Source: Streptomyces sp. CC0208
Lineage (GTDB): Bacteria; Actinomycetota; Actinomycetes; Streptomycetales; Streptomycetaceae
Reading direction: 5' to 3'
DNA length: 64,000 bases
NCBI RefSeq assembly: GCF_003443735.1
Contig: NZ_CP031969.1
Location: 7,378,001 to 7,442,000 of the forward strand
Of the stretch, positions 1-64,000 are shown one piece after another. The first letter of the stretch is position 1; each line of letters begins with the position of its first letter. Below the pieces are notes generated by a model that saw only the letters and a program-made list of their open reading frames with translations, was not told the origin of the DNA and did not search any database. The position numbers were made by a program, and so were the translations under genes.

Positions 1-1
1 G

Positions 2-625
2 CGGGCGGTCATCCCGCTGCTGGACGGCATCAGTGACACCGCCGCCTCGGTGGAGGCCGTCAACACGGTGGTGTTCACCGAGGACGGCCGTCGCCTCGGC
101 GACAACACCGACATCCCGGGGATGGTCGCCGCCCTCAGGGAGCGGGGCATCGAGCAGGTCGACTCGGCGGCGATCCTCGGCGCCGGCGCCACCGCCTCCT
201 CCGCGCTCGCCGCGCTGGCCCGGATCTGCACCGGGGCGGTCGTGGCCTACGTGCGCAGTGAGGCCCGGGCGGCCGAGATGCGGCAGTGGGGGGAGCGCCT
301 CGACGTCGAGATCCGCACCGCGGACTGGGCGGACGCGGCCGAGGCCCTGCGCGCCCCGCTGGTGATCGCCACGACCCCCGCCGGGGCGACGGACGCCCTC
401 GCCCACGCCGTACCGGAGCGCCCCGCGGCCCTGTTCGACGTGCTCTACGACCCCTGGCCGACCGAGCTGGCGGCCCGCTGGTCGATGATCGGCGGAGCCG
501 TGGTCAGCGGCCTCGATCTGCTCGTGCACCAGGCGGTGCTCCAGGTCGAGCAGATGACGGGCCGCGTGCCCGCGCCCGTGGACGCCATGCGCAAGGCGGG
601 CGAGCACGCCCTGGCGGCGCGCTGA
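2..625 (+). CDS. aroE: Shikimate dehydrogenase, 5'-truncated by the window edge
   Basis: Reduces 3-dehydroshikimate to shikimate with NADPH in the cytosolic chorismate pathway. Only the C-terminal 207 residues are present; the frame is open at base 2, so the true start lies upstream of the window. Visible marks are the substrate-site stretch AVNTVVF followed by GDNTDIPG, and the NADP-binding glycine motif GAGATASS, in the order usual for AroE. The downstream aroC-aroK-aroB genes belong to the same pathway, which supports the call. About 290 bases separate it from aroC, so it may or may not be co-transcribed. Product identity is firm; only the start is unknown. Confidence 0.93.
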   Translation, partial: RAVIPLLDGISDTAASVEAVNTVVFTEDGRRLGDNTDIPGMVAALRERGIEQVDSAAILGAGATASSALAALARICTGAVVAYVRSEARAAEMRQWGERLDVEIRTADWADAAEALRAPLVIATTPAGATDALAHAVPERPAALFDVLYDPWPTELAARWSMIGGAVVSGLDLLVHQAVLQVEQMTGRVPAPVDAMRKAGEHALAAR

Positions 626-919
626 CGTGGTGTGACGCAGCGGGACAGGGCGATCCTGTGAAAGCGCTGCACTGAGAAGCAACCCCAGGTCGTGCTCTGC
701 GGACGCCCGGACATGGCCCGGTGCGGCTACTGCCGGCCTGGCGGATCATGGCGGCCGTGGCTTTCACGTCCGTCTGCTGGACCTGTGACCGGTGGTGGCG
801 GCCGGACGTGGGAGGATCGGAGGTGGCGGGCCGGGGCCGCGCACCTGGTCGCGCCGTTGCCGTACGCGAGGACGCGCGTAAGCAGGGCAGTACCAGGGCG
901 CGAGCACTGAGGAGCACCG
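626..919. other. aroE-aroC intergenic region
   Basis: About 294 bases with no convincing gene. Short open frames exist on both strands but have no homology I recognise and lack a good ribosome binding site. The last 15 bases hold the aroC ribosome binding site GAGGAG. A promoter for aroC probably lies here, but I cannot point to clear -10/-35 boxes. Confidence 0.4.
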
Positions 920-3701
<2,782 letters not shown>

Positions 3702-3754
3702 GTCCCGCGACGGGCGTTCCGCCTGATTCGCCTTGCACCAGGGGCACTTCGGGG

Positions 3755-3791
3755 CGTCCCCGGCCGTTTCACCAAACGTGGGCCGGGGACG
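3755..3791 (+). terminator. Hairpin downstream of aroB
   Basis: Perfect 11-bp arms CGTCCCCGGCC (3755-3765) and GGCCGGGGACG (3781-3791). The 15-base apical part folds further as GTTT/AAAC around a CACC loop, leaving a 3-base bulge. No U tract follows, as is common in Streptomyces. Likely terminator of the aro operon. Confidence 0.65.
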
Positions 3792-3992
3792 GTACCGTTC
3801 GATGGCGAGCGGGGTAGGCACATCCCCGTAACCAGCGCCGATCAGCCTGACGCGAGCGAGCCGGAGGGGCGCGTCGGAGACGTGAGGACGAGCGAGCGGA
3901 GGCCTTCGGGCCGCGCCCGGTCGGGCTCGCGGCACCGACGCGAGCGCCCCCGAGGCGAGCAAGCCGAAAAAGACGAGACGGAGTGGCACCGG

Positions 3993-4898
3993 ATGCAGCA
4001 CGCAGTGGGTTCTCCGCTGCCGCCGCCCCATCAGCCGGGGCACGGACCGGCCGCCGGCTGGTCGCCGGCCGCACACCACCCGGGACCGCATCACCCGGGT
4101 GCGCACCAGGGCTCCGCCCCGGTGCCCCCACCACCGTCGGCACCGGGCTTCGCCCCGGCCCCGGTACCGCCGACGCCCCCGCACTCCCAGGTACCGCCCG
4201 CGCCGCAGCACTCCCCGGTCCCGCCCGCGCCGCAGCACTCACCGGGGCCGGTACCGGACACCACCGGCCATGTGCCCCTGCCGACCGGCGCACCCGTGGG
4301 CGCGCCCAGCACGCCGCCCGTCGCCGCGCCCGACCCCGCGGGCACCACCCTCGCGGTGCTGCTCATCGGTCCTGCGGGCGCCGGAAAGACGAGCGTCGCC
4401 AAGTACTGGGCCGACCATCGCCGGGTCCCCACCGCCCACATCAGCCTCGACGACGTACGCGAGTGGGTCCGCTCGGGCTTCGCCGACCCGCAGTCCGGCT
4501 GGAACGACCACTCCGAGGCCCAGTACCGCCTCGCCCGCCGCACCTGTGGCTTCGCCGCCCGCAACTTCCTCGCCAACGGCATCTCCTGCATCCTCGACGA
4601 CGCGGTCTTCCCGGACCGGCCGGTGGTCGGCCTCGGCGGCTGGAAGCGGCACGTGGGCCCGGGGTTGCTGCCGGTGGTCCTGCTGCCCGGCCTGGAGATC
4701 GTCCTGGAGCGCAACGCGGAGCGTTCCGGCAATCGCCGCCTGACGGACGAGGAGGTGGCACGGATCCACGGTCGGATGGCCGGCTGGTACGGCTCGGGCC
4801 TGCCGATCATCGACAACTCCCAGATGGACGTACCGCAGACGGCGAGGGTCCTGGACGACGTACTGGCACGCTCCATCGCGAGCCCACCGACCTGGTAG
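3993..4898 (+). CDS. P-loop ATPase/kinase-like protein with Pro-rich N terminus
   Basis: A 301-residue protein of unknown substrate. The first ~110 residues are low-complexity, rich in Pro, Ala, His and Gln with repeated PPAPQHSP units. The rest is a P-loop fold with Walker A GPAGAGKTS near residue 126, a following SLDDVREWVRSGF segment and a later ILDDAVFPD, reminiscent of polynucleotide-kinase/zeta-toxin-like small-molecule kinases. The ATG at 3993 is chosen over an upstream ATG at 3882 because GGAG precedes it and the residues between look non-coding. It sits between aroB and the efp block with its own hairpin after the stop. Function is inferred only to the level of NTP-dependent phosphotransferase. 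Confidence 0.75.
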   Translation: MQHAVGSPLPPPHQPGHGPAAGWSPAAHHPGPHHPGAHQGSAPVPPPPSAPGFAPAPVPPTPPHSQVPPAPQHSPVPPAPQHSPGPVPDTTGHVPLPTGAPVGAPSTPPVAAPDPAGTTLAVLLIGPAGAGKTSVAKYWADHRRVPTAHISLDDVREWVRSGFADPQSGWNDHSEAQYRLARRTCGFAARNFLANGISCILDDAVFPDRPVVGLGGWKRHVGPGLLPVVLLPGLEIVLERNAERSGNRRLTDEEVARIHGRMAGWYGSGLPIIDNSQMDVPQTARVLDDVLARSIASPPTW

Positions 4899-4942
4899 CG
4901 CCCCTGAAGGGGCGCGGGAACTGCGCGACCAGCCCCCACCGG
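4898..4942 (+). repeat. Hairpin plus dispersed Streptomyces-type repeat, copy 1
   Basis: GCGCCCC (4898-4904) pairs with GGGGCGC (4909-4915) directly on the stop codon of the ATPase gene, a plausible terminator. The right arm begins a longer element (4907-4942) running AAGGGGCGCGGGAA, then CTGCGCGACC, then AGCCCCCACCGG, which recurs almost unchanged at 63065-63101 and, inverted, as a 24-base core at 28317-28340. From memory such elements are scattered through Streptomyces intergenic DNA; the role is unknown. Confidence 0.7.
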
Positions 4943-5017
4943 TCCGCGGGCTACGGCCGACCCCCACTCGGCCTTCCTCGAACGGCGCCGCACTCGCAAG
5001 GCTCCTACGCTCGACTT

Positions 5018-6121
5018 ATGTCAGAGGTGTACGTCACCCGGAGAGCCCGCCTGAGAGACCGCTGCCAAGCCGGCGGTAGCCAATCCGCGCTGATCTCCCG
5101 CCCCGCCAACGTCCGCTACCTCGCGGGCACCGCCCCCCGCGGCGCCGTCCTCCTGCTCGGCGCCGGTGAGGACGTGCTGCTCTGCCCCGGCCCACTGGAC
5201 GACCGCACGGACGGCCGTCCGGACGAGGCCCTGCGGCTGCACACCCTCTCCCGCGCCGGCGGCGACCCCGCCGTGGCGGCGGCCGACCTCGCGGAGGCAC
5301 GGGGCTGGGGATCCCTCGCCGTCGAGGAACACCACCTCACCATGGCCCGCCACAGGGCCATCCGATCGGTCGTCCCGCGGCTGCGCCTCGCCGACCTCGG
5401 CGGCGCGGTCGAACAGCTCCGCGTCATCAAGGACGAGGAGGAGATCTCCTGCCTGCGCATCGGCGCGGAGATCGCCGACCAGGCACTGGGCGAACTCCTG
5501 GAGTCCATCCTCGTCGGCCGCACCGAGCGCCACCTCGCCCTCGAACTGGAGCGCCGCCTCGTCGACCACGGCGCCGACGGCCCGGCCTTCGCCACCTCCG
5601 TCGGCGCCGGCCCGAACTCCGGGCGCCCCGGCCACCGCCCCACCGACCGCCGCGTCGAGGAGGGCGACTTGCTCTCCGTCTGCCTGGGCGCGAACTACCG
5701 CGGCTACCGCTGCGAGATCGGCCGTACCTTCGTCATCGGTACGTCCCCCGCCGACTGGCAGATCGAGCTCTACGACCTCGTCTTCGCCGCTCAGCGGGCC
5801 GGACGGGAGTCGCTGGCACCCGGCGCCGCCTACCGTGATGTGGACCGGGCGGCACGCCAGGTGCTGGAGTCCGCGGGCCACCATGAGGGGCTCCCGACCC
5901 TCACCGGACACGGTGTGGGACTCGAAATCGACGAGGACCCGCAATTGGCCCCCGCGGCCATGGGTAAACTGGACGCTTGCGTGCCGGTCACCGTCGAACC
6001 GGGGGTCCACCTCCCGGGACGGGGCGGCGTCCGGATCGATGACACGCTCGTCGTACGCCCCGAGGCGGACGGCGGACCCGAGCTACTCACCATCACGACC
6101 AAGGAGCTGCTCGCACTTTAG
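5018..6121 (+). CDS. M24-family (Xaa-Pro peptidase fold) protein with altered metal ligands
   Basis: A 367-residue protein with the creatinase N-terminal domain (about 1-150) and the pita-bread M24 domain (about 155-360), the layout of Xaa-Pro aminopeptidases/dipeptidases. The five usual metal ligands D, D, H, E, E map here to Cys222, Glu233, His298, Glu327 and Asp341 (contexts [31 protein letters not shown]), and the second His of the usual HxxxHE stretch is Asp305. So fold membership is clear but ordinary two-metal peptidase activity is doubtful. The ATG at 5018 gives a normal N terminus. An M24 gene directly before efp is also known in Bacillus (yqhT-efp), so the link to EF-P is old. Confidence 0.85.
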
Positions 6122-6173
6122 GCAACGTGCGTGCGCCGGGGTCGTCCACGTCAGTCCAGGAGATTCCGCAACC

Positions 6174-6740
6174 GTGGCTTCCACGAACGACCTCAAGAAC
6201 GGCCTGGTGCTCAAGCTCGAAGGCGGCCAGCTCTGGTCCGTCGTCGAGTTCCAGCACGTCAAGCCCGGCAAGGGCCCCGCATTCGTGCGCACCAAGCTCA
6301 AGAACGTGCTGTCCGGCAAGGTCGTCGACAAGACGTTCAACGCCGGCGTCAAGGTCGAGACGGCCACTGTCGACAAGCGCGACATGCAGTTCTCGTACAT
6401 GGACGGCGAGTACTTCGTCTTCATGGACCTGGACACCTACGACCAGCTGATGATCGACCGCAAGACGGTCGGCGACGCTGCCAACTTCCTGATCGAGGGC
6501 TTCACGGCCACCGTCGCGCAGCACGAGGGCGAGGTGCTCTTCGTCGAGCTGCCGGCCGCCGTCGAGCTCGTCGTGCAGGAGACCGAGCCGGGCCTCCAGG
6601 GCGACCGCTCCACCGGCGGCACCAAGCCCGCCACCCTGGAGACCGGTCACCAGATCCAGGTCCCGCTCTTCATCACCACCGGTGAGAAGATCAAGGTCGA
6701 CACCCGCACGAGCGACTACCTCGGCCGGGTGAACAGCTAA
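6174..6740 (+). CDS. efp: Translation elongation factor P
   Basis: Binds between the ribosomal P and E sites and relieves stalling at consecutive prolines. The 188-residue protein has the KOW-like domain I and two OB domains and ends in [11 protein letters not shown], the EF-P family signature. The tip loop of domain I is VKPGKGPAF with Lys33 at the apex; the symmetric PGKGP loop is the actinobacterial type thought to work without lysine modification. Start GTG follows AGGAG (6158-6162). Only 52 bases from the M24 gene and 2 from nusB, so the three are probably one operon. Confidence 0.97.
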
Positions 6741-6742
6741 CC

Positions 6743-7177
6743 GTGGCTGCCCGCAACACGGCCCGCAAGCGCGCCTTCCAGATCCTCTTCGAGGGTGACC
6801 AGCGCGACGCCGACGTCCTGACGGTCCTCGCGGACTGGATCCGGCACTCCCGGGAAGACACCCGGCAGCCGCCGGTGAGCGAGTACACCATGCAGCTGGT
6901 CGAGGGCTACGCGGAGCACGCGCAGCGCATCGACGAGCTGATCGCGCAGTACTCGGTCGGCTGGACGCTGGACCGGATGCCGGTCGTCGACCGCAACATC
7001 CTGCGTCTGGGCGCCTACGAGCTGATCTGGGCCGACGAGACCCCGGACGCGGTGGTGCTCGACGAGATGGTGCAGCTGGCCAAGGAGTTCTCCACGGACG
7101 AGTCGCCCTCGTTCGTGAACGGCCTGCTGGGCCGGCTCAAGGACCTGAAGCCGTCGCTGCGCCGAGACGAGGCGTAA
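6743..7177 (+). CDS. nusB: Transcription antitermination/rRNA processing factor NusB
   Basis: An all-helical RNA-binding protein that, with NusE (S10), promotes antitermination on rRNA operons by binding boxA. The 144-residue sequence starts MAARNTARKRAFQILFE, has the family segment DRNILRLGAYELIW near residue 85 and ends in VNGLLGRLKDL. The GTG start lies 2 bases after the efp stop, indicating coupling. Two hairpins follow before the convergent bldD gene. Confidence 0.96.
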   Translation: MAARNTARKRAFQILFEGDQRDADVLTVLADWIRHSREDTRQPPVSEYTMQLVEGYAEHAQRIDELIAQYSVGWTLDRMPVVDRNILRLGAYELIWADETPDAVVLDEMVQLAKEFSTDESPSFVNGLLGRLKDLKPSLRRDEA

Positions 7178-7210
7178 GCCGAGACGCCGAGGCGGCTCGA
7201 GACGCGAATT

Positions 7211-7250
7211 GCCTGAGGGCCCGCAGCGTGAGCGTTGCGGGCCCTCAGGC
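7211..7250 (+). terminator. nusB terminator hairpin
   Basis: Perfect 15-bp stem, GCCTGAGGGCCCGCA (7211-7225) with its complement at 7236-7250, 10-base loop. Located 34 bases past the nusB stop. It can end transcription of the efp-nusB unit. Confidence 0.8.
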
Positions 7251-7280
7251 GTGTGTGTACGTGAAAGCTCCCCGAGGCCC

Positions 7281-7343
7281 GCAGAAAGCCGCCGGGGTGG
7301 CCGGAACCGTGAAGTTCCGGCCACCCCGGCGGCACGTTTCTGC
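7281..7343. terminator. Long bidirectional hairpin between nusB and bldD
   Basis: A perfect 20-bp stem (7288-7307 with 7314-7333, 6-base loop) extended by 7 more pairs (GCAGAAA 7281-7287 with TTTCTGC 7337-7343) across a 3-base bulge. Read from the minus strand it lies right after bldD and is flanked by TTTC, so it probably serves bldD and backs up the nusB terminator. Confidence 0.8.
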
Positions 7344-7359
7344 TCTGGCTGGGAGCGGC

Positions 7360-7860
7360 TCAGCTGTCCTCGTGGGACACCGCGCGACGCGCGTCCGCGT
7401 CCAGCACGCCCCAGCTGATCAGCTGCTCGGTGAGGACCGAGGGCGACTGGTCGTAGATGACGGCGAGTGTGCGCAGGTCGTCCTGGCGGATCGACAGCAC
7501 CTTGCCGTTGTAGTCACCGCGCTGGGACTGGATCGTCGCGGCGTAACGCTGGAGGGGGCCCGCCTTCTCGGCCGGGACGTGGGCCAGCCGCTCCAGGTCA
7601 AGCACCAGCTTCGGCGGCGGCTCGGCGGCCCCGCCCGGAGTGGTGCCGGGCAGCAGCTCCTGCACCGGAACGCCGTAGAAATCCGCCAACTCGGCAAGAC
7701 GCTGCACGGTCACCGCGCGGTCGCCACGCTCGTACGAACCGACCACGACCGCCTTCCAGCGTCCCTGGGACTTCTCCTCGACACCGTGGAGGGAAAGGCC
7801 CTGCTGGGTGCGGATGGCCCGGAGCTTGGCCCCGAGCTGTTTGGCGTATTCGCTGGACAT
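7360..7860 (-). CDS. bldD: Master developmental repressor BldD
   Basis: Represses sporulation genes during vegetative growth when dimerised by a tetramer of cyclic di-GMP. The 166-residue protein has an XRE-type helix-turn-helix at about 8-70 (LSLHGVEEKSQGRWKAVVVG, YERGDRAVTV) and the c-di-GMP binding domain with R114-G-D116, eight residues, R125-Q-D-D128, exactly the published signature. Length and motif positions match the S. coelicolor protein as I remember it. It is transcribed against nusB and divergently from pyrR. A palindrome 57 bases upstream of its start may be its own operator. Confidence 0.98.
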   Translation of the reverse strand: MSSEYAKQLGAKLRAIRTQQGLSLHGVEEKSQGRWKAVVVGSYERGDRAVTVQRLAELADFYGVPVQELLPGTTPGGAAEPPPKLVLDLERLAHVPAEKAGPLQRYAATIQSQRGDYNGKVLSIRQDDLRTLAVIYDQSPSVLTEQLISWGVLDADARRAVSHEDS

Positions 7861-7916
7861 ATAGCTCCCCGGACACTGGATCGACGCGGCCGCAGTGGTT
7901 TCGAGCCGCGCGTCTG

Positions 7917-7936
7917 GTAACTCACTGTGAGGTTAC
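7917..7936. promoter_or_regulatory. Putative BldD autoregulatory operator
   Basis: The 20-base GTAACTCACTGTGAGGTTAC is a near-perfect inverted repeat (GTAACTCAC, then GTGAG-GTTAC with one extra G). The TCAC/GTGA half sites resemble the described BldD boxes (AGTGA...TCACC type), and bldD is known to be autoregulated. A further GTGAC lies at 7942-7946. Position is right for control of bldD; binding is inferred. Confidence 0.55.
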
Positions 7937-8077
7937 GCAGCGTGACTCTTCTGCGTCAAGCCGAATGGTCCACACCGACGCTTCCGTGAGAGTGGGGACC
8001 GATTGGGCCAAGGGGGTGATCAGGGGCCCCGTCCCGGCCTGCTACCGTGGATGGCGCAAATCCGACGTCCTTTAAGG

Positions 8078-8686
<609 letters not shown>

Positions 8687-8771
8687 CAGCAGGTGCATGG
8701 GGGCACTTCTCGGTGCGCCCTCGCCTGCCCGGATCCTCCCGATACCTGAACTGCCTTACGGAGCCTGACAG

Positions 8772-9749
8772 ATGCAGCGTCATCTCATCTCGGCCGCCGA
8801 CCTCACCCGCGACGACGCCGTCCTGATCCTCGACACCGCCGAGGAGATGGCCCGGGTCGCCGACCGGCCGATCAAGAAACTGCCGACCCTGCGCGGCCGC
8901 ACGATCGTCAACCTCTTCTTCGAGGACTCCACGCGTACGCGTATCTCCTTCGAGGCCGCCGAGAAGCGGCTCTCGGCGGACGTCATCAACTTCACCGCCA
9001 AGGGCTCCAGCGTGTCCAAGGGCGAGTCCCTGAAGGACACCGCCCAGACCCTGGAGGCCATGGGCGTCGACGCCGTCGTCATCCGCCACGGTGCCTCCGG
9101 AGCGCCGTACCGCCTCGCCAACTCCGGCTGGATCGACGCGGCCGTCATCAACGCCGGTGACGGCACCCACCAGCACCCCACCCAGGCCCTGCTGGACGCG
9201 TTCACCATGCGCCGCCGGCTCGTCGGGCGGGACGCGGGCATCGGCCAGGACCTCGCCGGCAAGCGCATCACGATCGTCGGGGACGTCCTGCACAGCCGGG
9301 TCGCCCGCTCCAACGTCGACCTGCTGCACACCCTCGGCGCCCAGGTCACCCTCGTCGCCCCGCCCACCCTGGTGCCGGTGGGCGTCGAGACCTGGCCCTG
9401 CGAGGTGTCGTACGACCTCGACAGCACGCTCGCCAAGTCCGACGCGGTGATGATGCTGCGCGTCCAGCGCGAGCGCATGAACGCCGCGTTCTTCCCGACC
9501 GAGCGCGAGTACTCGCGGCGCTACGGCCTGGACGGCGACCGCATGGCGCGGATGCCGGAGCACGCCATCGTGATGCACCCCGGCCCGATGGTCCGCGGCA
9601 TGGAGATCACCGCCGAGGTCGCCGACTCCGACCGCTGCACCGTGGTGGAGCAGGTCGCAAACGGAGTCTCCATCCGGATGGCCGTTCTCTACCTGCTTCT
9701 GGGCGGCAACGAGCCCGCCGTCAGCCCCACCCGTACCGAGGAGAAGTAA
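8772..9749 (+). CDS. pyrB: Aspartate carbamoyltransferase catalytic subunit
   Basis: Joins carbamoyl phosphate and aspartate, the committed step of UMP synthesis. The 325-residue protein carries the carbamoyl-phosphate loop [13 protein letters not shown] (about 55-67), [10 protein letters not shown] near residue 139 and the Asp-binding region further on. No pyrI regulatory subunit is present, as is usual in Gram-positives. It lies 85 bases after pyrR and 5 bases before pyrC, in the same operon. Confidence 0.97.
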
Positions 9750-9754
9750 GTCAC

Positions 9755-11041
9755 ATGAGCAAGATCCTGATCCGTGGTGCGAAGGTGCTCGGCGGCGAGC
9801 CGCAGGACGTGCTGATCGACGGCGCGACCATCGCCCAGGTGGGCGCCGGTCTGTCGGCCGAGGGCGCCGAGGTCGTCGAGGCCGACGGCAAAGTGCTGCT
9901 GCCGGGACTCGTCGACCTGCACACCCACCTGCGCGAGCCCGGCCGCGAGGACTCCGAGACCGTCCTCACCGGTACGCGCGCGGCCGCCTCCGGTGGCTAC
10001 ACCGCCGTGTTCGCCATGGCCAACACCTTCCCGGTCGCGGACACCGCCGGTGTGGTCGAGCAGGTCTGGCGGCTGGGCAAGGAGCACGGCTACTGCGACG
10101 TCCAGCCCATCGGCGCCGTCACCGTCGGCCTGGAGGGCCGCAAGCTCGCCGAACTGGGCGCCATGCACGAGTCGGCCGCCGGCGTGACCGTCTTCTCCGA
10201 CGACGGCAAGTGCGTCGACGACGCCGTGATCATGCGCCGCGCGCTGGAGTACGTGAAGGCCTTCGGCGGGGTCGTCGCCCAGCACGCGCAGGAGCCGCGG
10301 CTGACCGAGGGCGCCCAGATGAACGAGGGCATCGTCTCCGCCGAGCTGGGCCTGGGCGGCTGGCCCGCGGTGGCCGAGGAATCGATCATCGCCCGGGACG
10401 TCCTGCTCGCCGAGCACGTCGGCTCCCGCGTCCACATCTGCCACCTGTCGACCGCCGGGTCCGTCGAGATCGTGCGCTGGGCCAAGTCCCGCGGCATCGA
10501 CGTCACGGCCGAGGTCACACCGCACCACCTGCTCCTCACGGACGAGCTGGTGCGGACGTACAACCCGGTCTACAAGGTGAACCCGCCGCTGCGCACCGAG
10601 CGGGACGTGCTCGCCCTGCGCGAGGCCCTGGCCGACGGCACCATCGACATCGTCGCCACCGACCACGCCCCGCACCCGCACGAGGACAAGGACTGCGAGT
10701 GGGCCGCCGCCGCCATGGGGATGGTCGGCCTGGAGACCGCGTTGTCAGTGGTGCAGGAGACCATGGTGGACACCGGGCTCCTCGACTGGGCCGGGGTCGC
10801 CGAGCGCATGTCCGCCACGCCCGCTCGCATCGGGCAGGCCACCGGACACGGCCGTCCCGTCTCGGCTGGTGAGCCCGCCAACCTCACGCTGGTCGACACG
10901 GAATACCGTGGGTCGGTGGACCCCGCGGGCTTCGCCTCGCGCAGCCGCAACACTCCGTACGAGGGGCGTGAGCTGCCGGGCCGTGTCACCCACACGTGGC
11001 TCCGGGGCAAGGCCACGCTCGTCGACGGGAAGCTCACGTGA
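9755..11041 (+). CDS. pyrC: Dihydroorotase (type I, long form)
   Basis: Zinc amidohydrolase closing carbamoyl-aspartate to dihydroorotate. The 428-residue protein has the metal-binding DLHTHLREPG (near residue 50) and the catalytic-Asp segment ATDHAPH (near residue 305), typical of the class I enzymes that accompany PyrB in Gram-positive operons. The start lies 5 bases after pyrB and the stop overlaps the next start (GTGA). Confidence 0.97.
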   Translation: MSKILIRGAKVLGGEPQDVLIDGATIAQVGAGLSAEGAEVVEADGKVLLPGLVDLHTHLREPGREDSETVLTGTRAAASGGYTAVFAMANTFPVADTAGVVEQVWRLGKEHGYCDVQPIGAVTVGLEGRKLAELGAMHESAAGVTVFSDDGKCVDDAVIMRRALEYVKAFGGVVAQHAQEPRLTEGAQMNEGIVSAELGLGGWPAVAEESIIARDVLLAEHVGSRVHICHLSTAGSVEIVRWAKSRGIDVTAEVTPHHLLLTDELVRTYNPVYKVNPPLRTERDVLALREALADGTIDIVATDHAPHPHEDKDCEWAAAAMGMVGLETALSVVQETMVDTGLLDWAGVAERMSATPARIGQATGHGRPVSAGEPANLTLVDTEYRGSVDPAGFASRSRNTPYEGRELPGRVTHTWLRGKATLVDGKLT

Positions 11042-11616
11042 CACCAGTAACCCTGATCGCCGCCGGACTCGCCGCCGAGAAGAAGTCGGCCGAGGTCACC
11101 GACTGGGCCGCCCGCATCGGCTGGCTCGTCGGCCTCGCCCTCTTCGTCGCGCTCGTCTACTGGCTGATGCGCGAGGGCTGGAAGTGGCGCGGCACGCTCC
11201 AGGGCGACCTGCCCGAGCTCCCCGCCGTGCCCGACGACCCCGGCCCGGCGAGACTGAGCATGAGCGGTCGCTACCACGGCTCCACCACCGCGGGCCAGTG
11301 GCTCGACCGGATCGTGGCGCACGGCCTGGGCACCCGCAGTCGGGTCGAGCTCACCCTGACGGACGCGGGACTGGACGTCGTGCGCCCCGGCGCGACCGAC
11401 TTCTTCGTCCCGCGCGAGGCCCTGCGGGAAGCCGTGCTCGGCAAGGGCATCGCGGGCAAGGTCCTGACCGAGGGCGGACTCCTCGTCGTGACCTGGGCGC
11501 ACGGCGAGCGACTGATCGACTCGGGGTTCCGCTCGGACCACGCGGCCGAGCACACGGACTGGGTCGACGCCATTAACTCCATGATCAACAAGACGGAAAC
11601 GGAAGGCGCACGATGA
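11038..11616 (+). CDS. PH-like domain membrane protein encoded in the pyr operon
   Basis: A 192-residue protein with one membrane helix near residues 21-42 ([18 protein letters not shown]) and a cytosolic PH-like beta domain in the remainder. The GTG start overlaps the pyrC stop and its stop overlaps carA (ATGA), so it is fully embedded and coupled inside the pyrimidine operon. I recall the same embedded gene in other streptomycetes. It has no known role in UMP synthesis; a scaffold tethering pyrimidine enzymes (or PyrD, which uses membrane quinone) to the membrane is conceivable but speculative. Confidence 0.85.
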
Positions 11617-12774
11617 CCACCTCCACAAGGGGGGCCACCAAGGCCCCCGCGGTACTCGTCCTGGAGGACGGCCGGATCTTCCGCGGCCGTGCCTACGGGG
11701 CCGTGGGGGAGACCTTCGGCGAGGCCGTGTTCTCCACCGGCATGACCGGCTACCAGGAGACCCTGACCGACCCCTCGTACGACCGCCAGATCGTCGTCGC
11801 GACCGCCCCACAGATCGGCAACACCGGCTGGAACGACGAGGACGACGAGTCCCGCCGCATCTGGGTCTCGGGCTACGTCGTGCGCGACCCCGCGCGCGTG
11901 CCGTCCAACTGGCGGGCCAAGCGCTCCCTGGAGGACGAGCTGGTCGCGCAGGACATCGTCGGGATCTCCGGCATCGACACCCGCGCCCTCACCCGCCACC
12001 TGCGTGAGCGCGGCTCCATGCGCGCCGGGATCTTCTCCGGCGAGGCGATCGCCGCCGAGCCCGAGCTCGTCGCGCGCGTGCAGGCCCAGCCGCACATGAA
12101 GGGCGCCTCGCTGTACGAGGAGGTCGCCACCAAGGAGACGTACGTCGTCCCCGCGGTCGGCCCCGACGGCGAAGCCGTTCCGATCGGCACCGCGAAGTTC
12201 ACCGTCGCCGCCATCGACCTCGGCATCAAGGGCATGACCCCGCACCGCATGGCCCAGCGCGGCATCGAGGTGCATGTGCTGCCGGCCACGGCGAGCGTCG
12301 ACGAGGTCTACGCCGTCGAACCGGACGGGGTGTTCTTCTCCAACGGCCCAGGCGACCCGGCGACCGCCGACGGCCCGGTCGCGCTCATGACCGCCGTGCT
12401 GGAGCGGAAGACGCCGCTGTTCGGCATCTGCTTCGGCAACCAGATCCTTGGGCGGGCCCTCGGCTTCGGCACCTACAAGCTGAAGTACGGGCACCGGGGC
12501 ATCAACCAGCCGGTCCAGGACCGTACGACCGGCAAGGTCGAGGTCACCGCGCACAACCACGGATTCGCCGTGGACGCGCCGCTCGACAAGGTCAGCGAGA
12601 CGAAGTTCGGCCGCGCCGAGGTCTCCCACGTGTGCCTGAACGACGACGTCGTGGAAGGGCTCCAGCTGCTCGACCAGCCGGCCTTCTCCGTCCAGTACCA
12701 CCCCGAAGCGGCAGCCGGCCCGCACGACGCCGCCTACCTGTTCGACCGCTTCGTATCTCTGATGGAGGGCCAGC

Positions 12775-12782
<8 letters not shown>
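11613..12782 (+). CDS. carA: Carbamoyl-phosphate synthase small (glutaminase) subunit
   Basis: Hydrolyses glutamine and channels ammonia to CarB. The 389-residue protein has an N-terminal CarA-specific domain and a class I glutamine amidotransferase domain with the nucleophile Cys in [11 protein letters not shown] and the His-Glu pair in QYHPEAAAG. The usual nucleophile motif reads GICLGHQ, so Phe and Asn here are substitutions but the catalytic Cys, His and Glu are intact. Overlaps the preceding gene by 4 bases and carB by 8. Confidence 0.97.
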
Positions 12783-16083
<3,301 letters not shown>

Positions 16084-16090
16084 CAGCCCT

Positions 16091-16120
16091 GAGGGGGACA
16101 CCGGAAACGGTGTCCCCCTC
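16091..16120 (+). terminator. Hairpin between carB and pyrD
   Basis: A perfect 13-bp stem GAGGGGGACACCG / CGGTGTCCCCCTC capped by a GAAA tetraloop, starting 8 bases after the carB stop and ending 14 bases before pyrD. It is followed by TTC only. It could be a partial terminator that lowers pyrDF expression, or a 3' mRNA stabiliser. Confidence 0.75.
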
Positions 16121-16134
16121 TTCATGAGGACACC

Positions 16135-17244
16135 ATGTACAAGATCTTCTTCAAGCTCGTCTTCCAGCGCATGGACCCCGAGAAGGCCCACCACCTCGCC
16201 TTCCGCTGGATCCGGCTCGCCGTCCGCGTCCCCGTGCTGCGCACCTTCGTCGCGGCCGCCCTCGCGCCCCGCTACAAGGAGCTGCGCACCGAGGCCTTCG
16301 GGCTGCGCATGCACGGCCCCTTCGGCCTCGCCGCGGGCTTCGACAAGAACGCGGTCGCGATCGACGGCATGGCGATGCTGGGCTTCGACCACATCGAGAT
16401 CGGCACGGTGACCGGGGAGGCCCAGCCGGGCAACCCCAGGAAGCGGCTGTTCCGCCTGGTGCCGGACCGTGCGCTCATCAACCGCATGGGCTTCAACAAC
16501 GAGGGCTCGCTGGCCGTCGCGGCCCGTCTGGCGTCCCGTGAGCTGGTCTTCAAGACCGTCGTGGGCGTCAACATCGGCAAGACCAAGCTCGTCCCCGAGG
16601 CCGAGGCGATCGGCGACTACGTGAAGTCCGCGGAGCGGCTCGCGCCCTTCGCCGACTACCTCGTCGTCAACGTGTCCTCGCCCAACACACCCGGCCTGCG
16701 CAACCTCCAGGCCACCGAGGCGCTGCGGCCGCTCCTGACCGCCGTCCGCGAGGCCGCCGACCGGATCGTCGCGAACCGCCGGGTCCCGCTCCTGGTGAAG
16801 ATCGCGCCCGACCTCGCCGACGAGGACGTCGACGCGGTCGCCGACCTGGCCGTCGAGCTCGGCCTGGACGGCATCATCGCCACCAACACGACCATCGCGC
16901 GCGAGGGACTGGGGCTGAAGTCCGCAGCCGCCCTGATGAAGGAGACGGGCGGCCTGTCCGGGGCACCCCTCAAGGAGCGGTCCCTGGAGGTCCTCAGGCG
17001 CCTGTACGCGCGCGTGGGCGACCGGATCACCCTGGTGGGCGTCGGGGGCGTCGAGAACGCCGAGGACGCCTGGCAGCGCATCCTGGCGGGTGCCACGCTG
17101 GTCCAGGGCTACAGCGCCTTCGTCTACGAGGGGCCCTTCTGGGCCCGCGCCGTCCACAAGGGCCTCGCTGCGCGTCTGCGCACGAGCCCGTACGCCACCC
17201 TCGCCGACGCGGTCGGCGCCGACGTGAGGAAAATCACCGTATGA
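16135..17244 (+). CDS. pyrD: Dihydroorotate dehydrogenase (quinone), class 2
   Basis: FMN enzyme oxidising dihydroorotate to orotate at the inner membrane face with menaquinone as acceptor. The 369-residue length and the helical N-terminal extension (about 1-50) are class 2 features. Visible motifs are [22 protein letters not shown] and [16 protein letters not shown] (with the catalytic Ser of class 2), and the FMN phosphate site [17 protein letters not shown] at 16135 preferred over an upstream alternative in another frame. Its stop overlaps pyrF. Confidence 0.96.
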
Positions 17245-18080
17245 CCGAGCCCTTCGGTGCCCGACTGCGCCACGCCATGGACGAGCGTGGCCCGCTGTGC
17301 GTGGGGATCGACCCGCACGCCTCGCTGCTCACCGAGTGGGGCCTGACCGACGACGTCGCCGGTCTGGAGCGGTTCAGCCGCACGGTCGTCGAGGCGCTGT
17401 CCGACCGGGTCGCCGTGTTCAAGCCCCAGAGCGCGTTCTTCGAGCGCTTCGGCTCGCGCGGCGTCGCCGTCCTGGAAAAGACCGTCCAGGAGGCCCGCGC
17501 GGCCGGTGCGCTGGTCCTCATGGACGCCAAGCGCGGTGACATCGGCTCGACCATGGCCGCGTACGCCGAGGCCTTCCTGCGCAAGGACTCCCCGCTGTTC
17601 TCGGACGCGCTGACCGTGTCGCCGTACCTCGGCTACGGCTCGCTCTCGCCGGCCGTCGCGCTGGCACGCGAGAGCGGTGCGGGCCTGTTCGTACTGGCCC
17701 TGACCTCCAACCCGGAGGGCGGCGAGGTCCAGCACGCGGTCCGCGCGGACGGCCGGAACGTCGGCGCGACCATGCTGGCCCATCTGGCCGCCGAGAACAC
17801 CGGCGAGGAGCCCCTGGGGTCCTTCGGCGCCGTCGTCGGGGCCACGCTGGGCGATCTGTCGACCTACGACCTCGACATCAACGGTCCGCTCCTGGCGCCC
17901 GGCGTCGGTGCGCAGGGGGCCACCCCGGCCGATCTTCCCCGGGTCTTCGGGGCGGCGATCCGCAATGTGGTCCCGAACGTCAGCCGGGGAGTGCTGCGGC
18001 ACGGCCCCGACACCGGTGCGCTGCGCGACTCCGCCGAGCGGTTCGCGGACGAGATCCGGTCGGCGCTGCCGAGCGCATGA
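17241..18080 (+). CDS. pyrF: Orotidine-5'-phosphate decarboxylase, type 2
   Basis: Final step of UMP synthesis. The 279-residue length and the active-site motif MDAKRGDIGST put it in the long (mycobacterial-type) subgroup rather than the 230-residue form. ATGA overlap with pyrD makes it the last gene of the operon, closed by a 12-bp hairpin. With pyrB, pyrC, carAB and pyrD the window encodes every UMP step except orotate phosphoribosyltransferase (pyrE), which must be elsewhere. Confidence 0.96.
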   Translation: MTEPFGARLRHAMDERGPLCVGIDPHASLLTEWGLTDDVAGLERFSRTVVEALSDRVAVFKPQSAFFERFGSRGVAVLEKTVQEARAAGALVLMDAKRGDIGSTMAAYAEAFLRKDSPLFSDALTVSPYLGYGSLSPAVALARESGAGLFVLALTSNPEGGEVQHAVRADGRNVGATMLAHLAAENTGEEPLGSFGAVVGATLGDLSTYDLDINGPLLAPGVGAQGATPADLPRVFGAAIRNVVPNVSRGVLRHGPDTGALRDSAERFADEIRSALPSA

Positions 18081-18086
18081 CGATGT

Positions 18087-18124
18087 TCGAACCCCTCGTT
18101 CGAGTCCTCCGGCGAGGGGTTCGA
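18087..18124 (+). terminator. pyrF terminator hairpin
   Basis: Perfect 12-bp inverted repeat TCGAACCCCTCG (18087-18098) and CGAGGGGTTCGA (18113-18124) with a 14-base loop, 6 bases after the pyrF stop. Likely end of the pyr operon. Confidence 0.75.
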
Positions 18125-18220
18125 GGACCGCTTGAGTCTGAATACATCCTCAAATCCGGGGCAGTATGTCAGGAATGTCCGGCCTGACGGAGGCTGACCA
18201 GGACTTTTCCGCTGTTCTCG

Positions 18221-18249
18221 CTGACTCTGGCGGACTTGGCCGCTAGTCT
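18221..18249 (+). promoter_or_regulatory. Putative promoter of the sIHF gene
   Basis: CTGACT (18221-18226), 17-base spacer, TAGTCT (18244-18249) resembles the principal sigma factor consensus of Streptomyces (TTGACN and TAGPuPuT). It lies about 110 bases upstream of the sIHF start. Two of the usual -35 bases deviate. Confidence 0.45.
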
Positions 18250-18359
18250 CCGACGCAGAGTCAACGGGCAAGCGTGTTGCTCGTGGCTCCCCAGGTGTGG
18301 GGCGACTAGGTTCCTCACCGGTCCGTATCCGACAGTTCGACATCCGAGGTGACGTAGGC

Positions 18360-18683
18360 GTGGCTCTTCCGCCCCTTACCCCTGAACAGCGCGCAGCCGC
18401 GCTCGAAAAGGCCGCCGCGGCTCGCCGGGAGCGGGCCGAGGTCAAGAATCGACTCAAGCACTCCGGCGCCTCTCTCCACGAGGTCATCAAGCAGGGCCAG
18501 GAGAACGACGTCATCGGCAAGATGAAGGTCTCCGCCCTGCTCGAATCCCTGCCGGGCGTGGGCAAGGTCCGCGCCAAGCAGATCATGGAACGACTGGGCA
18601 TCTCCGAGAGCCGTCGTGTACGCGGCCTCGGCTCCAACCAGATCGCTTCGCTGGAGCGTGAGTTCGGCAGCACCGGTTCCTGA
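18360..18683 (+). CDS. sihf: Streptomycete integration host factor (nucleoid protein)
   Basis: A small nucleoid-associated protein that binds and bends DNA and affects sporulation septation and antibiotic production. The 107-residue sequence begins [20 protein letters not shown], has the long basic helix [12 protein letters not shown] and the helix-hairpin-helix [18 protein letters not shown], as in actinobacterial mIHF. The GTG at 18360 is chosen because GAGGTGA lies 7 bases before it and the length then equals the known protein; an upstream in-frame ATG would add 21 unsupported residues. Stands alone after the pyr operon. Confidence 0.96.
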
Positions 18684-18742
18684 TCCGGGTCACTCCGGGC
18701 AGGCAGTCCCGGGCACTCCGGGATTGCTGGAATAATCGCTGC

Positions 18743-19336
18743 ATGGCTGCAACATTCCGGGGGACGACCCCCGAGCCCCCGGACGTACGTCCGCGGCTGA
18801 CCGTGCTCTCCGGCCCCTCGGGGGTCGGCAAGAGCACGGTCGTCGCCCATATGCGCAAGGAACACCCCGAGGTCTGGCTCTCGGTGTCGGCGACGACCCG
18901 CAAGCCCCGCCCCGGCGAGAAGCACGGCGTCCAGTACTTCTTCGTCACCGACGAGGAGATGGACAAGCTGATCGCCAACGGCGAGCTGCTGGAGTGGGCG
19001 GAGTTCGCCGGCAACCGCTACGGCACGCCGCGTGCGGCCGTGCTGGAGCGGCTGGAGGCGGGCGAGCCCGTCCTCCTGGAGATCGACCTCCAGGGTGCCC
19101 GGCAGGTCCGTGAGTCCATGGCGGACGCCCAGCTGGTGTTCCTGGCTCCTCCCTCCTGGGAGGAGCTCGTGCGCAGACTCACCGGACGTGGCACCGAGCC
19201 GCCCGAGGTGATCGAGCGCCGCCTGGACGCGGCGAAGATCGAACTGGCGGCTGAACCCGAGTTCGATGTGACCTTGGTCAACACCTCCGTCGAGGACGTG
19301 GCGCGCGAGCTGCTAGCCTTGGTGGATGTTGTGTGA
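18743..19336 (+). CDS. gmk: Guanylate kinase
   Basis: ATP-dependent conversion of GMP to GDP. The 197-residue protein carries the P-loop [11 protein letters not shown] (about 22-32) and the GMP-binding [13 protein letters not shown] with the Tyr-containing FFVTDEEM and [15 protein letters not shown] stretches. A short extension of about 15 residues precedes the fold. It lies 65 bases upstream of rpoZ; the gmk-rpoZ-coaBC order is widely conserved. Confidence 0.96.
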
Positions 19337-19401
19337 TCGTGCCTGCTCATCGAGGCTTGATCCTCTGCACTGATTCTTTCCCATCCATCGGAAGGTAGAG
19401 C

Positions 19402-19674
19402 GTGTCCTCTTCCATCTCCGCGCCCGAGGGCATCATCAACCCGCCGATCGACGAGCTCCTCGAGGCCACTGACTCGAAGTACAGCCTCGTGATCTACGCG
19501 GCCAAGCGGGCCCGCCAGATCAACGCGTACTACTCGCAGCTCGGCGAGGGCCTGCTGGAGTACGTCGGTCCGCTGGTGGACACCCACGTCCACGAGAAGC
19601 CGCTCTCGATCGCCCTGCGCGAGATCAACGCGGGTCTGCTGACGTCCGAGGCCGTCGAGGGCCCGGCGCAGTAG
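19402..19674 (+). CDS. rpoZ: RNA polymerase omega subunit
   Basis: Binds beta' and aids RNA polymerase assembly; in Streptomyces it is needed for normal development and antibiotic production. The 90-residue protein has [28 protein letters not shown] at its N-terminal half, the omega family core. GTG start follows GGAAGGTAGAGC. A strong terminator hairpin follows, partly separating it from coaBC. Confidence 0.97.
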
Positions 19675-19702
19675 TAGTACTTTCAGCTTTTCGCTGACTT
19701 AT

Positions 19703-19737
19703 CCACAGGCCCGGCAGCGCGACTGCCGGGCCTGTGG
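19703..19737 (+). terminator. rpoZ terminator hairpin
   Basis: Perfect 15-bp stem CCACAGGCCCGGCAG (19703-19717) and its complement (19723-19737) with a 5-base CGCGA loop, 29 bases past the rpoZ stop and followed by TGTGTG. It lies 53 bases before coaBC, which suggests coaBC also has its own promoter. Confidence 0.8.
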
Positions 19738-19790
19738 TGTGTGATGGACCCGTACGCCGCCCGCGTACGTTGCCGAGCCGGGGAGAGACG

Positions 19791-20993
19791 GTGGACAAGC
19801 CGAAGGTCGTGCTGGGGGTCAGCGGCGGCATCGCCGCGTACAAGGCCTGCGAGCTGCTGAGAAGGCTCACGGAGTCAGGCCACGACGTCCGCGTCGTCCC
19901 CACCGCCTCCGCGCTGCACTTCGTGGGCGCCGCCACATGGTCCGCGCTGTCCGGCAAGCCGGTCTCGACCGAGGTCTGGGACGACGTCCACGAGGTCCCG
20001 CACGTCCGCATCGGGCAGCACGCCGACCTCGTCGTGGTGGCCCCGGCCACGGCCGACATGCTCGCCAAGGCGGCACACGGCCTGGCGGACGACCTCCTGA
20101 CCAACACGCTCCTCACGGCCCGCTGCCCCATCGTCTTCGCGCCCGCCATGCACACCGAGATGTGGGAGCACCCGGCCACCCAGGAGAACGTGGCGACGCT
20201 TCGGCGCCGCGGCGCCCTCGTGATCGAACCGGCTGTCGGCCGGCTGACCGGCGTCGACACCGGCAAGGGCCGGCTGCCGGACCCCGCCGAGATCTTCGAG
20301 GTCTGCCGCCGGGTGCTGGCCCGCGGTGCCACCGAGCCCGACCTCGAGGGCCGGCACGTCGTCGTCAGCGCCGGCGGCACCCGCGAGCCCCTCGACCCGG
20401 TCCGCTTTCTCGGCAACCGCTCCTCCGGCAAGCAGGGGTACGCCCTGGCCCGCACCGCGGCCGCGCGCGGCGCCCGGGTCACGCTGATCGCGGCTAACAC
20501 CGGCATGCCGGACCCCGCCGGCGTGGACGTGGTCCCCGTGGGGACGGCCGTACAGCTGCGCGAAGCGGTCCTGAAGGCGGCGGCCGACGCCGACGCCGTC
20601 GTCATGGCGGCGGCGGTCGCGGACTTCCGGCCCCAGACCTACGCGGCCGGAAAGATCAAGAAGAAGGACGGCCAGGACCCCGAGCCCATCGTCCTGGTGC
20701 GGAATCCGGACATCCTCGCCGAGATCTCGGCCGAGCGCGCCCGCCCCGGCCAGGTGATCGTCGGATTCGCCGCCGAGACCGACGACGTGCTGGCCAACGG
20801 CCGTACGAAGCTGGAGCGCAAGGGCTGCGACCTGCTCGTCGTCAACGAGGTGGGCGAGCGCAAGACCTTCGGGTCGGAGGAGAACGAGGCGGTGGTGCTG
20901 GGCGCCGACGGCAGCGAGACCCCGGTGCCGCACGGCCCGAAGGAGTTCCTGGCCGAAACGGTCTGGGACCTGGTGGTGAGCCGCCTGCACTGA
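19791..20993 (+). CDS. coaBC: Bifunctional phosphopantothenoylcysteine decarboxylase/phosphopantothenate-cysteine ligase
   Basis: Two consecutive steps of coenzyme A synthesis. In 400 residues the N-terminal CoaC flavodoxin-like domain (1 to about 185) has GVSGGIAAYKACELLRRL and the active-site motif PAMHTEMW (usually PAMNxxMW; His for Asn is common in actinobacteria as I recall), and the C-terminal CoaB domain has DPVRFLGNRSSGKQG, AAVADFRP and the KIKK lysines. The GTG at 19791 is preferred over an upstream ATG lying inside the rpoZ terminator; GGGGAGAG precedes it. Confidence 0.95.
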   Translation: MDKPKVVLGVSGGIAAYKACELLRRLTESGHDVRVVPTASALHFVGAATWSALSGKPVSTEVWDDVHEVPHVRIGQHADLVVVAPATADMLAKAAHGLADDLLTNTLLTARCPIVFAPAMHTEMWEHPATQENVATLRRRGALVIEPAVGRLTGVDTGKGRLPDPAEIFEVCRRVLARGATEPDLEGRHVVVSAGGTREPLDPVRFLGNRSSGKQGYALARTAAARGARVTLIAANTGMPDPAGVDVVPVGTAVQLREAVLKAAADADAVVMAAAVADFRPQTYAAGKIKKKDGQDPEPIVLVRNPDILAEISAERARPGQVIVGFAAETDDVLANGRTKLERKGCDLLVVNEVGERKTFGSEENEAVVLGADGSETPVPHGPKEFLAETVWDLVVSRLH

Positions 20994-21232
20994 ACGCTTC
21001 ATCCGTTTCTCGGCCCCACGTACCTCCGCGGTAGAGGTGTGGCGCCCCTGGCCAAGTCCACTCGGAATTGGGCACAATGCCCGTGCCGCAGGTCACGGCC
21101 CTTCCGAGAGGCGAGACAGGGGGGCCGGTGGCCGAGCACGACCGATAAACTGTTCTCGGACTGTGCCGGGCGCAGCCCCCGAGCCCGTCCGCCAATGATC
21201 AGCCAGCAGCCGCTGCAACCCCAGGGAGCGTT

Positions 21233-22441
21233 GTGTCCCGTCGTCTGTTCACCTCGGAGTCTGTGACCGAGGGCCACCCCGACAAGATCGCTGACCAGAT
21301 CAGTGACACCATCCTCGACGCGCTCCTCAAGGAGGACCCGACCTCCCGGGTCGCTGTCGAGACCCTGATCACCACCGGTCTGGTGCATGTGGCCGGTGAG
21401 GTCACGACCAAGACCTACGCGCCGATCGCCCAGCTGGTGCGCGACAAGATCCTGGAGATCGGTTACGACTCCTCGAAGAAGGGCTTCGACGGCGCCTCCT
21501 GCGGTGTCTCGGTGTCGATCGGGGCGCAGTCCCCGGACATCGCGCAGGGTGTCGACACGGCGTACGAGAACCGGGTCGAGGGCGACGACGACGAACTGGA
21601 CCGCCAGGGCGCGGGCGACCAGGGTCTGATGTTCGGCTACGCGACGGACGAGACCCCGACGCTGATGCCGCTGCCGATCTTCCTGGCGCACCGTCTGGCC
21701 AAGCGCCTGTCCGAGGTCCGCAAGAACGGCACCATCCCCTACCTGCGCCCCGACGGCAAGACGCAGGTCACCATCGAGTACGACGGTGACAAGGCGGTCC
21801 GTCTGGACACGGTCGTGGTCTCCTCGCAGCACGCGTCGGACATCGACCTGGACTCCCTGCTGGCCCCCGACATCCGCGAGTTCGTGGTGGAGCCGGAGCT
21901 CAAGGCGCTCCTGGACGAGGGCATCAAGCTGGACACGGACAGCTACCGTCTCCTGGTCAACCCGACCGGCCGGTTCGAGATCGGCGGCCCGATGGGTGAC
22001 GCGGGTCTGACCGGCCGCAAGATCATCATCGACACGTACGGCGGCATGGCCCGTCACGGCGGCGGTGCCTTCTCGGGCAAGGACCCGTCCAAGGTGGACC
22101 GCTCGGCGGCGTACGCGATGCGCTGGGTCGCCAAGAACGTCGTGGCGGCCGGTCTTGCCTCGCGCTGCGAGGTCCAGGTGGCCTACGCCATCGGCAAGGC
22201 CGAGCCCGTGGGCCTGTTCGTCGAGACCTTCGGCACCGCGAAGATCGACGCGGACAAGATCGAGAAGGCGATCGACGAGGTCTTCGACCTCCGTCCGGCC
22301 GCCATCATCCGCGACCTCGACCTGCTGCGCCCGATCTACTCCCTGACGGCGGCGTACGGCCACTTCGGCCGGGAGCTGCCGGAGTTCACGTGGGAGAAGA
22401 CGGACCGCGTGGAGGCGCTGCGCAAGGCCGCGGGCCTGTAG
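21233..22441 (+). CDS. metK: S-adenosylmethionine synthetase
   Basis: Makes AdoMet from methionine and ATP. The 402-residue protein has [14 protein letters not shown] (about 10-23), [12 protein letters not shown] (about 125) and the P-loop-like [19 protein letters not shown] (about 280), the family signatures. GTG start, preceded by AGGGAG. The 239-base upstream gap has a GGGCA-CAA-TGCCC inverted repeat near 21069-21081 and a TAAACT -10-like hexamer near 21147, but no SAM riboswitch consensus that I can find. Confidence 0.97.
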
Positions 22442-22466
22442 GTCCGTAAGCCCCCTGCGGCTCGCC

Positions 22467-22503
22467 GCGAGGCCCGGTGTCCCTCTGGGATGCCGGGCCT
22501 CGC
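22467..22503 (+). terminator. metK terminator hairpin with adjacent direct repeat
   Basis: Arms GCGAGGCCCGG (22467-22477) and CCGGGCCTCGC (22493-22503), with inner TCCC/GGGA pairing in the loop. The right part GGGATGCCGGGCCTC (22487-22501) is repeated exactly at 22512-22526, 25 bases on, so the arm has been duplicated. Confidence 0.7.
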
Positions 22504-22597
22504 GCCGTCCCGGGATGCCGGGCCTCACGTGTCACTGGCCGGTCCCTTCGGGTTCGGGCGGCGTCGGTTGTCAGTGGGGTTTGGTAAGAATGCAAGC

Positions 22598-24760
22598 GTG
22601 AGCAGCGAGAACGGGTCGGTGGACGGTGGCGCCGAGGGAGCGCAGCCCGAGCAGCTTGCGCTCATTCGGGAGAGTGTGCGGAACGCCAAGGTGCCGCGGG
22701 CCAAGCCGCGGACCTGGCGGGGGGCCGCGCTGGCCAAGGAGTTGCCGGTCGCGCGGGTGCTGGTCGACAAGGGCGTGCTGCATCTCGACCGGTACTTCGA
22801 CTACGCCGTGCCCGAGGAGCTGGACGCGGACGCGCAGCCGGGGGTGCGGGTGCGGGTGCGCTTCGGGGCCGGGCGGGGGCGGGTCCGGGAAGGGCGGCGT
22901 GAGGGCGGGGGGCTGATCGACGGGTTTCTCGTCGAGCGGCTCGCGGAGTCGGACTACTCCGGGCCGCTGGCGGCGCTCGCCCAGGTCGTCTCGTCCGAGC
23001 CAGTGCTCAGCGAGGAGCTTCTGGGGCTCGCGCGGGCCGTCGCCGACCGGTACGCGGGCAGCCTCGCCGATGTGCTGCAGCTCGCCGTGCCGCCTCGTAG
23101 CGCCCGTGCCGAGCAGCGGCCCTCGCCCGAGCCGTTGCCGCCGCCCGCCGCGCCGGAGGCGGGGTCCTGGGGGCGGTACGAGCGGGGGGGCGCGTTTCTG
23201 GAGTCACTGGCCTCGGGGGGCGCGCCGCGCGCGGTGTGGAACGCCCTGCCCGGGCCGGAGTGGAGCGAGGAGCTGGCGAGGGCCGTTGCCGCGACCCTGG
23301 CCTCAGGGCGGGGCGCGCTCGTCGTCGTGCCGGACGGGCGGGCTGTCGCACGGGTCGACGCCGCCCTGACCTCGGTGCTGGGCGAGGGGCGGCATGCGGT
23401 TCTGACCGCCGACGCCGGGCCCGAGAAGCGGTATCGGGAGTGGCTGGCCGTGCGGCGGGGCGCCGTGCGGGCCGTGGTCGGGACGCGGGCCGCCATGTTC
23501 GCCCCGGTGCGGGACCTGGGGCTCGTCGCTCTGTGGGACGACGGCGACGACAGTCACAGCGAGCCGCACGCCCCGCAGCCGCATGCGCGCGAGGTGTTGT
23601 TGTTGCGGGCCGCGCAGGACAAGTGCGGCTTCCTGCTGGGGAGTTGGAGCTGCACCGTGGAGGCCGCGCAGCTCGTGGAGAGCGGGTGGGCCCGGCCGCT
23701 CGTGGCCTCGCGGGAGCAGGTGCGGGCCGTCGCCCCGCTGGTGCGGACCGTCGGCGACCAGGATCTCGCGCGGGACGAGGCGGCGCGGGCGGCCCGGCTG
23801 CCCACGCTCGCCTGGCAGGCCGTCAGGGAGGGCCTGCGGCACGGACCGGTGCTCGTGCAGGTGCCGCGGCGGGGGTATGTGCCGCGGATGGCCTGTGCCA
23901 ACTGCCGGGAGCCCGCGCGGTGTCGGCACTGTGCCGGACCGCTGGAGGGGCAGGAGTCCGCAGCGGCGCTGAGGTGCGGGTGGTGCGGGCGCGAGGAGGG
24001 CTCCTGGCACTGTCCGGAGTGCGGGGGGTTCCGGTTGCGGGCGCAGGTGGTGGGAGCCCGGCGCACCGCGGAGGAGCTGGGGCGGGCGTTTCCGGCTGTT
24101 CCGGTGCGGACGTCCGGGCGTGAGCATGTGCTGGACACCGTGCCGGGGGCACCGGCACTGGTCGTGAGTACGCCGGGTGCGGAGCCGGTCGCCGAGGGCG
24201 GATATGCGGCGGCGCTGTTGCTGGACGGCTGGGCCATGCTCGGGCGACCCGATCTGCGGGCCGGGGAGGATGCGCTGCGGCGCTGGATCGCGGCGGCGGC
24301 GCTGGTGCGGGCGCAGGAGGCCGGGGGCACCGTGGTGGTGGTCGCCGAGCCCACGCTGCGGCCGGTGCAGGCGTTGGTGCGCTGGGACCCCGTGGGGCAT
24401 GCGGTGCGGGAGCTGGGGGAGCGGGCCGAGTTGGGCTTTCCGCCGGTGTCGCGGATGGCCGCGGTGTCGGGGGCGGGGGAGGCGCTCGCCGAGTTCCTGG
24501 CGGCCGCGGAACTGCCGGAAGAGGCCGAACTGCTGGGGCCCGTGCCGTTGCCCGTGACGGGGGCGGCGGGACCTCGGAGGGTGGGGGCGCCGCCCGTTGG
24601 GGAGCGGTGGGAGCGGGTGCTGGTGCGGGTTCCGCCGGGGAGGGGGGCCGCGCTGGCGGCTGCGCTCAAGGCCGCGCAGGCTTCGCGGATGGCTCGGGGC
24701 GGAGGGAGCGCCGGCGAGGGGGCGGTATGGGTGCGGATCGATCCCCCTGACATCGGGTGA
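22598..24760 (+). CDS. priA: Replication restart protein PriA, helicase-motif-less actinobacterial form
   Basis: A 720-residue homologue of the primosome assembly factor that loads the replicative helicase at stalled forks. The N-terminal DNA-binding (3'BD) domain (RVLVDKGVLHLDRYFDYAVP, about 52-71) and the eight zinc-binding cysteines (CANC, CRHC, CGWC, CPEC, around residues 432-475) are present. The helicase motifs are not: no GSGKT Walker A, and the DEEH box is WDDGDDSH. It is thus predicted to be a fork-recognition scaffold without unwinding activity, as annotated for actinobacterial PriA. GTG at 22598 chosen; the longer upstream frame has no support. Codons are notably G-rich (GGG, CGG) compared with neighbours. 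Confidence 0.92.
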   Translation: MSSENGSVDGGAEGAQPEQLALIRESVRNAKVPRAKPRTWRGAALAKELPVARVLVDKGVLHLDRYFDYAVPEELDADAQPGVRVRVRFGAGRGRVREGRREGGGLIDGFLVERLAESDYSGPLAALAQVVSSEPVLSEELLGLARAVADRYAGSLADVLQLAVPPRSARAEQRPSPEPLPPPAAPEAGSWGRYERGGAFLESLASGGAPRAVWNALPGPEWSEELARAVAATLASGRGALVVVPDGRAVARVDAALTSVLGEGRHAVLTADAGPEKRYREWLAVRRGAVRAVVGTRAAMFAPVRDLGLVALWDDGDDSHSEPHAPQPHAREVLLLRAAQDKCGFLLGSWSCTVEAAQLVESGWARPLVASREQVRAVAPLVRTVGDQDLARDEAARAARLPTLAWQAVREGLRHGPVLVQVPRRGYVPRMACANCREPARCRHCAGPLEGQESAAALRCGWCGREEGSWHCPECGGFRLRAQVVGARRTAEELGRAFPAVPVRTSGREHVLDTVPGAPALVVSTPGAEPVAEGGYAAALLLDGWAMLGRPDLRAGEDALRRWIAAAALVRAQEAGGTVVVVAEPTLRPVQALVRWDPVGHAVRELGERAELGFPPVSRMAAVSGAGEALAEFLAAAELPEEAELLGPVPLPVTGAAGPRRVGAPPVGERWERVLVRVPPGRGAALAAALKAAQASRMARGGGSAGEGAVWVRIDPPDIG

Positions 24761-25019
24761 CGAGTGCGGGTGCGAGTGGGGGTTGAGTGTGAGTGTGAGT
24801 GTGAGTGGGGGGGCGGCGGAGGGTGGCCCGGCGATCTGCGACGGTCGCGGGATGGAGGCCTGACCGGTTGGGATAGAGGCCTGACCGATCGCGGGACGGG
24901 CGCATGACCGGTCTCGGGGCCGGCGTCCGACCGATCGCGGGACGGTCGTACGGCGGTGGCCCCCGGACATGCGTCTGCCCTCCCGGTCGTGAGGTGGGAG
25001 GGCAGAGAAGGGAGACGGG
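24761..25019. repeat. Repeat-bearing intergenic region after priA
   Basis: Between priA and a convergent gene. 24785-24809 holds a short GAGTGT tandem run. From about 24855 to 24945 there are four imperfect 21-24-base units of the type GAGGCCTGACCGATCGCGGG; the segment GACCGATCGCGGGACGG occurs exactly twice, 24883-24899 and 24929-24945. It looks like a decayed minisatellite. No gene is visible. Confidence 0.55.
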
Positions 25020-25793
<774 letters not shown>

Positions 25794-25834
25794 TCACCCG
25801 TGCGAGTCACCCGTCCGAGAGGCCCTGCCCACCC

Positions 25835-26767
25835 ATGAAGCTCGTCTTCGCCGGTACCCCCGAGGTCGCCGTTCCCGCCCTGGACGCTCTCATCGCCTCC
25901 GGACGGCATGAGGTCGCCGCCGTCGTCACGCGGCCGGACGCACCGGCCGGGCGGGGACGCAGGCTGGTCGCGAGCCCGGTCGCGGAGCGGGCCGAGGAGG
26001 CGGGGATCGAGGTGCTGAAGCCCGTCAAGCCGCGGGACCCGGAGTTCCTCGAACGGCTCCGCGAGATCGCCCCGGACTGCTGCCCCGTCGTCGCCTACGG
26101 TGCCCTGCTGCCCCGAGTCGCCCTCGACATCCCCGCCCACGGCTGGGTCAACCTGCACTTCTCGCTGCTGCCGGCCTGGCGTGGGGCCGCGCCCGTGCAG
26201 CACTCCATCATGGCGGGGGACGAGATCACGGGCGCCTCGACCTTCCTCATCGAGGAGGGCCTGGACTCCGGGCCCGTCTACGGCACCGTCACCGAGGAGA
26301 TCCGGCACACCGACACCAGCGGTGACCTGCTGACCCGGCTGGCCTTCGCCGGGGCGGGGCTGCTCGCCGCGACCATGGACGGCATCGCGGACGGCACGCT
26401 GAAGGCCGTACCGCAGCCGACCGAGGGCATCACCGTCGCCCCGAAGATCACCGTCGAGGACGCGCGGGTCGACTGGGCCGCGCCCGCGCTGCGGGTGGAC
26501 CGGGTCGTGCGGGGGTGCCACCCCTCGCCCGGCGCCTGGACGACCTTCCGCGGCGAGCGGCTCAAGCTCATCCAGGTCCAGCCGGTGCCCGACCGCACGG
26601 ATCTCGCCCCCGGCGCGCTCGCCGTCGGCAAGAACAGCGTCCACGTGGGTACCGGGTCGTACGGCGTGGAACTGCTGTGGGTGCAGGCACAGGGCAAGAA
26701 GCCGATGAAGGCCGCGGACTGGGCGCGGGGCGTCAGGATCGCGGACGGGGAGAGCGTCGGCGCGTGA
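25835..26767 (+). CDS. fmt: Methionyl-tRNA formyltransferase
   Basis: Formylates initiator Met-tRNA using 10-formyl-THF. The 310-residue protein has the N-terminal formyltransferase domain beginning [16 protein letters not shown], the folate-binding/catalytic stretch [16 protein letters not shown] near residue 105 with the catalytic His-Asn environment, and an OB-like C-terminal domain. ATG at 25835 gives the canonical N terminus; GAGAGG is 12 bases upstream. A 13-base tandem repeat (CCGTGCGAGTCAC, 25785-25810) lies in the leader. Followed 98 bases later by rsmB, the usual partner. Confidence 0.96.
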
Positions 26768-26865
26768 CGCGCCCCCGGAGCACCGGGCCGCTCGGAGGGT
26801 GACGCAACCCCAGGCGGACGTACCCTTGGGGCGTCAGCAGACCTTGAACCCGGAGCACCTTTTTC

Positions 26866-28284
26866 GTGAGCGAGCAGCCCCGTCGGCCCCGCAAACCCGG
26901 CAAGCCCTACCGTCGGCCCCAGAAGGACCCCGTCCGCTTCCTCGCCTTCGAGGCGTTGCGGGCCGTGGACGAGCGGGACGCGTACGCCAACCTCGTCCTG
27001 CCGCCGCTGCTCAGGAAGGCACGGGAGAAGGACGGTTTCGAGGCGCGGGACGCGGCGCTCGCCACCGAGCTCGTGTACGGCACACTGCGGCGGCAGGGGA
27101 CGTACGACGCGATCATCGCCGAGTGCGTCGACCGGCCGCTCCGTGAGGTCGATCCGCCGGTGCTGGACGTGCTGAGCCTCGGGGCGCATCAGCTGCTCGG
27201 GACGCGCATCCCGACGCACGCCGCCGTGTCCGCCTCCGTCGAGCTCGCCCGGGTCGTGCTCGGGGACGGGCGGGCCAAGTTCGTCAACGCCGTACTGCGG
27301 AAGATCGCGCAGGACGACCTCGACGGGTGGATCGCGAAGGTCGCTCCGCCCTACGACGACGACCCCGAGGACCATCTCGCCCTCGTGCACTCCCACCCCC
27401 GCTGGGTCGTCTCCGCGCTGTGGGACTCCCTCGGGGGCGGACGCGCCGGTATTGAGCGGCTGCTGGAGGCCGACAACGAGCGGCCCGAGGTGACCCTGGT
27501 CGCCAGGCCGGGGCGGGCCACCGCCGAGGAGCTGCTGCGCGAGGAGTCCGCCGTACCGGGGCGCTGGTCGCCGTATGCCGTACGGCTGGCCGAGGGCGGT
27601 GAGCCCGGGGCCGTCGACGCCGTACGCGAAGGCCGGGCCGGGGTGCAGGATGAGGGCAGTCAGCTGGTCGCGCTGGCCCTCGCGAACGTGCCTGTCGAGG
27701 GACGGGACGAGAAGTGGCTCGACGGGTGTGCGGGGCCGGGCGGCAAGGCCGCGCTGCTCGCCGCGCTCGCCGCCGAGCGCGGGGCGATGCTGCTCGCCTC
27801 CGAGAAGCAGCCCCATCGGGCCGGGCTCGTCGCCAAGGCGCTCGCCGGGAATCCGGGGCCGTATCAGGTGATCGCCGCGGACGGGACCAGGCCGCCGTGG
27901 CAGCCGGGGAGCTTCGACCGGGTGCTGATGGACGTGCCATGCACGGGGCTCGGCGCGTTGCGGCGGCGGCCGGAGGCGCGGTGGCGGCGGCGGCCGGAGG
28001 ACCTGGAGGGGTTCGGGCCGTTGCAGCGGGAGTTGCTGAGTACCGCGGTGGAGTCCGTCAGGGTGGGCGGGGTGGTCGGGTACGCGACCTGTTCCCCTCA
28101 TCTCGCGGAGACCCGGGCGGTGGTGGAGGACGTGCTCAAGCAGTGGCCGGGTGCCGAGCTGGTGGACGCGCGGCCGTTGTTCCCCGGTGTGCCGGAGCTC
28201 GGGGAGGGGCCGGACGTTCAGTTGTGGCCGCATGTGCACGGGACCGATGCGATGTACCTGGCGGTCATCCGCAGGACAGGGTGA
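26866..28284 (+). CDS. rsmB: 16S rRNA (cytosine-967-C5)-methyltransferase
   Basis: AdoMet-dependent m5C methyltransferase of 16S rRNA. The 472-residue protein combines an N-terminal NusB-like RNA-binding domain (about 20-155) with a Rossmann methyltransferase. The AdoMet motif is DGCAGPGGKAALLAAL, and both catalytic cysteines are present, in DVPCTGLG and YATCSPH. GTG start. The stop lies one base from the convergent MMPL gene, so no terminator fits between them. Confidence 0.95.
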   Translation: MSEQPRRPRKPGKPYRRPQKDPVRFLAFEALRAVDERDAYANLVLPPLLRKAREKDGFEARDAALATELVYGTLRRQGTYDAIIAECVDRPLREVDPPVLDVLSLGAHQLLGTRIPTHAAVSASVELARVVLGDGRAKFVNAVLRKIAQDDLDGWIAKVAPPYDDDPEDHLALVHSHPRWVVSALWDSLGGGRAGIERLLEADNERPEVTLVARPGRATAEELLREESAVPGRWSPYAVRLAEGGEPGAVDAVREGRAGVQDEGSQLVALALANVPVEGRDEKWLDGCAGPGGKAALLAALAAERGAMLLASEKQPHRAGLVAKALAGNPGPYQVIAADGTRPPWQPGSFDRVLMDVPCTGLGALRRRPEARWRRRPEDLEGFGPLQRELLSTAVESVRVGGVVGYATCSPHLAETRAVVEDVLKQWPGAELVDARPLFPGVPELGEGPDVQLWPHVHGTDAMYLAVIRRTG

Positions 28285-28285
28285 T

Positions 28286-30442
28286 CTAGTCGTGCGTCTG
28301 CTGCGCCGTCTCGGCCGGTCGCGCAGCTCCCCGCGCCCCTGAGTCGGTCACCTGCTCCTTGGCCAGGCTGTGCGGCCACCACACCTTTGCGCCCACGTCC
28401 AGGAACAGGGACGTGACCAGGACCGACCGGACGATGAACGTGTCCAGCAGAACCCCCAGCGCCACCGCGAAGCCGATCTCCGCGAAGGCGACCATGGGGA
28501 GGGTGCCGAGGGCGGCGAAGGTGCCGGCCAGGACCAGGCCGGCGGAGGTGATGACCGCGCCGGTCGCGGCCAGGCCCGTGACCACGCCGGGGCGGGTGCC
28601 CTGGTGGGCCGCCTCCTCGCGGATGCGGGTGGTCAGGAAGATGTTGTAGTCGATGCCGAGGGCCACCAGGAAGACGAACACGAACAGCGGGAAGTCGGTG
28701 GACTCGCCCGCGTAGTCGAAGAGGTGGCGGAAGGCCAGGGCGCTGATGCCGAGGGCCGCCGCGAAGGACAGGATCACCGTCCCGATCAGCAGCAGCGGGG
28801 CGATCAGGGCGCGCAGCAGGCCGCACAGGATCAGCATCACGACGACCAGCACCAGCGGGATGATCAGGATGTTGTCGTGCGTGGTCGCCCTGTCCATGTC
28901 CAGCAGGGCGGCCGTACCGCCGCCGACCCGGGCGTCGGCGTCCGGGACCGCGTGGACGGCGTCCCGGACCCGCTCCACCGTCTGTTTCGCGGCCTCGCTG
29001 TCGGCGGGGGCGGTCATCGTCGCCTCGAAGAGGACCTTGCCCTCGAACGACGGTTTCGTGCCCGGTGGCAGGCCCAGGGACTCGGGCACGACTCCGCGCG
29101 TGCCCGCGACCGCCTCGCCGACCTGCCGTGCCTGGGCCTGGTTGCTGACCACGACCAGGGGGTCGCCGCTGCCCGCCGGGAAGTACTTCGCGGACACCTC
29201 CTGGCCGACGATCGAGTCGGGCTTCCCAGTGAACGCGTCGGCGTTGCTGATGCCCTCCGCGCGCAGCTGGATCAGACCGAGCGAGCAGACCGCGAGGACC
29301 AGTGCCGTGACGGCCCAGACAAAGCGCGGGCGGCGGGCGATACGGCGGCCCGTGCGGGCCCAGACGCCGGACTCCAGGTGGCTGGGAGAGCCGAAGCGCG
29401 GGGTCGTGGGCCAGAAGATCCAGCGGCCGCAGATCACCAGCAGGGCCGGGAACAGCGTCATCATCGCCAGCAGGGCGACCCCCACGCCGATCGCCGCGAC
29501 GGGGCCGAGGCCACGGGTCGAGTTCATCTCTGCGGCCAGCAGGACCAGCATGCTGAGGATCACGGTCGCCCCGGAGGCGATCACCGCCGGGCCCGCGCGG
29601 TGCAGGGCTCGGGCCATCGCCTCGTGGCGGTCCTCGTGGCGGTGCAGCTCCTCCCGGTAGCGGGCGACCAGCAGCAGGGCGTAGTCCGTCCCCGCGCCGA
29701 AGACGAGGACCGTGAGGATGCCCGCGCTCTGGCCGTTGACCGTCAGGCCCGCGTGGCGCGCCAGCAGGTAGATGAAGGCCTGCGCGGTGAAGAGGGCGGC
29801 GACCACCGAGAGCAGCGGGACGAAGAGCAGAGTGGGGCTGCGGAAGGTGATGAGCAGCATGACGACGACGACGCCCATCGCCGCCAGCAGCAGCGTCGAG
29901 TCGATGCCCTCGAAGGCCTTGGAGAAGTCCGCGGAGGTGCCGCCCGGGCCGGTGATGTGCACGGCGAGACCGTCGCCGCCCTTGCCGACGACGTCACGGA
30001 TCGAGTCGACCGCGGGCGTGATCTCCTGCCAGCCCTTCTCGTCCATGGTGATCGGGACGAGGATCTGGGCCGCGCGCGGGTCGCCCTGCCGGTCGTAGAT
30101 CGGCCCCCGGGTCTCCGCGCCGCGGATGCCGTGCGCCGTGAGCCGCTTGATCTCGGCGGCGTCCTTGGCGATCGCGGCCCGCTCCTGCGGGGTGAGGCCG
30201 CTGTCGCGCGCGTAGACGACGACCGCGGGGATCTGTTCCGGCCTGAAGTCCTCGGAGACCTGTAGGACCTGGGTCGACTCCGCGGAGCCGGGCAGCCAGG
30301 AGGCCGCGTCGTTGTCCTGGGCGTCGGTGAGCTTGGAGGCGAGGGGCGCCGTCAGGAACAGCACCACCAGCCACAGCGCCAGTACCACCCACTTGGCACG
30401 CCGTCCGCAGACGTAGTGCGCGATGCCCCGATTCCCGGTCAT
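28286..30442 (-). CDS. MMPL-family (RND-type) membrane transporter
   Basis: A 718-residue protein with two repeated MMPL halves: an N-terminal membrane helix (WVVLALWLVVLFLTAPLA), a large extracytoplasmic loop (about 55-175), a cluster of helices, then a second helix near 370, a second loop and a final cluster. The Asp-containing FGAGTDYALLLVARYREEL and LGIDYNIFLTTRIREEA are the proton-relay segments expected in helices 4 and 10. The substrate is unknown; actinobacterial relatives export lipids or drugs. ATG 30442 is preferred for the GGGGGTGG upstream; an alternative start adds 6 residues. The last residues SGARGAARPA are encoded by a dispersed repeat. Confidence 0.9.
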   Translation of the reverse strand: MTGNRGIAHYVCGRRAKWVVLALWLVVLFLTAPLASKLTDAQDNDAASWLPGSAESTQVLQVSEDFRPEQIPAVVVYARDSGLTPQERAAIAKDAAEIKRLTAHGIRGAETRGPIYDRQGDPRAAQILVPITMDEKGWQEITPAVDSIRDVVGKGGDGLAVHITGPGGTSADFSKAFEGIDSTLLLAAMGVVVVMLLITFRSPTLLFVPLLSVVAALFTAQAFIYLLARHAGLTVNGQSAGILTVLVFGAGTDYALLLVARYREELHRHEDRHEAMARALHRAGPAVIASGATVILSMLVLLAAEMNSTRGLGPVAAIGVGVALLAMMTLFPALLVICGRWIFWPTTPRFGSPSHLESGVWARTGRRIARRPRFVWAVTALVLAVCSLGLIQLRAEGISNADAFTGKPDSIVGQEVSAKYFPAGSGDPLVVVSNQAQARQVGEAVAGTRGVVPESLGLPPGTKPSFEGKVLFEATMTAPADSEAAKQTVERVRDAVHAVPDADARVGGGTAALLDMDRATTHDNILIIPLVLVVVMLILCGLLRALIAPLLLIGTVILSFAAALGISALAFRHLFDYAGESTDFPLFVFVFLVALGIDYNIFLTTRIREEAAHQGTRPGVVTGLAATGAVITSAGLVLAGTFAALGTLPMVAFAEIGFAVALGVLLDTFIVRSVLVTSLFLDVGAKVWWPHSLAKEQVTDSGARGAARPAETAQQTHD
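28317..28340 (-). repeat. Dispersed repeat core, copy 2, inside the MMPL 3' coding end
   Basis: The minus strand reads AGGGGCGCGGGGAGCTGCGC then GACC, 24 bases that match the core of the elements at 4907 and 63065 with one extra G and one base change. Here it is read in frame as part of the C-terminal tail. Confidence 0.7.
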
Positions 30443-30576
30443 GGCCACCCCCGGCGCCACCAGTCGAGCCGATCAGCCGCCCAGCATGGCACGCCCAGGT
30501 CGTCCACAACATCCGATGAACGGCTTAGGTCTGGACCGGCGCGCCCGTTCGCGCTCCGGCATGGGAGGCTTGGGGC

Positions 30577-31263
30577 ATGGCCGCGCAGATCAATCCCAGC
30601 ATCCTGTCCGCCGACTTCGCCCGTCTCGCGGACGAGGCGAAGGCGGTCGAAGGAGCCGACTGGCTCCACGTCGACGTCATGGACAACCATTTCGTCCCGA
30701 ACCTCACGCTCGGTGTGCCGGTCGTAGAGTCTCTGGCCCGTGCGACGGACACCCCGCTGGACTGCCATCTGATGATCGAGGCCCCCGATCGCTGGGCGCC
30801 CCAGTACGTAGAGGCGGGGGCCTCCTCCGTCACCTTCCACGTGGAGGCGGCCGCCGCTCCGGTCCGGCTCGCCCGGGAGATCCGGGCCAAGGGTGCCCGC
30901 GCCTCCATGGCGCTGAAGCCCGCGACGCCGATCGAGCCGTACGAGGACCTGCTCCCCGAGCTCGACATGCTGCTGATCATGACGGTCGAGCCCGGTTTCG
31001 GGGGACAGGCGTTCCTCGACATCATGCTCCCCAAGATTCGCCGGACTCGCGAGTTGATCAGCAAGCACGGTCTTGAGCTGTGGCTCCAGGTAGACGGCGG
31101 CGTCTCGGCGTCCACCATCGAGCGCTGCGCGGACGCGGGCGCCGACGTCTTCGTCGCCGGGTCGGCGGTGTACGGGGCTTCCGACCCGGCAGAGGCGGTA
31201 CGTGCATTGCGCAACCAAGCCGAGGGGGCGACCGCTAAGGCTTCGTGGGCGTGCGACCACTGA
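30577..31263 (+). CDS. rpe: Ribulose-phosphate 3-epimerase
   Basis: Interconverts ribulose-5-P and xylulose-5-P in the pentose phosphate pathway. The 228-residue TIM barrel has [13 protein letters not shown] at the start, the metal/active-site [35 protein letters not shown] and VDGGV, the full family set. ATG start. Divergent from the MMPL gene with 134 bases between them. Confidence 0.97.
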
Positions 31264-31365
31264 GCCAAGGGAACGTGAACGGCTCCGGTCAGGGCTGATC
31301 AAGTGCGCCGGATCTGCAAGGATGAACGGCGAATCCAGAGTGTGAACAGCAGTGAGGAGAACGCC

Positions 31366-32385
31366 GTGTCGGGTATGTCGGCGGGCCGGTCAGCCATGCG
31401 GATGGGACCCGCTGAGCTGGTGCAGGCGGCGGCCATGGCCCGCCGCTTCTACCTGGAGGGCAAGTCCAAGATCCAGATCGCGGAGGAGTTCGGCGTCAGC
31501 CGCTTCAAGGTGGCCCGGGTTTTGGAGACCGCCCTCGAACGGGATCTCGTCCGCATCGAGATCCGCGTGCCGGCCGAGCTGGACGCGGAGCGCTCCGACG
31601 CGCTCCGGGCCCGCTACGGCCTCAGGCACGCCGTCGTGGTGGAGTCCCCGGCCGAGGCCGAGGAGACCCCCGACCCGGAGAACCTGGGAGAAGTGGCCGC
31701 CGACCTGCTCGGCGAACTGGTCGACGAGGGCGACATCCTGGGCCTGGCCTGGGGGCGTTCCACCATCCACATGGCGGCCGCCCTCGACCGGCTCCCGCCG
31801 TGCACGGTGGTGCAGTTGACGGGCGTGTACGACGCCGGGACCGCCGAGCGCGGTTCGGTGGAGGCGGTACGGCGGGCCGCCCAGGTGTCCGGCGGGGACG
31901 CCCACCCCATCTACGCGCCGATGCTGCTGCCGGACGCGGCCACCGCGATCGCGCTGCGCAACCAGCCCGGGATCGCCCGGGCCTACGAGTACTTCGACAA
32001 GGTCACGGTCGCCTGTGTCTCCATCGGCTCCTGGGAGCCGGGCATCTCGACGGTGCACGACATGCTCAGCGACGAGGAGCGCGGCCACTACGCCTCGCTC
32101 GGAGTCGCCGCCGAGATGTCCGCGCACCTCTTCGACACCGAGGGCCGCAGGGTCGGGCGGGACCTGGGCGAGCGATGCATCACCGTCAAGGCCGACCAGC
32201 TCCGCCGTATCCCCGAGGTCGTCGCGATCGCGGGCGGGCAGCGCAAGGCGGCCGCGATCGACGCGGTGCTGCGGTCCGGACTCGTCACCAGCCTGGTGAC
32301 GGACACCTCCGCCGCGGACTACCTGATGACGGCGGGGACACCGCCGAAGCCGGCGCTCAACAGGGCGGACCCGGACGGGCCCTGA
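31366..32385 (+). CDS. SorC/DeoR-type sugar-responsive transcriptional regulator
   Basis: A 339-residue protein with an N-terminal helix-turn-helix (YLEGKSKIQIAEEFGVSRFKVARVLE, about 24-49) and a C-terminal SorC sugar-phosphate-binding domain (about 65-325) with LGLAWGRST and GERGHYASLGVAAEMSAHLFD-like stretches (the last as DEERGHYASLGVAA). The GTG at 31366 is chosen because GAGGAGA is 5-6 bases upstream; earlier in-frame starts exist. It sits after rpe, so a pentose or deoxyribose phosphate effector is plausible but not shown. Confidence 0.88.
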   Translation: MSGMSAGRSAMRMGPAELVQAAAMARRFYLEGKSKIQIAEEFGVSRFKVARVLETALERDLVRIEIRVPAELDAERSDALRARYGLRHAVVVESPAEAEETPDPENLGEVAADLLGELVDEGDILGLAWGRSTIHMAAALDRLPPCTVVQLTGVYDAGTAERGSVEAVRRAAQVSGGDAHPIYAPMLLPDAATAIALRNQPGIARAYEYFDKVTVACVSIGSWEPGISTVHDMLSDEERGHYASLGVAAEMSAHLFDTEGRRVGRDLGERCITVKADQLRRIPEVVAIAGGQRKAAAIDAVLRSGLVTSLVTDTSAADYLMTAGTPPKPALNRADPDGP

Positions 32386-32425
32386 CGGAGGATCGTAAGG
32401 GGGCGGCCGTGGCAGCATCGAACGC

Positions 32426-32794
32426 ATGCTGCTGCGGTTCGTCTCCCGAATGCTTCTGTGCGTGCTGTTCCTGACGGGGTGTTCGGCCACCGACACCGAT
32501 CCGTCGCCGGGCGGGGGCCTGGCCACCGTCCAGGCGTCGGAGCTCCCGGCCGAGGCCCGGCAGACCCTCCAGCTCATCGACAGGGGCGGTCCGTTCCCGT
32601 ACGCCAAGGACGGCGCCGTCTTCGGGAACTTCGAGCGGCTGCTGCCCGCCCACCAACGCGGTTACTACCACGAGTACACCGTCCCCACGCCGGGCTCGCG
32701 CGACCGCGGAGCCCGGCGGATCGTCACCGGGCAGGGCGGCGAGGTCTACTACACCGATGATCACTACGACTCGTTCAGGGCGGTACTGAGATGA
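32426..32794 (+). CDS. RNase Sa/N1-T1-type guanyl-specific ribonuclease with lipobox
   Basis: A 122-residue protein whose residues 32-122 follow Streptomyces RNase Sa closely (LPAEARQTLQLI, GPFPYAKDGAVFGNFE, YYHEYTVPTPG, RRIVTG, YYTDDHY). Catalytic residues map to Glu83, Arg94, Arg98 and His113 (Glu54, Arg65, Arg69, His85 of RNase Sa). The N terminus is a signal peptide ending in LTGC (16-19), a lipobox, predicting a surface-anchored lipoprotein. Both disulfide cysteines of RNase Sa are missing. Its stop overlaps the start of a barstar-like gene, its likely inhibitor. Confidence 0.88.
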   Translation: MLLRFVSRMLLCVLFLTGCSATDTDPSPGGGLATVQASELPAEARQTLQLIDRGGPFPYAKDGAVFGNFERLLPAHQRGYYHEYTVPTPGSRDRGARRIVTGQGGEVYYTDDHYDSFRAVLR

Positions 32795-33126
32795 CGGCAC
32801 GCGCGGTCACGCTGGACCTCGACGGGGTCACGGACAAGGCGGGCCTGATGGACCGCTGCGCCCGGGACCTGCGGCTGCCGGACTGGTTCGGCCGCAACTG
32901 GGACGCGCTGGCCGACGTCCTCTCCGACCCGGGCCTGTGGTCCGAGAACTCCGGCGACGGCGACGGCGACGGCGACGGCGTCGGCGTCGGGGAGGAGACC
33001 GTCGTGGTCGTACGGCACTGGGACCGGTACGCCAAGGCGAGGCCCGACGAGTGGGCGACCGCGCGCGAGGTGTTCGCGCAGGCGTCCGCGCTCACCGTGG
33101 CGCTCGCGCTTGGAGATTCGTCCTAG
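32791..33126 (+). CDS. Barstar-family ribonuclease inhibitor
   Basis: A 111-residue cytosolic protein with the barstar core VTLDLDGVTDKAGLMDRCAR and LPDWFGRNWDALADVL, where the Asp of NWDAL corresponds to the RNase-contacting Asp39 region. It is co-translated (ATGA overlap) with the upstream RNase Sa-like gene, so it most likely protects the cell from that enzyme. A GDGDGDGDGVGV stretch at about residues 55-66 is inserted before the next strand and is encoded by a tandem hexanucleotide repeat. Confidence 0.88.
   Translation: MTARAVTLDLDGVTDKAGLMDRCARDLRLPDWFGRNWDALADVLSDPGLWSENSGDGDGDGDGVGVGEETVVVVRHWDRYAKARPDEWATAREVFAQASALTVALALGDSS
32953..32988 (+). repeat. Hexanucleotide tandem repeat in the barstar gene
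   Basis: Four perfect GGCGAC units (32953-32976) followed by two GGCGTC units (32977-32988). It encodes alternating Gly-Asp then Gly-Val. In-frame length variation by slippage would change only a loop length. Confidence 0.85.
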
Positions 33127-33216
33127 GGACCCCGCGGCCGGTCTGGACGATTTGCCCGTGGGTGGCTCCGCGCCCGGCATGGGAGAATGAAGTACGTGCT
33201 CTTTCCCCCTGGCTGA

Positions 33217-34701
<1,485 letters not shown>

Positions 34702-34714
34702 GTCCCGTTGTGCG

Positions 34715-34740
34715 CGGCCCCCGCCGAAATTCGGGGGCCG
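34715..34740 (+). terminator. guaB1 terminator hairpin
   Basis: CGGCCCCCG (34715-34723) and CGGGGGCCG (34732-34740), 9-bp perfect stem with an 8-base loop, 13 bases after the guaB1 stop. Confidence 0.7.
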
Positions 34741-34769
34741 TTCGCGTTCGCGGACCGTACGGTCGGCGT

Positions 34770-35285
34770 ATGGAGATCACCGTCTGCCGGAGCGGTGATG
34801 TCGCGCTGCTCGACCGGTACCTGGGTTCGCCGGGAGCCACGTCGTTCCGTGCCCGGCGGTTCGCGCGGCAGGAGGCGGGGGAGTGCACCTACCTCGTCGC
34901 GTGGCTGGACGGGCGGCCCGTGGGGCACACGGAGCTGCGCTGGATCGGCTGCGCGGCGCCCGAGGTCACCCTGCACTGCCCCGAGATCGGCGGCCTCGCC
35001 GTGTGGCCCGAGGAACTGCGCTCGCGGGGCATCGGCACCGAGCTGATCCGGGCCGCCGAGGAACTGGCCCGGGAGCGGGGTCTGACGACCGTGGGCATCG
35101 GGGTCGGCAAGGACAATCCGCGCGCGGCCGCCCTGTACGCACGGCTCGGCTACCGGCCGGTCACCGACTACCTGGACCGCTACACGTACGAGGACCACGA
35201 CGGCACGATCCGTGAGTGCGTCGACGCCTGCGTGTTCCTCGTCCGGGAACTCCCGTCAGGCCGTCTTGACGTCAAGCGTGCTTGA
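34770..35285 (+). CDS. GNAT-family N-acetyltransferase
   Basis: A 171-residue protein with the acetyl-CoA pyrophosphate-binding motif A (LRSRGIGTELIRAAEEL, around residue 88) and the motif B region NPRAAALYARLGYRPV, hallmarks of GNAT enzymes. The acceptor substrate cannot be read from sequence. ATG at 34770 immediately follows the guaB1 hairpin region. The next gene begins 15 bases after its stop. Confidence 0.9.
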   Translation: MEITVCRSGDVALLDRYLGSPGATSFRARRFARQEAGECTYLVAWLDGRPVGHTELRWIGCAAPEVTLHCPEIGGLAVWPEELRSRGIGTELIRAAEELARERGLTTVGIGVGKDNPRAAALYARLGYRPVTDYLDRYTYEDHDGTIRECVDACVFLVRELPSGRLDVKRA

Positions 35286-35300
35286 CGCGACTCTGGGGCC

Positions 35301-35693
35301 ATGACGACACCGGAGAGCATCGAGCCGCAGTACACCCTGCTGACCGCCGTCTCCCGGCTCGACGCGCTGCGCATGCGGGAGTCGATGGGCGCGGGCGGGG
35401 CCACGGACGCCCCCGACCGGGCCGAACTGCTCGAACTCCTCGCGCTGAGCGAGGTCGTGGCGCGCAAGGCGTCCTACGGCCGTCAGCTGACCGTGCGCGC
35501 GGCCCGCGAGGCCGGTGCCTCCTGGTCGCAGATCGGGGCCGCACTGGGCACCAGCAAGCAGGCCGCGTGGGAGGCGCACACCCGCTGGATCGACGCTCAG
35601 GCCGCGGCCCACGGCAGGCCCGGGCAGCTGGGGTTCGACGAGACGGACGTGGCCGCGGCGCGGGCGGTGGCGGGGGAGTCGGAGGACTGCTGA
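35301..35693 (+). CDS. Small helix-turn-helix protein, unknown function
   Basis: A 130-residue protein. An N-terminal helical part (VSRLDALRMRESMG, LLELLALSEVVARKA) is followed at about 70-95 by AREAGASWSQIGAALGTSKQAAWEAH, a helix-turn-helix of the same style as the protein at 25020-25580 ([13 protein letters not shown]). It is probably co-transcribed with the GNAT gene. It could regulate that gene; no direct evidence. Confidence 0.8.
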   Translation: MTTPESIEPQYTLLTAVSRLDALRMRESMGAGGATDAPDRAELLELLALSEVVARKASYGRQLTVRAAREAGASWSQIGAALGTSKQAAWEAHTRWIDAQAAAHGRPGQLGFDETDVAAARAVAGESEDC

Positions 35694-36098
35694 GGAGGGT
35701 CGAAGGGGGGTGGCGGGGGTGTCTATCGGTGCCCGGGCGGCGGGGCGGGTGGGGTTCGGTGGGAGGGGTGTGATCGAGGTGCGGGCGGGGGCGGGGCGCG
35801 GGAGAACTGCGGGGGAGGGCGTAACGGGGGTTGGAGGGGGCGCGTGCTCAGGCCCGGGTGGCGGGTCGCGGCAGGGCCCGGGCGGACGCGGTCATGGCGC
35901 GGCGGTCCGGGGGGCGCCGGAGGGTCGCCGGCGAGGGTCGAAGGGGGCGGGCAGGGGGTGCGCGCAACGAACGCCCACCCTTCGGCGCGGAACGCAACGA
36001 TCTTGCGAGTGCGTGCAAGGTTGCTGCATTACGGCTGTGACCTCCGGGCTCGTAGGGTGCTTCGCTGTACTCACCTGCAACGACGAAGGAGTCAGCGC
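35694..36098. other. G-rich intergenic region upstream of the APC permease
   Basis: About 405 bases without a credible gene. The plus strand is strongly G-skewed with many runs of four to six G. GAGGGTCGAAGGGGG occurs exactly at 35695-35709 and 35933-35947, so part of the region may be a duplication. The last 140 bases hold CGCAAC/TTGC half sites and the permease ribosome binding site AAGGAG (36086-36091). Confidence 0.6.
35963..36024. promoter_or_regulatory. Array of GCAA/TTGC half sites, likely Lrp/AsnC operator
   Basis: CGCAACGA occurs at 35963-35970 and again at 35993-36000, 30 bases apart. Inverted partners follow: GCAA-CGATC-TTGC (35994-36006) and GCAA-GG-TTGC (36015-36024). Arrays of weak dyads are typical Lrp/AsnC targets, and an Lrp/AsnC gene lies just downstream of the permease. 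The same CGCAAC unit recurs upstream of davA. Confidence 0.5.
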
Positions 36099-37556
36099 GT
36101 GCTCGACCAAGGCGCACCCCCGCGACAGCGCACCCCACAGGCGACGGGGCTCGGCGCACGCCTCATGCGGCGCAAGCCGGTGGAACGCCTCGTCGCCGAG
36201 GGCGGCCAGGGCGAGGGAGGGGCCCTCAGGCGCTCGCTCGGACTGTGGCAGCTGACGATGATCAGCATCGGCGCCACCCTCGGCACCGGCATCTTCGTCG
36301 TCCTCGGTGAGGCGGTCCCCAAGGCCGGCCCGGCCGTCACCCTCTCCTTCGTGATCGCCGGCCTCACCGCCCTGTTCTCGGCCCTCTCCTACGCCGAGCT
36401 CGCGGGCACCATCCCGGTCGCCGGGTCCTCGTACTCGTACGCGTACGCAACCATGGGCGAACTGATCGCCTGGATCTGCGGCTGGTGCCTGGTCCTGGAG
36501 TACGGCGTCTCGGTCGCCGCCGTGGCCGTCGGCTGGGGCGAGTACCTCAACGAGCTGCTCGACGGGACCATCGGCGTCACCATCCCGGACGCACTGTCCG
36601 CCCCGCCCGGCGACGGCGGTGTCTTCAACCTGCCGGCGCTGATCGTCGTCCTCCTCGCGATGGCCTTCCTGCTCGGCGGCGCCCGCGAGTCGGCCCGCGC
36701 CAACACCGTCATGGTGGTCGTGAAGATGGCCGCGCTGGTGCTGTTCTGCGCGATCGGCGTCCAGGGCTTCCGCTCGGGCAACTACGAGCACTTCATGCCC
36801 CTCGGGATGGCGGGCGTCAGCGCGGCCGGTGCCACGCTCTTCTTCTCGTACATCGGCTTCGACGCCGCCTCCACCGCCGGCGAGGAGGCGAAGAACGCCC
36901 AGCGCGACCTGCCGCGGGCGATCATGCTGTCGCTGGTCATCGTGACCGCGCTGTACGTCCTGGTCGCGGCCGTCGCGGTGGGCGCGAAGCCCTGGCAGCA
37001 CTTCAACGACTCGGAGGCCGCGCTCGCCCAGATCATGCGCGAGGTCACCGGACAGAGCTTCTGGGGCACCCTGCTGGCGTTCTGCGCGGTCATCGCCATC
37101 GCGAGCGTCGTCCTGACCGTCCTCTACGGCCAGACGCGCATCCTCTTCGCGATGTCCCGGGACGGACTGGTGCCCAAGGTCTTCGCCCGGGTCCACCCGA
37201 AGACCGGCGCGCCCCGCGCCAACACGGTGATCGTGTCCCTGTTCTGCGGGGTGCTGGCCGCGGCGATCCCGCTCGGCCAGCTCGCCGACGCCACCAGCAT
37301 CGGCACGCTCTTCGCCTTCGCCCTGGTCAACATCGCCGTGGTCGTGCTGCGCCGGACCCGTCCCGACATGCCCCGCACCTTCCGCGTCCCGCTCTCGCCG
37401 GTCTTCCCGGCGCTCGGCTTCGGCTTCTGCGTGTGGATGATGGGCAGCCTGTCCACCGTCACCTGGGTGGTCTTCGGGGTCTGGATGGCCGTGGGACTCG
37501 TGTTCTACTTCGTATACGGCCATCGCCGTTCCCGACTCGCAACACCCGAAAGCTGA
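36099..37556 (+). CDS. APC-superfamily cationic/basic amino-acid permease
   Basis: A 485-residue inner-membrane transporter with about 12 helices. The first helix contains ISIGATLGTGIFVVLG, the conserved glycine-rich motif of cationic amino-acid transporters (YfnA/CAT type), followed by the ALSYAELAGTIPVAGSSYSYAY motif; FFSYIGFDAASTAGEEAKNAQRDLP is the conserved helix 6/8 segment. The GTG at 36099 has AAGGAG 7 bases upstream. An Lrp/AsnC gene begins 10 bases after the stop. The type and the regulatory link to davAB suggest basic amino acids such as lysine, by inference. Confidence 0.9.
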   Translation: MLDQGAPPRQRTPQATGLGARLMRRKPVERLVAEGGQGEGGALRRSLGLWQLTMISIGATLGTGIFVVLGEAVPKAGPAVTLSFVIAGLTALFSALSYAELAGTIPVAGSSYSYAYATMGELIAWICGWCLVLEYGVSVAAVAVGWGEYLNELLDGTIGVTIPDALSAPPGDGGVFNLPALIVVLLAMAFLLGGARESARANTVMVVVKMAALVLFCAIGVQGFRSGNYEHFMPLGMAGVSAAGATLFFSYIGFDAASTAGEEAKNAQRDLPRAIMLSLVIVTALYVLVAAVAVGAKPWQHFNDSEAALAQIMREVTGQSFWGTLLAFCAVIAIASVVLTVLYGQTRILFAMSRDGLVPKVFARVHPKTGAPRANTVIVSLFCGVLAAAIPLGQLADATSIGTLFAFALVNIAVVVLRRTRPDMPRTFRVPLSPVFPALGFGFCVWMMGSLSTVTWVVFGVWMAVGLVFYFVYGHRRSRLATPES

Positions 37557-37566
37557 TCCACCCACC

Positions 37567-38019
37567 GTGCTGAACGATCTCGACGAACGCATCGTGCACG
37601 CCCTCGCCGAGGACGCCCGCCGCTCCTACGCGGACATCGGGCAGATCGTCGGCCTGTCCGCGCCCGCCGTGAAACGGCGCGTGGACCGGCTGCGTGCCAC
37701 CGGGGCCATCACCGGATTCACCGTACGGGTGGACCCGGCGGCCCTCGGCTGGGAAACCGAGGGGTTCGTCGAGATCTACTGCCGGCGCAACACCTCGCCG
37801 GAGACCATCCAGCGGGGCCTGGAGCGCTACCAGGAGGTCGTGGCCGCCTCCACCGTCACCGGCGAGGCGGACGCGGTCGTGCAGGTCTTCGCCTCCGACA
37901 TGCGGCACTTCGAACGCGTCCTGGAGCGGATCGCGGGCGAGCCGTTCGTGGAGCGGACCAAGTCGGTTCTGGTCCTCTCGCCCCTGCTGCGCCGCTTCTC
38001 CTCGGGCTCGCCCACCTGA
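37567..38019 (+). CDS. Lrp/AsnC-family transcriptional regulator
   Basis: A 150-residue protein with an N-terminal HTH (LDERIVHALAEDARRSYADIGQIVGLSAPAVKRRV stretch, about 5-39) and the C-terminal RAM/ligand-binding ferredoxin-like domain (about 62-145, with VTGEADAVVQV). Such proteins sense amino acids and form octamers. GTG start 10 bases after the permease stop, so it is co-transcribed and very likely regulates the permease; the dyad array at 35963-36024 is the candidate target. Confidence 0.92.
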   Translation: MLNDLDERIVHALAEDARRSYADIGQIVGLSAPAVKRRVDRLRATGAITGFTVRVDPAALGWETEGFVEIYCRRNTSPETIQRGLERYQEVVAASTVTGEADAVVQVFASDMRHFERVLERIAGEPFVERTKSVLVLSPLLRRFSSGSPT

Positions 38020-38055
38020 CGTCCGCCTGGCGTCTGCTTGGAGACCACCCGGCGT

Positions 38056-38514
38056 CTATCCGACATCCTCGGCGCTGCGCCGGACCGTCGCGAGGAGCCG
38101 TCGTACGGAGAGCGCGTGCCCGCCCGTGCCGATCACGAGCAGCCGGTAGAGGGTGCCGAACGGACCCGGGAACCGTGCCCGGGTCTCGGCCCGCAGTCGG
38201 GTCCGACCGGGGCCGGCCCTGTCGAGGCGGAAGACCAGGGCGTACGTCGAGAAGTAGTGGCGGCCCACCAGGACGAGCTCCCGGCCCGGGGCGGCGGACT
38301 GCACATGGAAGCCGGGGTAGGCCGAGCCCTTCGCCAGGGGGCGCGGTCCGGCGGCCGTGCGGTCCGGGCAGCCCACCAGACGGGCGTATCCGGCGAGGCG
38401 TCCCTCGGAGAAGGAGCGGTCCAGAACCTCGCCGACGCTCTGCCACACGGCGTGGGCGTCCGCCGCCACGAACTGCGTGTGCTCGTCCACGTGCGGGAGG
38501 CTGCTGATCTCCAT
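38056..38514 (-). CDS. SRPBCC/DUF2867-like protein, function unknown
   Basis: A 152-residue soluble protein starting MEISSLPHVDEHTQF, with an alternating beta pattern (LVLVGRHYFSTYALVFRLD, TRLRAETRARFPG) and a C-terminal FGTLYRLLVIGTGGHALSVRRLL helix, resembling the helix-grip (SRPBCC) or DUF2867 families. The start lies 11 bases after the GntR gene's stop on the same strand, so the two are co-transcribed. No catalytic motif is visible. Confidence 0.75.
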   Translation of the reverse strand: MEISSLPHVDEHTQFVAADAHAVWQSVGEVLDRSFSEGRLAGYARLVGCPDRTAAGPRPLAKGSAYPGFHVQSAAPGRELVLVGRHYFSTYALVFRLDRAGPGRTRLRAETRARFPGPFGTLYRLLVIGTGGHALSVRRLLATVRRSAEDVG

Positions 38515-38525
38515 GAGGGACTCCT

Positions 38526-39266
38526 TCAGTCGGCGGTCTTCCTGGCCAGCGCATTGTTCCCGATCGAGTTGTGCACGCTGAAACTCACCGCGTCCGAACG
38601 GTAGCGGTCGTCCGACCACTCCACCGGTCGGCCCTCACGGGTCGTGGTCACCCGCCGGACCCTCAGGAGCGGGCTGGTCCGGCGGACGCCCAGCAGCTCC
38701 GCGTCCCGCGCCCCCGCGGCCACCGCGTCGATGACGTGCTCCCCGTAGGCGAACACCAACCCCGTGTCGTCGTACAGGCGTTGGGTGACCGAGGGGCACT
38801 CGGGCTCGATGGCCTCGACGGTCGGGGAGATCCAGTCGGCGTACACCGTCCGCTCCAGCAACACCGGTTCGCCGTCCAGGCCGCGCACCCGCAGGACGTG
38901 CAACACCGGTGTCCCGACGGCAAGTTGGAGGCGTACCGAGTCCTCCTTGGTGGCCGGACGGTACTCCTGTGCGACCACCTGGCCCGTCGCCGCACGCCCC
39001 ATCGCCCGGGCCCACTCGGCGAAGCTCCGCAGTTCGGCGAAGCTCTGACTGCGGCGGCTGGCGAGGACCACGCGGCGGGCGCCCTGGCGGGAGCCGATGA
39101 GCCCCTCGGCCGTCAGCGCCGCGACCGCCTGGCGGATCGTGCCGCGTGAGACGCCGTAGTGGGCCGCGAGGTCCGTCTCCGCGGGCAGCAGACTGCCGAC
39201 GGTGTACTCCTCGCGGTCGATCGCCCGGCGCAGTTCGTCGGCGATCTCCTCGTGTCGCGCCCCCAT
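38526..39266 (-). CDS. GntR-family regulator, HutC/UTRA subfamily
   Basis: A 246-residue protein: winged helix at about 5-70 (PAETDLAAHYGVSRGTIRQAVAALTAEGLI) and a UTRA effector domain at about 90-238 (VLHVLRVRGLDGEPVLLERTVY). ATG 39266 is preceded by AGAGGGGAAGC. It is divergent from an ABC importer operon with 226 bases between them, where a 7-bp dyad of HutC type is present; so it is the likely repressor of that operon. HutC-type proteins include PhnF, a phosphonate/phosphate regulator, which agrees with the phosphatase at the operon's end. Confidence 0.92.
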   Translation of the reverse strand: MGARHEEIADELRRAIDREEYTVGSLLPAETDLAAHYGVSRGTIRQAVAALTAEGLIGSRQGARRVVLASRRSQSFAELRSFAEWARAMGRAATGQVVAQEYRPATKEDSVRLQLAVGTPVLHVLRVRGLDGEPVLLERTVYADWISPTVEAIEPECPSVTQRLYDDTGLVFAYGEHVIDAVAAGARDAELLGVRRTSPLLRVRRVTTTREGRPVEWSDDRYRSDAVSFSVHNSIGNNALARKTAD

Positions 39267-39417
39267 GCTTCCCCTCTGAGTCGGTGGCTGTGCACAGCGT
39301 GACCAGCGTAGTCGACCTCGCGGTCGGCCCGGAGAAGTCCTGATTGTGTGGGAATTCAAGGGCAAGCGTTTCGCCAGTGTTTACGAACAGGACACCAGCG
39401 GCAGCCTTACTGAGGCC

Positions 39418-39435
39418 AACTTGTTCAGACAAGTT
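39418..39435. promoter_or_regulatory. Putative GntR operator upstream of the ABC importer
   Basis: AACTTGTTCAGACAAGTT is a perfect 7-bp inverted repeat with a 4-base spacer, of the TTGT...ACAA kind bound by HutC-subfamily regulators. It lies 58 bases upstream of the lipoprotein start and close to where a promoter would be. Confidence 0.6.
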
Positions 39436-39492
39436 CTCTCGCTTCTGAGTCCCGTTCGACTCCTGCACCCTCGCGCGTCCCCTGGAGAAGCC

Positions 39493-40647
39493 GTGACCGT
39501 GTCCCTGCCGAGAACCGCCGCCGCCGGTGTTCTCGCCACCCTCGCCGCCCTCGCCCTGAGCGCCTGTGGCGCCGCCCCCGACACCGCGTCGACCACCGCT
39601 GACGGCAAGAACGCCGCCACCGCCACCTCCGCCGCCGACTTCGGCGGCATGGACAAGCTGGTCGCCGCGGCCAAGAAGGAGGGCACGCTCAACGCCATCG
39701 CGCTGCCCCGCGACTGGGCCAACTACGGCGCCCTCATCGACGGCTTCCAGAAGAAGTACGGCATCAAGATCTCCGTCGAGAACCCCGACGGCTCCAGCCA
39801 GGACGAGATCAACGCCGTGACCTCGCGCAAGGGACAGAACCGGGCGCCCGACGTCCTCGACCTCGGCAGCTCCTTCGCGATCAGCGCCGCCCAGCAGGGC
39901 CTGCTCGCGCCCTACAAGGTGGCCTCGTACGACGACATCCCGACAGGGCAGAAGGACGCGCAGGCCCGCTGGTACAACGACTACGGCGGCTACATCTCCA
40001 TCGGCTGCGACGCCAAGCGCGTCAAGACCTGCCCCACCACCTTCGCCGACCTCCTCAAGCCGCAGTACAAGGGCCAGGTCGCCCTCAACGGCAACCCCAC
40101 CAAGTCCGGTTCGGCCTTCGGCGGGGTCTACGCGGCCGCGCTCGCGAACGGCGGCTCCTTCGACGACATCCAGCCCGGCCTCGACTTCTTCGCCAAGCTG
40201 AAAAAGAACGGCAACTACACGCCCGTCGAGTCGACCCCGGCCACCGTCGAGAAGGGCGAGACGCCGATCAGCATCGACTGGGACTACCTGAACGCCGGGT
40301 ACGCCGACGAGTTCAAGTCCAAGGGCGTCGACTGGAAGGTCACGGTCCCGAGCGACGGCCAGTTCTCGCAGTACTACTCCCAGGCCGTCAACAAGGGCGC
40401 CCCGCACCCCGCGGCCGCTCGCCTGTGGCAGGAGTACCTCTACAGCGCCGAGGGCCAGAACCTCTGGCTGGGGGGCTACGCCCGCCCGGCCCTGATGACC
40501 GCCATGGACAAGGCCGGCACCCTCGACAAGGCCGCCGCGGCCAAGCTGCCCGAGGTCACCGGAACGCCCAAGTTCCCGACCGAGGCCCAGCAGGACAAGG
40601 CCAAGACGGTCCTCGGACAGGGCTGGGCGAAGGCCGTCTCCGGATGA
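39493..40647 (+). CDS. ABC transporter substrate-binding lipoprotein (PhnS/AfuA-like)
   Basis: A 384-residue exported lipoprotein: signal peptide with lipobox LSAC (Cys about residue 25), a Thr/Ala-rich spacer, then a type II periplasmic-binding fold (LVAAAKKEGTLNAIALPRDWANYGALIDGFQKKYGI) of the Fe(III)/thiamine/phosphonate/sugar-phosphate cluster. The GTG at 39493 is chosen for TGGAGAAG upstream and a proper signal peptide; an earlier ATG would place 49 extra residues before it. First gene of a five-gene operon; its stop overlaps the first permease. Confidence 0.92.
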   Translation: MTVSLPRTAAAGVLATLAALALSACGAAPDTASTTADGKNAATATSAADFGGMDKLVAAAKKEGTLNAIALPRDWANYGALIDGFQKKYGIKISVENPDGSSQDEINAVTSRKGQNRAPDVLDLGSSFAISAAQQGLLAPYKVASYDDIPTGQKDAQARWYNDYGGYISIGCDAKRVKTCPTTFADLLKPQYKGQVALNGNPTKSGSAFGGVYAAALANGGSFDDIQPGLDFFAKLKKNGNYTPVESTPATVEKGETPISIDWDYLNAGYADEFKSKGVDWKVTVPSDGQFSQYYSQAVNKGAPHPAAARLWQEYLYSAEGQNLWLGGYARPALMTAMDKAGTLDKAAAAKLPEVTGTPKFPTEAQQDKAKTVLGQGWAKAVSG

Positions 40648-41540
40648 CGGCCACTGCCGTACGGGTGGACACGGCGCCCGCCGCTCGCACCAAGCGGCGG
40701 CGCCGGTCCCTCGGCTGGGTCGCGGTCGTCCCGCTGCTCGCGTTCGTCGCGGTCGCCTTCGGGCTGCCCGCGCTCGCCATGCTCGACGGCGCCTTCACCG
40801 CCAAGGACCCGGCCACCGGGGCGACTTCGTACACCCTCGACAACCTGACCACCTCCCTCAAGGGTGCGTATCTCACCGCGCTGCTCGGCAGCGTGAAGCT
40901 GTCCGCGGTGTCCGCCGCGCTCGGCACTCTGGTCGGACTGCCGCTCGCCCAGGCCGTGGTGTCCTCCCGCTTCCGCGCCCTGCGCGAGGCCGTGCTCACC
41001 GCGTCCGGGGTGCTCGCCAACTTCGGCGGCGTCCCGCTGGCCTTCGCCTTCGTCGCCACCCTCGGCAACGCCGGTGTGCTGACCCGCCACTTCGGCCTCA
41101 CCGACAAGGGCTGGGACCTCTACAGCTTCTGGGGCCTGGTCATCGTCTACCTGTACTTCCTGATCCCGCTCATGGTCCTCACCGTCACCCCCGCCCTGGA
41201 CGGGCTGCGCGTCCAGTGGCGCGAGGCCGCGCAGAACAACGGGGCGACGGGCGTGCAGTACTGGCGGTTCGTCGCCCTGCCCGTCCTGCTGCCCACGCTG
41301 CTCGGCGGATTCGTGCTGCTCTTCGGCAGTGCCTTCGCCGCGTACGCCACCGCCGCCGCGATGGTGGGCAGCTCGATCCCGCTGGTCACCCTCCAGATAG
41401 CCGACGCGATCTCCGGCAACGTGCTCGTCGGCCAGGAGAACGTGGCGCTCGCCCTCAGCCTCGACATGGTCCTGGTCGCGGGCCTGGTCATGGCCGTGTA
41501 CCTGCCCCTTCAGCGAAGGAGCGCCCGATGGCTCGCCTGA
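40644..41540 (+). CDS. ABC transporter permease 1
   Basis: A 298-residue membrane protein with six predicted helices and the EAA loop near residue 195 (REAAQNNGATGVQYWRFVALPVLLP), which contacts the ATPase. It resembles the PotB/PhnU-type permeases. ATGA overlap with the binding protein; its end overlaps the second permease by 13 bases, indicating tight coupling and heterodimer formation. Confidence 0.92.
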   Translation: MTATAVRVDTAPAARTKRRRRSLGWVAVVPLLAFVAVAFGLPALAMLDGAFTAKDPATGATSYTLDNLTTSLKGAYLTALLGSVKLSAVSAALGTLVGLPLAQAVVSSRFRALREAVLTASGVLANFGGVPLAFAFVATLGNAGVLTRHFGLTDKGWDLYSFWGLVIVYLYFLIPLMVLTVTPALDGLRVQWREAAQNNGATGVQYWRFVALPVLLPTLLGGFVLLFGSAFAAYATAAAMVGSSIPLVTLQIADAISGNVLVGQENVALALSLDMVLVAGLVMAVYLPLQRRSARWLA

Positions 41541-42340
41541 ACCTGTGGCGGTGGGGCGTGCTCGGCCTCGCCGGGCTGTACTTCCTGGTGCCGCTCGCCG
41601 CGTCCGTCGTCTTCACCGTCGACGTGCCGGGCCAGGGGATCACCTTCGACGCCTACACCCAGATCTTCTCCACGGACGGATTCGTCTCCGCCCTGCTGCT
41701 CTCGCTGGAACTCGCCCTCGCCACCATCGCCGTCGTGCTGCTGCTGATGGTGCCCGCCATGGTCGCGCTGCGGCTGGGCGCGCCCCGGCTCAGGCCGGTC
41801 GTCGAGGTGGTGTGCTCGCTGCCGCTGGTCGTCCCGCCGATCGCCTTCGTCGCGGGTATCGGCACGGTCCTCAAGTGGGGGCCCGACCACCTCTCCCGCA
41901 CCCCGCTGTTCGAGACCTTCGTGGCGATCCAGAACCCCGACTTCCCCTTCGTCCTGGTCCTGGCCTACGTGGTGATGGCGCTGCCCTTCGTCTACCGGGC
42001 CCTGGACGCGGGACTGCGCGCGGTCGACGTCCGCACCCTCGTCGAGGCCGCCCGCAGCTGCGGTGCCGGCTGGCCGCAGGCCCTCGTCCAGGCCGTACTG
42101 CCCAATCTGCGCGGCGCCCTCCTCAACGCCTCCTTCCTCACCCTGGCCCTGGTGCTCGGCGAGTTCACCGTGGCCCAACTGCTGGGCTTCAGGCCGTTCG
42201 CCGTGTGGATCGTCAACGTCAGCGGCTCGCAGGCCCAGTTGTCCGTCGCCGTGTCCGTGCTCAGCCTGCTCGTGACGTGGGTGCTGCTCCTCGTCCTGGC
42301 CGGCTTCGGCGGCCGTACCCGTCCTACCTCCCGGGGATGA
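41528..42340 (+). CDS. ABC transporter permease 2
   Basis: A 270-residue membrane protein with six helices and an EAA loop (VEAARSCGAGWPQALVQAVLPNLRG, about residue 178), the PotC/PhnV-like partner of the preceding permease. ATG at 41528 lies within the end of permease 1. Followed 3 bases later by the ATPase gene. Confidence 0.92.
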   Translation: MARLNLWRWGVLGLAGLYFLVPLAASVVFTVDVPGQGITFDAYTQIFSTDGFVSALLLSLELALATIAVVLLLMVPAMVALRLGAPRLRPVVEVVCSLPLVVPPIAFVAGIGTVLKWGPDHLSRTPLFETFVAIQNPDFPFVLVLAYVVMALPFVYRALDAGLRAVDVRTLVEAARSCGAGWPQALVQAVLPNLRGALLNASFLTLALVLGEFTVAQLLGFRPFAVWIVNVSGSQAQLSVAVSVLSLLVTWVLLLVLAGFGGRTRPTSRG

Positions 42341-42343
42341 CCC

Positions 42344-43393
42344 ATGCCTGAAACAGCTGCAACCGTAGAATTCCGGGGACTCAGGCGGGAGTTCGGCCCG
42401 ACCGTCGCCCTCGACGGACTCGACCTGAGCGTCGAGCCCGGTGAACTGCTGGCCCTGCTCGGCCCGTCCGGCTGCGGCAAGACCACCGCCCTGCGCATGC
42501 TCGCCGGCTTCGAGCACCCCGACGCCGGCGAGGTGCTGGTGGACGGCGAGGACGTGACCCGAGTGCCGGCCCACCGCCGGGACGCCGGGATGGTCTTCCA
42601 GTCGTACAGCCTCTTCCCGCATCTCGACACGCTTGACAACGTGGCCTTCGGACTGCGGATGCGCAAGGTGCGCACGTCCGAACGGCGGGCCAGGGCCGCC
42701 GAGTTGCTGGAACTCGTCGGGCTAGCCGACAAGGGCGGCCGGTTCCCGCACCAGCTCTCCGGCGGCCAGCAGCAGCGGGTCGCGCTGGCCCGCGCGCTCG
42801 CCCTGCGCCCGCGTGTGCTGCTCCTCGACGAGCCCCTGTCGGCACTGGACGCCAAGGTGCGGCTCAGCCTCCGCGAGGAGATCCGGCGGCTCCAGCAGGA
42901 GCTCGGCATCACCACCCTGTTCGTCACCCACGACCAGGAGGAGGCCCTGTCCATGGCGGACCGGGTCGCCGTGATGCACGCCGGCCGGCTCGAACAGTGC
43001 GCGCCGCCCAGCGAGTTGTACGGCCGTCCCGCGACCCCCTTCGTCGCCGAGTTCGTCGGCACGATGAGCCGTATCCCGGGACGTCTCGCCGACGGCACGG
43101 TCGACGTGCTCGGGCAGCGGCTGCCGGTCGACGGCCCGGTGCCGTCCGCCACCGAGGTCGACGTGCTGGTGCGTCCTGAGGCCGTGCGGGTGCGGCCCGA
43201 GGCCGACGGGAAGTCCCGCGTGGTCGCCACGTCCTTCCTGGGCGCGGCCGTCCGCGTCACCGTCCGGCTCGCCGACGGCACCGAGGTCAAGGCCGACCTG
43301 GCCGCGCACGAGGCCGCCGAGCTCACCGCCGGCGCCGTGGTGAGCGTGTCGCTGCCCGAGCGGCCGGTGCTGGTGGTGGAACGCACCCGCTGA
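42344..43393 (+). CDS. ABC transporter ATP-binding protein (PotA/FbpC/PhnT type)
   Basis: A 349-residue ATPase with Walker A GPSGCGKTT (about 41-49), Q loop VFQSYSLFPH, signature LSGGQQQRVALARAL, Walker B VLLLDEPLSALD and the switch His in FVTHDQEEA, followed by a TOBE domain (about 235-345) that commonly senses substrate. All catalytic residues are intact. Fourth gene of the importer operon. Confidence 0.94.
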   Translation: MPETAATVEFRGLRREFGPTVALDGLDLSVEPGELLALLGPSGCGKTTALRMLAGFEHPDAGEVLVDGEDVTRVPAHRRDAGMVFQSYSLFPHLDTLDNVAFGLRMRKVRTSERRARAAELLELVGLADKGGRFPHQLSGGQQQRVALARALALRPRVLLLDEPLSALDAKVRLSLREEIRRLQQELGITTLFVTHDQEEALSMADRVAVMHAGRLEQCAPPSELYGRPATPFVAEFVGTMSRIPGRLADGTVDVLGQRLPVDGPVPSATEVDVLVRPEAVRVRPEADGKSRVVATSFLGAAVRVTVRLADGTEVKADLAAHEAAELTAGAVVSVSLPERPVLVVERTR

Positions 43394-43436
43394 CCGCCGT
43401 ACGACCGCTGATTCCCCCCACACGAAAGAGATCACC

Positions 43437-44855
43437 GTGACGCGACTCCCGCTCCAGGCCGTCCTGTTCGACATGGACGGCACGCTCGTCGACACCGAGC
43501 GGCTGTGGTGGGAGGCGGTGGAGCTGGTCGCCGGTCGGCCCCTGACCGAGGCCGACCGGCCGGACGTGCTCGGTCGTCCGGTCGAGCACACGGCCGCCTG
43601 GCTGGCCGCGGCCACGGGCGCCCCGGCCGCCGGCCTCGCCGAGACCCTGCACCGGGAGTTCGCGGACCGCGTCCGCTCCGGTGTCGTGCCCCGCCCCGGC
43701 GCGCTCGACCTGCTGGACGCCCTGGCAGGCGAGCAGATCCCCACCGCCCTGGTGACCGCGTCCCCCCGCTCCGTCGCCGACACCGTCCTGGCAGCCCTGG
43801 GCGGCACGAGCCGCTTCGCCGTCTCCGTCACCGCCGACGACACCGAGCACACCAAGCCCGCCCCCGACCCCTATCTCGCCGCCTGCCGCGCGCTCGGCGT
43901 GGATCCATCGGGGTGCGTGGCCGTCGAGGACACGGAGACCGGTGTGCGCTCCGCCGAGGCGGCCGGCTGCGCGGTCCTGGCCGTGCCCTCCCTGGCCCCC
44001 ATCGAGGCGGCCCCGGGCCGCACGGTCCTCACCGGCCCGGAGGGCCTGGAAGGTGTCACCGTGGCTCGGCTGCGCGCCCTGCTGCCCCACCGGCTCCGTG
44101 TGATGACCTGGAACCTCTGGTTCGGCGGCACCAAGGTCCACGACCACCGGGCCAAGCAGCTCAAGGTCATCACCGAGACCGACGTGGACGTGGTCGGGCT
44201 CCAGGAGACGTACGGCAGCGCCGCCGAAGAACTCGCCGAGGCACTCGGCTGGCACCACCACCGGGCCGGGACCAACCTCGGCATCATCAGCCGCTTCCCC
44301 ATCACGGCCGTGCTGGGCGACCCGGACGTCGGGTTCTACGGGGCGGCCGGCGCGCGGATCGCCGTAGAGGAGCGGGAGGTCGAGGTCTGGACGGCCCACC
44401 TCGACTACGAGCGGTACGGGCCCTACGCGTCCGAGCCGCTCGCCCACGAGGAGGTGCGGCTCGCCCAGATGCGGGACACCCTGCACCGCATCGGCGACAG
44501 CGCGCCGGTCGTCCTCGTCGGAGACTTCAACTGTCCCTCCCACCTGGACTGGCCGGACGTCGAGTGGCCGGTGACCAAAGCGGCGGAGGAGGCGGGCTTC
44601 GGGGACTCCTTCCGCCAGGCCCGTCCCGATGCCGTGCGGGACCCGGGCCACACCTGGTCGCCGGTGCACGCCCACCCGGAGCCGCAGGACCGGATCGACT
44701 TCGTCCTCCACCGCGGCCTGCGGGTCCTCGACTCGCGGACCTGCGTCAGCGACACCCCCCGGACCTGGCCGGACGTCGAGGACAACGACTGGCCGTCCGA
44801 CCACGCCGCGGTGATCACCACATTTTCGCTGGGCAGCGGGCCCGCACCTGTCTAA
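43437..44855 (+). CDS. HAD phosphatase-EEP phosphodiesterase fusion protein
   Basis: A 472-residue two-domain enzyme. Residues 1 to about 215 are a HAD-IA hydrolase: FDMDGTLVDTE (nucleophile Asp), TASPRS, KPAPDPY and VEDTETG supply motifs I-IV. From about 221 an endonuclease/exonuclease/phosphatase domain begins: VMTWNLWFGG, LQET, HLDYE, GDFNCPS, RIDFVL and DWPSDHAAV give the full metal and catalytic set. No signal peptide, so it is cytosolic. GTG start 44 bases after the ABC ATPase. A diesterase plus monoesterase in one chain, next to an importer, suggests breakdown of an imported phosphodiester to alcohol(s) and phosphate. The substrate is not known. Confidence 0.88.
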   Translation: MTRLPLQAVLFDMDGTLVDTERLWWEAVELVAGRPLTEADRPDVLGRPVEHTAAWLAAATGAPAAGLAETLHREFADRVRSGVVPRPGALDLLDALAGEQIPTALVTASPRSVADTVLAALGGTSRFAVSVTADDTEHTKPAPDPYLAACRALGVDPSGCVAVEDTETGVRSAEAAGCAVLAVPSLAPIEAAPGRTVLTGPEGLEGVTVARLRALLPHRLRVMTWNLWFGGTKVHDHRAKQLKVITETDVDVVGLQETYGSAAEELAEALGWHHHRAGTNLGIISRFPITAVLGDPDVGFYGAAGARIAVEEREVEVWTAHLDYERYGPYASEPLAHEEVRLAQMRDTLHRIGDSAPVVLVGDFNCPSHLDWPDVEWPVTKAAEEAGFGDSFRQARPDAVRDPGHTWSPVHAHPEPQDRIDFVLHRGLRVLDSRTCVSDTPRTWPDVEDNDWPSDHAAVITTFSLGSGPAPV

Positions 44856-44960
44856 CATCGGTGCCATGACCTGGCGACATTGATCCACCAGCCGTGCCTC
44901 CCGAGGGCCGCCTCGGACGCCGTACCCACGACGTCCGAACCGCCCTTCCGGGAAGGCCTC

Positions 44961-46145
44961 ATGACACTCTCACCCGCACGTGTGCCCGCGACCGGCGTCC
45001 GCCGGCTGACGACCACGCTGTACGGCTACGCGTTCCTCGACGACCTCGTCCTGCTCTACCCGGTGTACGCGCTGCTGTTCGCCGACACCGGTCTGCCGCT
45101 CTGGCAGATCTCCTCGCTGTTCGCCCTGTGGTCCCTCACGGCCGTCGTCCTGGAGGTGCCCTCCGGCGCCTGGGCCGACACCGTCTCGCGGCGCCGGCTG
45201 CTGTGGATCGGCCCGCTGCTCACGGCCGCCGGCTTCACCCTGTGGGTGACCGTGCCGTCCTACGGCGCCTTCGCGCTGGGCTTCGTCCTGTGGGGGGCCG
45301 GCGGCGCGCTCGGCTCCGGATCACTGGAGGCACTGGTCTACGACGAGCTGGAACGGCTCGGGGCCACCGAGCGGTACGCGCGCGTGATGGGACGGACCCG
45401 GGCGGCACGGCTCCTGGCCACGGTCGCGGCGATGGGCCTCGCCGGACCGGTCCTCGCCCTCGGCGGCTACACGGCCGTGGGCGCCGCGAGCGTCGTGGCC
45501 TGTCTGCTGGCCGCGGCGACGGCGACCCGGCTCCCCGAACACCGGGTGCCGGACGAGAAGGGGAGCACGCGCTGGTCGGCGACCCTGCGGGCCGGACTCG
45601 CCGAGGCCCGCGGGGACCGGACCGTCCGGGGCGCCCTGCTGCTCGTGCCGGCCGTCACCGCGGTGTGGAGCGCCCTCGACGAGTACGTCTCGCTGCTGAT
45701 CCGCGACCTCGGGGTGGCCGACGCGACCGTCCCCTACCTGGTCCTGCTGGTCTGGACGATGGTGACCCTCGGCAGCCTGTGCGCCGGACCCGCCGAGCGT
45801 CTCGGCACCCGGGGCCTCGCCGCCCTGATCGCGGGTTCCGCGCTCGCCCTGGCGGTGGGCGCCGGGGTCCGCACCCCGGCCGGCATCGCCCTCGTGGGCC
45901 TCGCCTTCGCGGGCTTCCAACTGGCCGAGGTCCTCGCCGACGTCCGCCTCCAGCACCGCATCGAGGACGCCCGCCGGGCCACGGTGACCTCGGTGGCGAG
46001 CCTGGGCACGGAGCTGGTGACGCTCGCGGTGTTCGGGGTGTACACCCTGCTTGGGGCGTCCCTGGCGCACAGCACAGTGTTCGTCATTCTCTCCGTGCCG
46101 TATCTGGTGACGGCGCTGGTACTGGGGCTGCGGGACCGCGCCTGA
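44961..46145 (+). CDS. MFS transporter
   Basis: A 394-residue protein with about 12 helices and the MFS motif A-like loop EVPSGAWADTVSRRRLLW after helix 2. The ATG at 44961 (MTLSPARVPATG) is chosen because GGGAAGG lies just upstream; a longer frame from 44880 has no ribosome binding site. Specificity cannot be deduced. It lies 105 bases after the HAD-EEP gene on the same strand and might export a product of that pathway, or be independent. Confidence 0.85.
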   Translation: MTLSPARVPATGVRRLTTTLYGYAFLDDLVLLYPVYALLFADTGLPLWQISSLFALWSLTAVVLEVPSGAWADTVSRRRLLWIGPLLTAAGFTLWVTVPSYGAFALGFVLWGAGGALGSGSLEALVYDELERLGATERYARVMGRTRAARLLATVAAMGLAGPVLALGGYTAVGAASVVACLLAAATATRLPEHRVPDEKGSTRWSATLRAGLAEARGDRTVRGALLLVPAVTAVWSALDEYVSLLIRDLGVADATVPYLVLLVWTMVTLGSLCAGPAERLGTRGLAALIAGSALALAVGAGVRTPAGIALVGLAFAGFQLAEVLADVRLQHRIEDARRATVTSVASLGTELVTLAVFGVYTLLGASLAHSTVFVILSVPYLVTALVLGLRDRA

Positions 46146-46616
46146 GGCGTCGTGACGGCGTGGTGAAGGGGGTTGGCCGGGTGCGCTGCGCGGCGGTGGG
46201 GTGTGACCGTCGGGCGCGCTGTGCGGTGATGGGGGTGTCCCTCGCTCGTCACGCACAGCGGTCGGGGCGGTTGGTCGCGCGCGACCCGTCAGCGCGGGGT
46301 GTGGCGGGACGGGTCGCGGGGATGCGTCGCGGGGTGAGTCCGGGGACCCGAAGGGGCAGGGGCCCGGGGACGGCAGGAGGTCGGGGACGGAGGGGGCCAG
46401 GGCGGTGCGCGGGCTCGCGCAGGGCCGGGGTCCGGGCAGGACGCGGGCCCCGGCCCAGCCGTACGCAACGAATCGCCGTCCGGGCCCCGGCACACGCAAC
46501 AAACCGCTTACCGGCACGCAACGGCTCCTCCTTGTCCGCCCTGGTGGGCCACCCGTACCGTCTACAGGGCCCTTCCAATGGCCCCCACATCCACCTCCGC
46601 CCGGTGAGGATCACGC
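46146..46616. other. G-rich intergenic region upstream of davA
   Basis: About 470 bases with no believable gene; G-rich and low complexity up to about 46440, comparable in texture to the region before the APC permease. The last 155 bases carry three ACGCAAC direct repeats (separate entry). The davA ribosome binding site is GTGAGG just before 46617. Confidence 0.6.
46464..46524 (+). promoter_or_regulatory. Three CGCAAC direct repeats upstream of davA
   Basis: CGCAACGA at 46464-46471, CGCAACAA at 46495-46502 and CGCAACGG at 46517-46524, the first two 31 bases apart. The first is identical to the two CGCAACGA boxes before the APC permease, which are 30 bases apart. A common regulator, plausibly the Lrp/AsnC protein encoded at 37567, is inferred. 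Confidence 0.5.
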
Positions 46617-47405
46617 ATGCGCACCGCCCTGCTCCAGAGCTCCGGCCGTCCCGGCTCCGTCGAGGGGAACCTCAAGGTCCTCGACGAGGCCGCGGGCCGG
46701 GCCGCCGCCGCGGGCGCCGCGCTGCTGGCCGCACCGGAGATGTTCCTGACCGGGTACGCGATCGGTGACGACATCGCCCGCCTCGCCGAGGCGGCCGACG
46801 GCGACTCGGCGGACGCGGTCGCGGAGATCGCCGGGCGGCACGGGGTCGCGATCGCCTACGGCTACCCCGAGCGGGCCGGCGAGTCCGTCTTCAACTCCGC
46901 CCAGCTGATCTCCGCCGACGGTGTCCGGCTGGCCAACTACCGCAAGACCCACCTCTTCGGCTGCTTCGAGCACGACCACTTCGAGCCGGGCGAACAGCCG
47001 GTCGTCCAGGCCCGGTTGGGCGGACTCACCGTCGGCCTCATGATCTGCTACGACGTCGAGTTCCCGGAGAACGTCCGCGCCCACGCCCTCGCCGGCACCG
47101 ACCTCCTGATCGTGCCGACGGCCCAGATGCACCCCTTCCAGTTCGTCGCCGAGTCCCTCGTGCCGGTGCGGGCCTGGGAGAACCAGCTGTACGTCGCCTA
47201 CGTCAACCGGGTCGGCCAGGAAGGGGAGTTCGAGTTCGTCGGACTGTCCACGCTGGCCGGCCCCGACGGGGTGGCCCGTGCTCGCGCCGGACGCGCCGAG
47301 GAGCTGGTGTTCGCCGACGCCGACCCCGCCCTCCTCACCGCCTCCCGCGAGGCGAACCCCTATCTGACGGACCGCCGGCCCGGCCTCTACGGGTCCCTCG
47401 TCTGA
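46617..47405 (+). CDS. davA: 5-aminovaleramidase-type carbon-nitrogen hydrolase
   Basis: A 262-residue nitrilase-superfamily amidase with the catalytic triad Glu41 (APEMFLTGY), Lys110 (NYRKTHLFG) and Cys144 (MICYDVEFPE). It follows Pseudomonas DavA closely in my recollection (CPEMFLTGYNIG, NYRKTHLFG, LLICYDIEFPEN), and the next gene is DavB-like. In the DavBA route lysine is oxidatively decarboxylated to 5-aminopentanamide, which DavA hydrolyses to 5-aminovalerate and ammonia. A different amide (for example from another amino acid) remains possible. Start ATG, 32 bases upstream of davB after its stop. Confidence 0.87.
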   Translation: MRTALLQSSGRPGSVEGNLKVLDEAAGRAAAAGAALLAAPEMFLTGYAIGDDIARLAEAADGDSADAVAEIAGRHGVAIAYGYPERAGESVFNSAQLISADGVRLANYRKTHLFGCFEHDHFEPGEQPVVQARLGGLTVGLMICYDVEFPENVRAHALAGTDLLIVPTAQMHPFQFVAESLVPVRAWENQLYVAYVNRVGQEGEFEFVGLSTLAGPDGVARARAGRAEELVFADADPALLTASREANPYLTDRRPGLYGSLV

Positions 47406-47437
47406 ACCACCCCTTTGTTCCAAGGAGTCCGTACCCC

Positions 47438-49135
47438 ATGACGTCCACCGTGCCCAACGCCGTCGAGCACGCAGACGAGCAGCAACCGCCGATCACCATG
47501 TTCGGACCGGACTTCCCGTACGCGTACGACGACTTCCTCGCCCATCCGGCGGGCCTCGGCCAGATACCTGCGACCGAGCACGGCACCGAGGTCGCGGTGA
47601 TCGGAGGCGGTCTCTCCGGGATCGTGGCCGCGTACGAGCTGATGAAGATGGGCCTCAAGCCGGTCGTGTACGAAGCCGACCAGATCGGCGGGCGGCTGCG
47701 GACCGTGGGCTTCGAGGGCTGTGACCCCACGCTGACCGCGGAGATGGGCGCGATGCGCTTCCCGCCCTCCTCCACCGCCCTCCAGCACTACATCGACCTC
47801 GTCGGCCTGGAGACCCGTCCCTTCCCCAACCCCCTCGCGGAGGCCACCCCTTCGACGGTCGTCGACCTCAAGGGGGAGTCCCACTACGCCGAGACGATCG
47901 ACGACCTGCCGCAGGTCTACCGCGATGTCGCCGCCGCCTGGAACAGGTGCCTCGAAGAGGGCGCCGACTTCTCCGACATGAACCAGGCCATGCGCGAGCG
48001 GGACGTGCCGCGCATCCGGGAGATCTGGGCGAAGCTCGTCGAGAAGCTCGACAACCAGACCTTCTACGGCTTCCTCTGCGACTCCGAGGCCTTCAAGTCC
48101 TTCCGGCACCGCGAGATCTTCGGCCAGGTCGGCTTCGGCACCGGCGGCTGGGACACCGACTTCCCGAACTCCATCCTGGAGATCCTGCGTGTCGTCTACA
48201 CCGAGGCCGACGACCACCACCGCGGGATCGTGGGCGGTTCGCAGCAACTGCCGCTCAGGCTGTGGGAGCGCGAGCCGGAGAAGATCGTGCACTGGGCGTA
48301 CGGGACGTCCCTGAAGTCCCTGCACGCCGGCGGTGAGCCCCGTCCCGCGGTCACCCGTCTGCACCGCACGGCGGGCAACCGGATCACCGTGACGGACGCC
48401 CACGGTGACATCCGCACGTACGCGGCGGCGATCTTCACCGCCCAGTCCTGGATGCTGCTGTCCAAGATCGCGTGCGACGACTCGCTCTTCCCGATCGACC
48501 ACTGGACGGCGATCGAGCGCACCCACTACATGGAGAGCTCGAAGCTCTTCGTCCCGGTCGACCGGCCGTTCTGGCTGGACAAGGACGAGGACACCGGCCG
48601 GGACGTCATGTCGATGACCCTCACCGACCGTATGACGCGCGGCACCTACCTCCTCGACGAAGGCCCGGACAAGCCCGCCGTCATCTGCCTCTCGTACACC
48701 TGGTGCGACGACAGCCTGAAGTGGCTGCCGCTGTCCGCGAACGAGCGGATGGAGGTCATGCTGAAGTCGCTCGGCGAGATCTATCCCAAGGTCGACATCC
48801 GCAAGCACGTCATCGGCAGCCCGGTGACGGTCTCCTGGGAGAACGAGCCCTATTTCATGGGCGCGTTCAAGGCCAACCTGCCCGGTCACTACCGCTACCA
48901 GCGGCGCCTGTTCACCCACTTCATGCAGGACCGGCTGCCCGAGGACAAGCGGGGCATCTTCCTCGCCGGCGACGACATCTCCTGGACGGCCGGCTGGGCC
49001 GAGGGCGCGATCCAGACCGCGCTGAACGCGGTCTGGGGCGTCATGCACCACTTCGGCGGCGAGACCGACACGACCAACCCGGGCCCTGGGGACGTGTACG
49101 AGGAGATCGCGCCGGTCGAACTTCCCGAGGACTAG
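47438..49135 (+). CDS. davB: L-lysine 2-monooxygenase-like FAD enzyme
   Basis: A 565-residue flavoprotein of the amine-oxidase fold with the FAD-binding VAVIGGGLSGIVAAYELMKM (about 50-69), EADQIGGRLRT, and the C-terminal FLAGDDISWTAGWAEGAIQTALNAVWG. Many long stretches (ITMFGPDFPYAYDD, HPAGLG, GQVGFGTGGWDTDFPNS, DVMSMTLTDRMTRGTYL, NPGPGDVYEEI) agree with Pseudomonas DavB as I remember it. These enzymes decarboxylate and oxygenate an L-amino acid to the shortened amide, and the amidase gene just upstream would take the product. Tryptophan monooxygenase is the nearest alternative function. Confidence 0.88.
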   Translation: MTSTVPNAVEHADEQQPPITMFGPDFPYAYDDFLAHPAGLGQIPATEHGTEVAVIGGGLSGIVAAYELMKMGLKPVVYEADQIGGRLRTVGFEGCDPTLTAEMGAMRFPPSSTALQHYIDLVGLETRPFPNPLAEATPSTVVDLKGESHYAETIDDLPQVYRDVAAAWNRCLEEGADFSDMNQAMRERDVPRIREIWAKLVEKLDNQTFYGFLCDSEAFKSFRHREIFGQVGFGTGGWDTDFPNSILEILRVVYTEADDHHRGIVGGSQQLPLRLWEREPEKIVHWAYGTSLKSLHAGGEPRPAVTRLHRTAGNRITVTDAHGDIRTYAAAIFTAQSWMLLSKIACDDSLFPIDHWTAIERTHYMESSKLFVPVDRPFWLDKDEDTGRDVMSMTLTDRMTRGTYLLDEGPDKPAVICLSYTWCDDSLKWLPLSANERMEVMLKSLGEIYPKVDIRKHVIGSPVTVSWENEPYFMGAFKANLPGHYRYQRRLFTHFMQDRLPEDKRGIFLAGDDISWTAGWAEGAIQTALNAVWGVMHHFGGETDTTNPGPGDVYEEIAPVELPED

Positions 49136-49186
49136 GGCCTGTGCGCGAGTCGGCTGCGCGCATCGACGATCTCGTGCCAAGTCGGT

Positions 49187-49873
49187 TCAGTCCGGCAGCG
49201 GAGTGAGCAGCATGCGTCCGGCGAACCCCACCGCCGTGTCCAGGCGCTCGGTGAACTCCCCGGCCACGTCGGGCAGTCCGCGCAGGGCCCACAGCGCCCG
49301 GGCCGCGGTCCAGGTGGCGTCGCGGGCGCGCTCCAGGCTCCAGGAGCCCAGCAGATGGGTGAGCGGGTCGGCGATCTGGAGGAGGTCGGGGCCCGGCATC
49401 AGATCTTCGCGGATGCGCTCCTCCAGCGAGACGAGGAGATCGCCCACGCGGTCGAACTCGTCCTCCACGTCCGCAGGTTCGCAGTCGAGGCTACGACAGG
49501 TGTCCACCACGGCGAGCGCCAGGTCGTGGCCGATGTGCGCGTTGATGCCCGCGAGCGCGAACTGAAGTGGACGTACACCGGGATGACGACGGAACTGGAA
49601 CAGGGGCCGCCAGCAGGCCGGTGGACGCTGCTCGCGGGCCGCCGAGTCCACCGCTGCGAGATAGCGCTCGGCGAACCGCACGTCCAGCGTGATCGCGGCC
49701 CGCGCGTCCGCGAACCGCCCCCCGTCGACGCACCGGTCGACCGCCTCGGTGACGGCGAGGTAGACGCGGTTGAAGACCGCGACGCCGTCCCGTTCGGGCA
49801 GGTCCTCGTGCAGGGCGCGCATACGGGAGACGACCGTGTCGAGGGGAGTGGTGAACTGTTCCAATTGCGCCAT
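49187..49873 (-). CDS. DUF5995 family protein
   Basis: A 228-residue, mostly helical soluble protein (MAQLEQFTTPLDTVVSRMRAL, FNRVYLAVTEAVD, FALAGINAHIGHDLALAVVDTC). The AGINAHIGHDL stretch with its conserved His and Asp is the mark of this uncharacterised family and may bind metal. Convergent to davB with about 50 bases between them, divergent from the GH6 gene. No function can be assigned. Confidence 0.8.
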   Translation of the reverse strand: MAQLEQFTTPLDTVVSRMRALHEDLPERDGVAVFNRVYLAVTEAVDRCVDGGRFADARAAITLDVRFAERYLAAVDSAAREQRPPACWRPLFQFRRHPGVRPLQFALAGINAHIGHDLALAVVDTCRSLDCEPADVEDEFDRVGDLLVSLEERIREDLMPGPDLLQIADPLTHLLGSWSLERARDATWTAARALWALRGLPDVAGEFTERLDTAVGFAGRMLLTPLPD

Positions 49874-49973
49874 AGCGGCAGGGTCCCAGTCCTAGGCTGG
49901 CCCGGGTACCGGCGGGCCCGACGCTTCCCCAGAACGGGGGAACGCGCCCGTCGCGTGAGGGGGGAGCGCCAGG

Positions 49974-51176
49974 GTGGCAGGCTCACGTGCCCAGCGGCTG
50001 GCCGCGCGCCGCGCCGCGCGCAGGCGGGCCACGGGCCGCGGTGTGATGGTCGCGGCGGCCTCCGTGGTGGTCGCCGTCGGCACCGCGACCGGGATGCTCT
50101 CCGCGCTCGACGACCGGTACGGCTCCGACGAGGCGCGGCCCGGACTCGTCAGCGGCTCCCCGAGCCGGAGTTCGCCGTCCGCCGTGCCGTCGGCGTCCCG
50201 TCCGGCCTCCCCCTCCGCCTCTTCCTCCGCCTCGGCTTCCGGGAACGGGAAGGCGAGCGCGTCACCGTCCCCCGGGAAGGCGAGCCCCCGCTCCGCGAAG
50301 GCCCGGCCCACCACCCGCCTCTACCGCCACCCCGACTCCCAGGTCCTCGACTGGGTGCAGGACCACCCCGGCGACTGGCGCGCCGACGTCATAGCGGCCC
50401 GCATCGCCGACCGGCCGGCCGCGGTCTGGTTCGCCGACTACACCCCGGCGACCATCGCTTCCCGGGTCCGCGCGGTCACCTCGGGCGGTGCCGCGCAGGG
50501 CCGGGTTCCGGTGCTCGTGCCGTACGCGATCCCGGACCGCGACTGCGGCGGCGCCTCCGAGGGCGGGGCACCGGACCTCGGCGCGTACGACGCCTGGATC
50601 GACCGGTTCGCCGCCGGGCTCGGCTCGACCGAGGTCGTCGTCGTCCTGGAACCCGACTCGATCGCCCAGTCCGACTGCCTCTCGGACGCCGGGCGCGCCG
50701 ACCGCTTCGCCTCGCTGGCCCGCGCGGGCCGCGTCCTGAAGGCCGCGAACCCCAGGGCCCGCGTCTACTACGACGCCGGTCACTCCGGTTGGCGTCCGGC
50801 GGCCGAGCAGGCGGCCCTGCTCAAGCAGGCGGGCGCCGCCTCGGCCGCCTCCTCCGACGGGATCTTCAGCAACGTCTCCAACTTCCACACCACGTCCGCC
50901 GAGATCGCCTACGACCGCCGGGTCCTCGACGCCCTTGCCGGACCGTCGACCCTGGGTGCCGTCATCGACACCAGCCGCAACGGCAACGGCGCCCCGCCCG
51001 ACGGCGAGTGGTGCGACCCGGCGGGCCGGAAGATCGGCCGGCCCCCGACCCTGAGCACCGGCGAGGCGAAGATCGACGCCTACCTGTGGGTGAAGCTGCC
51101 GGGGGAGTCGGACGGCTGCAGGGGCACACCGGGCACGTTCAGCCCGTCGTACGCCTACGACCTGGCCGTGCCGTAG
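49974..51176 (+). CDS. Glycoside hydrolase family 6 (endoglucanase/cellobiohydrolase type), membrane-anchored
   Basis: A 400-residue protein: basic N terminus, signal/anchor helix about 23-43, a Ser/Pro/Ala-rich linker to about 115, then a GH6 catalytic domain. The domain shows the catalytic regions YAIPDRDCGG, VVLEPDSIAQ (proton-donor Asp), NVSNFHTT and DTSRNGNG. It would cut beta-1,4-glucan outside the cell. There is no carbohydrate-binding module. GTG start with GGGGAG upstream. Stands alone between unrelated genes. Confidence 0.92.
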   Translation: MAGSRAQRLAARRAARRRATGRGVMVAAASVVVAVGTATGMLSALDDRYGSDEARPGLVSGSPSRSSPSAVPSASRPASPSASSSASASGNGKASASPSPGKASPRSAKARPTTRLYRHPDSQVLDWVQDHPGDWRADVIAARIADRPAAVWFADYTPATIASRVRAVTSGGAAQGRVPVLVPYAIPDRDCGGASEGGAPDLGAYDAWIDRFAAGLGSTEVVVVLEPDSIAQSDCLSDAGRADRFASLARAGRVLKAANPRARVYYDAGHSGWRPAAEQAALLKQAGAASAASSDGIFSNVSNFHTTSAEIAYDRRVLDALAGPSTLGAVIDTSRNGNGAPPDGEWCDPAGRKIGRPPTLSTGEAKIDAYLWVKLPGESDGCRGTPGTFSPSYAYDLAVP

Positions 51177-51252
51177 GCGGACCGCCACGCCAGTCGGGGT
51201 GAGCGACCGCTTAGGATAGGGGTCGTTGTCGTATACACCCAGGAGCCCCGCC

Positions 51253-51711
51253 GTGACCGCCGAAGCCGCCCTCGCCACCGCCCTGTCCTACGGACGGCTG
51301 ATCCCGGTCACCGTCCACTTCGATGACCTGGACGCCCTGGGCATGCTCCACAACGCTCGCTATCCGCTGCTCGTCGAGCGGGCCTGGACCGAGTTCTGGC
51401 AGGAGCGCGGCATCCGCTTCGACGGTGACTGGGCGAGCGCCGGGGACGCCTGCAACGTGGTCAAGGAGCTGCTGATCGGCTACGAGGCCCCGGTCACCCG
51501 GACCGGCCCCTACGCCGTTCACCTCTGGCTGGAGCGGCTCGGCACCACCGGCCTGACCTACGGTTTCCGGTTCTGTTCCGCGGACGGGGTCACGACGTAC
51601 GCCCGCGGTACCCGGGTGCTGGTCCGGCTGGACCCGCAGACGCTGCGCCCCACGCCCTGGAGCGAGGGCTTCAGGGCCGCCGGTCGGGAACTGCTGCGGC
51701 CGCAGGACTGA
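51253..51711 (+). CDS. Hotdog-fold acyl-CoA thioesterase (4HBT type)
   Basis: A 152-residue protein with VHFDDLDALGMLHNARYPLLVERA near residue 20, the catalytic-Asp/HNARY signature of 4-hydroxybenzoyl-CoA thioesterase-like enzymes, and an alternating beta core. The GTG at 51253 is chosen for AGGAG 7 bases upstream; an in-frame ATG nine codons earlier has none. Its last 41 bases overlap the 3' end of the convergent MFS gene. Confidence 0.88.
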   Translation: MTAEAALATALSYGRLIPVTVHFDDLDALGMLHNARYPLLVERAWTEFWQERGIRFDGDWASAGDACNVVKELLIGYEAPVTRTGPYAVHLWLERLGTTGLTYGFRFCSADGVTTYARGTRVLVRLDPQTLRPTPWSEGFRAAGRELLRPQD

Positions 51712-52882
51712 CCTTCGGGCGGTCGCGGTCGCCGGCGCGCAGCACACCCGCGAAGGCGACGAGACCGCCGGCCAGGACGGTCACCAGGACGAAGGAGACC
51801 ACCAGACTGGTGGCCTGGGCCAGCGTGCCGATCGCGCTCGGGGCGATCAGCCCCGAGGTGTAGGTGATCGTCGCGACTCCGGCGATCGCCAGACTGGGGT
51901 TGGGCCCGCTGCGGCCCGCGGCTGCGAAGCACAGCGGCACGACCACCGCGATACCGAGACCCATCAGCGCGAACCCGCCCATCGCCACGGCCGGATGGTT
52001 CGCGACCACGATGAGCAGCCCGCCGAGCACGGCCATGACCCCGCTCGCCCGGACCGTGCGCACCGAACCGAACCGGTCCACGATCCGGTCGCCGACGAGC
52101 CGCGCGACCGCCATGGTGAACGTGAAACCGGTGGTGCACGCGGCCGCGAGTCCGGCCGAGGTCTCCAGCTGGTCCCGCAGATAGACCGCCGACCAGTCCA
52201 GGCTCGCGCCCTCCGCGAACACCGCGCAGAACCCCACCGCGCCGATCAGCAGCGCCGACTTCGGGGGCAGTGCGAACCGGGGCGGCGGCTCCTCGTCCTC
52301 GGTGGCTTGGAGGTCCAGCACCCAGCGGCAGAAGAAGAGGCCGAGCAGGGTGAGGGTGACCGACGCGAGCGCGTGGTGCAGGCGGGCGTCCGAGCCCAGA
52401 TGTGCGGCGAGGGTGCCGGCCGCCGAGCCGATCAGGGCACCCGCGCTCCACATGCCGTGCAGGCCGGACATGATCGAGCGGCCCAGCCGGTTCTCCACCT
52501 CGACGCCGAGCGCGTTCATCGCCACGTCCGCCATGCCGGCGGTGGCGCCGTAGACGAACAGGGCCAGGCAGAGCGTGAGGAGGTTCGGGGCGAGGGAGGG
52601 CAGCACCAGGGCCAGCGTCCACAGGGTGATCAGACCGCGCAGGGCGTTCCGGGCGCCGAAGCGGTGGCTGACACTTCCCGCCAGCGGCATCGCCACGGAC
52701 GCGCCGAGCGCGGGGAAGGCGAGCGCGAGGCCCAGCTGGCCGGCGCTCACCGAGGCATGGTCCTGGATCCACGGCACCCGGGTCGCGAACGACCCGGTCA
52801 CGGCCCCGTGCACGGCGAACACGGCGGCCACGGCGTAACGGGCCCGCCGTACCTCTGCCGGCGCGTACACCACATCGCTCAT
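51671..52882 (-). CDS. MFS transporter (sugar/drug efflux type)
   Basis: A 403-residue protein with about 12 helices; SHRFGARNALRG is the motif A loop and the helix 5 region reads GLHGMWSAGALIGSAAG. ATG start. It is divergent from a ROK regulator gene 112 bases away with a perfect palindrome between them, so expression is probably controlled by that protein. The C-terminal coding end overlaps the thioesterase gene by 41 bases tail to tail. Confidence 0.88.
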   Translation of the reverse strand: MSDVVYAPAEVRRARYAVAAVFAVHGAVTGSFATRVPWIQDHASVSAGQLGLALAFPALGASVAMPLAGSVSHRFGARNALRGLITLWTLALVLPSLAPNLLTLCLALFVYGATAGMADVAMNALGVEVENRLGRSIMSGLHGMWSAGALIGSAAGTLAAHLGSDARLHHALASVTLTLLGLFFCRWVLDLQATEDEEPPPRFALPPKSALLIGAVGFCAVFAEGASLDWSAVYLRDQLETSAGLAAACTTGFTFTMAVARLVGDRIVDRFGSVRTVRASGVMAVLGGLLIVVANHPAVAMGGFALMGLGIAVVVPLCFAAAGRSGPNPSLAIAGVATITYTSGLIAPSAIGTLAQATSLVVSFVLVTVLAGGLVAFAGVLRAGDRDRPKVSPAAAAVPDRRP

Positions 52883-52930
52883 GGTCGGGCCCCTCCCGGA
52901 TCCTCGTGCTGTCCATGCTGCCGCCGTAAA

Positions 52931-52953
52931 CTATCAGGCACCCTGCCTGATAG
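52931..52953. promoter_or_regulatory. Operator palindrome between MFS and ROK genes
   Basis: CTATCAGGCA (52931-52940), CCC spacer, TGCCTGATAG (52944-52953): a perfect 10-bp inverted repeat in the centre of the 112-base divergent region, 42 bases upstream of the ROK start and 49 from the MFS start. It is ideally placed to control both. Confidence 0.75.
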
Positions 52954-52994
52954 ATAGCGCGTATTCGGCACGCGGATCTGAGAGGATTCCCGGC

Positions 52995-54266
52995 ATGCCC
53001 GCATCCCCGAGCACCGCCCGGGCCATCAACGACCGGCTCGCCCTGCGCCTGCTCCAGCAGGAAGGCCCGCTGACGGCAGGGCAGTTGAAGCAGCTCACCG
53101 GACTGTCCCGGCCGTCCGTCGCCGACCTCGTCGAGCGCCTGGCCGCCGCCGGACTGATCGACGTGGTCGGGGAGTCGGGGGAGCAGCGCCGCGGCCCGAA
53201 CGCGAAGCTGTACGGCATCGTCGCCGACCAGGCCCATCTCGCGGCCCTCGACGTCCGCACCGAGGGCGTCTCCGTCGTCGTCTCCGACCTGCTGGGAGGC
53301 GTGCTGGCCGAGGCGTCGGTGCCCATCGGCGGGGACACGGGGACCGGGCCCGCGGTCGAGCAGGCCGTCGCGCTGGTCGAGCGGGCGGCGAAGGAGGCGG
53401 GGGTGCCCGAACTCCACACCGTCGGCATCGGCGCCCCCGGCCTGATCGACCCGGCCACGGGTGAACTCCGCGACTCCGGCGGCCTGCCTGCCTGGCACCG
53501 GCGGCTGGTGCTGGCGCTGCAGGAGCGGCTCCCGGAGACCCGCGTCCACGTCGAGAACGAGACCAACCTCGCGGCGCTGGCGGAACAGCGCGACGGGGTG
53601 GCCAAGGACCGGGACACCTTCGTGCTGCTGTGGCTCGGTCACGGCACGGGCGCGGCCGTCGTCCTGGAGGGCACCCTGCGCCGGGGGGCGTCGGGCGGCA
53701 CGGGGGAGATCGGTTTCCTGCCCGTGCCGGGCACGGCGGGACTGCCGTCGGCCGTGGACTGCGAGGGGGGCTTCCACTCGCTGGCGGGCTCGGCGGCGAT
53801 CGTGGCCCTGGCGGAGCGGCACGGGCTGACGGTCGAGACGCAGGGGTACGAGCCGCTGGCCGCGAGCGTGGTCCGGGATGCGGTGGCGAGCGCCGCGTCG
53901 GTGGCGGGGGCGGGGGCGAGCGCCGCGACGGTGGCGGGGGCGAGTGCGGCGACGGCAGGGGTGGCGAGTGCCGCGACGGACTTCCTCGACGCCCTCGCCG
54001 ACCGGCTCGCCGTGGGAGTCGCCGCGGTCGTGGCCATCCTCGACCCGGGCTGCCTGGTCCTGGCTGGTGAGGTGGGCCGGGCCGGTGGGGCGGACCTCGC
54101 GGCGCGAGTGGAGCGGCGGGTCCGCCGTATGTCACCGCTGCCCACGGAGGTGCGGGCGAGCGCGCTGGGAGGAGGGGCGGTCCTGCGGGGCGCCCTGCTC
54201 ACGGCGAGGGAGAGGGCTCAGGACGAGTTGTTCGCGCCCCTCCAGGGGCGCCGGGGCCCTGCCTGA
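52995..54266 (+). CDS. ROK-family transcriptional regulator
   Basis: A 423-residue NagC/XylR-type regulator: winged helix at about 8-65 (ALRLLQQEGPLTAGQLKQLTGLSRPSVADLVERL) and a sugar-kinase-like ROK domain with VGIGAPGLIDPATGEL, VENETNLAALAEQ and GHGTGAAVVLEGTL. The usual zinc motif CxCGxxGCxE is lacking; the matching place reads SAVDCEGGFHSLAG. A 35-residue Ala/Ser/Val/Gly insertion (about 297-331) is encoded by degenerate tandem DNA repeats. ATG 52995 with GAGAGGA upstream. Likely represses the divergent MFS gene and itself. Confidence 0.9.
   Translation: MPASPSTARAINDRLALRLLQQEGPLTAGQLKQLTGLSRPSVADLVERLAAAGLIDVVGESGEQRRGPNAKLYGIVADQAHLAALDVRTEGVSVVVSDLLGGVLAEASVPIGGDTGTGPAVEQAVALVERAAKEAGVPELHTVGIGAPGLIDPATGELRDSGGLPAWHRRLVLALQERLPETRVHVENETNLAALAEQRDGVAKDRDTFVLLWLGHGTGAAVVLEGTLRRGASGGTGEIGFLPVPGTAGLPSAVDCEGGFHSLAGSAAIVALAERHGLTVETQGYEPLAASVVRDAVASAASVAGAGASAATVAGASAATAGVASAATDFLDALADRLAVGVAAVVAILDPGCLVLAGEVGRAGGADLAARVERRVRRMSPLPTEVRASALGGGAVLRGALLTARERAQDELFAPLQGRRGPA
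53885..53983 (+). repeat. Degenerate tandem repeats inside the ROK gene
   Basis: Imperfect units built on GCGAGCGCCGC(G/A), (T/A)CGG(T/C)GGCGGGGGC recur three to four times and encode the repeating ASAA(T/S)VAGA pattern. They create an in-frame, low-complexity loop in the regulator. Confidence 0.6.
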
Positions 54267-54298
54267 TCATGCGGCTCCGCCCGGGCGGGCGCGATCAG
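54263..54298. terminator. Bidirectional terminator overlapping two stop codons
   Basis: CTGATC (54263-54268) pairs with GATCAG (54293-54298) around an inner CCGCCCGGGCGG palindrome. The TGA of the ROK gene and the reverse TCA of the NmrA-like gene are inside the two arms, so one 36-base element ends both convergent genes. Confidence 0.65.
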
Positions 54299-55035
54299 CT
54301 CCCGCCGGCCCGCAGGTAGTCCTCGAACGTCCCCTTCCCCACCGCCTGTTCCGGCGCGAGATGCCCACCCGCCCGAAACGCCCGGTACGCCTTCCCGAAC
54401 AACCGCACACTCACCACCGGCCGCTTCCTTCCGGTGGCCCGCAGACAGGCACGGGCCAGATCGGCGAGCGTACGCACCTGAGGCCCGCCCATGTCCGCCA
54501 CCCGCCCCGCGGGTGCCCCCGTCGCCAACTCGGCCAGGCGCGCGGCCACTTCGGCCACCTCGACGGGCTGGTCCCGGACTCCCGCCGGTACGAACACCAC
54601 CGGCAGCCTGGCCAGTCCCCGGAACAGCGTCACGAGCAGATCGTGGAACTGGGTCGTCCGCAGGATCGTCCACCCGATCCCCGACTCCTCGATCATCCGC
54701 TCCACGGCGAGCTTGGTCCGGTAGTACGGGAACGGCACCCGGTCCACCCCGACGATCGAGATGTACACGAGATGCCCCGTCCCGGCCCGTCGAGCCGCGT
54801 CCAGCAGGTTCCGCACCGAGCGCTCGTCCCCGCCCCGCGGCGTGCTCGCGCAGTGCACGATCACCGACACCCCCGCGACGGCCGCGTCCAACCCCGGCCC
54901 GCCCTCGCGCAGATCGACCGGGTACCGCGGGCTGTGCCGGCTCAGCACCCGCACCTCGTGCCCGTCCGCCTTCAACCGCTCGGTGACGAGCCGGCCCAGC
55001 GTTCCGGTGCCACCGGTCACCAGGATCGTGGTCAT
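54295..55035 (-). CDS. NAD(P)-binding NmrA-like/atypical SDR protein
   Basis: A 246-residue Rossmann protein beginning MTTILVTGGTGTLGRLVTERL, the TGGxGxxG dinucleotide motif of atypical short-chain dehydrogenases, with YISIVGVDRVPFPYYRTKLAVE giving the usual YxxxK. It resembles NmrA/complex I NDUFA9-like sensors or quinone/NADPH-binding proteins. ATG 55035 is preceded by GAGGGG; an upstream in-frame start is rejected. Convergent to the ROK gene and divergent from the riboflavin operon. The substrate is unknown. Confidence 0.87.
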   Translation of the reverse strand: MTTILVTGGTGTLGRLVTERLKADGHEVRVLSRHSPRYPVDLREGGPGLDAAVAGVSVIVHCASTPRGGDERSVRNLLDAARRAGTGHLVYISIVGVDRVPFPYYRTKLAVERMIEESGIGWTILRTTQFHDLLVTLFRGLARLPVVFVPAGVRDQPVEVAEVAARLAELATGAPAGRVADMGGPQVRTLADLARACLRATGRKRPVVSVRLFGKAYRAFRAGGHLAPEQAVGKGTFEDYLRAGGS

Positions 55036-55241
55036 CTGTCCATCCCCTCGGGACGTCGGGCGCTCCCGGACGGACCGCCCTGTCACCCCACAGACGGCAC
55101 AGCGCCCCCGGATGTGACATCCGCCTGGTGACGGGCCGCCCGGACGCACTCTCACCAGGGAAGGAGACCCGGCGGCGGGCAAGGGCCGTCGTCACCGCCG
55201 CCGGGCCCGTCTCTACGGGTGTCCACGCACGCCGACCCTAA

Positions 55242-55257
55242 AAAGGACTAGACCATT
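55242..55257. promoter_or_regulatory. DasR-responsive-element-like sequence
   Basis: AAAGGACTAGACCATT matches the DasR consensus ACTGGTCTAGACCACT at 12 of 16 positions, with nine of ten in the GGTCTAGACC core. DasR controls N-acetylglucosamine and chitin genes, none of which are here, so the match may be a relic or chance. Confidence 0.3.
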
Positions 55258-55406
55258 ACGTCAATGGATCTGCGCCATCCGCCTGTTGGGAATCGGCCGG
55301 GAGGCCGGTCCCGACATGTCCATCGGTAGCGTCTGTGAGCCACCCCACATCCATCACCTGTATGGACGTCGATCAGGCGTGGCAGACTGGCTCTGTACCA
55401 GAAGCA

Positions 55407-55533
55407 GCGCACTCCGGGGTCGGTGAAAGTCCGAACCGGCGGTTACAGTCCGCGACCCGGCCGCTTCCAGCGGCCGGTTGACCAGGTGAAATTCCTGGAC
55501 CGACGGTTAAAGTCCGGATGGGAGGCAGTGCGC
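55407..55533 (+). promoter_or_regulatory. FMN riboswitch (RFN element)
   Basis: The outer stem GCGCACT (55407-55413) pairs with AGTGCGC (55527-55533). Inside are the invariant RFN segments: GGTGAAAGTCCGAACCGGCG, GTTACAGTCCGCGAC, GTTGACCAGGTGAAATTCC, GACCGACGGTTAAAGTCC and GGATGGGAGGCAG. It senses FMN and represses the downstream ribE-ribM-ribAB-ribH genes. The platform lies in the 149-base leader; I cannot tell whether it acts on transcription or translation. Confidence 0.96.
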
Positions 55534-55681
55534 GGCGGGCGGGCATTCGTGCGCGCCGTCGTATCCGTTCGTCCTGAGGGACGAGTGCGTCCGGCGTCGC
55601 CTCCGGTGTCCCCGCTCGTTCATTCTGTCGTCATCGACAGCCCCGGAGTCCGTGCCCCAAGAGGCAGGGAGGACCCGGGAA

Positions 55682-56287
55682 GTGTTCACCGGAATCGTCG
55701 AAGAGCTGGGCGAGATCACCGCCGTCGAGAACCTCGGCGACGCCTGTCGCTTCCGACTGCGCGGTCCCGTCGTCACCGAGGGCGCGAAACACGGGGACTC
55801 CATCGCCGTCAACGGCGTCTGCCTCACCGTCGTCGACCACGAGGGCGACGAGTTCACCGCCGACGTCATGGCCGAAACCCTCGACCGCTCCAGTCTCGGC
55901 GCCCTGGGCGTCGGCTCCCGCGTCAACCTGGAACGCCCCACCGCCGTGGGCGCGCGCCTCGGCGGACACATCGTCCAGGGACATGTGGACGGCACCGGCG
56001 AGGTCCTGGAGCGCAAGCCCTCCGAGAACTGGGAGATCATCAAGATTTCGCTCCCCGCGGACCTCTCGCGGTACGTCGTCGAGAAGGGCTCCATCACGGT
56101 CGACGGCATCAGCCTCACCGTCGTGGATGCCGGCCCCGACTACTTCACGGTCAGCCTCATCCCCACCACCCTCGCCCTGACCACGCTCGGCCTCAAGCAG
56201 CCCGGCGCCCCGGTCAACCTCGAGGTCGACGTCGTCGCCAAGTACGTCGAGCGCCTGCTCGCGAGCGGTCAGGGGGCGGGAAAGTGA
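55682..56287 (+). CDS. ribE: Riboflavin synthase alpha chain
   Basis: Dismutates two 6,7-dimethyl-8-ribityllumazines into riboflavin. The 201-residue protein consists of two lumazine-binding repeats: MFTGIVEELGEI...GDSIAVNGVCLTV (about 1-95) and RLGGHIVQGHVDGTGEV...GSITVDGISLTV (about 96-190). The GTG at 55682 gives the canonical MFTGIVEE start with AGGGAGGA 8 bases upstream. First gene behind the FMN riboswitch; stop overlaps ribM (GTGA). Confidence 0.97.
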   Translation: MFTGIVEELGEITAVENLGDACRFRLRGPVVTEGAKHGDSIAVNGVCLTVVDHEGDEFTADVMAETLDRSSLGALGVGSRVNLERPTAVGARLGGHIVQGHVDGTGEVLERKPSENWEIIKISLPADLSRYVVEKGSITVDGISLTVVDAGPDYFTVSLIPTTLALTTLGLKQPGAPVNLEVDVVAKYVERLLASGQGAGK

Positions 56288-56925
56288 ACTCCCTCAACAC
56301 CGAGGCCTTCACCCTGTTCGGCCAGCACATCCTCTGGTCGGACATGATCGGCAACATACTCGGCCTCATCGCCCTCGCCCTCGGCTGGCGGCGCAACCTG
56401 TGGAGCTGGCCGGTGCAGTTCGCCTCCGGCCTCATCCTCTTCGGCGCCTTCTACGGGCACCTCACCGGCAGCGCCGGCAAGCAGGTCGTCGTCATGGTCG
56501 TCGCCCTGTACGGCTGGTGGCAGTGGAACCGCAACAAGGGCCAGTCCGGCGACGGGCACATCGCTCCTCGCTTCGCCACCTGGCGCGAGCGCGGAGCACT
56601 GGTGGGCGCCGCCGCCGTCGGCACCGTCGCAGTCGCCCTGCTCTTCAAGGCCTACCCCAGCCTGTCCTGGGACCCCTGGCCGGACGCCTACATCTTCGTC
56701 GGCACCGTCGTCGCCATGTACGCCCAGGCCCGCGGCATGGTCGAGTTCTGGTTCGCCTGGCTCCTCGTCGACCTCGTCGGCGTCCCGCTGAACTTCGCCA
56801 ACGGCTACGCCTTCTCCGGCTTCGTCTACGTCATCTACGGCGCGCTCGTCCTGTGGGGCATGCGCGACTGGTGGCTGCGCTCGCGTGAGTCCGCGCGGCC
56901 CGTCATGGAAGGAGCGCCGGCATGA
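56284..56925 (+). CDS. ribM: Riboflavin transporter RibM (PnuC family)
   Basis: A 213-residue membrane protein of the PnuC fold with about seven helices and the WQWNRN and [20 protein letters not shown] segments of that family. PnuC itself takes up nicotinamide riboside, but its place between ribE and ribAB under an FMN riboswitch identifies it as RibM (PnuX), the facilitated riboflavin transporter characterised in Streptomyces davaonensis and corynebacteria. The GTG start overlaps the ribE stop and its stop overlaps ribAB. Confidence 0.92.
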
Positions 56926-58211
56926 CCGCCGCACCGATTCTGTACAGCACCGACGGGTTCGAGGACTTCGCGCTGGACCCCGTCGAGCAGGCCATCGCCG
57001 ACATCGCGGCCGGCCGCCCCATCGTGGTCGTCGACGACGAGGACCGCGAGAACGAGGGCGACCTGGTCGTCGCCGCCGAGAAGGTCACCCCCGAGATCGT
57101 CGCCTTCATGATGAGCGAGTGCCGTGGCCTGATCTGCGCCCCCATGGAGGGCGACGAACTGGACCGGCTCAAGCTGCCGCAGATGGTCGACGACAACACC
57201 GAGTCGATGAAGACCGCGTTCACCGTCTCCGTGGACGCGTCCGGCGCCCACGGCGTGACCACCGGGATCTCGGCATCCGACCGCGCGACCACGCTCCAGC
57301 TTCTCGCGAGCGGCGCCGCCGGGCCCACCGACTTCGTCCGCCCCGGCCACATCTTCCCGCTGCGCGCCAAGGACGGAGGCGTCCTCACCCGTAACGGTCA
57401 CACCGAGGCCGCCGTCGACCTCGCCCGGCTCGCCGGACTTCGCCCGGCCGGCGCGATCGTCGAGATCGCCGGCGAGGACGGCCGGATGCTGCGGCTGCCC
57501 GAACTGATCCCCTTCGCCCGCAAGCACGGCCTGACAATCATCTCCATCGAGGACCTGATCGCCTACCGCCGCAGCAGTGAGCCCACGGTCCGCCGCGAGG
57601 CCGAGACCCGGCTGCCCACCGCTCACGGCACCTTCACGGCGTACGGCTACCGCTCCACCGTCGACGGCGTCGAGCACGTCGCCCTCGTCCACGGCGAGAT
57701 CGGTGACGGCGAGGACGTCCTGGTCCGCGTCCACTCCGAGTGCCTCACCGGCGACATCTTCGGCTCCCTGCGCTGCGATTGCGGCCCCCAGCTGGACGCC
57801 TCCCTGGAGCGCATCCAGGCCGAGGGCAGGGGAGTGGTGGTCTACCTGCGCGGCCACGAGGGGCGCGGCATCGGCCTGCTGTCCAAGCTGCGGGCGTACG
57901 AACTCCAGGAACAGGGCCACGACACCCTCGACGCCAACCTGGAGCTCGGCCTGCCCGCCGACGCCCGGGACTACGGTGCCGGCGCCCAGATCCTCCAGGA
58001 CCTCGGTGTCCGCAGCCTGCGCCTGATGACCAACAACCCCGACAAGTCCGACGCCCTCCTGCGGCACGGCCTCAAGGTCACCGGGCGAGAGCCGATGCCC
58101 GTACAGGCGGGTGAGCACAACCTCCGCTACCTGCGCACCAAGCGGGACCGGATGGGCCACGACCTGCCCTGGCTGGACACCACCCCGGTGTCCACCTGCA
58201 GCAACCAGTAA
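56922..58211 (+). CDS. ribAB: Bifunctional DHBP synthase / GTP cyclohydrolase II
   Basis: Supplies both precursors of riboflavin. The 429-residue protein has an N-terminal RibB domain (about 20-215; [19 protein letters not shown] acidic loop and [16 protein letters not shown]) and a C-terminal RibA domain (about 220-415) with the zinc cysteines in [15 protein letters not shown] and the catalytic [14 protein letters not shown] overlap with ribM. Full length, both active sites intact. Confidence 0.97.
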
Positions 58212-58235
58212 GCACTTCGAGGAGAGTTCGAGAAC

Positions 58236-58721
58236 GTGAGCGGCAAGGGTGCACCGGAGCTGTCCGTACGCAACGTGGGTGACCTGCGGGTCGCCGTCAT
58301 CGCGGCGCAGTGGCACGAGAAGGTGATGGACGGACTGGTCGACGGCGCCCTGCGGGCCCTGCACGACCTCGGCATCGACGAGCCGACCCTGCTCAGGGTC
58401 CCCGGCAGCTGGGAGCTCCCGGTCGTCGCCAAGGTCCTCGCGGGCCGCGGCTACGACGCGATCGTCGCCCTCGGCGTCGTCATCCGCGGCGGCACCCCGC
58501 ACTTCGAGTACGTGTGCCAGGGCGTCACCCAGGGCCTCACCCAGGTCTCGGTGGAGACCGGTGTCCCCGTCGGCATGGGCGTGCTGACCTGTGACACCGA
58601 GGAGCAGGCCCTGGACCGGGCCGGCCTCGAGGGCTCCAACGAGGACAAGGGGCACGAGGCGGTGACGGCGGCGGTGGCCACGGCGGCCACCCTCCGCTCA
58701 GTATCTGAACCGTGGCACTAG
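58236..58721 (+). CDS. ribH: 6,7-dimethyl-8-ribityllumazine synthase
   Basis: Condenses 5-amino-6-ribitylaminouracil with DHBP to give the RibE substrate; forms icosahedral or pentameric shells. The 161-residue protein has [16 protein letters not shown], the substrate loop [29 protein letters not shown] with the catalytic His, and [19 protein letters not shown] start 24 bases after ribAB. Only 34 bases separate it from hisE. Confidence 0.97.
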
Positions 58722-58755
58722 GTGGTCCGGGCTTACGCGTAAAGTGGGCGCCACC

Positions 58756-59028
58756 ATGTCCAATAAGACGTTCGAGGAGCTCTTCACCGAGCTCCAGCAC
58801 AAGGCCGCCAACGGCGATCCCGCCACCTCCCGCACCGCGGAGCTGGTCGGCAAGGGTGTCCATGCCATCGGCAAGAAGGTCGTCGAAGAGGCCGCCGAGG
58901 TCTGGATGGCCGCCGAGTACGAGGGCAAGGAGGCGGCCGCCGAGGAGATCTCGCAGCTGCTCTACCACGTCCAGGTGATGATGGTCGCGCGCGGGATCTC
59001 CCTCGACGACGTCTACGCCCACCTGTAA
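58756..59028 (+). CDS. hisE: Phosphoribosyl-ATP pyrophosphatase
   Basis: Second step of histidine synthesis, hydrolysing PR-ATP to PR-AMP. The 90-residue all-alpha MazG-like protein has [20 protein letters not shown] and the metal-binding [13 protein letters not shown]. The start ATG at 58756 ([10 protein letters not shown]) matches homologues; an in-frame ATG four codons earlier is less likely. Follows ribH by 34 bases and precedes hisG by 44. Confidence 0.96.
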
Positions 59029-59072
59029 GCCAGTCGCCGAAACCACCCCTCAGAGCAAAGGAAGCCGACCTC

Positions 59073-59930
59073 ATGCTGCGCATCGCCGTCCCCAACAAGG
59101 GTTCCCTGTCAGGCCCCGCGGGGGAGATGCTGCATGAGGCCGGCTACCAGCAGCGCCGTGAGTCCAAGGAACTGCGGATCGTCGACCCGGTCAACGACGT
59201 GGAGTTCTTCTACCTCCGCCCCCGGGACATCGCGATCTACGTGTCCTCCGGTCAGCTCGACATCGGCATCACCGGCCGCGACCTGCTGATCGACTCCGGC
59301 GCCGACGCCGAGGAGATCCTCCCGCTCGGCTTCGCCCGCTCCACCTTCCGCTTCGCGTCCAAGCCGGGCACCGCGAACGGCGTCGAGGACCTCAAGGGCA
59401 AGACGGTCGCCACCTCGTACGAGGGAATCGTCGCGGGACACCTTGCCGACAACGGCATCGAGGCCTCCGTCGTCCACCTCGACGGCGCCGTCGAGACCGC
59501 CATCGAGCTCGGGGTCGCCGAGGTCATCGCGGACGTCGTCGAGACCGGCACCAGCCTGCGCAACGCCGGCCTGGAGGTCTTCGGCGAGCCCATCATGAAG
59601 TCCGAGGCCGTCGTCATCCGCCGCACCGGCGCCGACGCCGACGAGGCCGCGGAGTCGAAGGTCCAGCAGTTCCTGCGCCGCCTCCAGGGCGTCCTGGTGG
59701 CACGGACGTACGTGATGATGGACTACGACTGCCGCGTCGAGCAGCTGGAGAAGGCCGTCGCGCTCACCCCGGGCCTGGAGTCGCCGACCGTCTCCCCGCT
59801 GCACAACGAGGGCTGGGTCGCCGTCCGCGCGATGGTCCCCGCCAAGGAGGCGCAGCGGATCATGGACGACCTGTACGACATCGGCGCGCGGGCCATCCTG
59901 ACGACGGCCATCCACGCCTGCCGTCTGTGA
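59073..59930 (+). CDS. hisG: ATP phosphoribosyltransferase, long form
   Basis: First and feedback-controlled step of histidine synthesis. The 285-residue protein is the long HisG_L type with a C-terminal PII-like regulatory domain (about 210-285), so no HisZ partner is needed. Marks are MLRIAVPNKGSLSGPAGEML, YVSSGQLDIGITGRDL and the PRPP-binding EVIADVVETGTSLRNAGLEV. ATG follows AAAGGAAG. Sits directly after hisE; the rest of the his genes are not in the window. Confidence 0.97.
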   Translation: MLRIAVPNKGSLSGPAGEMLHEAGYQQRRESKELRIVDPVNDVEFFYLRPRDIAIYVSSGQLDIGITGRDLLIDSGADAEEILPLGFARSTFRFASKPGTANGVEDLKGKTVATSYEGIVAGHLADNGIEASVVHLDGAVETAIELGVAEVIADVVETGTSLRNAGLEVFGEPIMKSEAVVIRRTGADADEAAESKVQQFLRRLQGVLVARTYVMMDYDCRVEQLEKAVALTPGLESPTVSPLHNEGWVAVRAMVPAKEAQRIMDDLYDIGARAILTTAIHACRL

Positions 59931-59943
59931 GGGAATGCCGCAG

Positions 59944-60402
59944 ATGTCCTCCGAACCGCCCACCCTCCCCGTCACCTTCCGGCCGGGCCGCACCCGGGCC
60001 GTGCTCATCACCGCGGGTGTCGCGATCTTCGTGACGATCACGGTGATCGCTCTCCTGTTGGAGCAGCTGGGCCCCGGCGAACGCCTGAGCTTCATCGTCA
60101 CGGCGGCCCTGCTCGCCGGTGTGCTGTTCCTGCTGGCGAGGGTGAAGGTCGTCGCCGACGAGTCCGGGGTCACCGTCCAGAACATCGCCGGCCGCCGGCA
60201 TCTGGAATGGGCCGAGATCATCCAGGTGAACCTCCGCCCGGGCGACCCCTGGGTCTTCCTGAACCTGAGTGACGGCACCAGCCTGCCCGCCCTCGGCATC
60301 CAGCCGGGCATCGCGAAGCAGCAGGCCATCGCCGACGCGAAGGCCCTGCGGGCGCTCGCCGAGGCCCGCTCCACCGCCCGCTCCGACGAAGATCAGGGCT
60401 GA
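59944..60402 (+). CDS. PH-domain membrane protein (bacterial PH type)
   Basis: A 152-residue protein with two membrane helices (AVLITAGVAIFVTITVIALLL and SFIVTAALLAGVLFLLA, about 20-65) followed by a PH-like beta domain (VKVVADESGVTVQNIAGRRHLEWAEIIQV, about 70-135). This small family is common in actinobacteria and uncharacterised. The ATG at 59944 fits GAGGGA at 59928; an ATG three codons earlier is too close to it. It lies 13 bases beyond hisG and is probably co-transcribed. Confidence 0.85.
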   Translation: MSSEPPTLPVTFRPGRTRAVLITAGVAIFVTITVIALLLEQLGPGERLSFIVTAALLAGVLFLLARVKVVADESGVTVQNIAGRRHLEWAEIIQVNLRPGDPWVFLNLSDGTSLPALGIQPGIAKQQAIADAKALRALAEARSTARSDEDQG

Positions 60403-60452
60403 CTCAGGGGCTTCTCCCCTGCCGCAGTCGGCCATGTCTTGATTAATCTGTT

Positions 60453-60482
60453 GGCGGAGGCGTTTTTCCTTGCGCCTCCGCC
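60453..60482 (+). terminator. Terminator hairpin after the rib-his operon
   Basis: GGCGGAGGCG (60453-60462) and CGCCTCCGCC (60473-60482), perfect 10-bp stem with a T-rich 10-base loop, 50 bases past the PH-protein stop. Likely end of the operon. Confidence 0.7.
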
Positions 60483-60565
60483 TTACGTTGTTCCTGCTAC
60501 CCGAGGAGTGACTCCCTCCAGCGATGGACGGATCGTCCTGTAGTACCTGCGCCGCCCCCTCCCGA

Positions 60566-60586
60566 GATATCGAGCGCGATATCGAG
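60566..60586. promoter_or_regulatory. GATATCGAG direct repeat upstream of the CBS-protein pair
   Basis: GATATCGAG at 60566-60574 and 60578-60586, 12 bases centre to centre; each contains the palindrome GATATC. AT-containing dyads are rare in this DNA, and it sits 9 bases before the ATG, overlapping the ribosome-binding region, so a regulatory role is possible. Confidence 0.35.
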
Positions 60587-60594
60587 GCGGCGGC

Positions 60595-61929
60595 ATGACC
60601 ATCCCCTTGCTGCTCCTGGGAGCGGCATTCCTGCTGATTCTCGCCAACGGCTTCTTCGTGGCGGCCGAGTTCGGCCTCGTCACCGTCGAGGCCACGGACG
60701 CCGAGAAGGCCGCCGCGGAAGGCGACCGTCGTGCCCGCAGGGTCGCCGAGTCGCTCAAGGAGCTGTCGTTCCAGCTCTCCGGCACCCAGCTCGGCATCAC
60801 CATCACCTCCCTCGTCGTCGGCATGCTCGCCGAACCGGCCCTCGCGGAGCTGCTGCACGGCCCGTTCAGGGCCCTCGGCGTCCCCGAGGGCGCGGTTTCC
60901 GGAGTGGCCGTCGTCGTCGGCATGCTGCTGGCCTCTGCCGTGCAGATGGTGATCGGCGAACTCGTGCCCAAGAACTGGGCGGTGTCCAAGCCGATGCAGG
61001 TCGCCCGCTTCGTGGCCGGCCCGCAGCACGCCTTCGCCCGTCTGTTCCGGCCGGTGATCGCCGCGCTCAACGCGGTCGCCAACCGTCTCGTCCGCGCGCT
61101 CGGCATCGAGCCCGCCGACGAACTGGCCTCCGCCCGCACCCCCGGCGAGCTGGTCTCCCTGGCCCGCCACTCGGCCCAGGCCGGCACCCTGGAACAGGAC
61201 ACCGCGGACCTGTTCGTGCGCACGCTCTCGCTCGCCGAGCTGACCGCGCAGCACGTCATGACCCCGCGTGTGAAGGTCAGCTCGCTCCAGGCCTCGGCCA
61301 CCGCCGAGGACGTCGTCAACCTCACCCGCGCCACCGGCCTGTCCCGCTTCCCCGTCTACCGGGAGAAGATCGACGAGATCGTCGGAATGGTCCACCTCAA
61401 GGACGCCCTGGCCGTCCCGGTCCAGGACCGGCTGCGCACCCCCGTCGCCCGCATCGCCCGCCCGGCGCTGCTGGTGCCCGAGACCCTCCCCGTCCAGCCC
61501 CTCCTGGCCCAGTTGCGCAACGAGCAGCCCATCGCCGTCGTCGTCGACGAGTACGGCGGCACGGCCGGCGTGGTCACCCTGGAGGACATCGTCGAGGAGA
61601 TCGTCGGCGAGGTCCGCGACGAGCACGACGGACAGGACGTCCCCGAACTCGCCGCCGCCCCGCCCGAGGACGGCCGCCTCGCCTGGGACGCCGACGGCAG
61701 CTGCCGTGTCGACATCCTCCAGCGCATAGGCCTCGACGTGCCCGAGGGGCCGTACGAGACCGTCGCCGGGCTGGTCGCCGACCTGCTCGGCCGTATCCCC
61801 GCCGTCGGCGACCGGGCCGAACTGCCCGGCTGGCGGCTCACCGTCCGCCAGGTCGGGCACTACCGTGCCGAGCGGGTCCGCCTGGTCCGCACGGTCCCCG
61901 CGGTCAACGTCATGGAGGCCGCCCGATGA
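60595..61929 (+). CDS. CNNM/DUF21-CBS-CorC domain membrane protein (hemolysin C/TlyC type)
   Basis: A 444-residue protein: N-terminal CNNM transmembrane domain (about 1-190, with LANGFFVAAEFGLVTVE and VIGELVPKNWAVSKP), paired CBS domains (about 215-335, with PRVKVSSL, GLSRFPVYREKIDEIVGMVHLKD and DEYGGTAGVVTLEDIVEEIVGEV) and a C-terminal CorC_HlyC FAD-like domain. Members are implicated in magnesium/cobalt efflux or resistance. ATG start with GAGGCGG upstream. Its stop overlaps the next paralogue, so the two probably form a heteromer. Confidence 0.92.
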   Translation: MTIPLLLLGAAFLLILANGFFVAAEFGLVTVEATDAEKAAAEGDRRARRVAESLKELSFQLSGTQLGITITSLVVGMLAEPALAELLHGPFRALGVPEGAVSGVAVVVGMLLASAVQMVIGELVPKNWAVSKPMQVARFVAGPQHAFARLFRPVIAALNAVANRLVRALGIEPADELASARTPGELVSLARHSAQAGTLEQDTADLFVRTLSLAELTAQHVMTPRVKVSSLQASATAEDVVNLTRATGLSRFPVYREKIDEIVGMVHLKDALAVPVQDRLRTPVARIARPALLVPETLPVQPLLAQLRNEQPIAVVVDEYGGTAGVVTLEDIVEEIVGEVRDEHDGQDVPELAAAPPEDGRLAWDADGSCRVDILQRIGLDVPEGPYETVAGLVADLLGRIPAVGDRAELPGWRLTVRQVGHYRAERVRLVRTVPAVNVMEAAR

Positions 61930-63002
61930 GCGTGCTCCAACTCCTCTTCGCAGCCCTGCTCGTGCTCGCCAACGGCTTCTTCGTCGGCGCCGAGTTCGCG
62001 CTCGTCTCCGTGCGCCGCAGCCAGGTCGAACCGCTCGGCACGGCACGCGCCCGCCAGGTCCTGTACGGCCTGGAGCGGCTGCCCCAGATGATGGCGGCGG
62101 CCCAGTTCGGCATCACCGTGTGCTCGCTGACGCTCGGCGCGGTCGCCGAACCGACGGTCGCGCACCTGCTGGAGCCGGTCTTCGAGTGGGTCCACCTGCC
62201 GCACGGCATGATCCACCCCCTGGGCTATGTGATCGCCCTGGCCGCGGTCGTCTTCTTCCACCTCGTCATCGGCGAGATGGTCCCGAAGAACCTCGCGATG
62301 GCGGCCCCGGAGAAGGTCGCGCTGTGGCTCAGCCCCGGGCTGGTCTACTTCGCCCGCTTCTGCAGGCCGATCACCATCGCCCTCGGCGCCTGCGCCCGGG
62401 CCATCCTGCGGCTCTTCCACGTCGAGCCCAAGGACGAGGTCGAGGCGGTCTTCACCAGCGAACAGCTGAACCGGCTGGTCGAGGACTCCGGCCAGGCGGG
62501 CCTGCTGGACCCCGAGGAACAGGAACGCCTGGAGGACGCGCTGGAACTGGGCTCGCGCCCCGTCACCGACGTCCTGCTGAAGCGCGAGTCGCTGGTGACG
62601 GTGCGTCCCTCGGTGACCCCGGGCCAGATCATCGAACTCACCGGCCGTACCGGGTACTCACGCTTCCCGGTCGCCGCGGAGAACGGCGCCTTCATGGGGT
62701 ACCTGCACGTGAAGGACGTACTGGACCTGGAGGACTCGCAGCGGGCGGTGCCCCAGCAGATCTGGCGGCCGATGACGAAGCTCAGGTCCGACCTGCCGCT
62801 CGACGACGCCCTCACGGTGATGCGGCGTGCGGCGACCCACCTGGCCCAGGTGGCGGACGGGTCCGGCAGGGTGCTGGGTCTGGTCGCCCTGGAGGACGTA
62901 CTGGAACTGCTGGTGGGAGAGGTACGGGACCCCGCGCACCGGGACCTGCCGGAGGTCCGGGTCACTGAGCCTCGGAGCAGCGAGGAGGCGTTGGCGTCGT
63001 AG
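61926..63002 (+). CDS. CNNM/DUF21-CBS membrane protein lacking the CorC domain
   Basis: A 358-residue paralogue of the preceding protein: CNNM domain (LANGFFVGAEFALVSVRRSQ, VIGEMVPKNLAMAAPE) and paired CBS domains (GYSRFPVAAENGAFMGYLHVKDVLDL, VLGLVALEDVLELLVGEV) but it stops soon after, without the C-terminal CorC_HlyC domain. ATGA overlap with the upstream gene. The consistent pairing of a long and a short version suggests a heterodimeric transporter; inferred. Confidence 0.92.
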   Translation: MSVLQLLFAALLVLANGFFVGAEFALVSVRRSQVEPLGTARARQVLYGLERLPQMMAAAQFGITVCSLTLGAVAEPTVAHLLEPVFEWVHLPHGMIHPLGYVIALAAVVFFHLVIGEMVPKNLAMAAPEKVALWLSPGLVYFARFCRPITIALGACARAILRLFHVEPKDEVEAVFTSEQLNRLVEDSGQAGLLDPEEQERLEDALELGSRPVTDVLLKRESLVTVRPSVTPGQIIELTGRTGYSRFPVAAENGAFMGYLHVKDVLDLEDSQRAVPQQIWRPMTKLRSDLPLDDALTVMRRAATHLAQVADGSGRVLGLVALEDVLELLVGEVRDPAHRDLPEVRVTEPRSSEEALAS

Positions 63003-63064
63003 TTTTCCGGTCGCGGCCGAGTGGCGGCTGATCGCGTAGTACCCCGCGCTGCACCCACTGCTTT

Positions 63065-63101
63065 AAGGGGCGCGGGAAACTGCGCGACCAGCCCCCACCG
63101 G
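63065..63101 (+). repeat. Dispersed repeat, copy 3
   Basis: AAGGGGCGCGGGAAA, CTGCGCGACC and AGCCCCCACCGG follow each other as in the element at 4907-4942, with a single inserted A. It occupies the short gap between the CBS gene and the convergent AAA gene. Confidence 0.75.
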
Positions 63102-63116
63102 CCCGCAGCCGACGAA

Positions 63117-64000
63117 CTACATCGCCGACGGATCCTGCGGCCCCCGCCCCGACAGAACCTCCCCGTACGCCTGCATCAGATCCGGCAGCCGCAGTGTCGA
63201 CAAGTCGTCGCGACTGAGCGTTCCCGGATACGTTGACAACCGAAGATCCCGATACGCGCAGCTCTTCTCGTAGAGCGTCCGCAGGAACCGCCCGTTGCCC
63301 AGCTCGTCGATCCAGCCCTGGTCCACCACGTGTCCGGCGATGGAGCGCAGCTCGTCCAGCGCCTCCTCGTCCCAGACGTCACCGTTCTCCGCCGCCAGCA
63401 CCTCTCCGATGGAGGTGAGTTCGAGGGGACGGTACGACGGGAAGTCGACGCGGGTCGTGAAGCGGGAGGAGAGCCCCGGATTGGCGTTGAGCAGCCGGTC
63501 CATGCCCTCCGGGTAGCCCGCCAGGATCACGACCAGGTGGTCCCGGTTGTCCTCGGCCCGCTTCAGCAGCACCTGGAGTGCCTCGTCGCCGTACGCGTCC
63601 CCCTTGCCGTAACCGGAGTTGGAGAGGGAGTACGCCTCGTCGACGAAGAGGACCCCACCGAGGGCCGAGTCGATCAGTTCGTTCGCCTTGACCGCCGTCT
63701 GGCCGAGGTACTCCCCGACGAGGTCCGCCCGCTGCGCCTCCACGAGGTGGTCGCCGCCGAGCAGGCCGAGGGCGTAGAAGACGCGCCCGAGGATGCGGGC
63801 CACCGTGGTCTTGCCGGTGCCGGAGGGTCCGGAGAAGACGAAGTGACGTTTGGGCGGCTGGACCGGCAGGCCCTGCCCGGCCCGCAGACGGGCCATGTTC
63901 AACTGGGCGGACAAGGCCTTGACCTGGCGCTTCACGGGCTCCAGCCCCACCATGCGCTCCAGCTCGGTGAGCGCCTCCTCGAGTAGGGCGGGATCGGTGG
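63117..64000 (-). CDS. CbxX/CfxQ-type AAA ATPase, 5' part beyond the window
   Basis: The frame stays open to the window end, so the N-terminal part is missing; about 294 residues are visible. They hold the AAA core: Walker A FSGPSGTGKTT, Walker B VLFVDEAYSL, sensor ILAGYPEGMDRL and arginine finger region NPGLSSRFTTRVDFPSY, then a helical lid. The preceding LEEALTELERMVGLEPVKRQV is the usual junction of the CbxX/CfxQ (EccA-like) family. An internal ATG at 63953 could be mistaken for the start, but the family sequence continues upstream of it. Role unknown. Confidence 0.88.
   Translation of the reverse strand, partial: TDPALLEEALTELERMVGLEPVKRQVKALSAQLNMARLRAGQGLPVQPPKRHFVFSGPSGTGKTTVARILGRVFYALGLLGGDHLVEAQRADLVGEYLGQTAVKANELIDSALGGVLFVDEAYSLSNSGYGKGDAYGDEALQVLLKRAEDNRDHLVVILAGYPEGMDRLLNANPGLSSRFTTRVDFPSYRPLELTSIGEVLAAENGDVWDEEALDELRSIAGHVVDQGWIDELGNGRFLRTLYEKSCAYRDLRLSTYPGTLSRDDLSTLRLPDLMQAYGEVLSGRGPQDPSAM

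Follow-up and report, generated by a model that had tools for sequence, protein, structure and literature searches.

RNase Sa and the barnase-barstar pair serve as textbook examples of how proteins fold and bind, and their natural role in the bacteria that produce them is, to our knowledge, still vague. The genome of Streptomyces sp. CC0208 encodes, within the stretch of 64,000 nucleotides analysed here (hereafter, the window), an RNase Sa-type protein with a predicted lipoprotein signal peptide and, immediately downstream, a barstar-family protein, which raises the question of where such an enzyme would act and against what the inhibitor would protect. We consider it fairly probable (roughly 0.6) that the locus encodes a membrane-tethered, guanyl-type RNase that degrades or scavenges RNA at the cell surface, together with a translation-coupled cytosolic barstar that also provides protection in trans.

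The RNase and barstar genes and their surroundings

The two genes have the coordinates and reading frames assigned to them by the initial annotation (Table 1). The RNase precursor matches PF00545 with an E-value of 2.9e-26 (92.3 bits against a curated cut-off of 24), and its closest solved structure is RNase Sa3 (1mgr; i-E 5.3e-33). The AlphaFold2 model, in which the blocks of the catalytic domain have pLDDT values of 92-98 and residues 17-29 are below 50, aligns with RNase Sa2 (1py3_A) over 92 residues with a Z score of 19.2 and an rmsd of 0.6. Glu54, Arg65, Arg69 and His85 of RNase Sa correspond to E83, R94, R98 and H113; the initial annotation had noted that all four catalytic residues are kept, and they proved to be unvaried in all 111 cysteine-less and all 64 other relatives compared. 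By profile score, catalytic residues and modelled fold, the protein is an RNase Sa-like enzyme with putative guanyl-specific activity.

Table 1 Features of the RNase-barstar locus, in window positions
Feature	Position	Strand	Basis
SorC/DeoR-type sugar-binding regulator, upstream neighbour	31303..32385	+	PF04198, 236.5 bits
TGGCAGCATCG, promoter-like conserved element; gap of 5 nt to the RNase ATG	32410..32420	+	upstream-region comparison
RNase Sa-type ribonuclease precursor, 122 aa	32426..32794 (including stop codon)	+	PF00545, 92.3 bits; AlphaFold2 model
Predicted lipoprotein signal peptide with lipobox L16-T17-G18-C19	32426..32482 (Cys19 codon 32480-32482)	+	orthologue comparison
Stalk of 12 residues from Cys19 to the catalytic domain, short, probably disordered	32483..32518	+	pLDDT, relatives
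Catalytic domain, residues 32-122, with E83, R94, R98 and H113	32519..32791	+	alignment, model
4-nt overlap (ATGA) between the stop codon of the RNase gene and the start codon of the barstar gene; putative translational coupling	32791..32794	+	
Barstar-family inhibitor, 111 aa	32791..33126 (including stop codon)	+	PF01337, 80.1 bits; model
guaB1 (GMP reductase family), downstream neighbour	33250..34701	+	TIGR01303, 935.7 bits

The precursor has just two cysteines, C12 within the hydrophobic stretch and C19 within the lipobox; the catalytic domain contains none, and both cysteines of the RNase Sa disulfide are absent. With its lipobox and cysteine-free domain, the protein departs, as judged from its sequence, from RNase Sa proper, a secreted enzyme with one disulfide. 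The N-terminus, MLLRFVSRMLLCVLFLTGC-S, consists of a short basic n-region, a hydrophobic h-region and the lipobox, which is the layout of a bacterial lipoprotein signal and predicts lipidation and membrane location. A lipobox-like pattern appears in the last ten residues of 1.0% of the shuffles of this 19-residue N-terminus. The lipobox consensus, as given in an excerpt of PMC4941574, has Ala or Ser at position -2, where the window RNase has Thr. In 91 of 91 relatives, the residue right after the lipobox cysteine is Ser, Ala, Gly or Thr, and the stalks of these proteins comprise 5-80 residues and are rich in Ala, Gly, Ser, Pro and Thr. Genes for Lgt and LspA were found in the source genome. 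The same genome encodes a second RNase Sa (G000:C1:1667674-1667937), of the ordinary type: both cysteines are present, the signal peptide is rich in alanine, and no barstar adjoins the gene.

The product of the downstream gene, the single PF01337 match in the source genome (1.2e-22, 80.1 bits against a cut-off of 23.4), yields a model with a mean pLDDT of 78 that aligns with barstar (1x1y_E) over 85 residues (Z score 10.4, rmsd 2.0). Its D38 and D42, unvaried in 45 of 45 relatives, align with Asp35 and Asp39 of barstar, such that profile score, modelled fold and interface aspartates all place it in the barstar family, as a putative inhibitor of the adjoining RNase. Among 80 named loci, which represent the best 80 of 519 confirmed relatives, a barstar lies just downstream in 79, and 73 of these 79 have the in-frame NTGA overlap. 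A tandem run of GGCGAC/GGCGTC within the window barstar gene (32953-32988) encodes a Gly-Asp/Gly-Val repeat that is absent from the near relatives G140, G141 and G189.

In the barstar-RNase Sa complex (1ay7), Asp35 contacts Tyr86 and Arg40, and Asp39 contacts Arg65, according to an excerpt of PMC2231411. The equivalents of Tyr86 and Arg65 are retained in the window RNase; the equivalent of Arg40 is Phe, both here and in 67 of the 111 cysteine-less domains, in contrast to Arg in 59 of the 64 others, and therefore the pair may have a binding geometry of its own, different from that in 1ay7.

The locus is a housekeeping gene row (priA-fmt-rsmB-rpe-sorC-guaB1), the neighbours of the pair being priA, fmt, rsmB, a gene for an MMPL transporter, rpe, sorC and guaB1. 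In the set of 80 Streptomyces genomes described below, guaB1 is present in all 80, and sorC-guaB1 neighbours without the RNase-barstar pair are common. A mechanical scan for promoters and terminators found nothing; the element TGGCAGCATCG emerged by comparison instead, occurring with at most one mismatch in 81 of 122 distinct regions upstream of lipobox RNases, against 0.4 expected in mononucleotide shuffles. Given that the first ATG or GTG follows 4-5 nt past the element in 80 of the 81 regions that have it, TGGCAGCATCG could be the extended -10 element of a near-leaderless mRNA. Among 12 loci with a barstar only, the element is found with at most two mismatches in G101 alone, the other 11 differing by 3-5.

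This setting bears on defence against phages or foreign nucleic acids at the envelope, a role that the initial annotation had suggested and for which we found nothing specific. A surface RNase could meet the genomes of RNA phages; the phages of Streptomyces known to us are DNA phages. Neither the RNase nor the barstar matched any PADLOC-DB 2.0.0 model at an E-value of 0.001, and of the 10 proteins scanned, only RsmB and an amino-acid transporter matched a model, both being members of ordinary Pfam families; with such matches and housekeeping neighbours, a defence island was rejected. A tblastn search with the RNase (E 1e-5) gave no match in 50,697 phage records, and a phage origin was rejected on this ground, as was plasmid cargo, relatives being found in 17 of 72,556 plasmid records, with an identity below 60% in 15 cases. 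We consider the defence role extremely improbable. RNase Sa-like genes were observed on plasmids of Pseudomonadota (Citrobacter, Enterobacter, Escherichia, Salmonella, Caballeronia and Paraburkholderia), several of them without an entry in the PLSDB gene table, which is incomplete.

Lipobox, cysteines and barstar among the relatives

PF00545 was detected in 201 of 246 Streptomyces genomes. In a set of 80 genomes (67 with and 13 without PF00545), selected for few contigs, RNase and barstar matches were paired by position. We fetched 90 of the 94 RNase matches, excluding two fragments in G049 and frames of 2104 and 1193 aa, and classed them as 30 cysteine-less RNases (including L174, which has a stray cysteine), 59 two-cysteine RNases and one odd protein (L219). 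The lipobox LTGC at Cys19, pointed out in the initial annotation, has counterparts in all 30 cysteine-less orthologues (28 called by a pattern script, and LPVGC in L130 and LPAC in L157 by eye) and in none of the 59 two-cysteine paralogues. A barstar scoring 57-104 bits is encoded directly downstream, on the same strand, of all 30 cysteine-less RNases; this is the case for 12 of the 59 two-cysteine RNases, where the barstars shortly downstream are of another type (35-48 bits). The assumption that a secreted RNase Sa never adjoins a barstar, made from tblastn searches with the window barstar, was rejected in view of these 12 divergent barstars.

Several loci stand apart. The distinct barstars beside two-cysteine RNases (L135, L154, L183, L186, L190, L193, L196, L197, L200, L202, L205 and L209) share a motif like VNGPGGYFGRNLDAFADCL and, in most cases, a longer C-terminus. 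The barstar behind the lipobox RNase of G027 (L182), in which the profile match starts at position 26, may be broken, with its start out of frame. G049 contains two RNase pieces about 45 kb apart (G049:C1:8337995 and 8383423), the first with three in-frame stops, and an intact two-cysteine RNase Sa between them. RNase domains also occur in open frames of about 1200-2100 aa (G053:C2:29157-29453, G005:C1:2186677, G210:C1:615867 and G560:C2:190577) that look polymorphic-toxin-like; the one in G053 adjoins a strong barstar.

Beyond the genus, PF00545 was found in 14 of 296 genomes of a phylum sample and in 81 of 394 genomes of a class sample (Streptomyces included). We compared 32 of the 50 genomes outside Streptomyces with a match in the class sample (5 loci from the phylum sample, 7 from the class sample and 20 hand-picked) and three from other classes, and collapsed domains at least 90% alike, from 258 to 176. 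Across several families of the phylum, a barstar in cis accompanies 110 of the 111 non-redundant cysteine-less domains and 16 of the 65 others; two of these 65 (L174 and L087) have only a stray cysteine, and among the remaining 63, of the disulfide type, the count is 14. Profile search detected no barstar at L091 of Hamadaea. This distribution lends good support to the pairing with a barstar that the initial annotation had proposed.

Some cysteine-less relatives outside Streptomyces have a lipobox (L071 of Kribbella; L337, L338, L343, L345 and L350-L352), and others have a transmembrane-like stretch followed by a stalk rich in Ser, Thr, Pro and Ala (for example, L118, L120, L121 and L340), as called from hydropathy rather than by a trained predictor. 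Anchoring thus seems to be kept while the kind of anchor changes, and the retention of either a lipobox or a transmembrane-like N-terminus across the cysteine-less branch is our best argument that tethering matters; comparison gives the surface tethering suggested at the outset good support. The lipobox might instead serve for processing only, or be little used, with the RNase mainly shed or secreted in soluble form like RNase Sa; the stalks, only about 12 residues long in the source genome, look flexible and could be cut. That the motif is universal in the genus, and that a transmembrane-like stretch takes its place in many relatives elsewhere, suggests that anchoring itself is selected, and we consider a mainly soluble enzyme very improbable.

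Lipobox, absence of cysteines and barstar do not always occur together. This strict association was rejected given the existence of mixed loci: a lipobox is combined with two cysteines and a barstar in L329 and L332, and with cysteines in L122 and L349, where a barstar was not found, and L353 has a transmembrane-like stretch, two cysteines and a barstar. These states show few independent changes, too few for testing correlated evolution. The AU test does not reject a single origin of the lipobox (p 0.20), which, like the mixed loci, tempers the argument from anchoring.

The initial annotation held that the enzyme had lost both disulfide cysteines. Their absence stands; the direction of the change is probably the reverse. 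The RNase tree (59 rows and 94 columns, five long or odd rows having been removed beforehand) was rooted with divergent relatives of one family, four rows or three after collapsing. In this tree, the RNases with the disulfide group in a single branch of 19 rows (support 89/92, not starred), outside which lie the cysteine-less RNases, nearly all with a barstar. The topology points to the disulfide having been gained in that branch, with the cysteine-less form probably older, which is a lean rather than proof because the outgroup branch is long and the alignment has only 94 columns. Barnase likewise lacks disulfides, according to an excerpt of PMC8625414.

Barstar-only loci and possible protection in trans

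In the 80 Streptomyces genomes, the pair is located within 8 kb upstream of guaB1 in 22 and elsewhere in 8; a strong barstar without the RNase is found within 8 kb of guaB1 in 13 and elsewhere in 12, and 25 have neither. None of the 30 lipobox RNases in these genomes is kept without a barstar. On the guaB1 tree (79 rows with SH-aLRT support only; G180 was excluded, its guaB1 match ending early with an in-frame TAG), 12 rows show the barstar-only state within a distance of 1.2 kb; this requires 6 changes, at least 3 of them on well-supported branches. Remnants of the RNase gene persist beside the barstar in 3 of the 12 barstar-only stretches: in G101 (L279), the start and the end of the gene abut, that is, an internal deletion occurred, and in G091 (L272) and G104 (L281), the end only is left. 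In these genomes, therefore, the RNase was lost and the barstar was kept.

Barstar-only loci would fit orphan immunity and thereby bring in the main rival to surface RNA degradation, namely, contact-dependent competition or kin discrimination, in which the tethered RNase would enter or act on neighbouring hyphae and the barstar would confer immunity. The repeated origin of the barstar-only state on the guaB1 tree, with RNase remnants in three genomes, is compatible with such a role, as is the order of the genes, toxin then immunity; barnase-barstar pairs are termed a possible incipient toxin-immunity gene order in an excerpt of PMC3482391. The protein itself, however, consists of a signal peptide and one domain, 122 aa in all, with no large delivery module or translocation domain, and the lipid anchor would keep it on the producer. 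In coupled genomes, the median dN/dS values of 0.38 for the RNase and 0.54 for the barstar exceed those of the neighbours sorC (0.11) and guaB1 (0.17), which can reflect relaxed constraint or rivalry and does not decide between them; the catalytic domain is not polymorphic, and the locus is a housekeeping one.

RNase Sa is still encoded in 10 of the 13 barstar-only genomes, which argues against competition and makes self-protection the simpler account of most of them, leaving the other three unaccounted for. RNase Sa occurs with neither a barstar in cis nor a lipobox RNase in 24 genomes, 19 of which contain a barstar scoring 57 bits or more at another site. Such a barstar is less frequent in the two groups used for comparison, being found in 3 of the 13 genomes that lack these RNases (Fisher p 0.0015; G005, whose sole match lies in the 1193-aa frame, was excluded from this group) and in 3 of the 12 in which RNase Sa has a barstar of its own (Fisher p 0.003). 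The guaB1-tree clade to which the window belongs comprises 34 genomes; all 26 that encode RNase Sa have a strong barstar, whereas it is missing from 4 of the 8 that do not. Phylogenetically independent pairs mostly point in the same direction, and their number is too small for significance (median p 0.25 to 0.5); 5 of the 59 RNase Sa genomes have no barstar partner by the same criterion. Because most RNase Sa genomes without an adjoining barstar have a strong one elsewhere, the window-type barstar may also guard against the separately encoded, secreted RNase Sa.

Self-protection does not explain the retention of the barstar in three related genomes, G013, G107 and G110 (L239, L283 and L286), which have it at the sorC-guaB1 locus and have zero PF00545 matches, a situation that competition could accommodate. 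These barstars look constrained (dN/dS 0.15, three pairs); at the site equivalent to Tyr29, the Trp of the other barstars (in two cases, Tyr or His) is replaced by Arg or Gly, which speaks against competition. All told, we found nothing specific in support of the contact competition that the initial annotation had put forward, and consider it possible but unlikely.

Proposed mechanism and known systems

We favour surface RNA degradation because of the housekeeping place of the locus, its stable orthology, and the lack of a delivery domain and of links to defence or phages. Under this reading, Sec would export the RNase, Lgt would attach a lipid to Cys19 and LspA would cleave the precursor, and the lipid and the flexible stalk would keep the enzyme at the outer surface of the cytoplasmic membrane. 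There, it would degrade RNA arriving at the surface or wall of the cell. The likeliest purpose is scavenging; this step of the proposal is the weakest. Requiring no disulfide, the RNase could fold and be active before export, which would be the reason for the coupling: the ATGA overlap would tie each translation of the RNase to that of a barstar that stays in the cytosol and inhibits any RNase left unexported. This barstar would probably also protect the cell from the separately encoded, freely secreted RNase Sa with its disulfide.

Folding without a disulfide in the cytosol, the gene overlap and the barstar-only loci, as seen in such pairs, are also what one would expect of an intracellular toxin-antitoxin module in which the RNase, with export as a secondary trait, attacks the RNA of its own cell whenever barstar runs short. 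Such a module would hardly account for the conserved export signal and anchor or for the 22 of 30 pairs within 8 kb of guaB1, and relatives are missing from the phage records searched and few on plasmids; we consider it highly improbable. Sequence by itself cannot choose among scavenging, competition and intracellular use.

A bolder reading, which we regard as distinctly unlikely, takes the anchored, disulfide-free, barstar-coupled RNase as the ancestral actinobacterial state of RNase Sa and as a surface weapon or kin marker. If so, the secreted RNase Sa would have arisen later, as a released form stabilised by a disulfide and still dependent in trans on the old inhibitor, and the barstar-only strains would be immune non-producers.

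Under the preferred reading of a tethered RNase acting on surface RNA, this sister branch of the RNase Sa lineage gives a handle on the natural role of these enzymes: the anchor would indicate where the enzyme works, and the coupling, when protection is needed, with the barstar-only genomes as natural controls. A simple rule is suggested for surviving the production of a potent RNase, namely, a disulfide or an inhibitor. The components are known, and the anchored, inhibitor-linked branch seems to be widespread and to be undescribed in the open-access literature searched: by title and abstract, we found no description of an anchored RNase Sa with a barstar, a weak absence given that subscription journals lie mostly outside this literature.

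Compared with RNase Sa, Sa2 and Sa3 (PF00545), the window RNase has the same fold (Z scores of 18-19), 52-63% identity over the domain, and the equivalents of Glu54, Arg65, Arg69 and His85 as well as of Asn39, Glu41 and Tyr86. It differs in two further positions, with Gly for Gln38 and Phe for Arg40 of RNase Sa, and, whereas those enzymes have a disulfide and a lipobox-free secretory signal, it has a lipobox, no disulfide and an overlapping barstar gene. Barstar-like inhibitors of RNase Sa, SaI14 and others, are known from Streptomyces; they belong to the same family and to the same RNase Sa-producing genus, but the gene of the window inhibitor overlaps that of an RNase predicted to be anchored. 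Barnase and barstar of Bacillus, too, combine a disulfide-free RNase with a cytosolic inhibitor, share both folds with the window pair, and have Asp35 and Asp39 of barstar in common with it; barnase, however, shows only 20-28% identity to the window RNase in structure alignments and is unanchored, being released from the cell and paired with a protective intracellular barstar, according to excerpts of PMC8625414. Barnase-type polymorphic toxins with Imm-barstar, as described in an excerpt of PMC3482391, resemble the window pair in toxin fold, immunity family and toxin-immunity order, but these toxins have a large delivery protein and an exchangeable toxin cassette, whereas the window RNase has neither.
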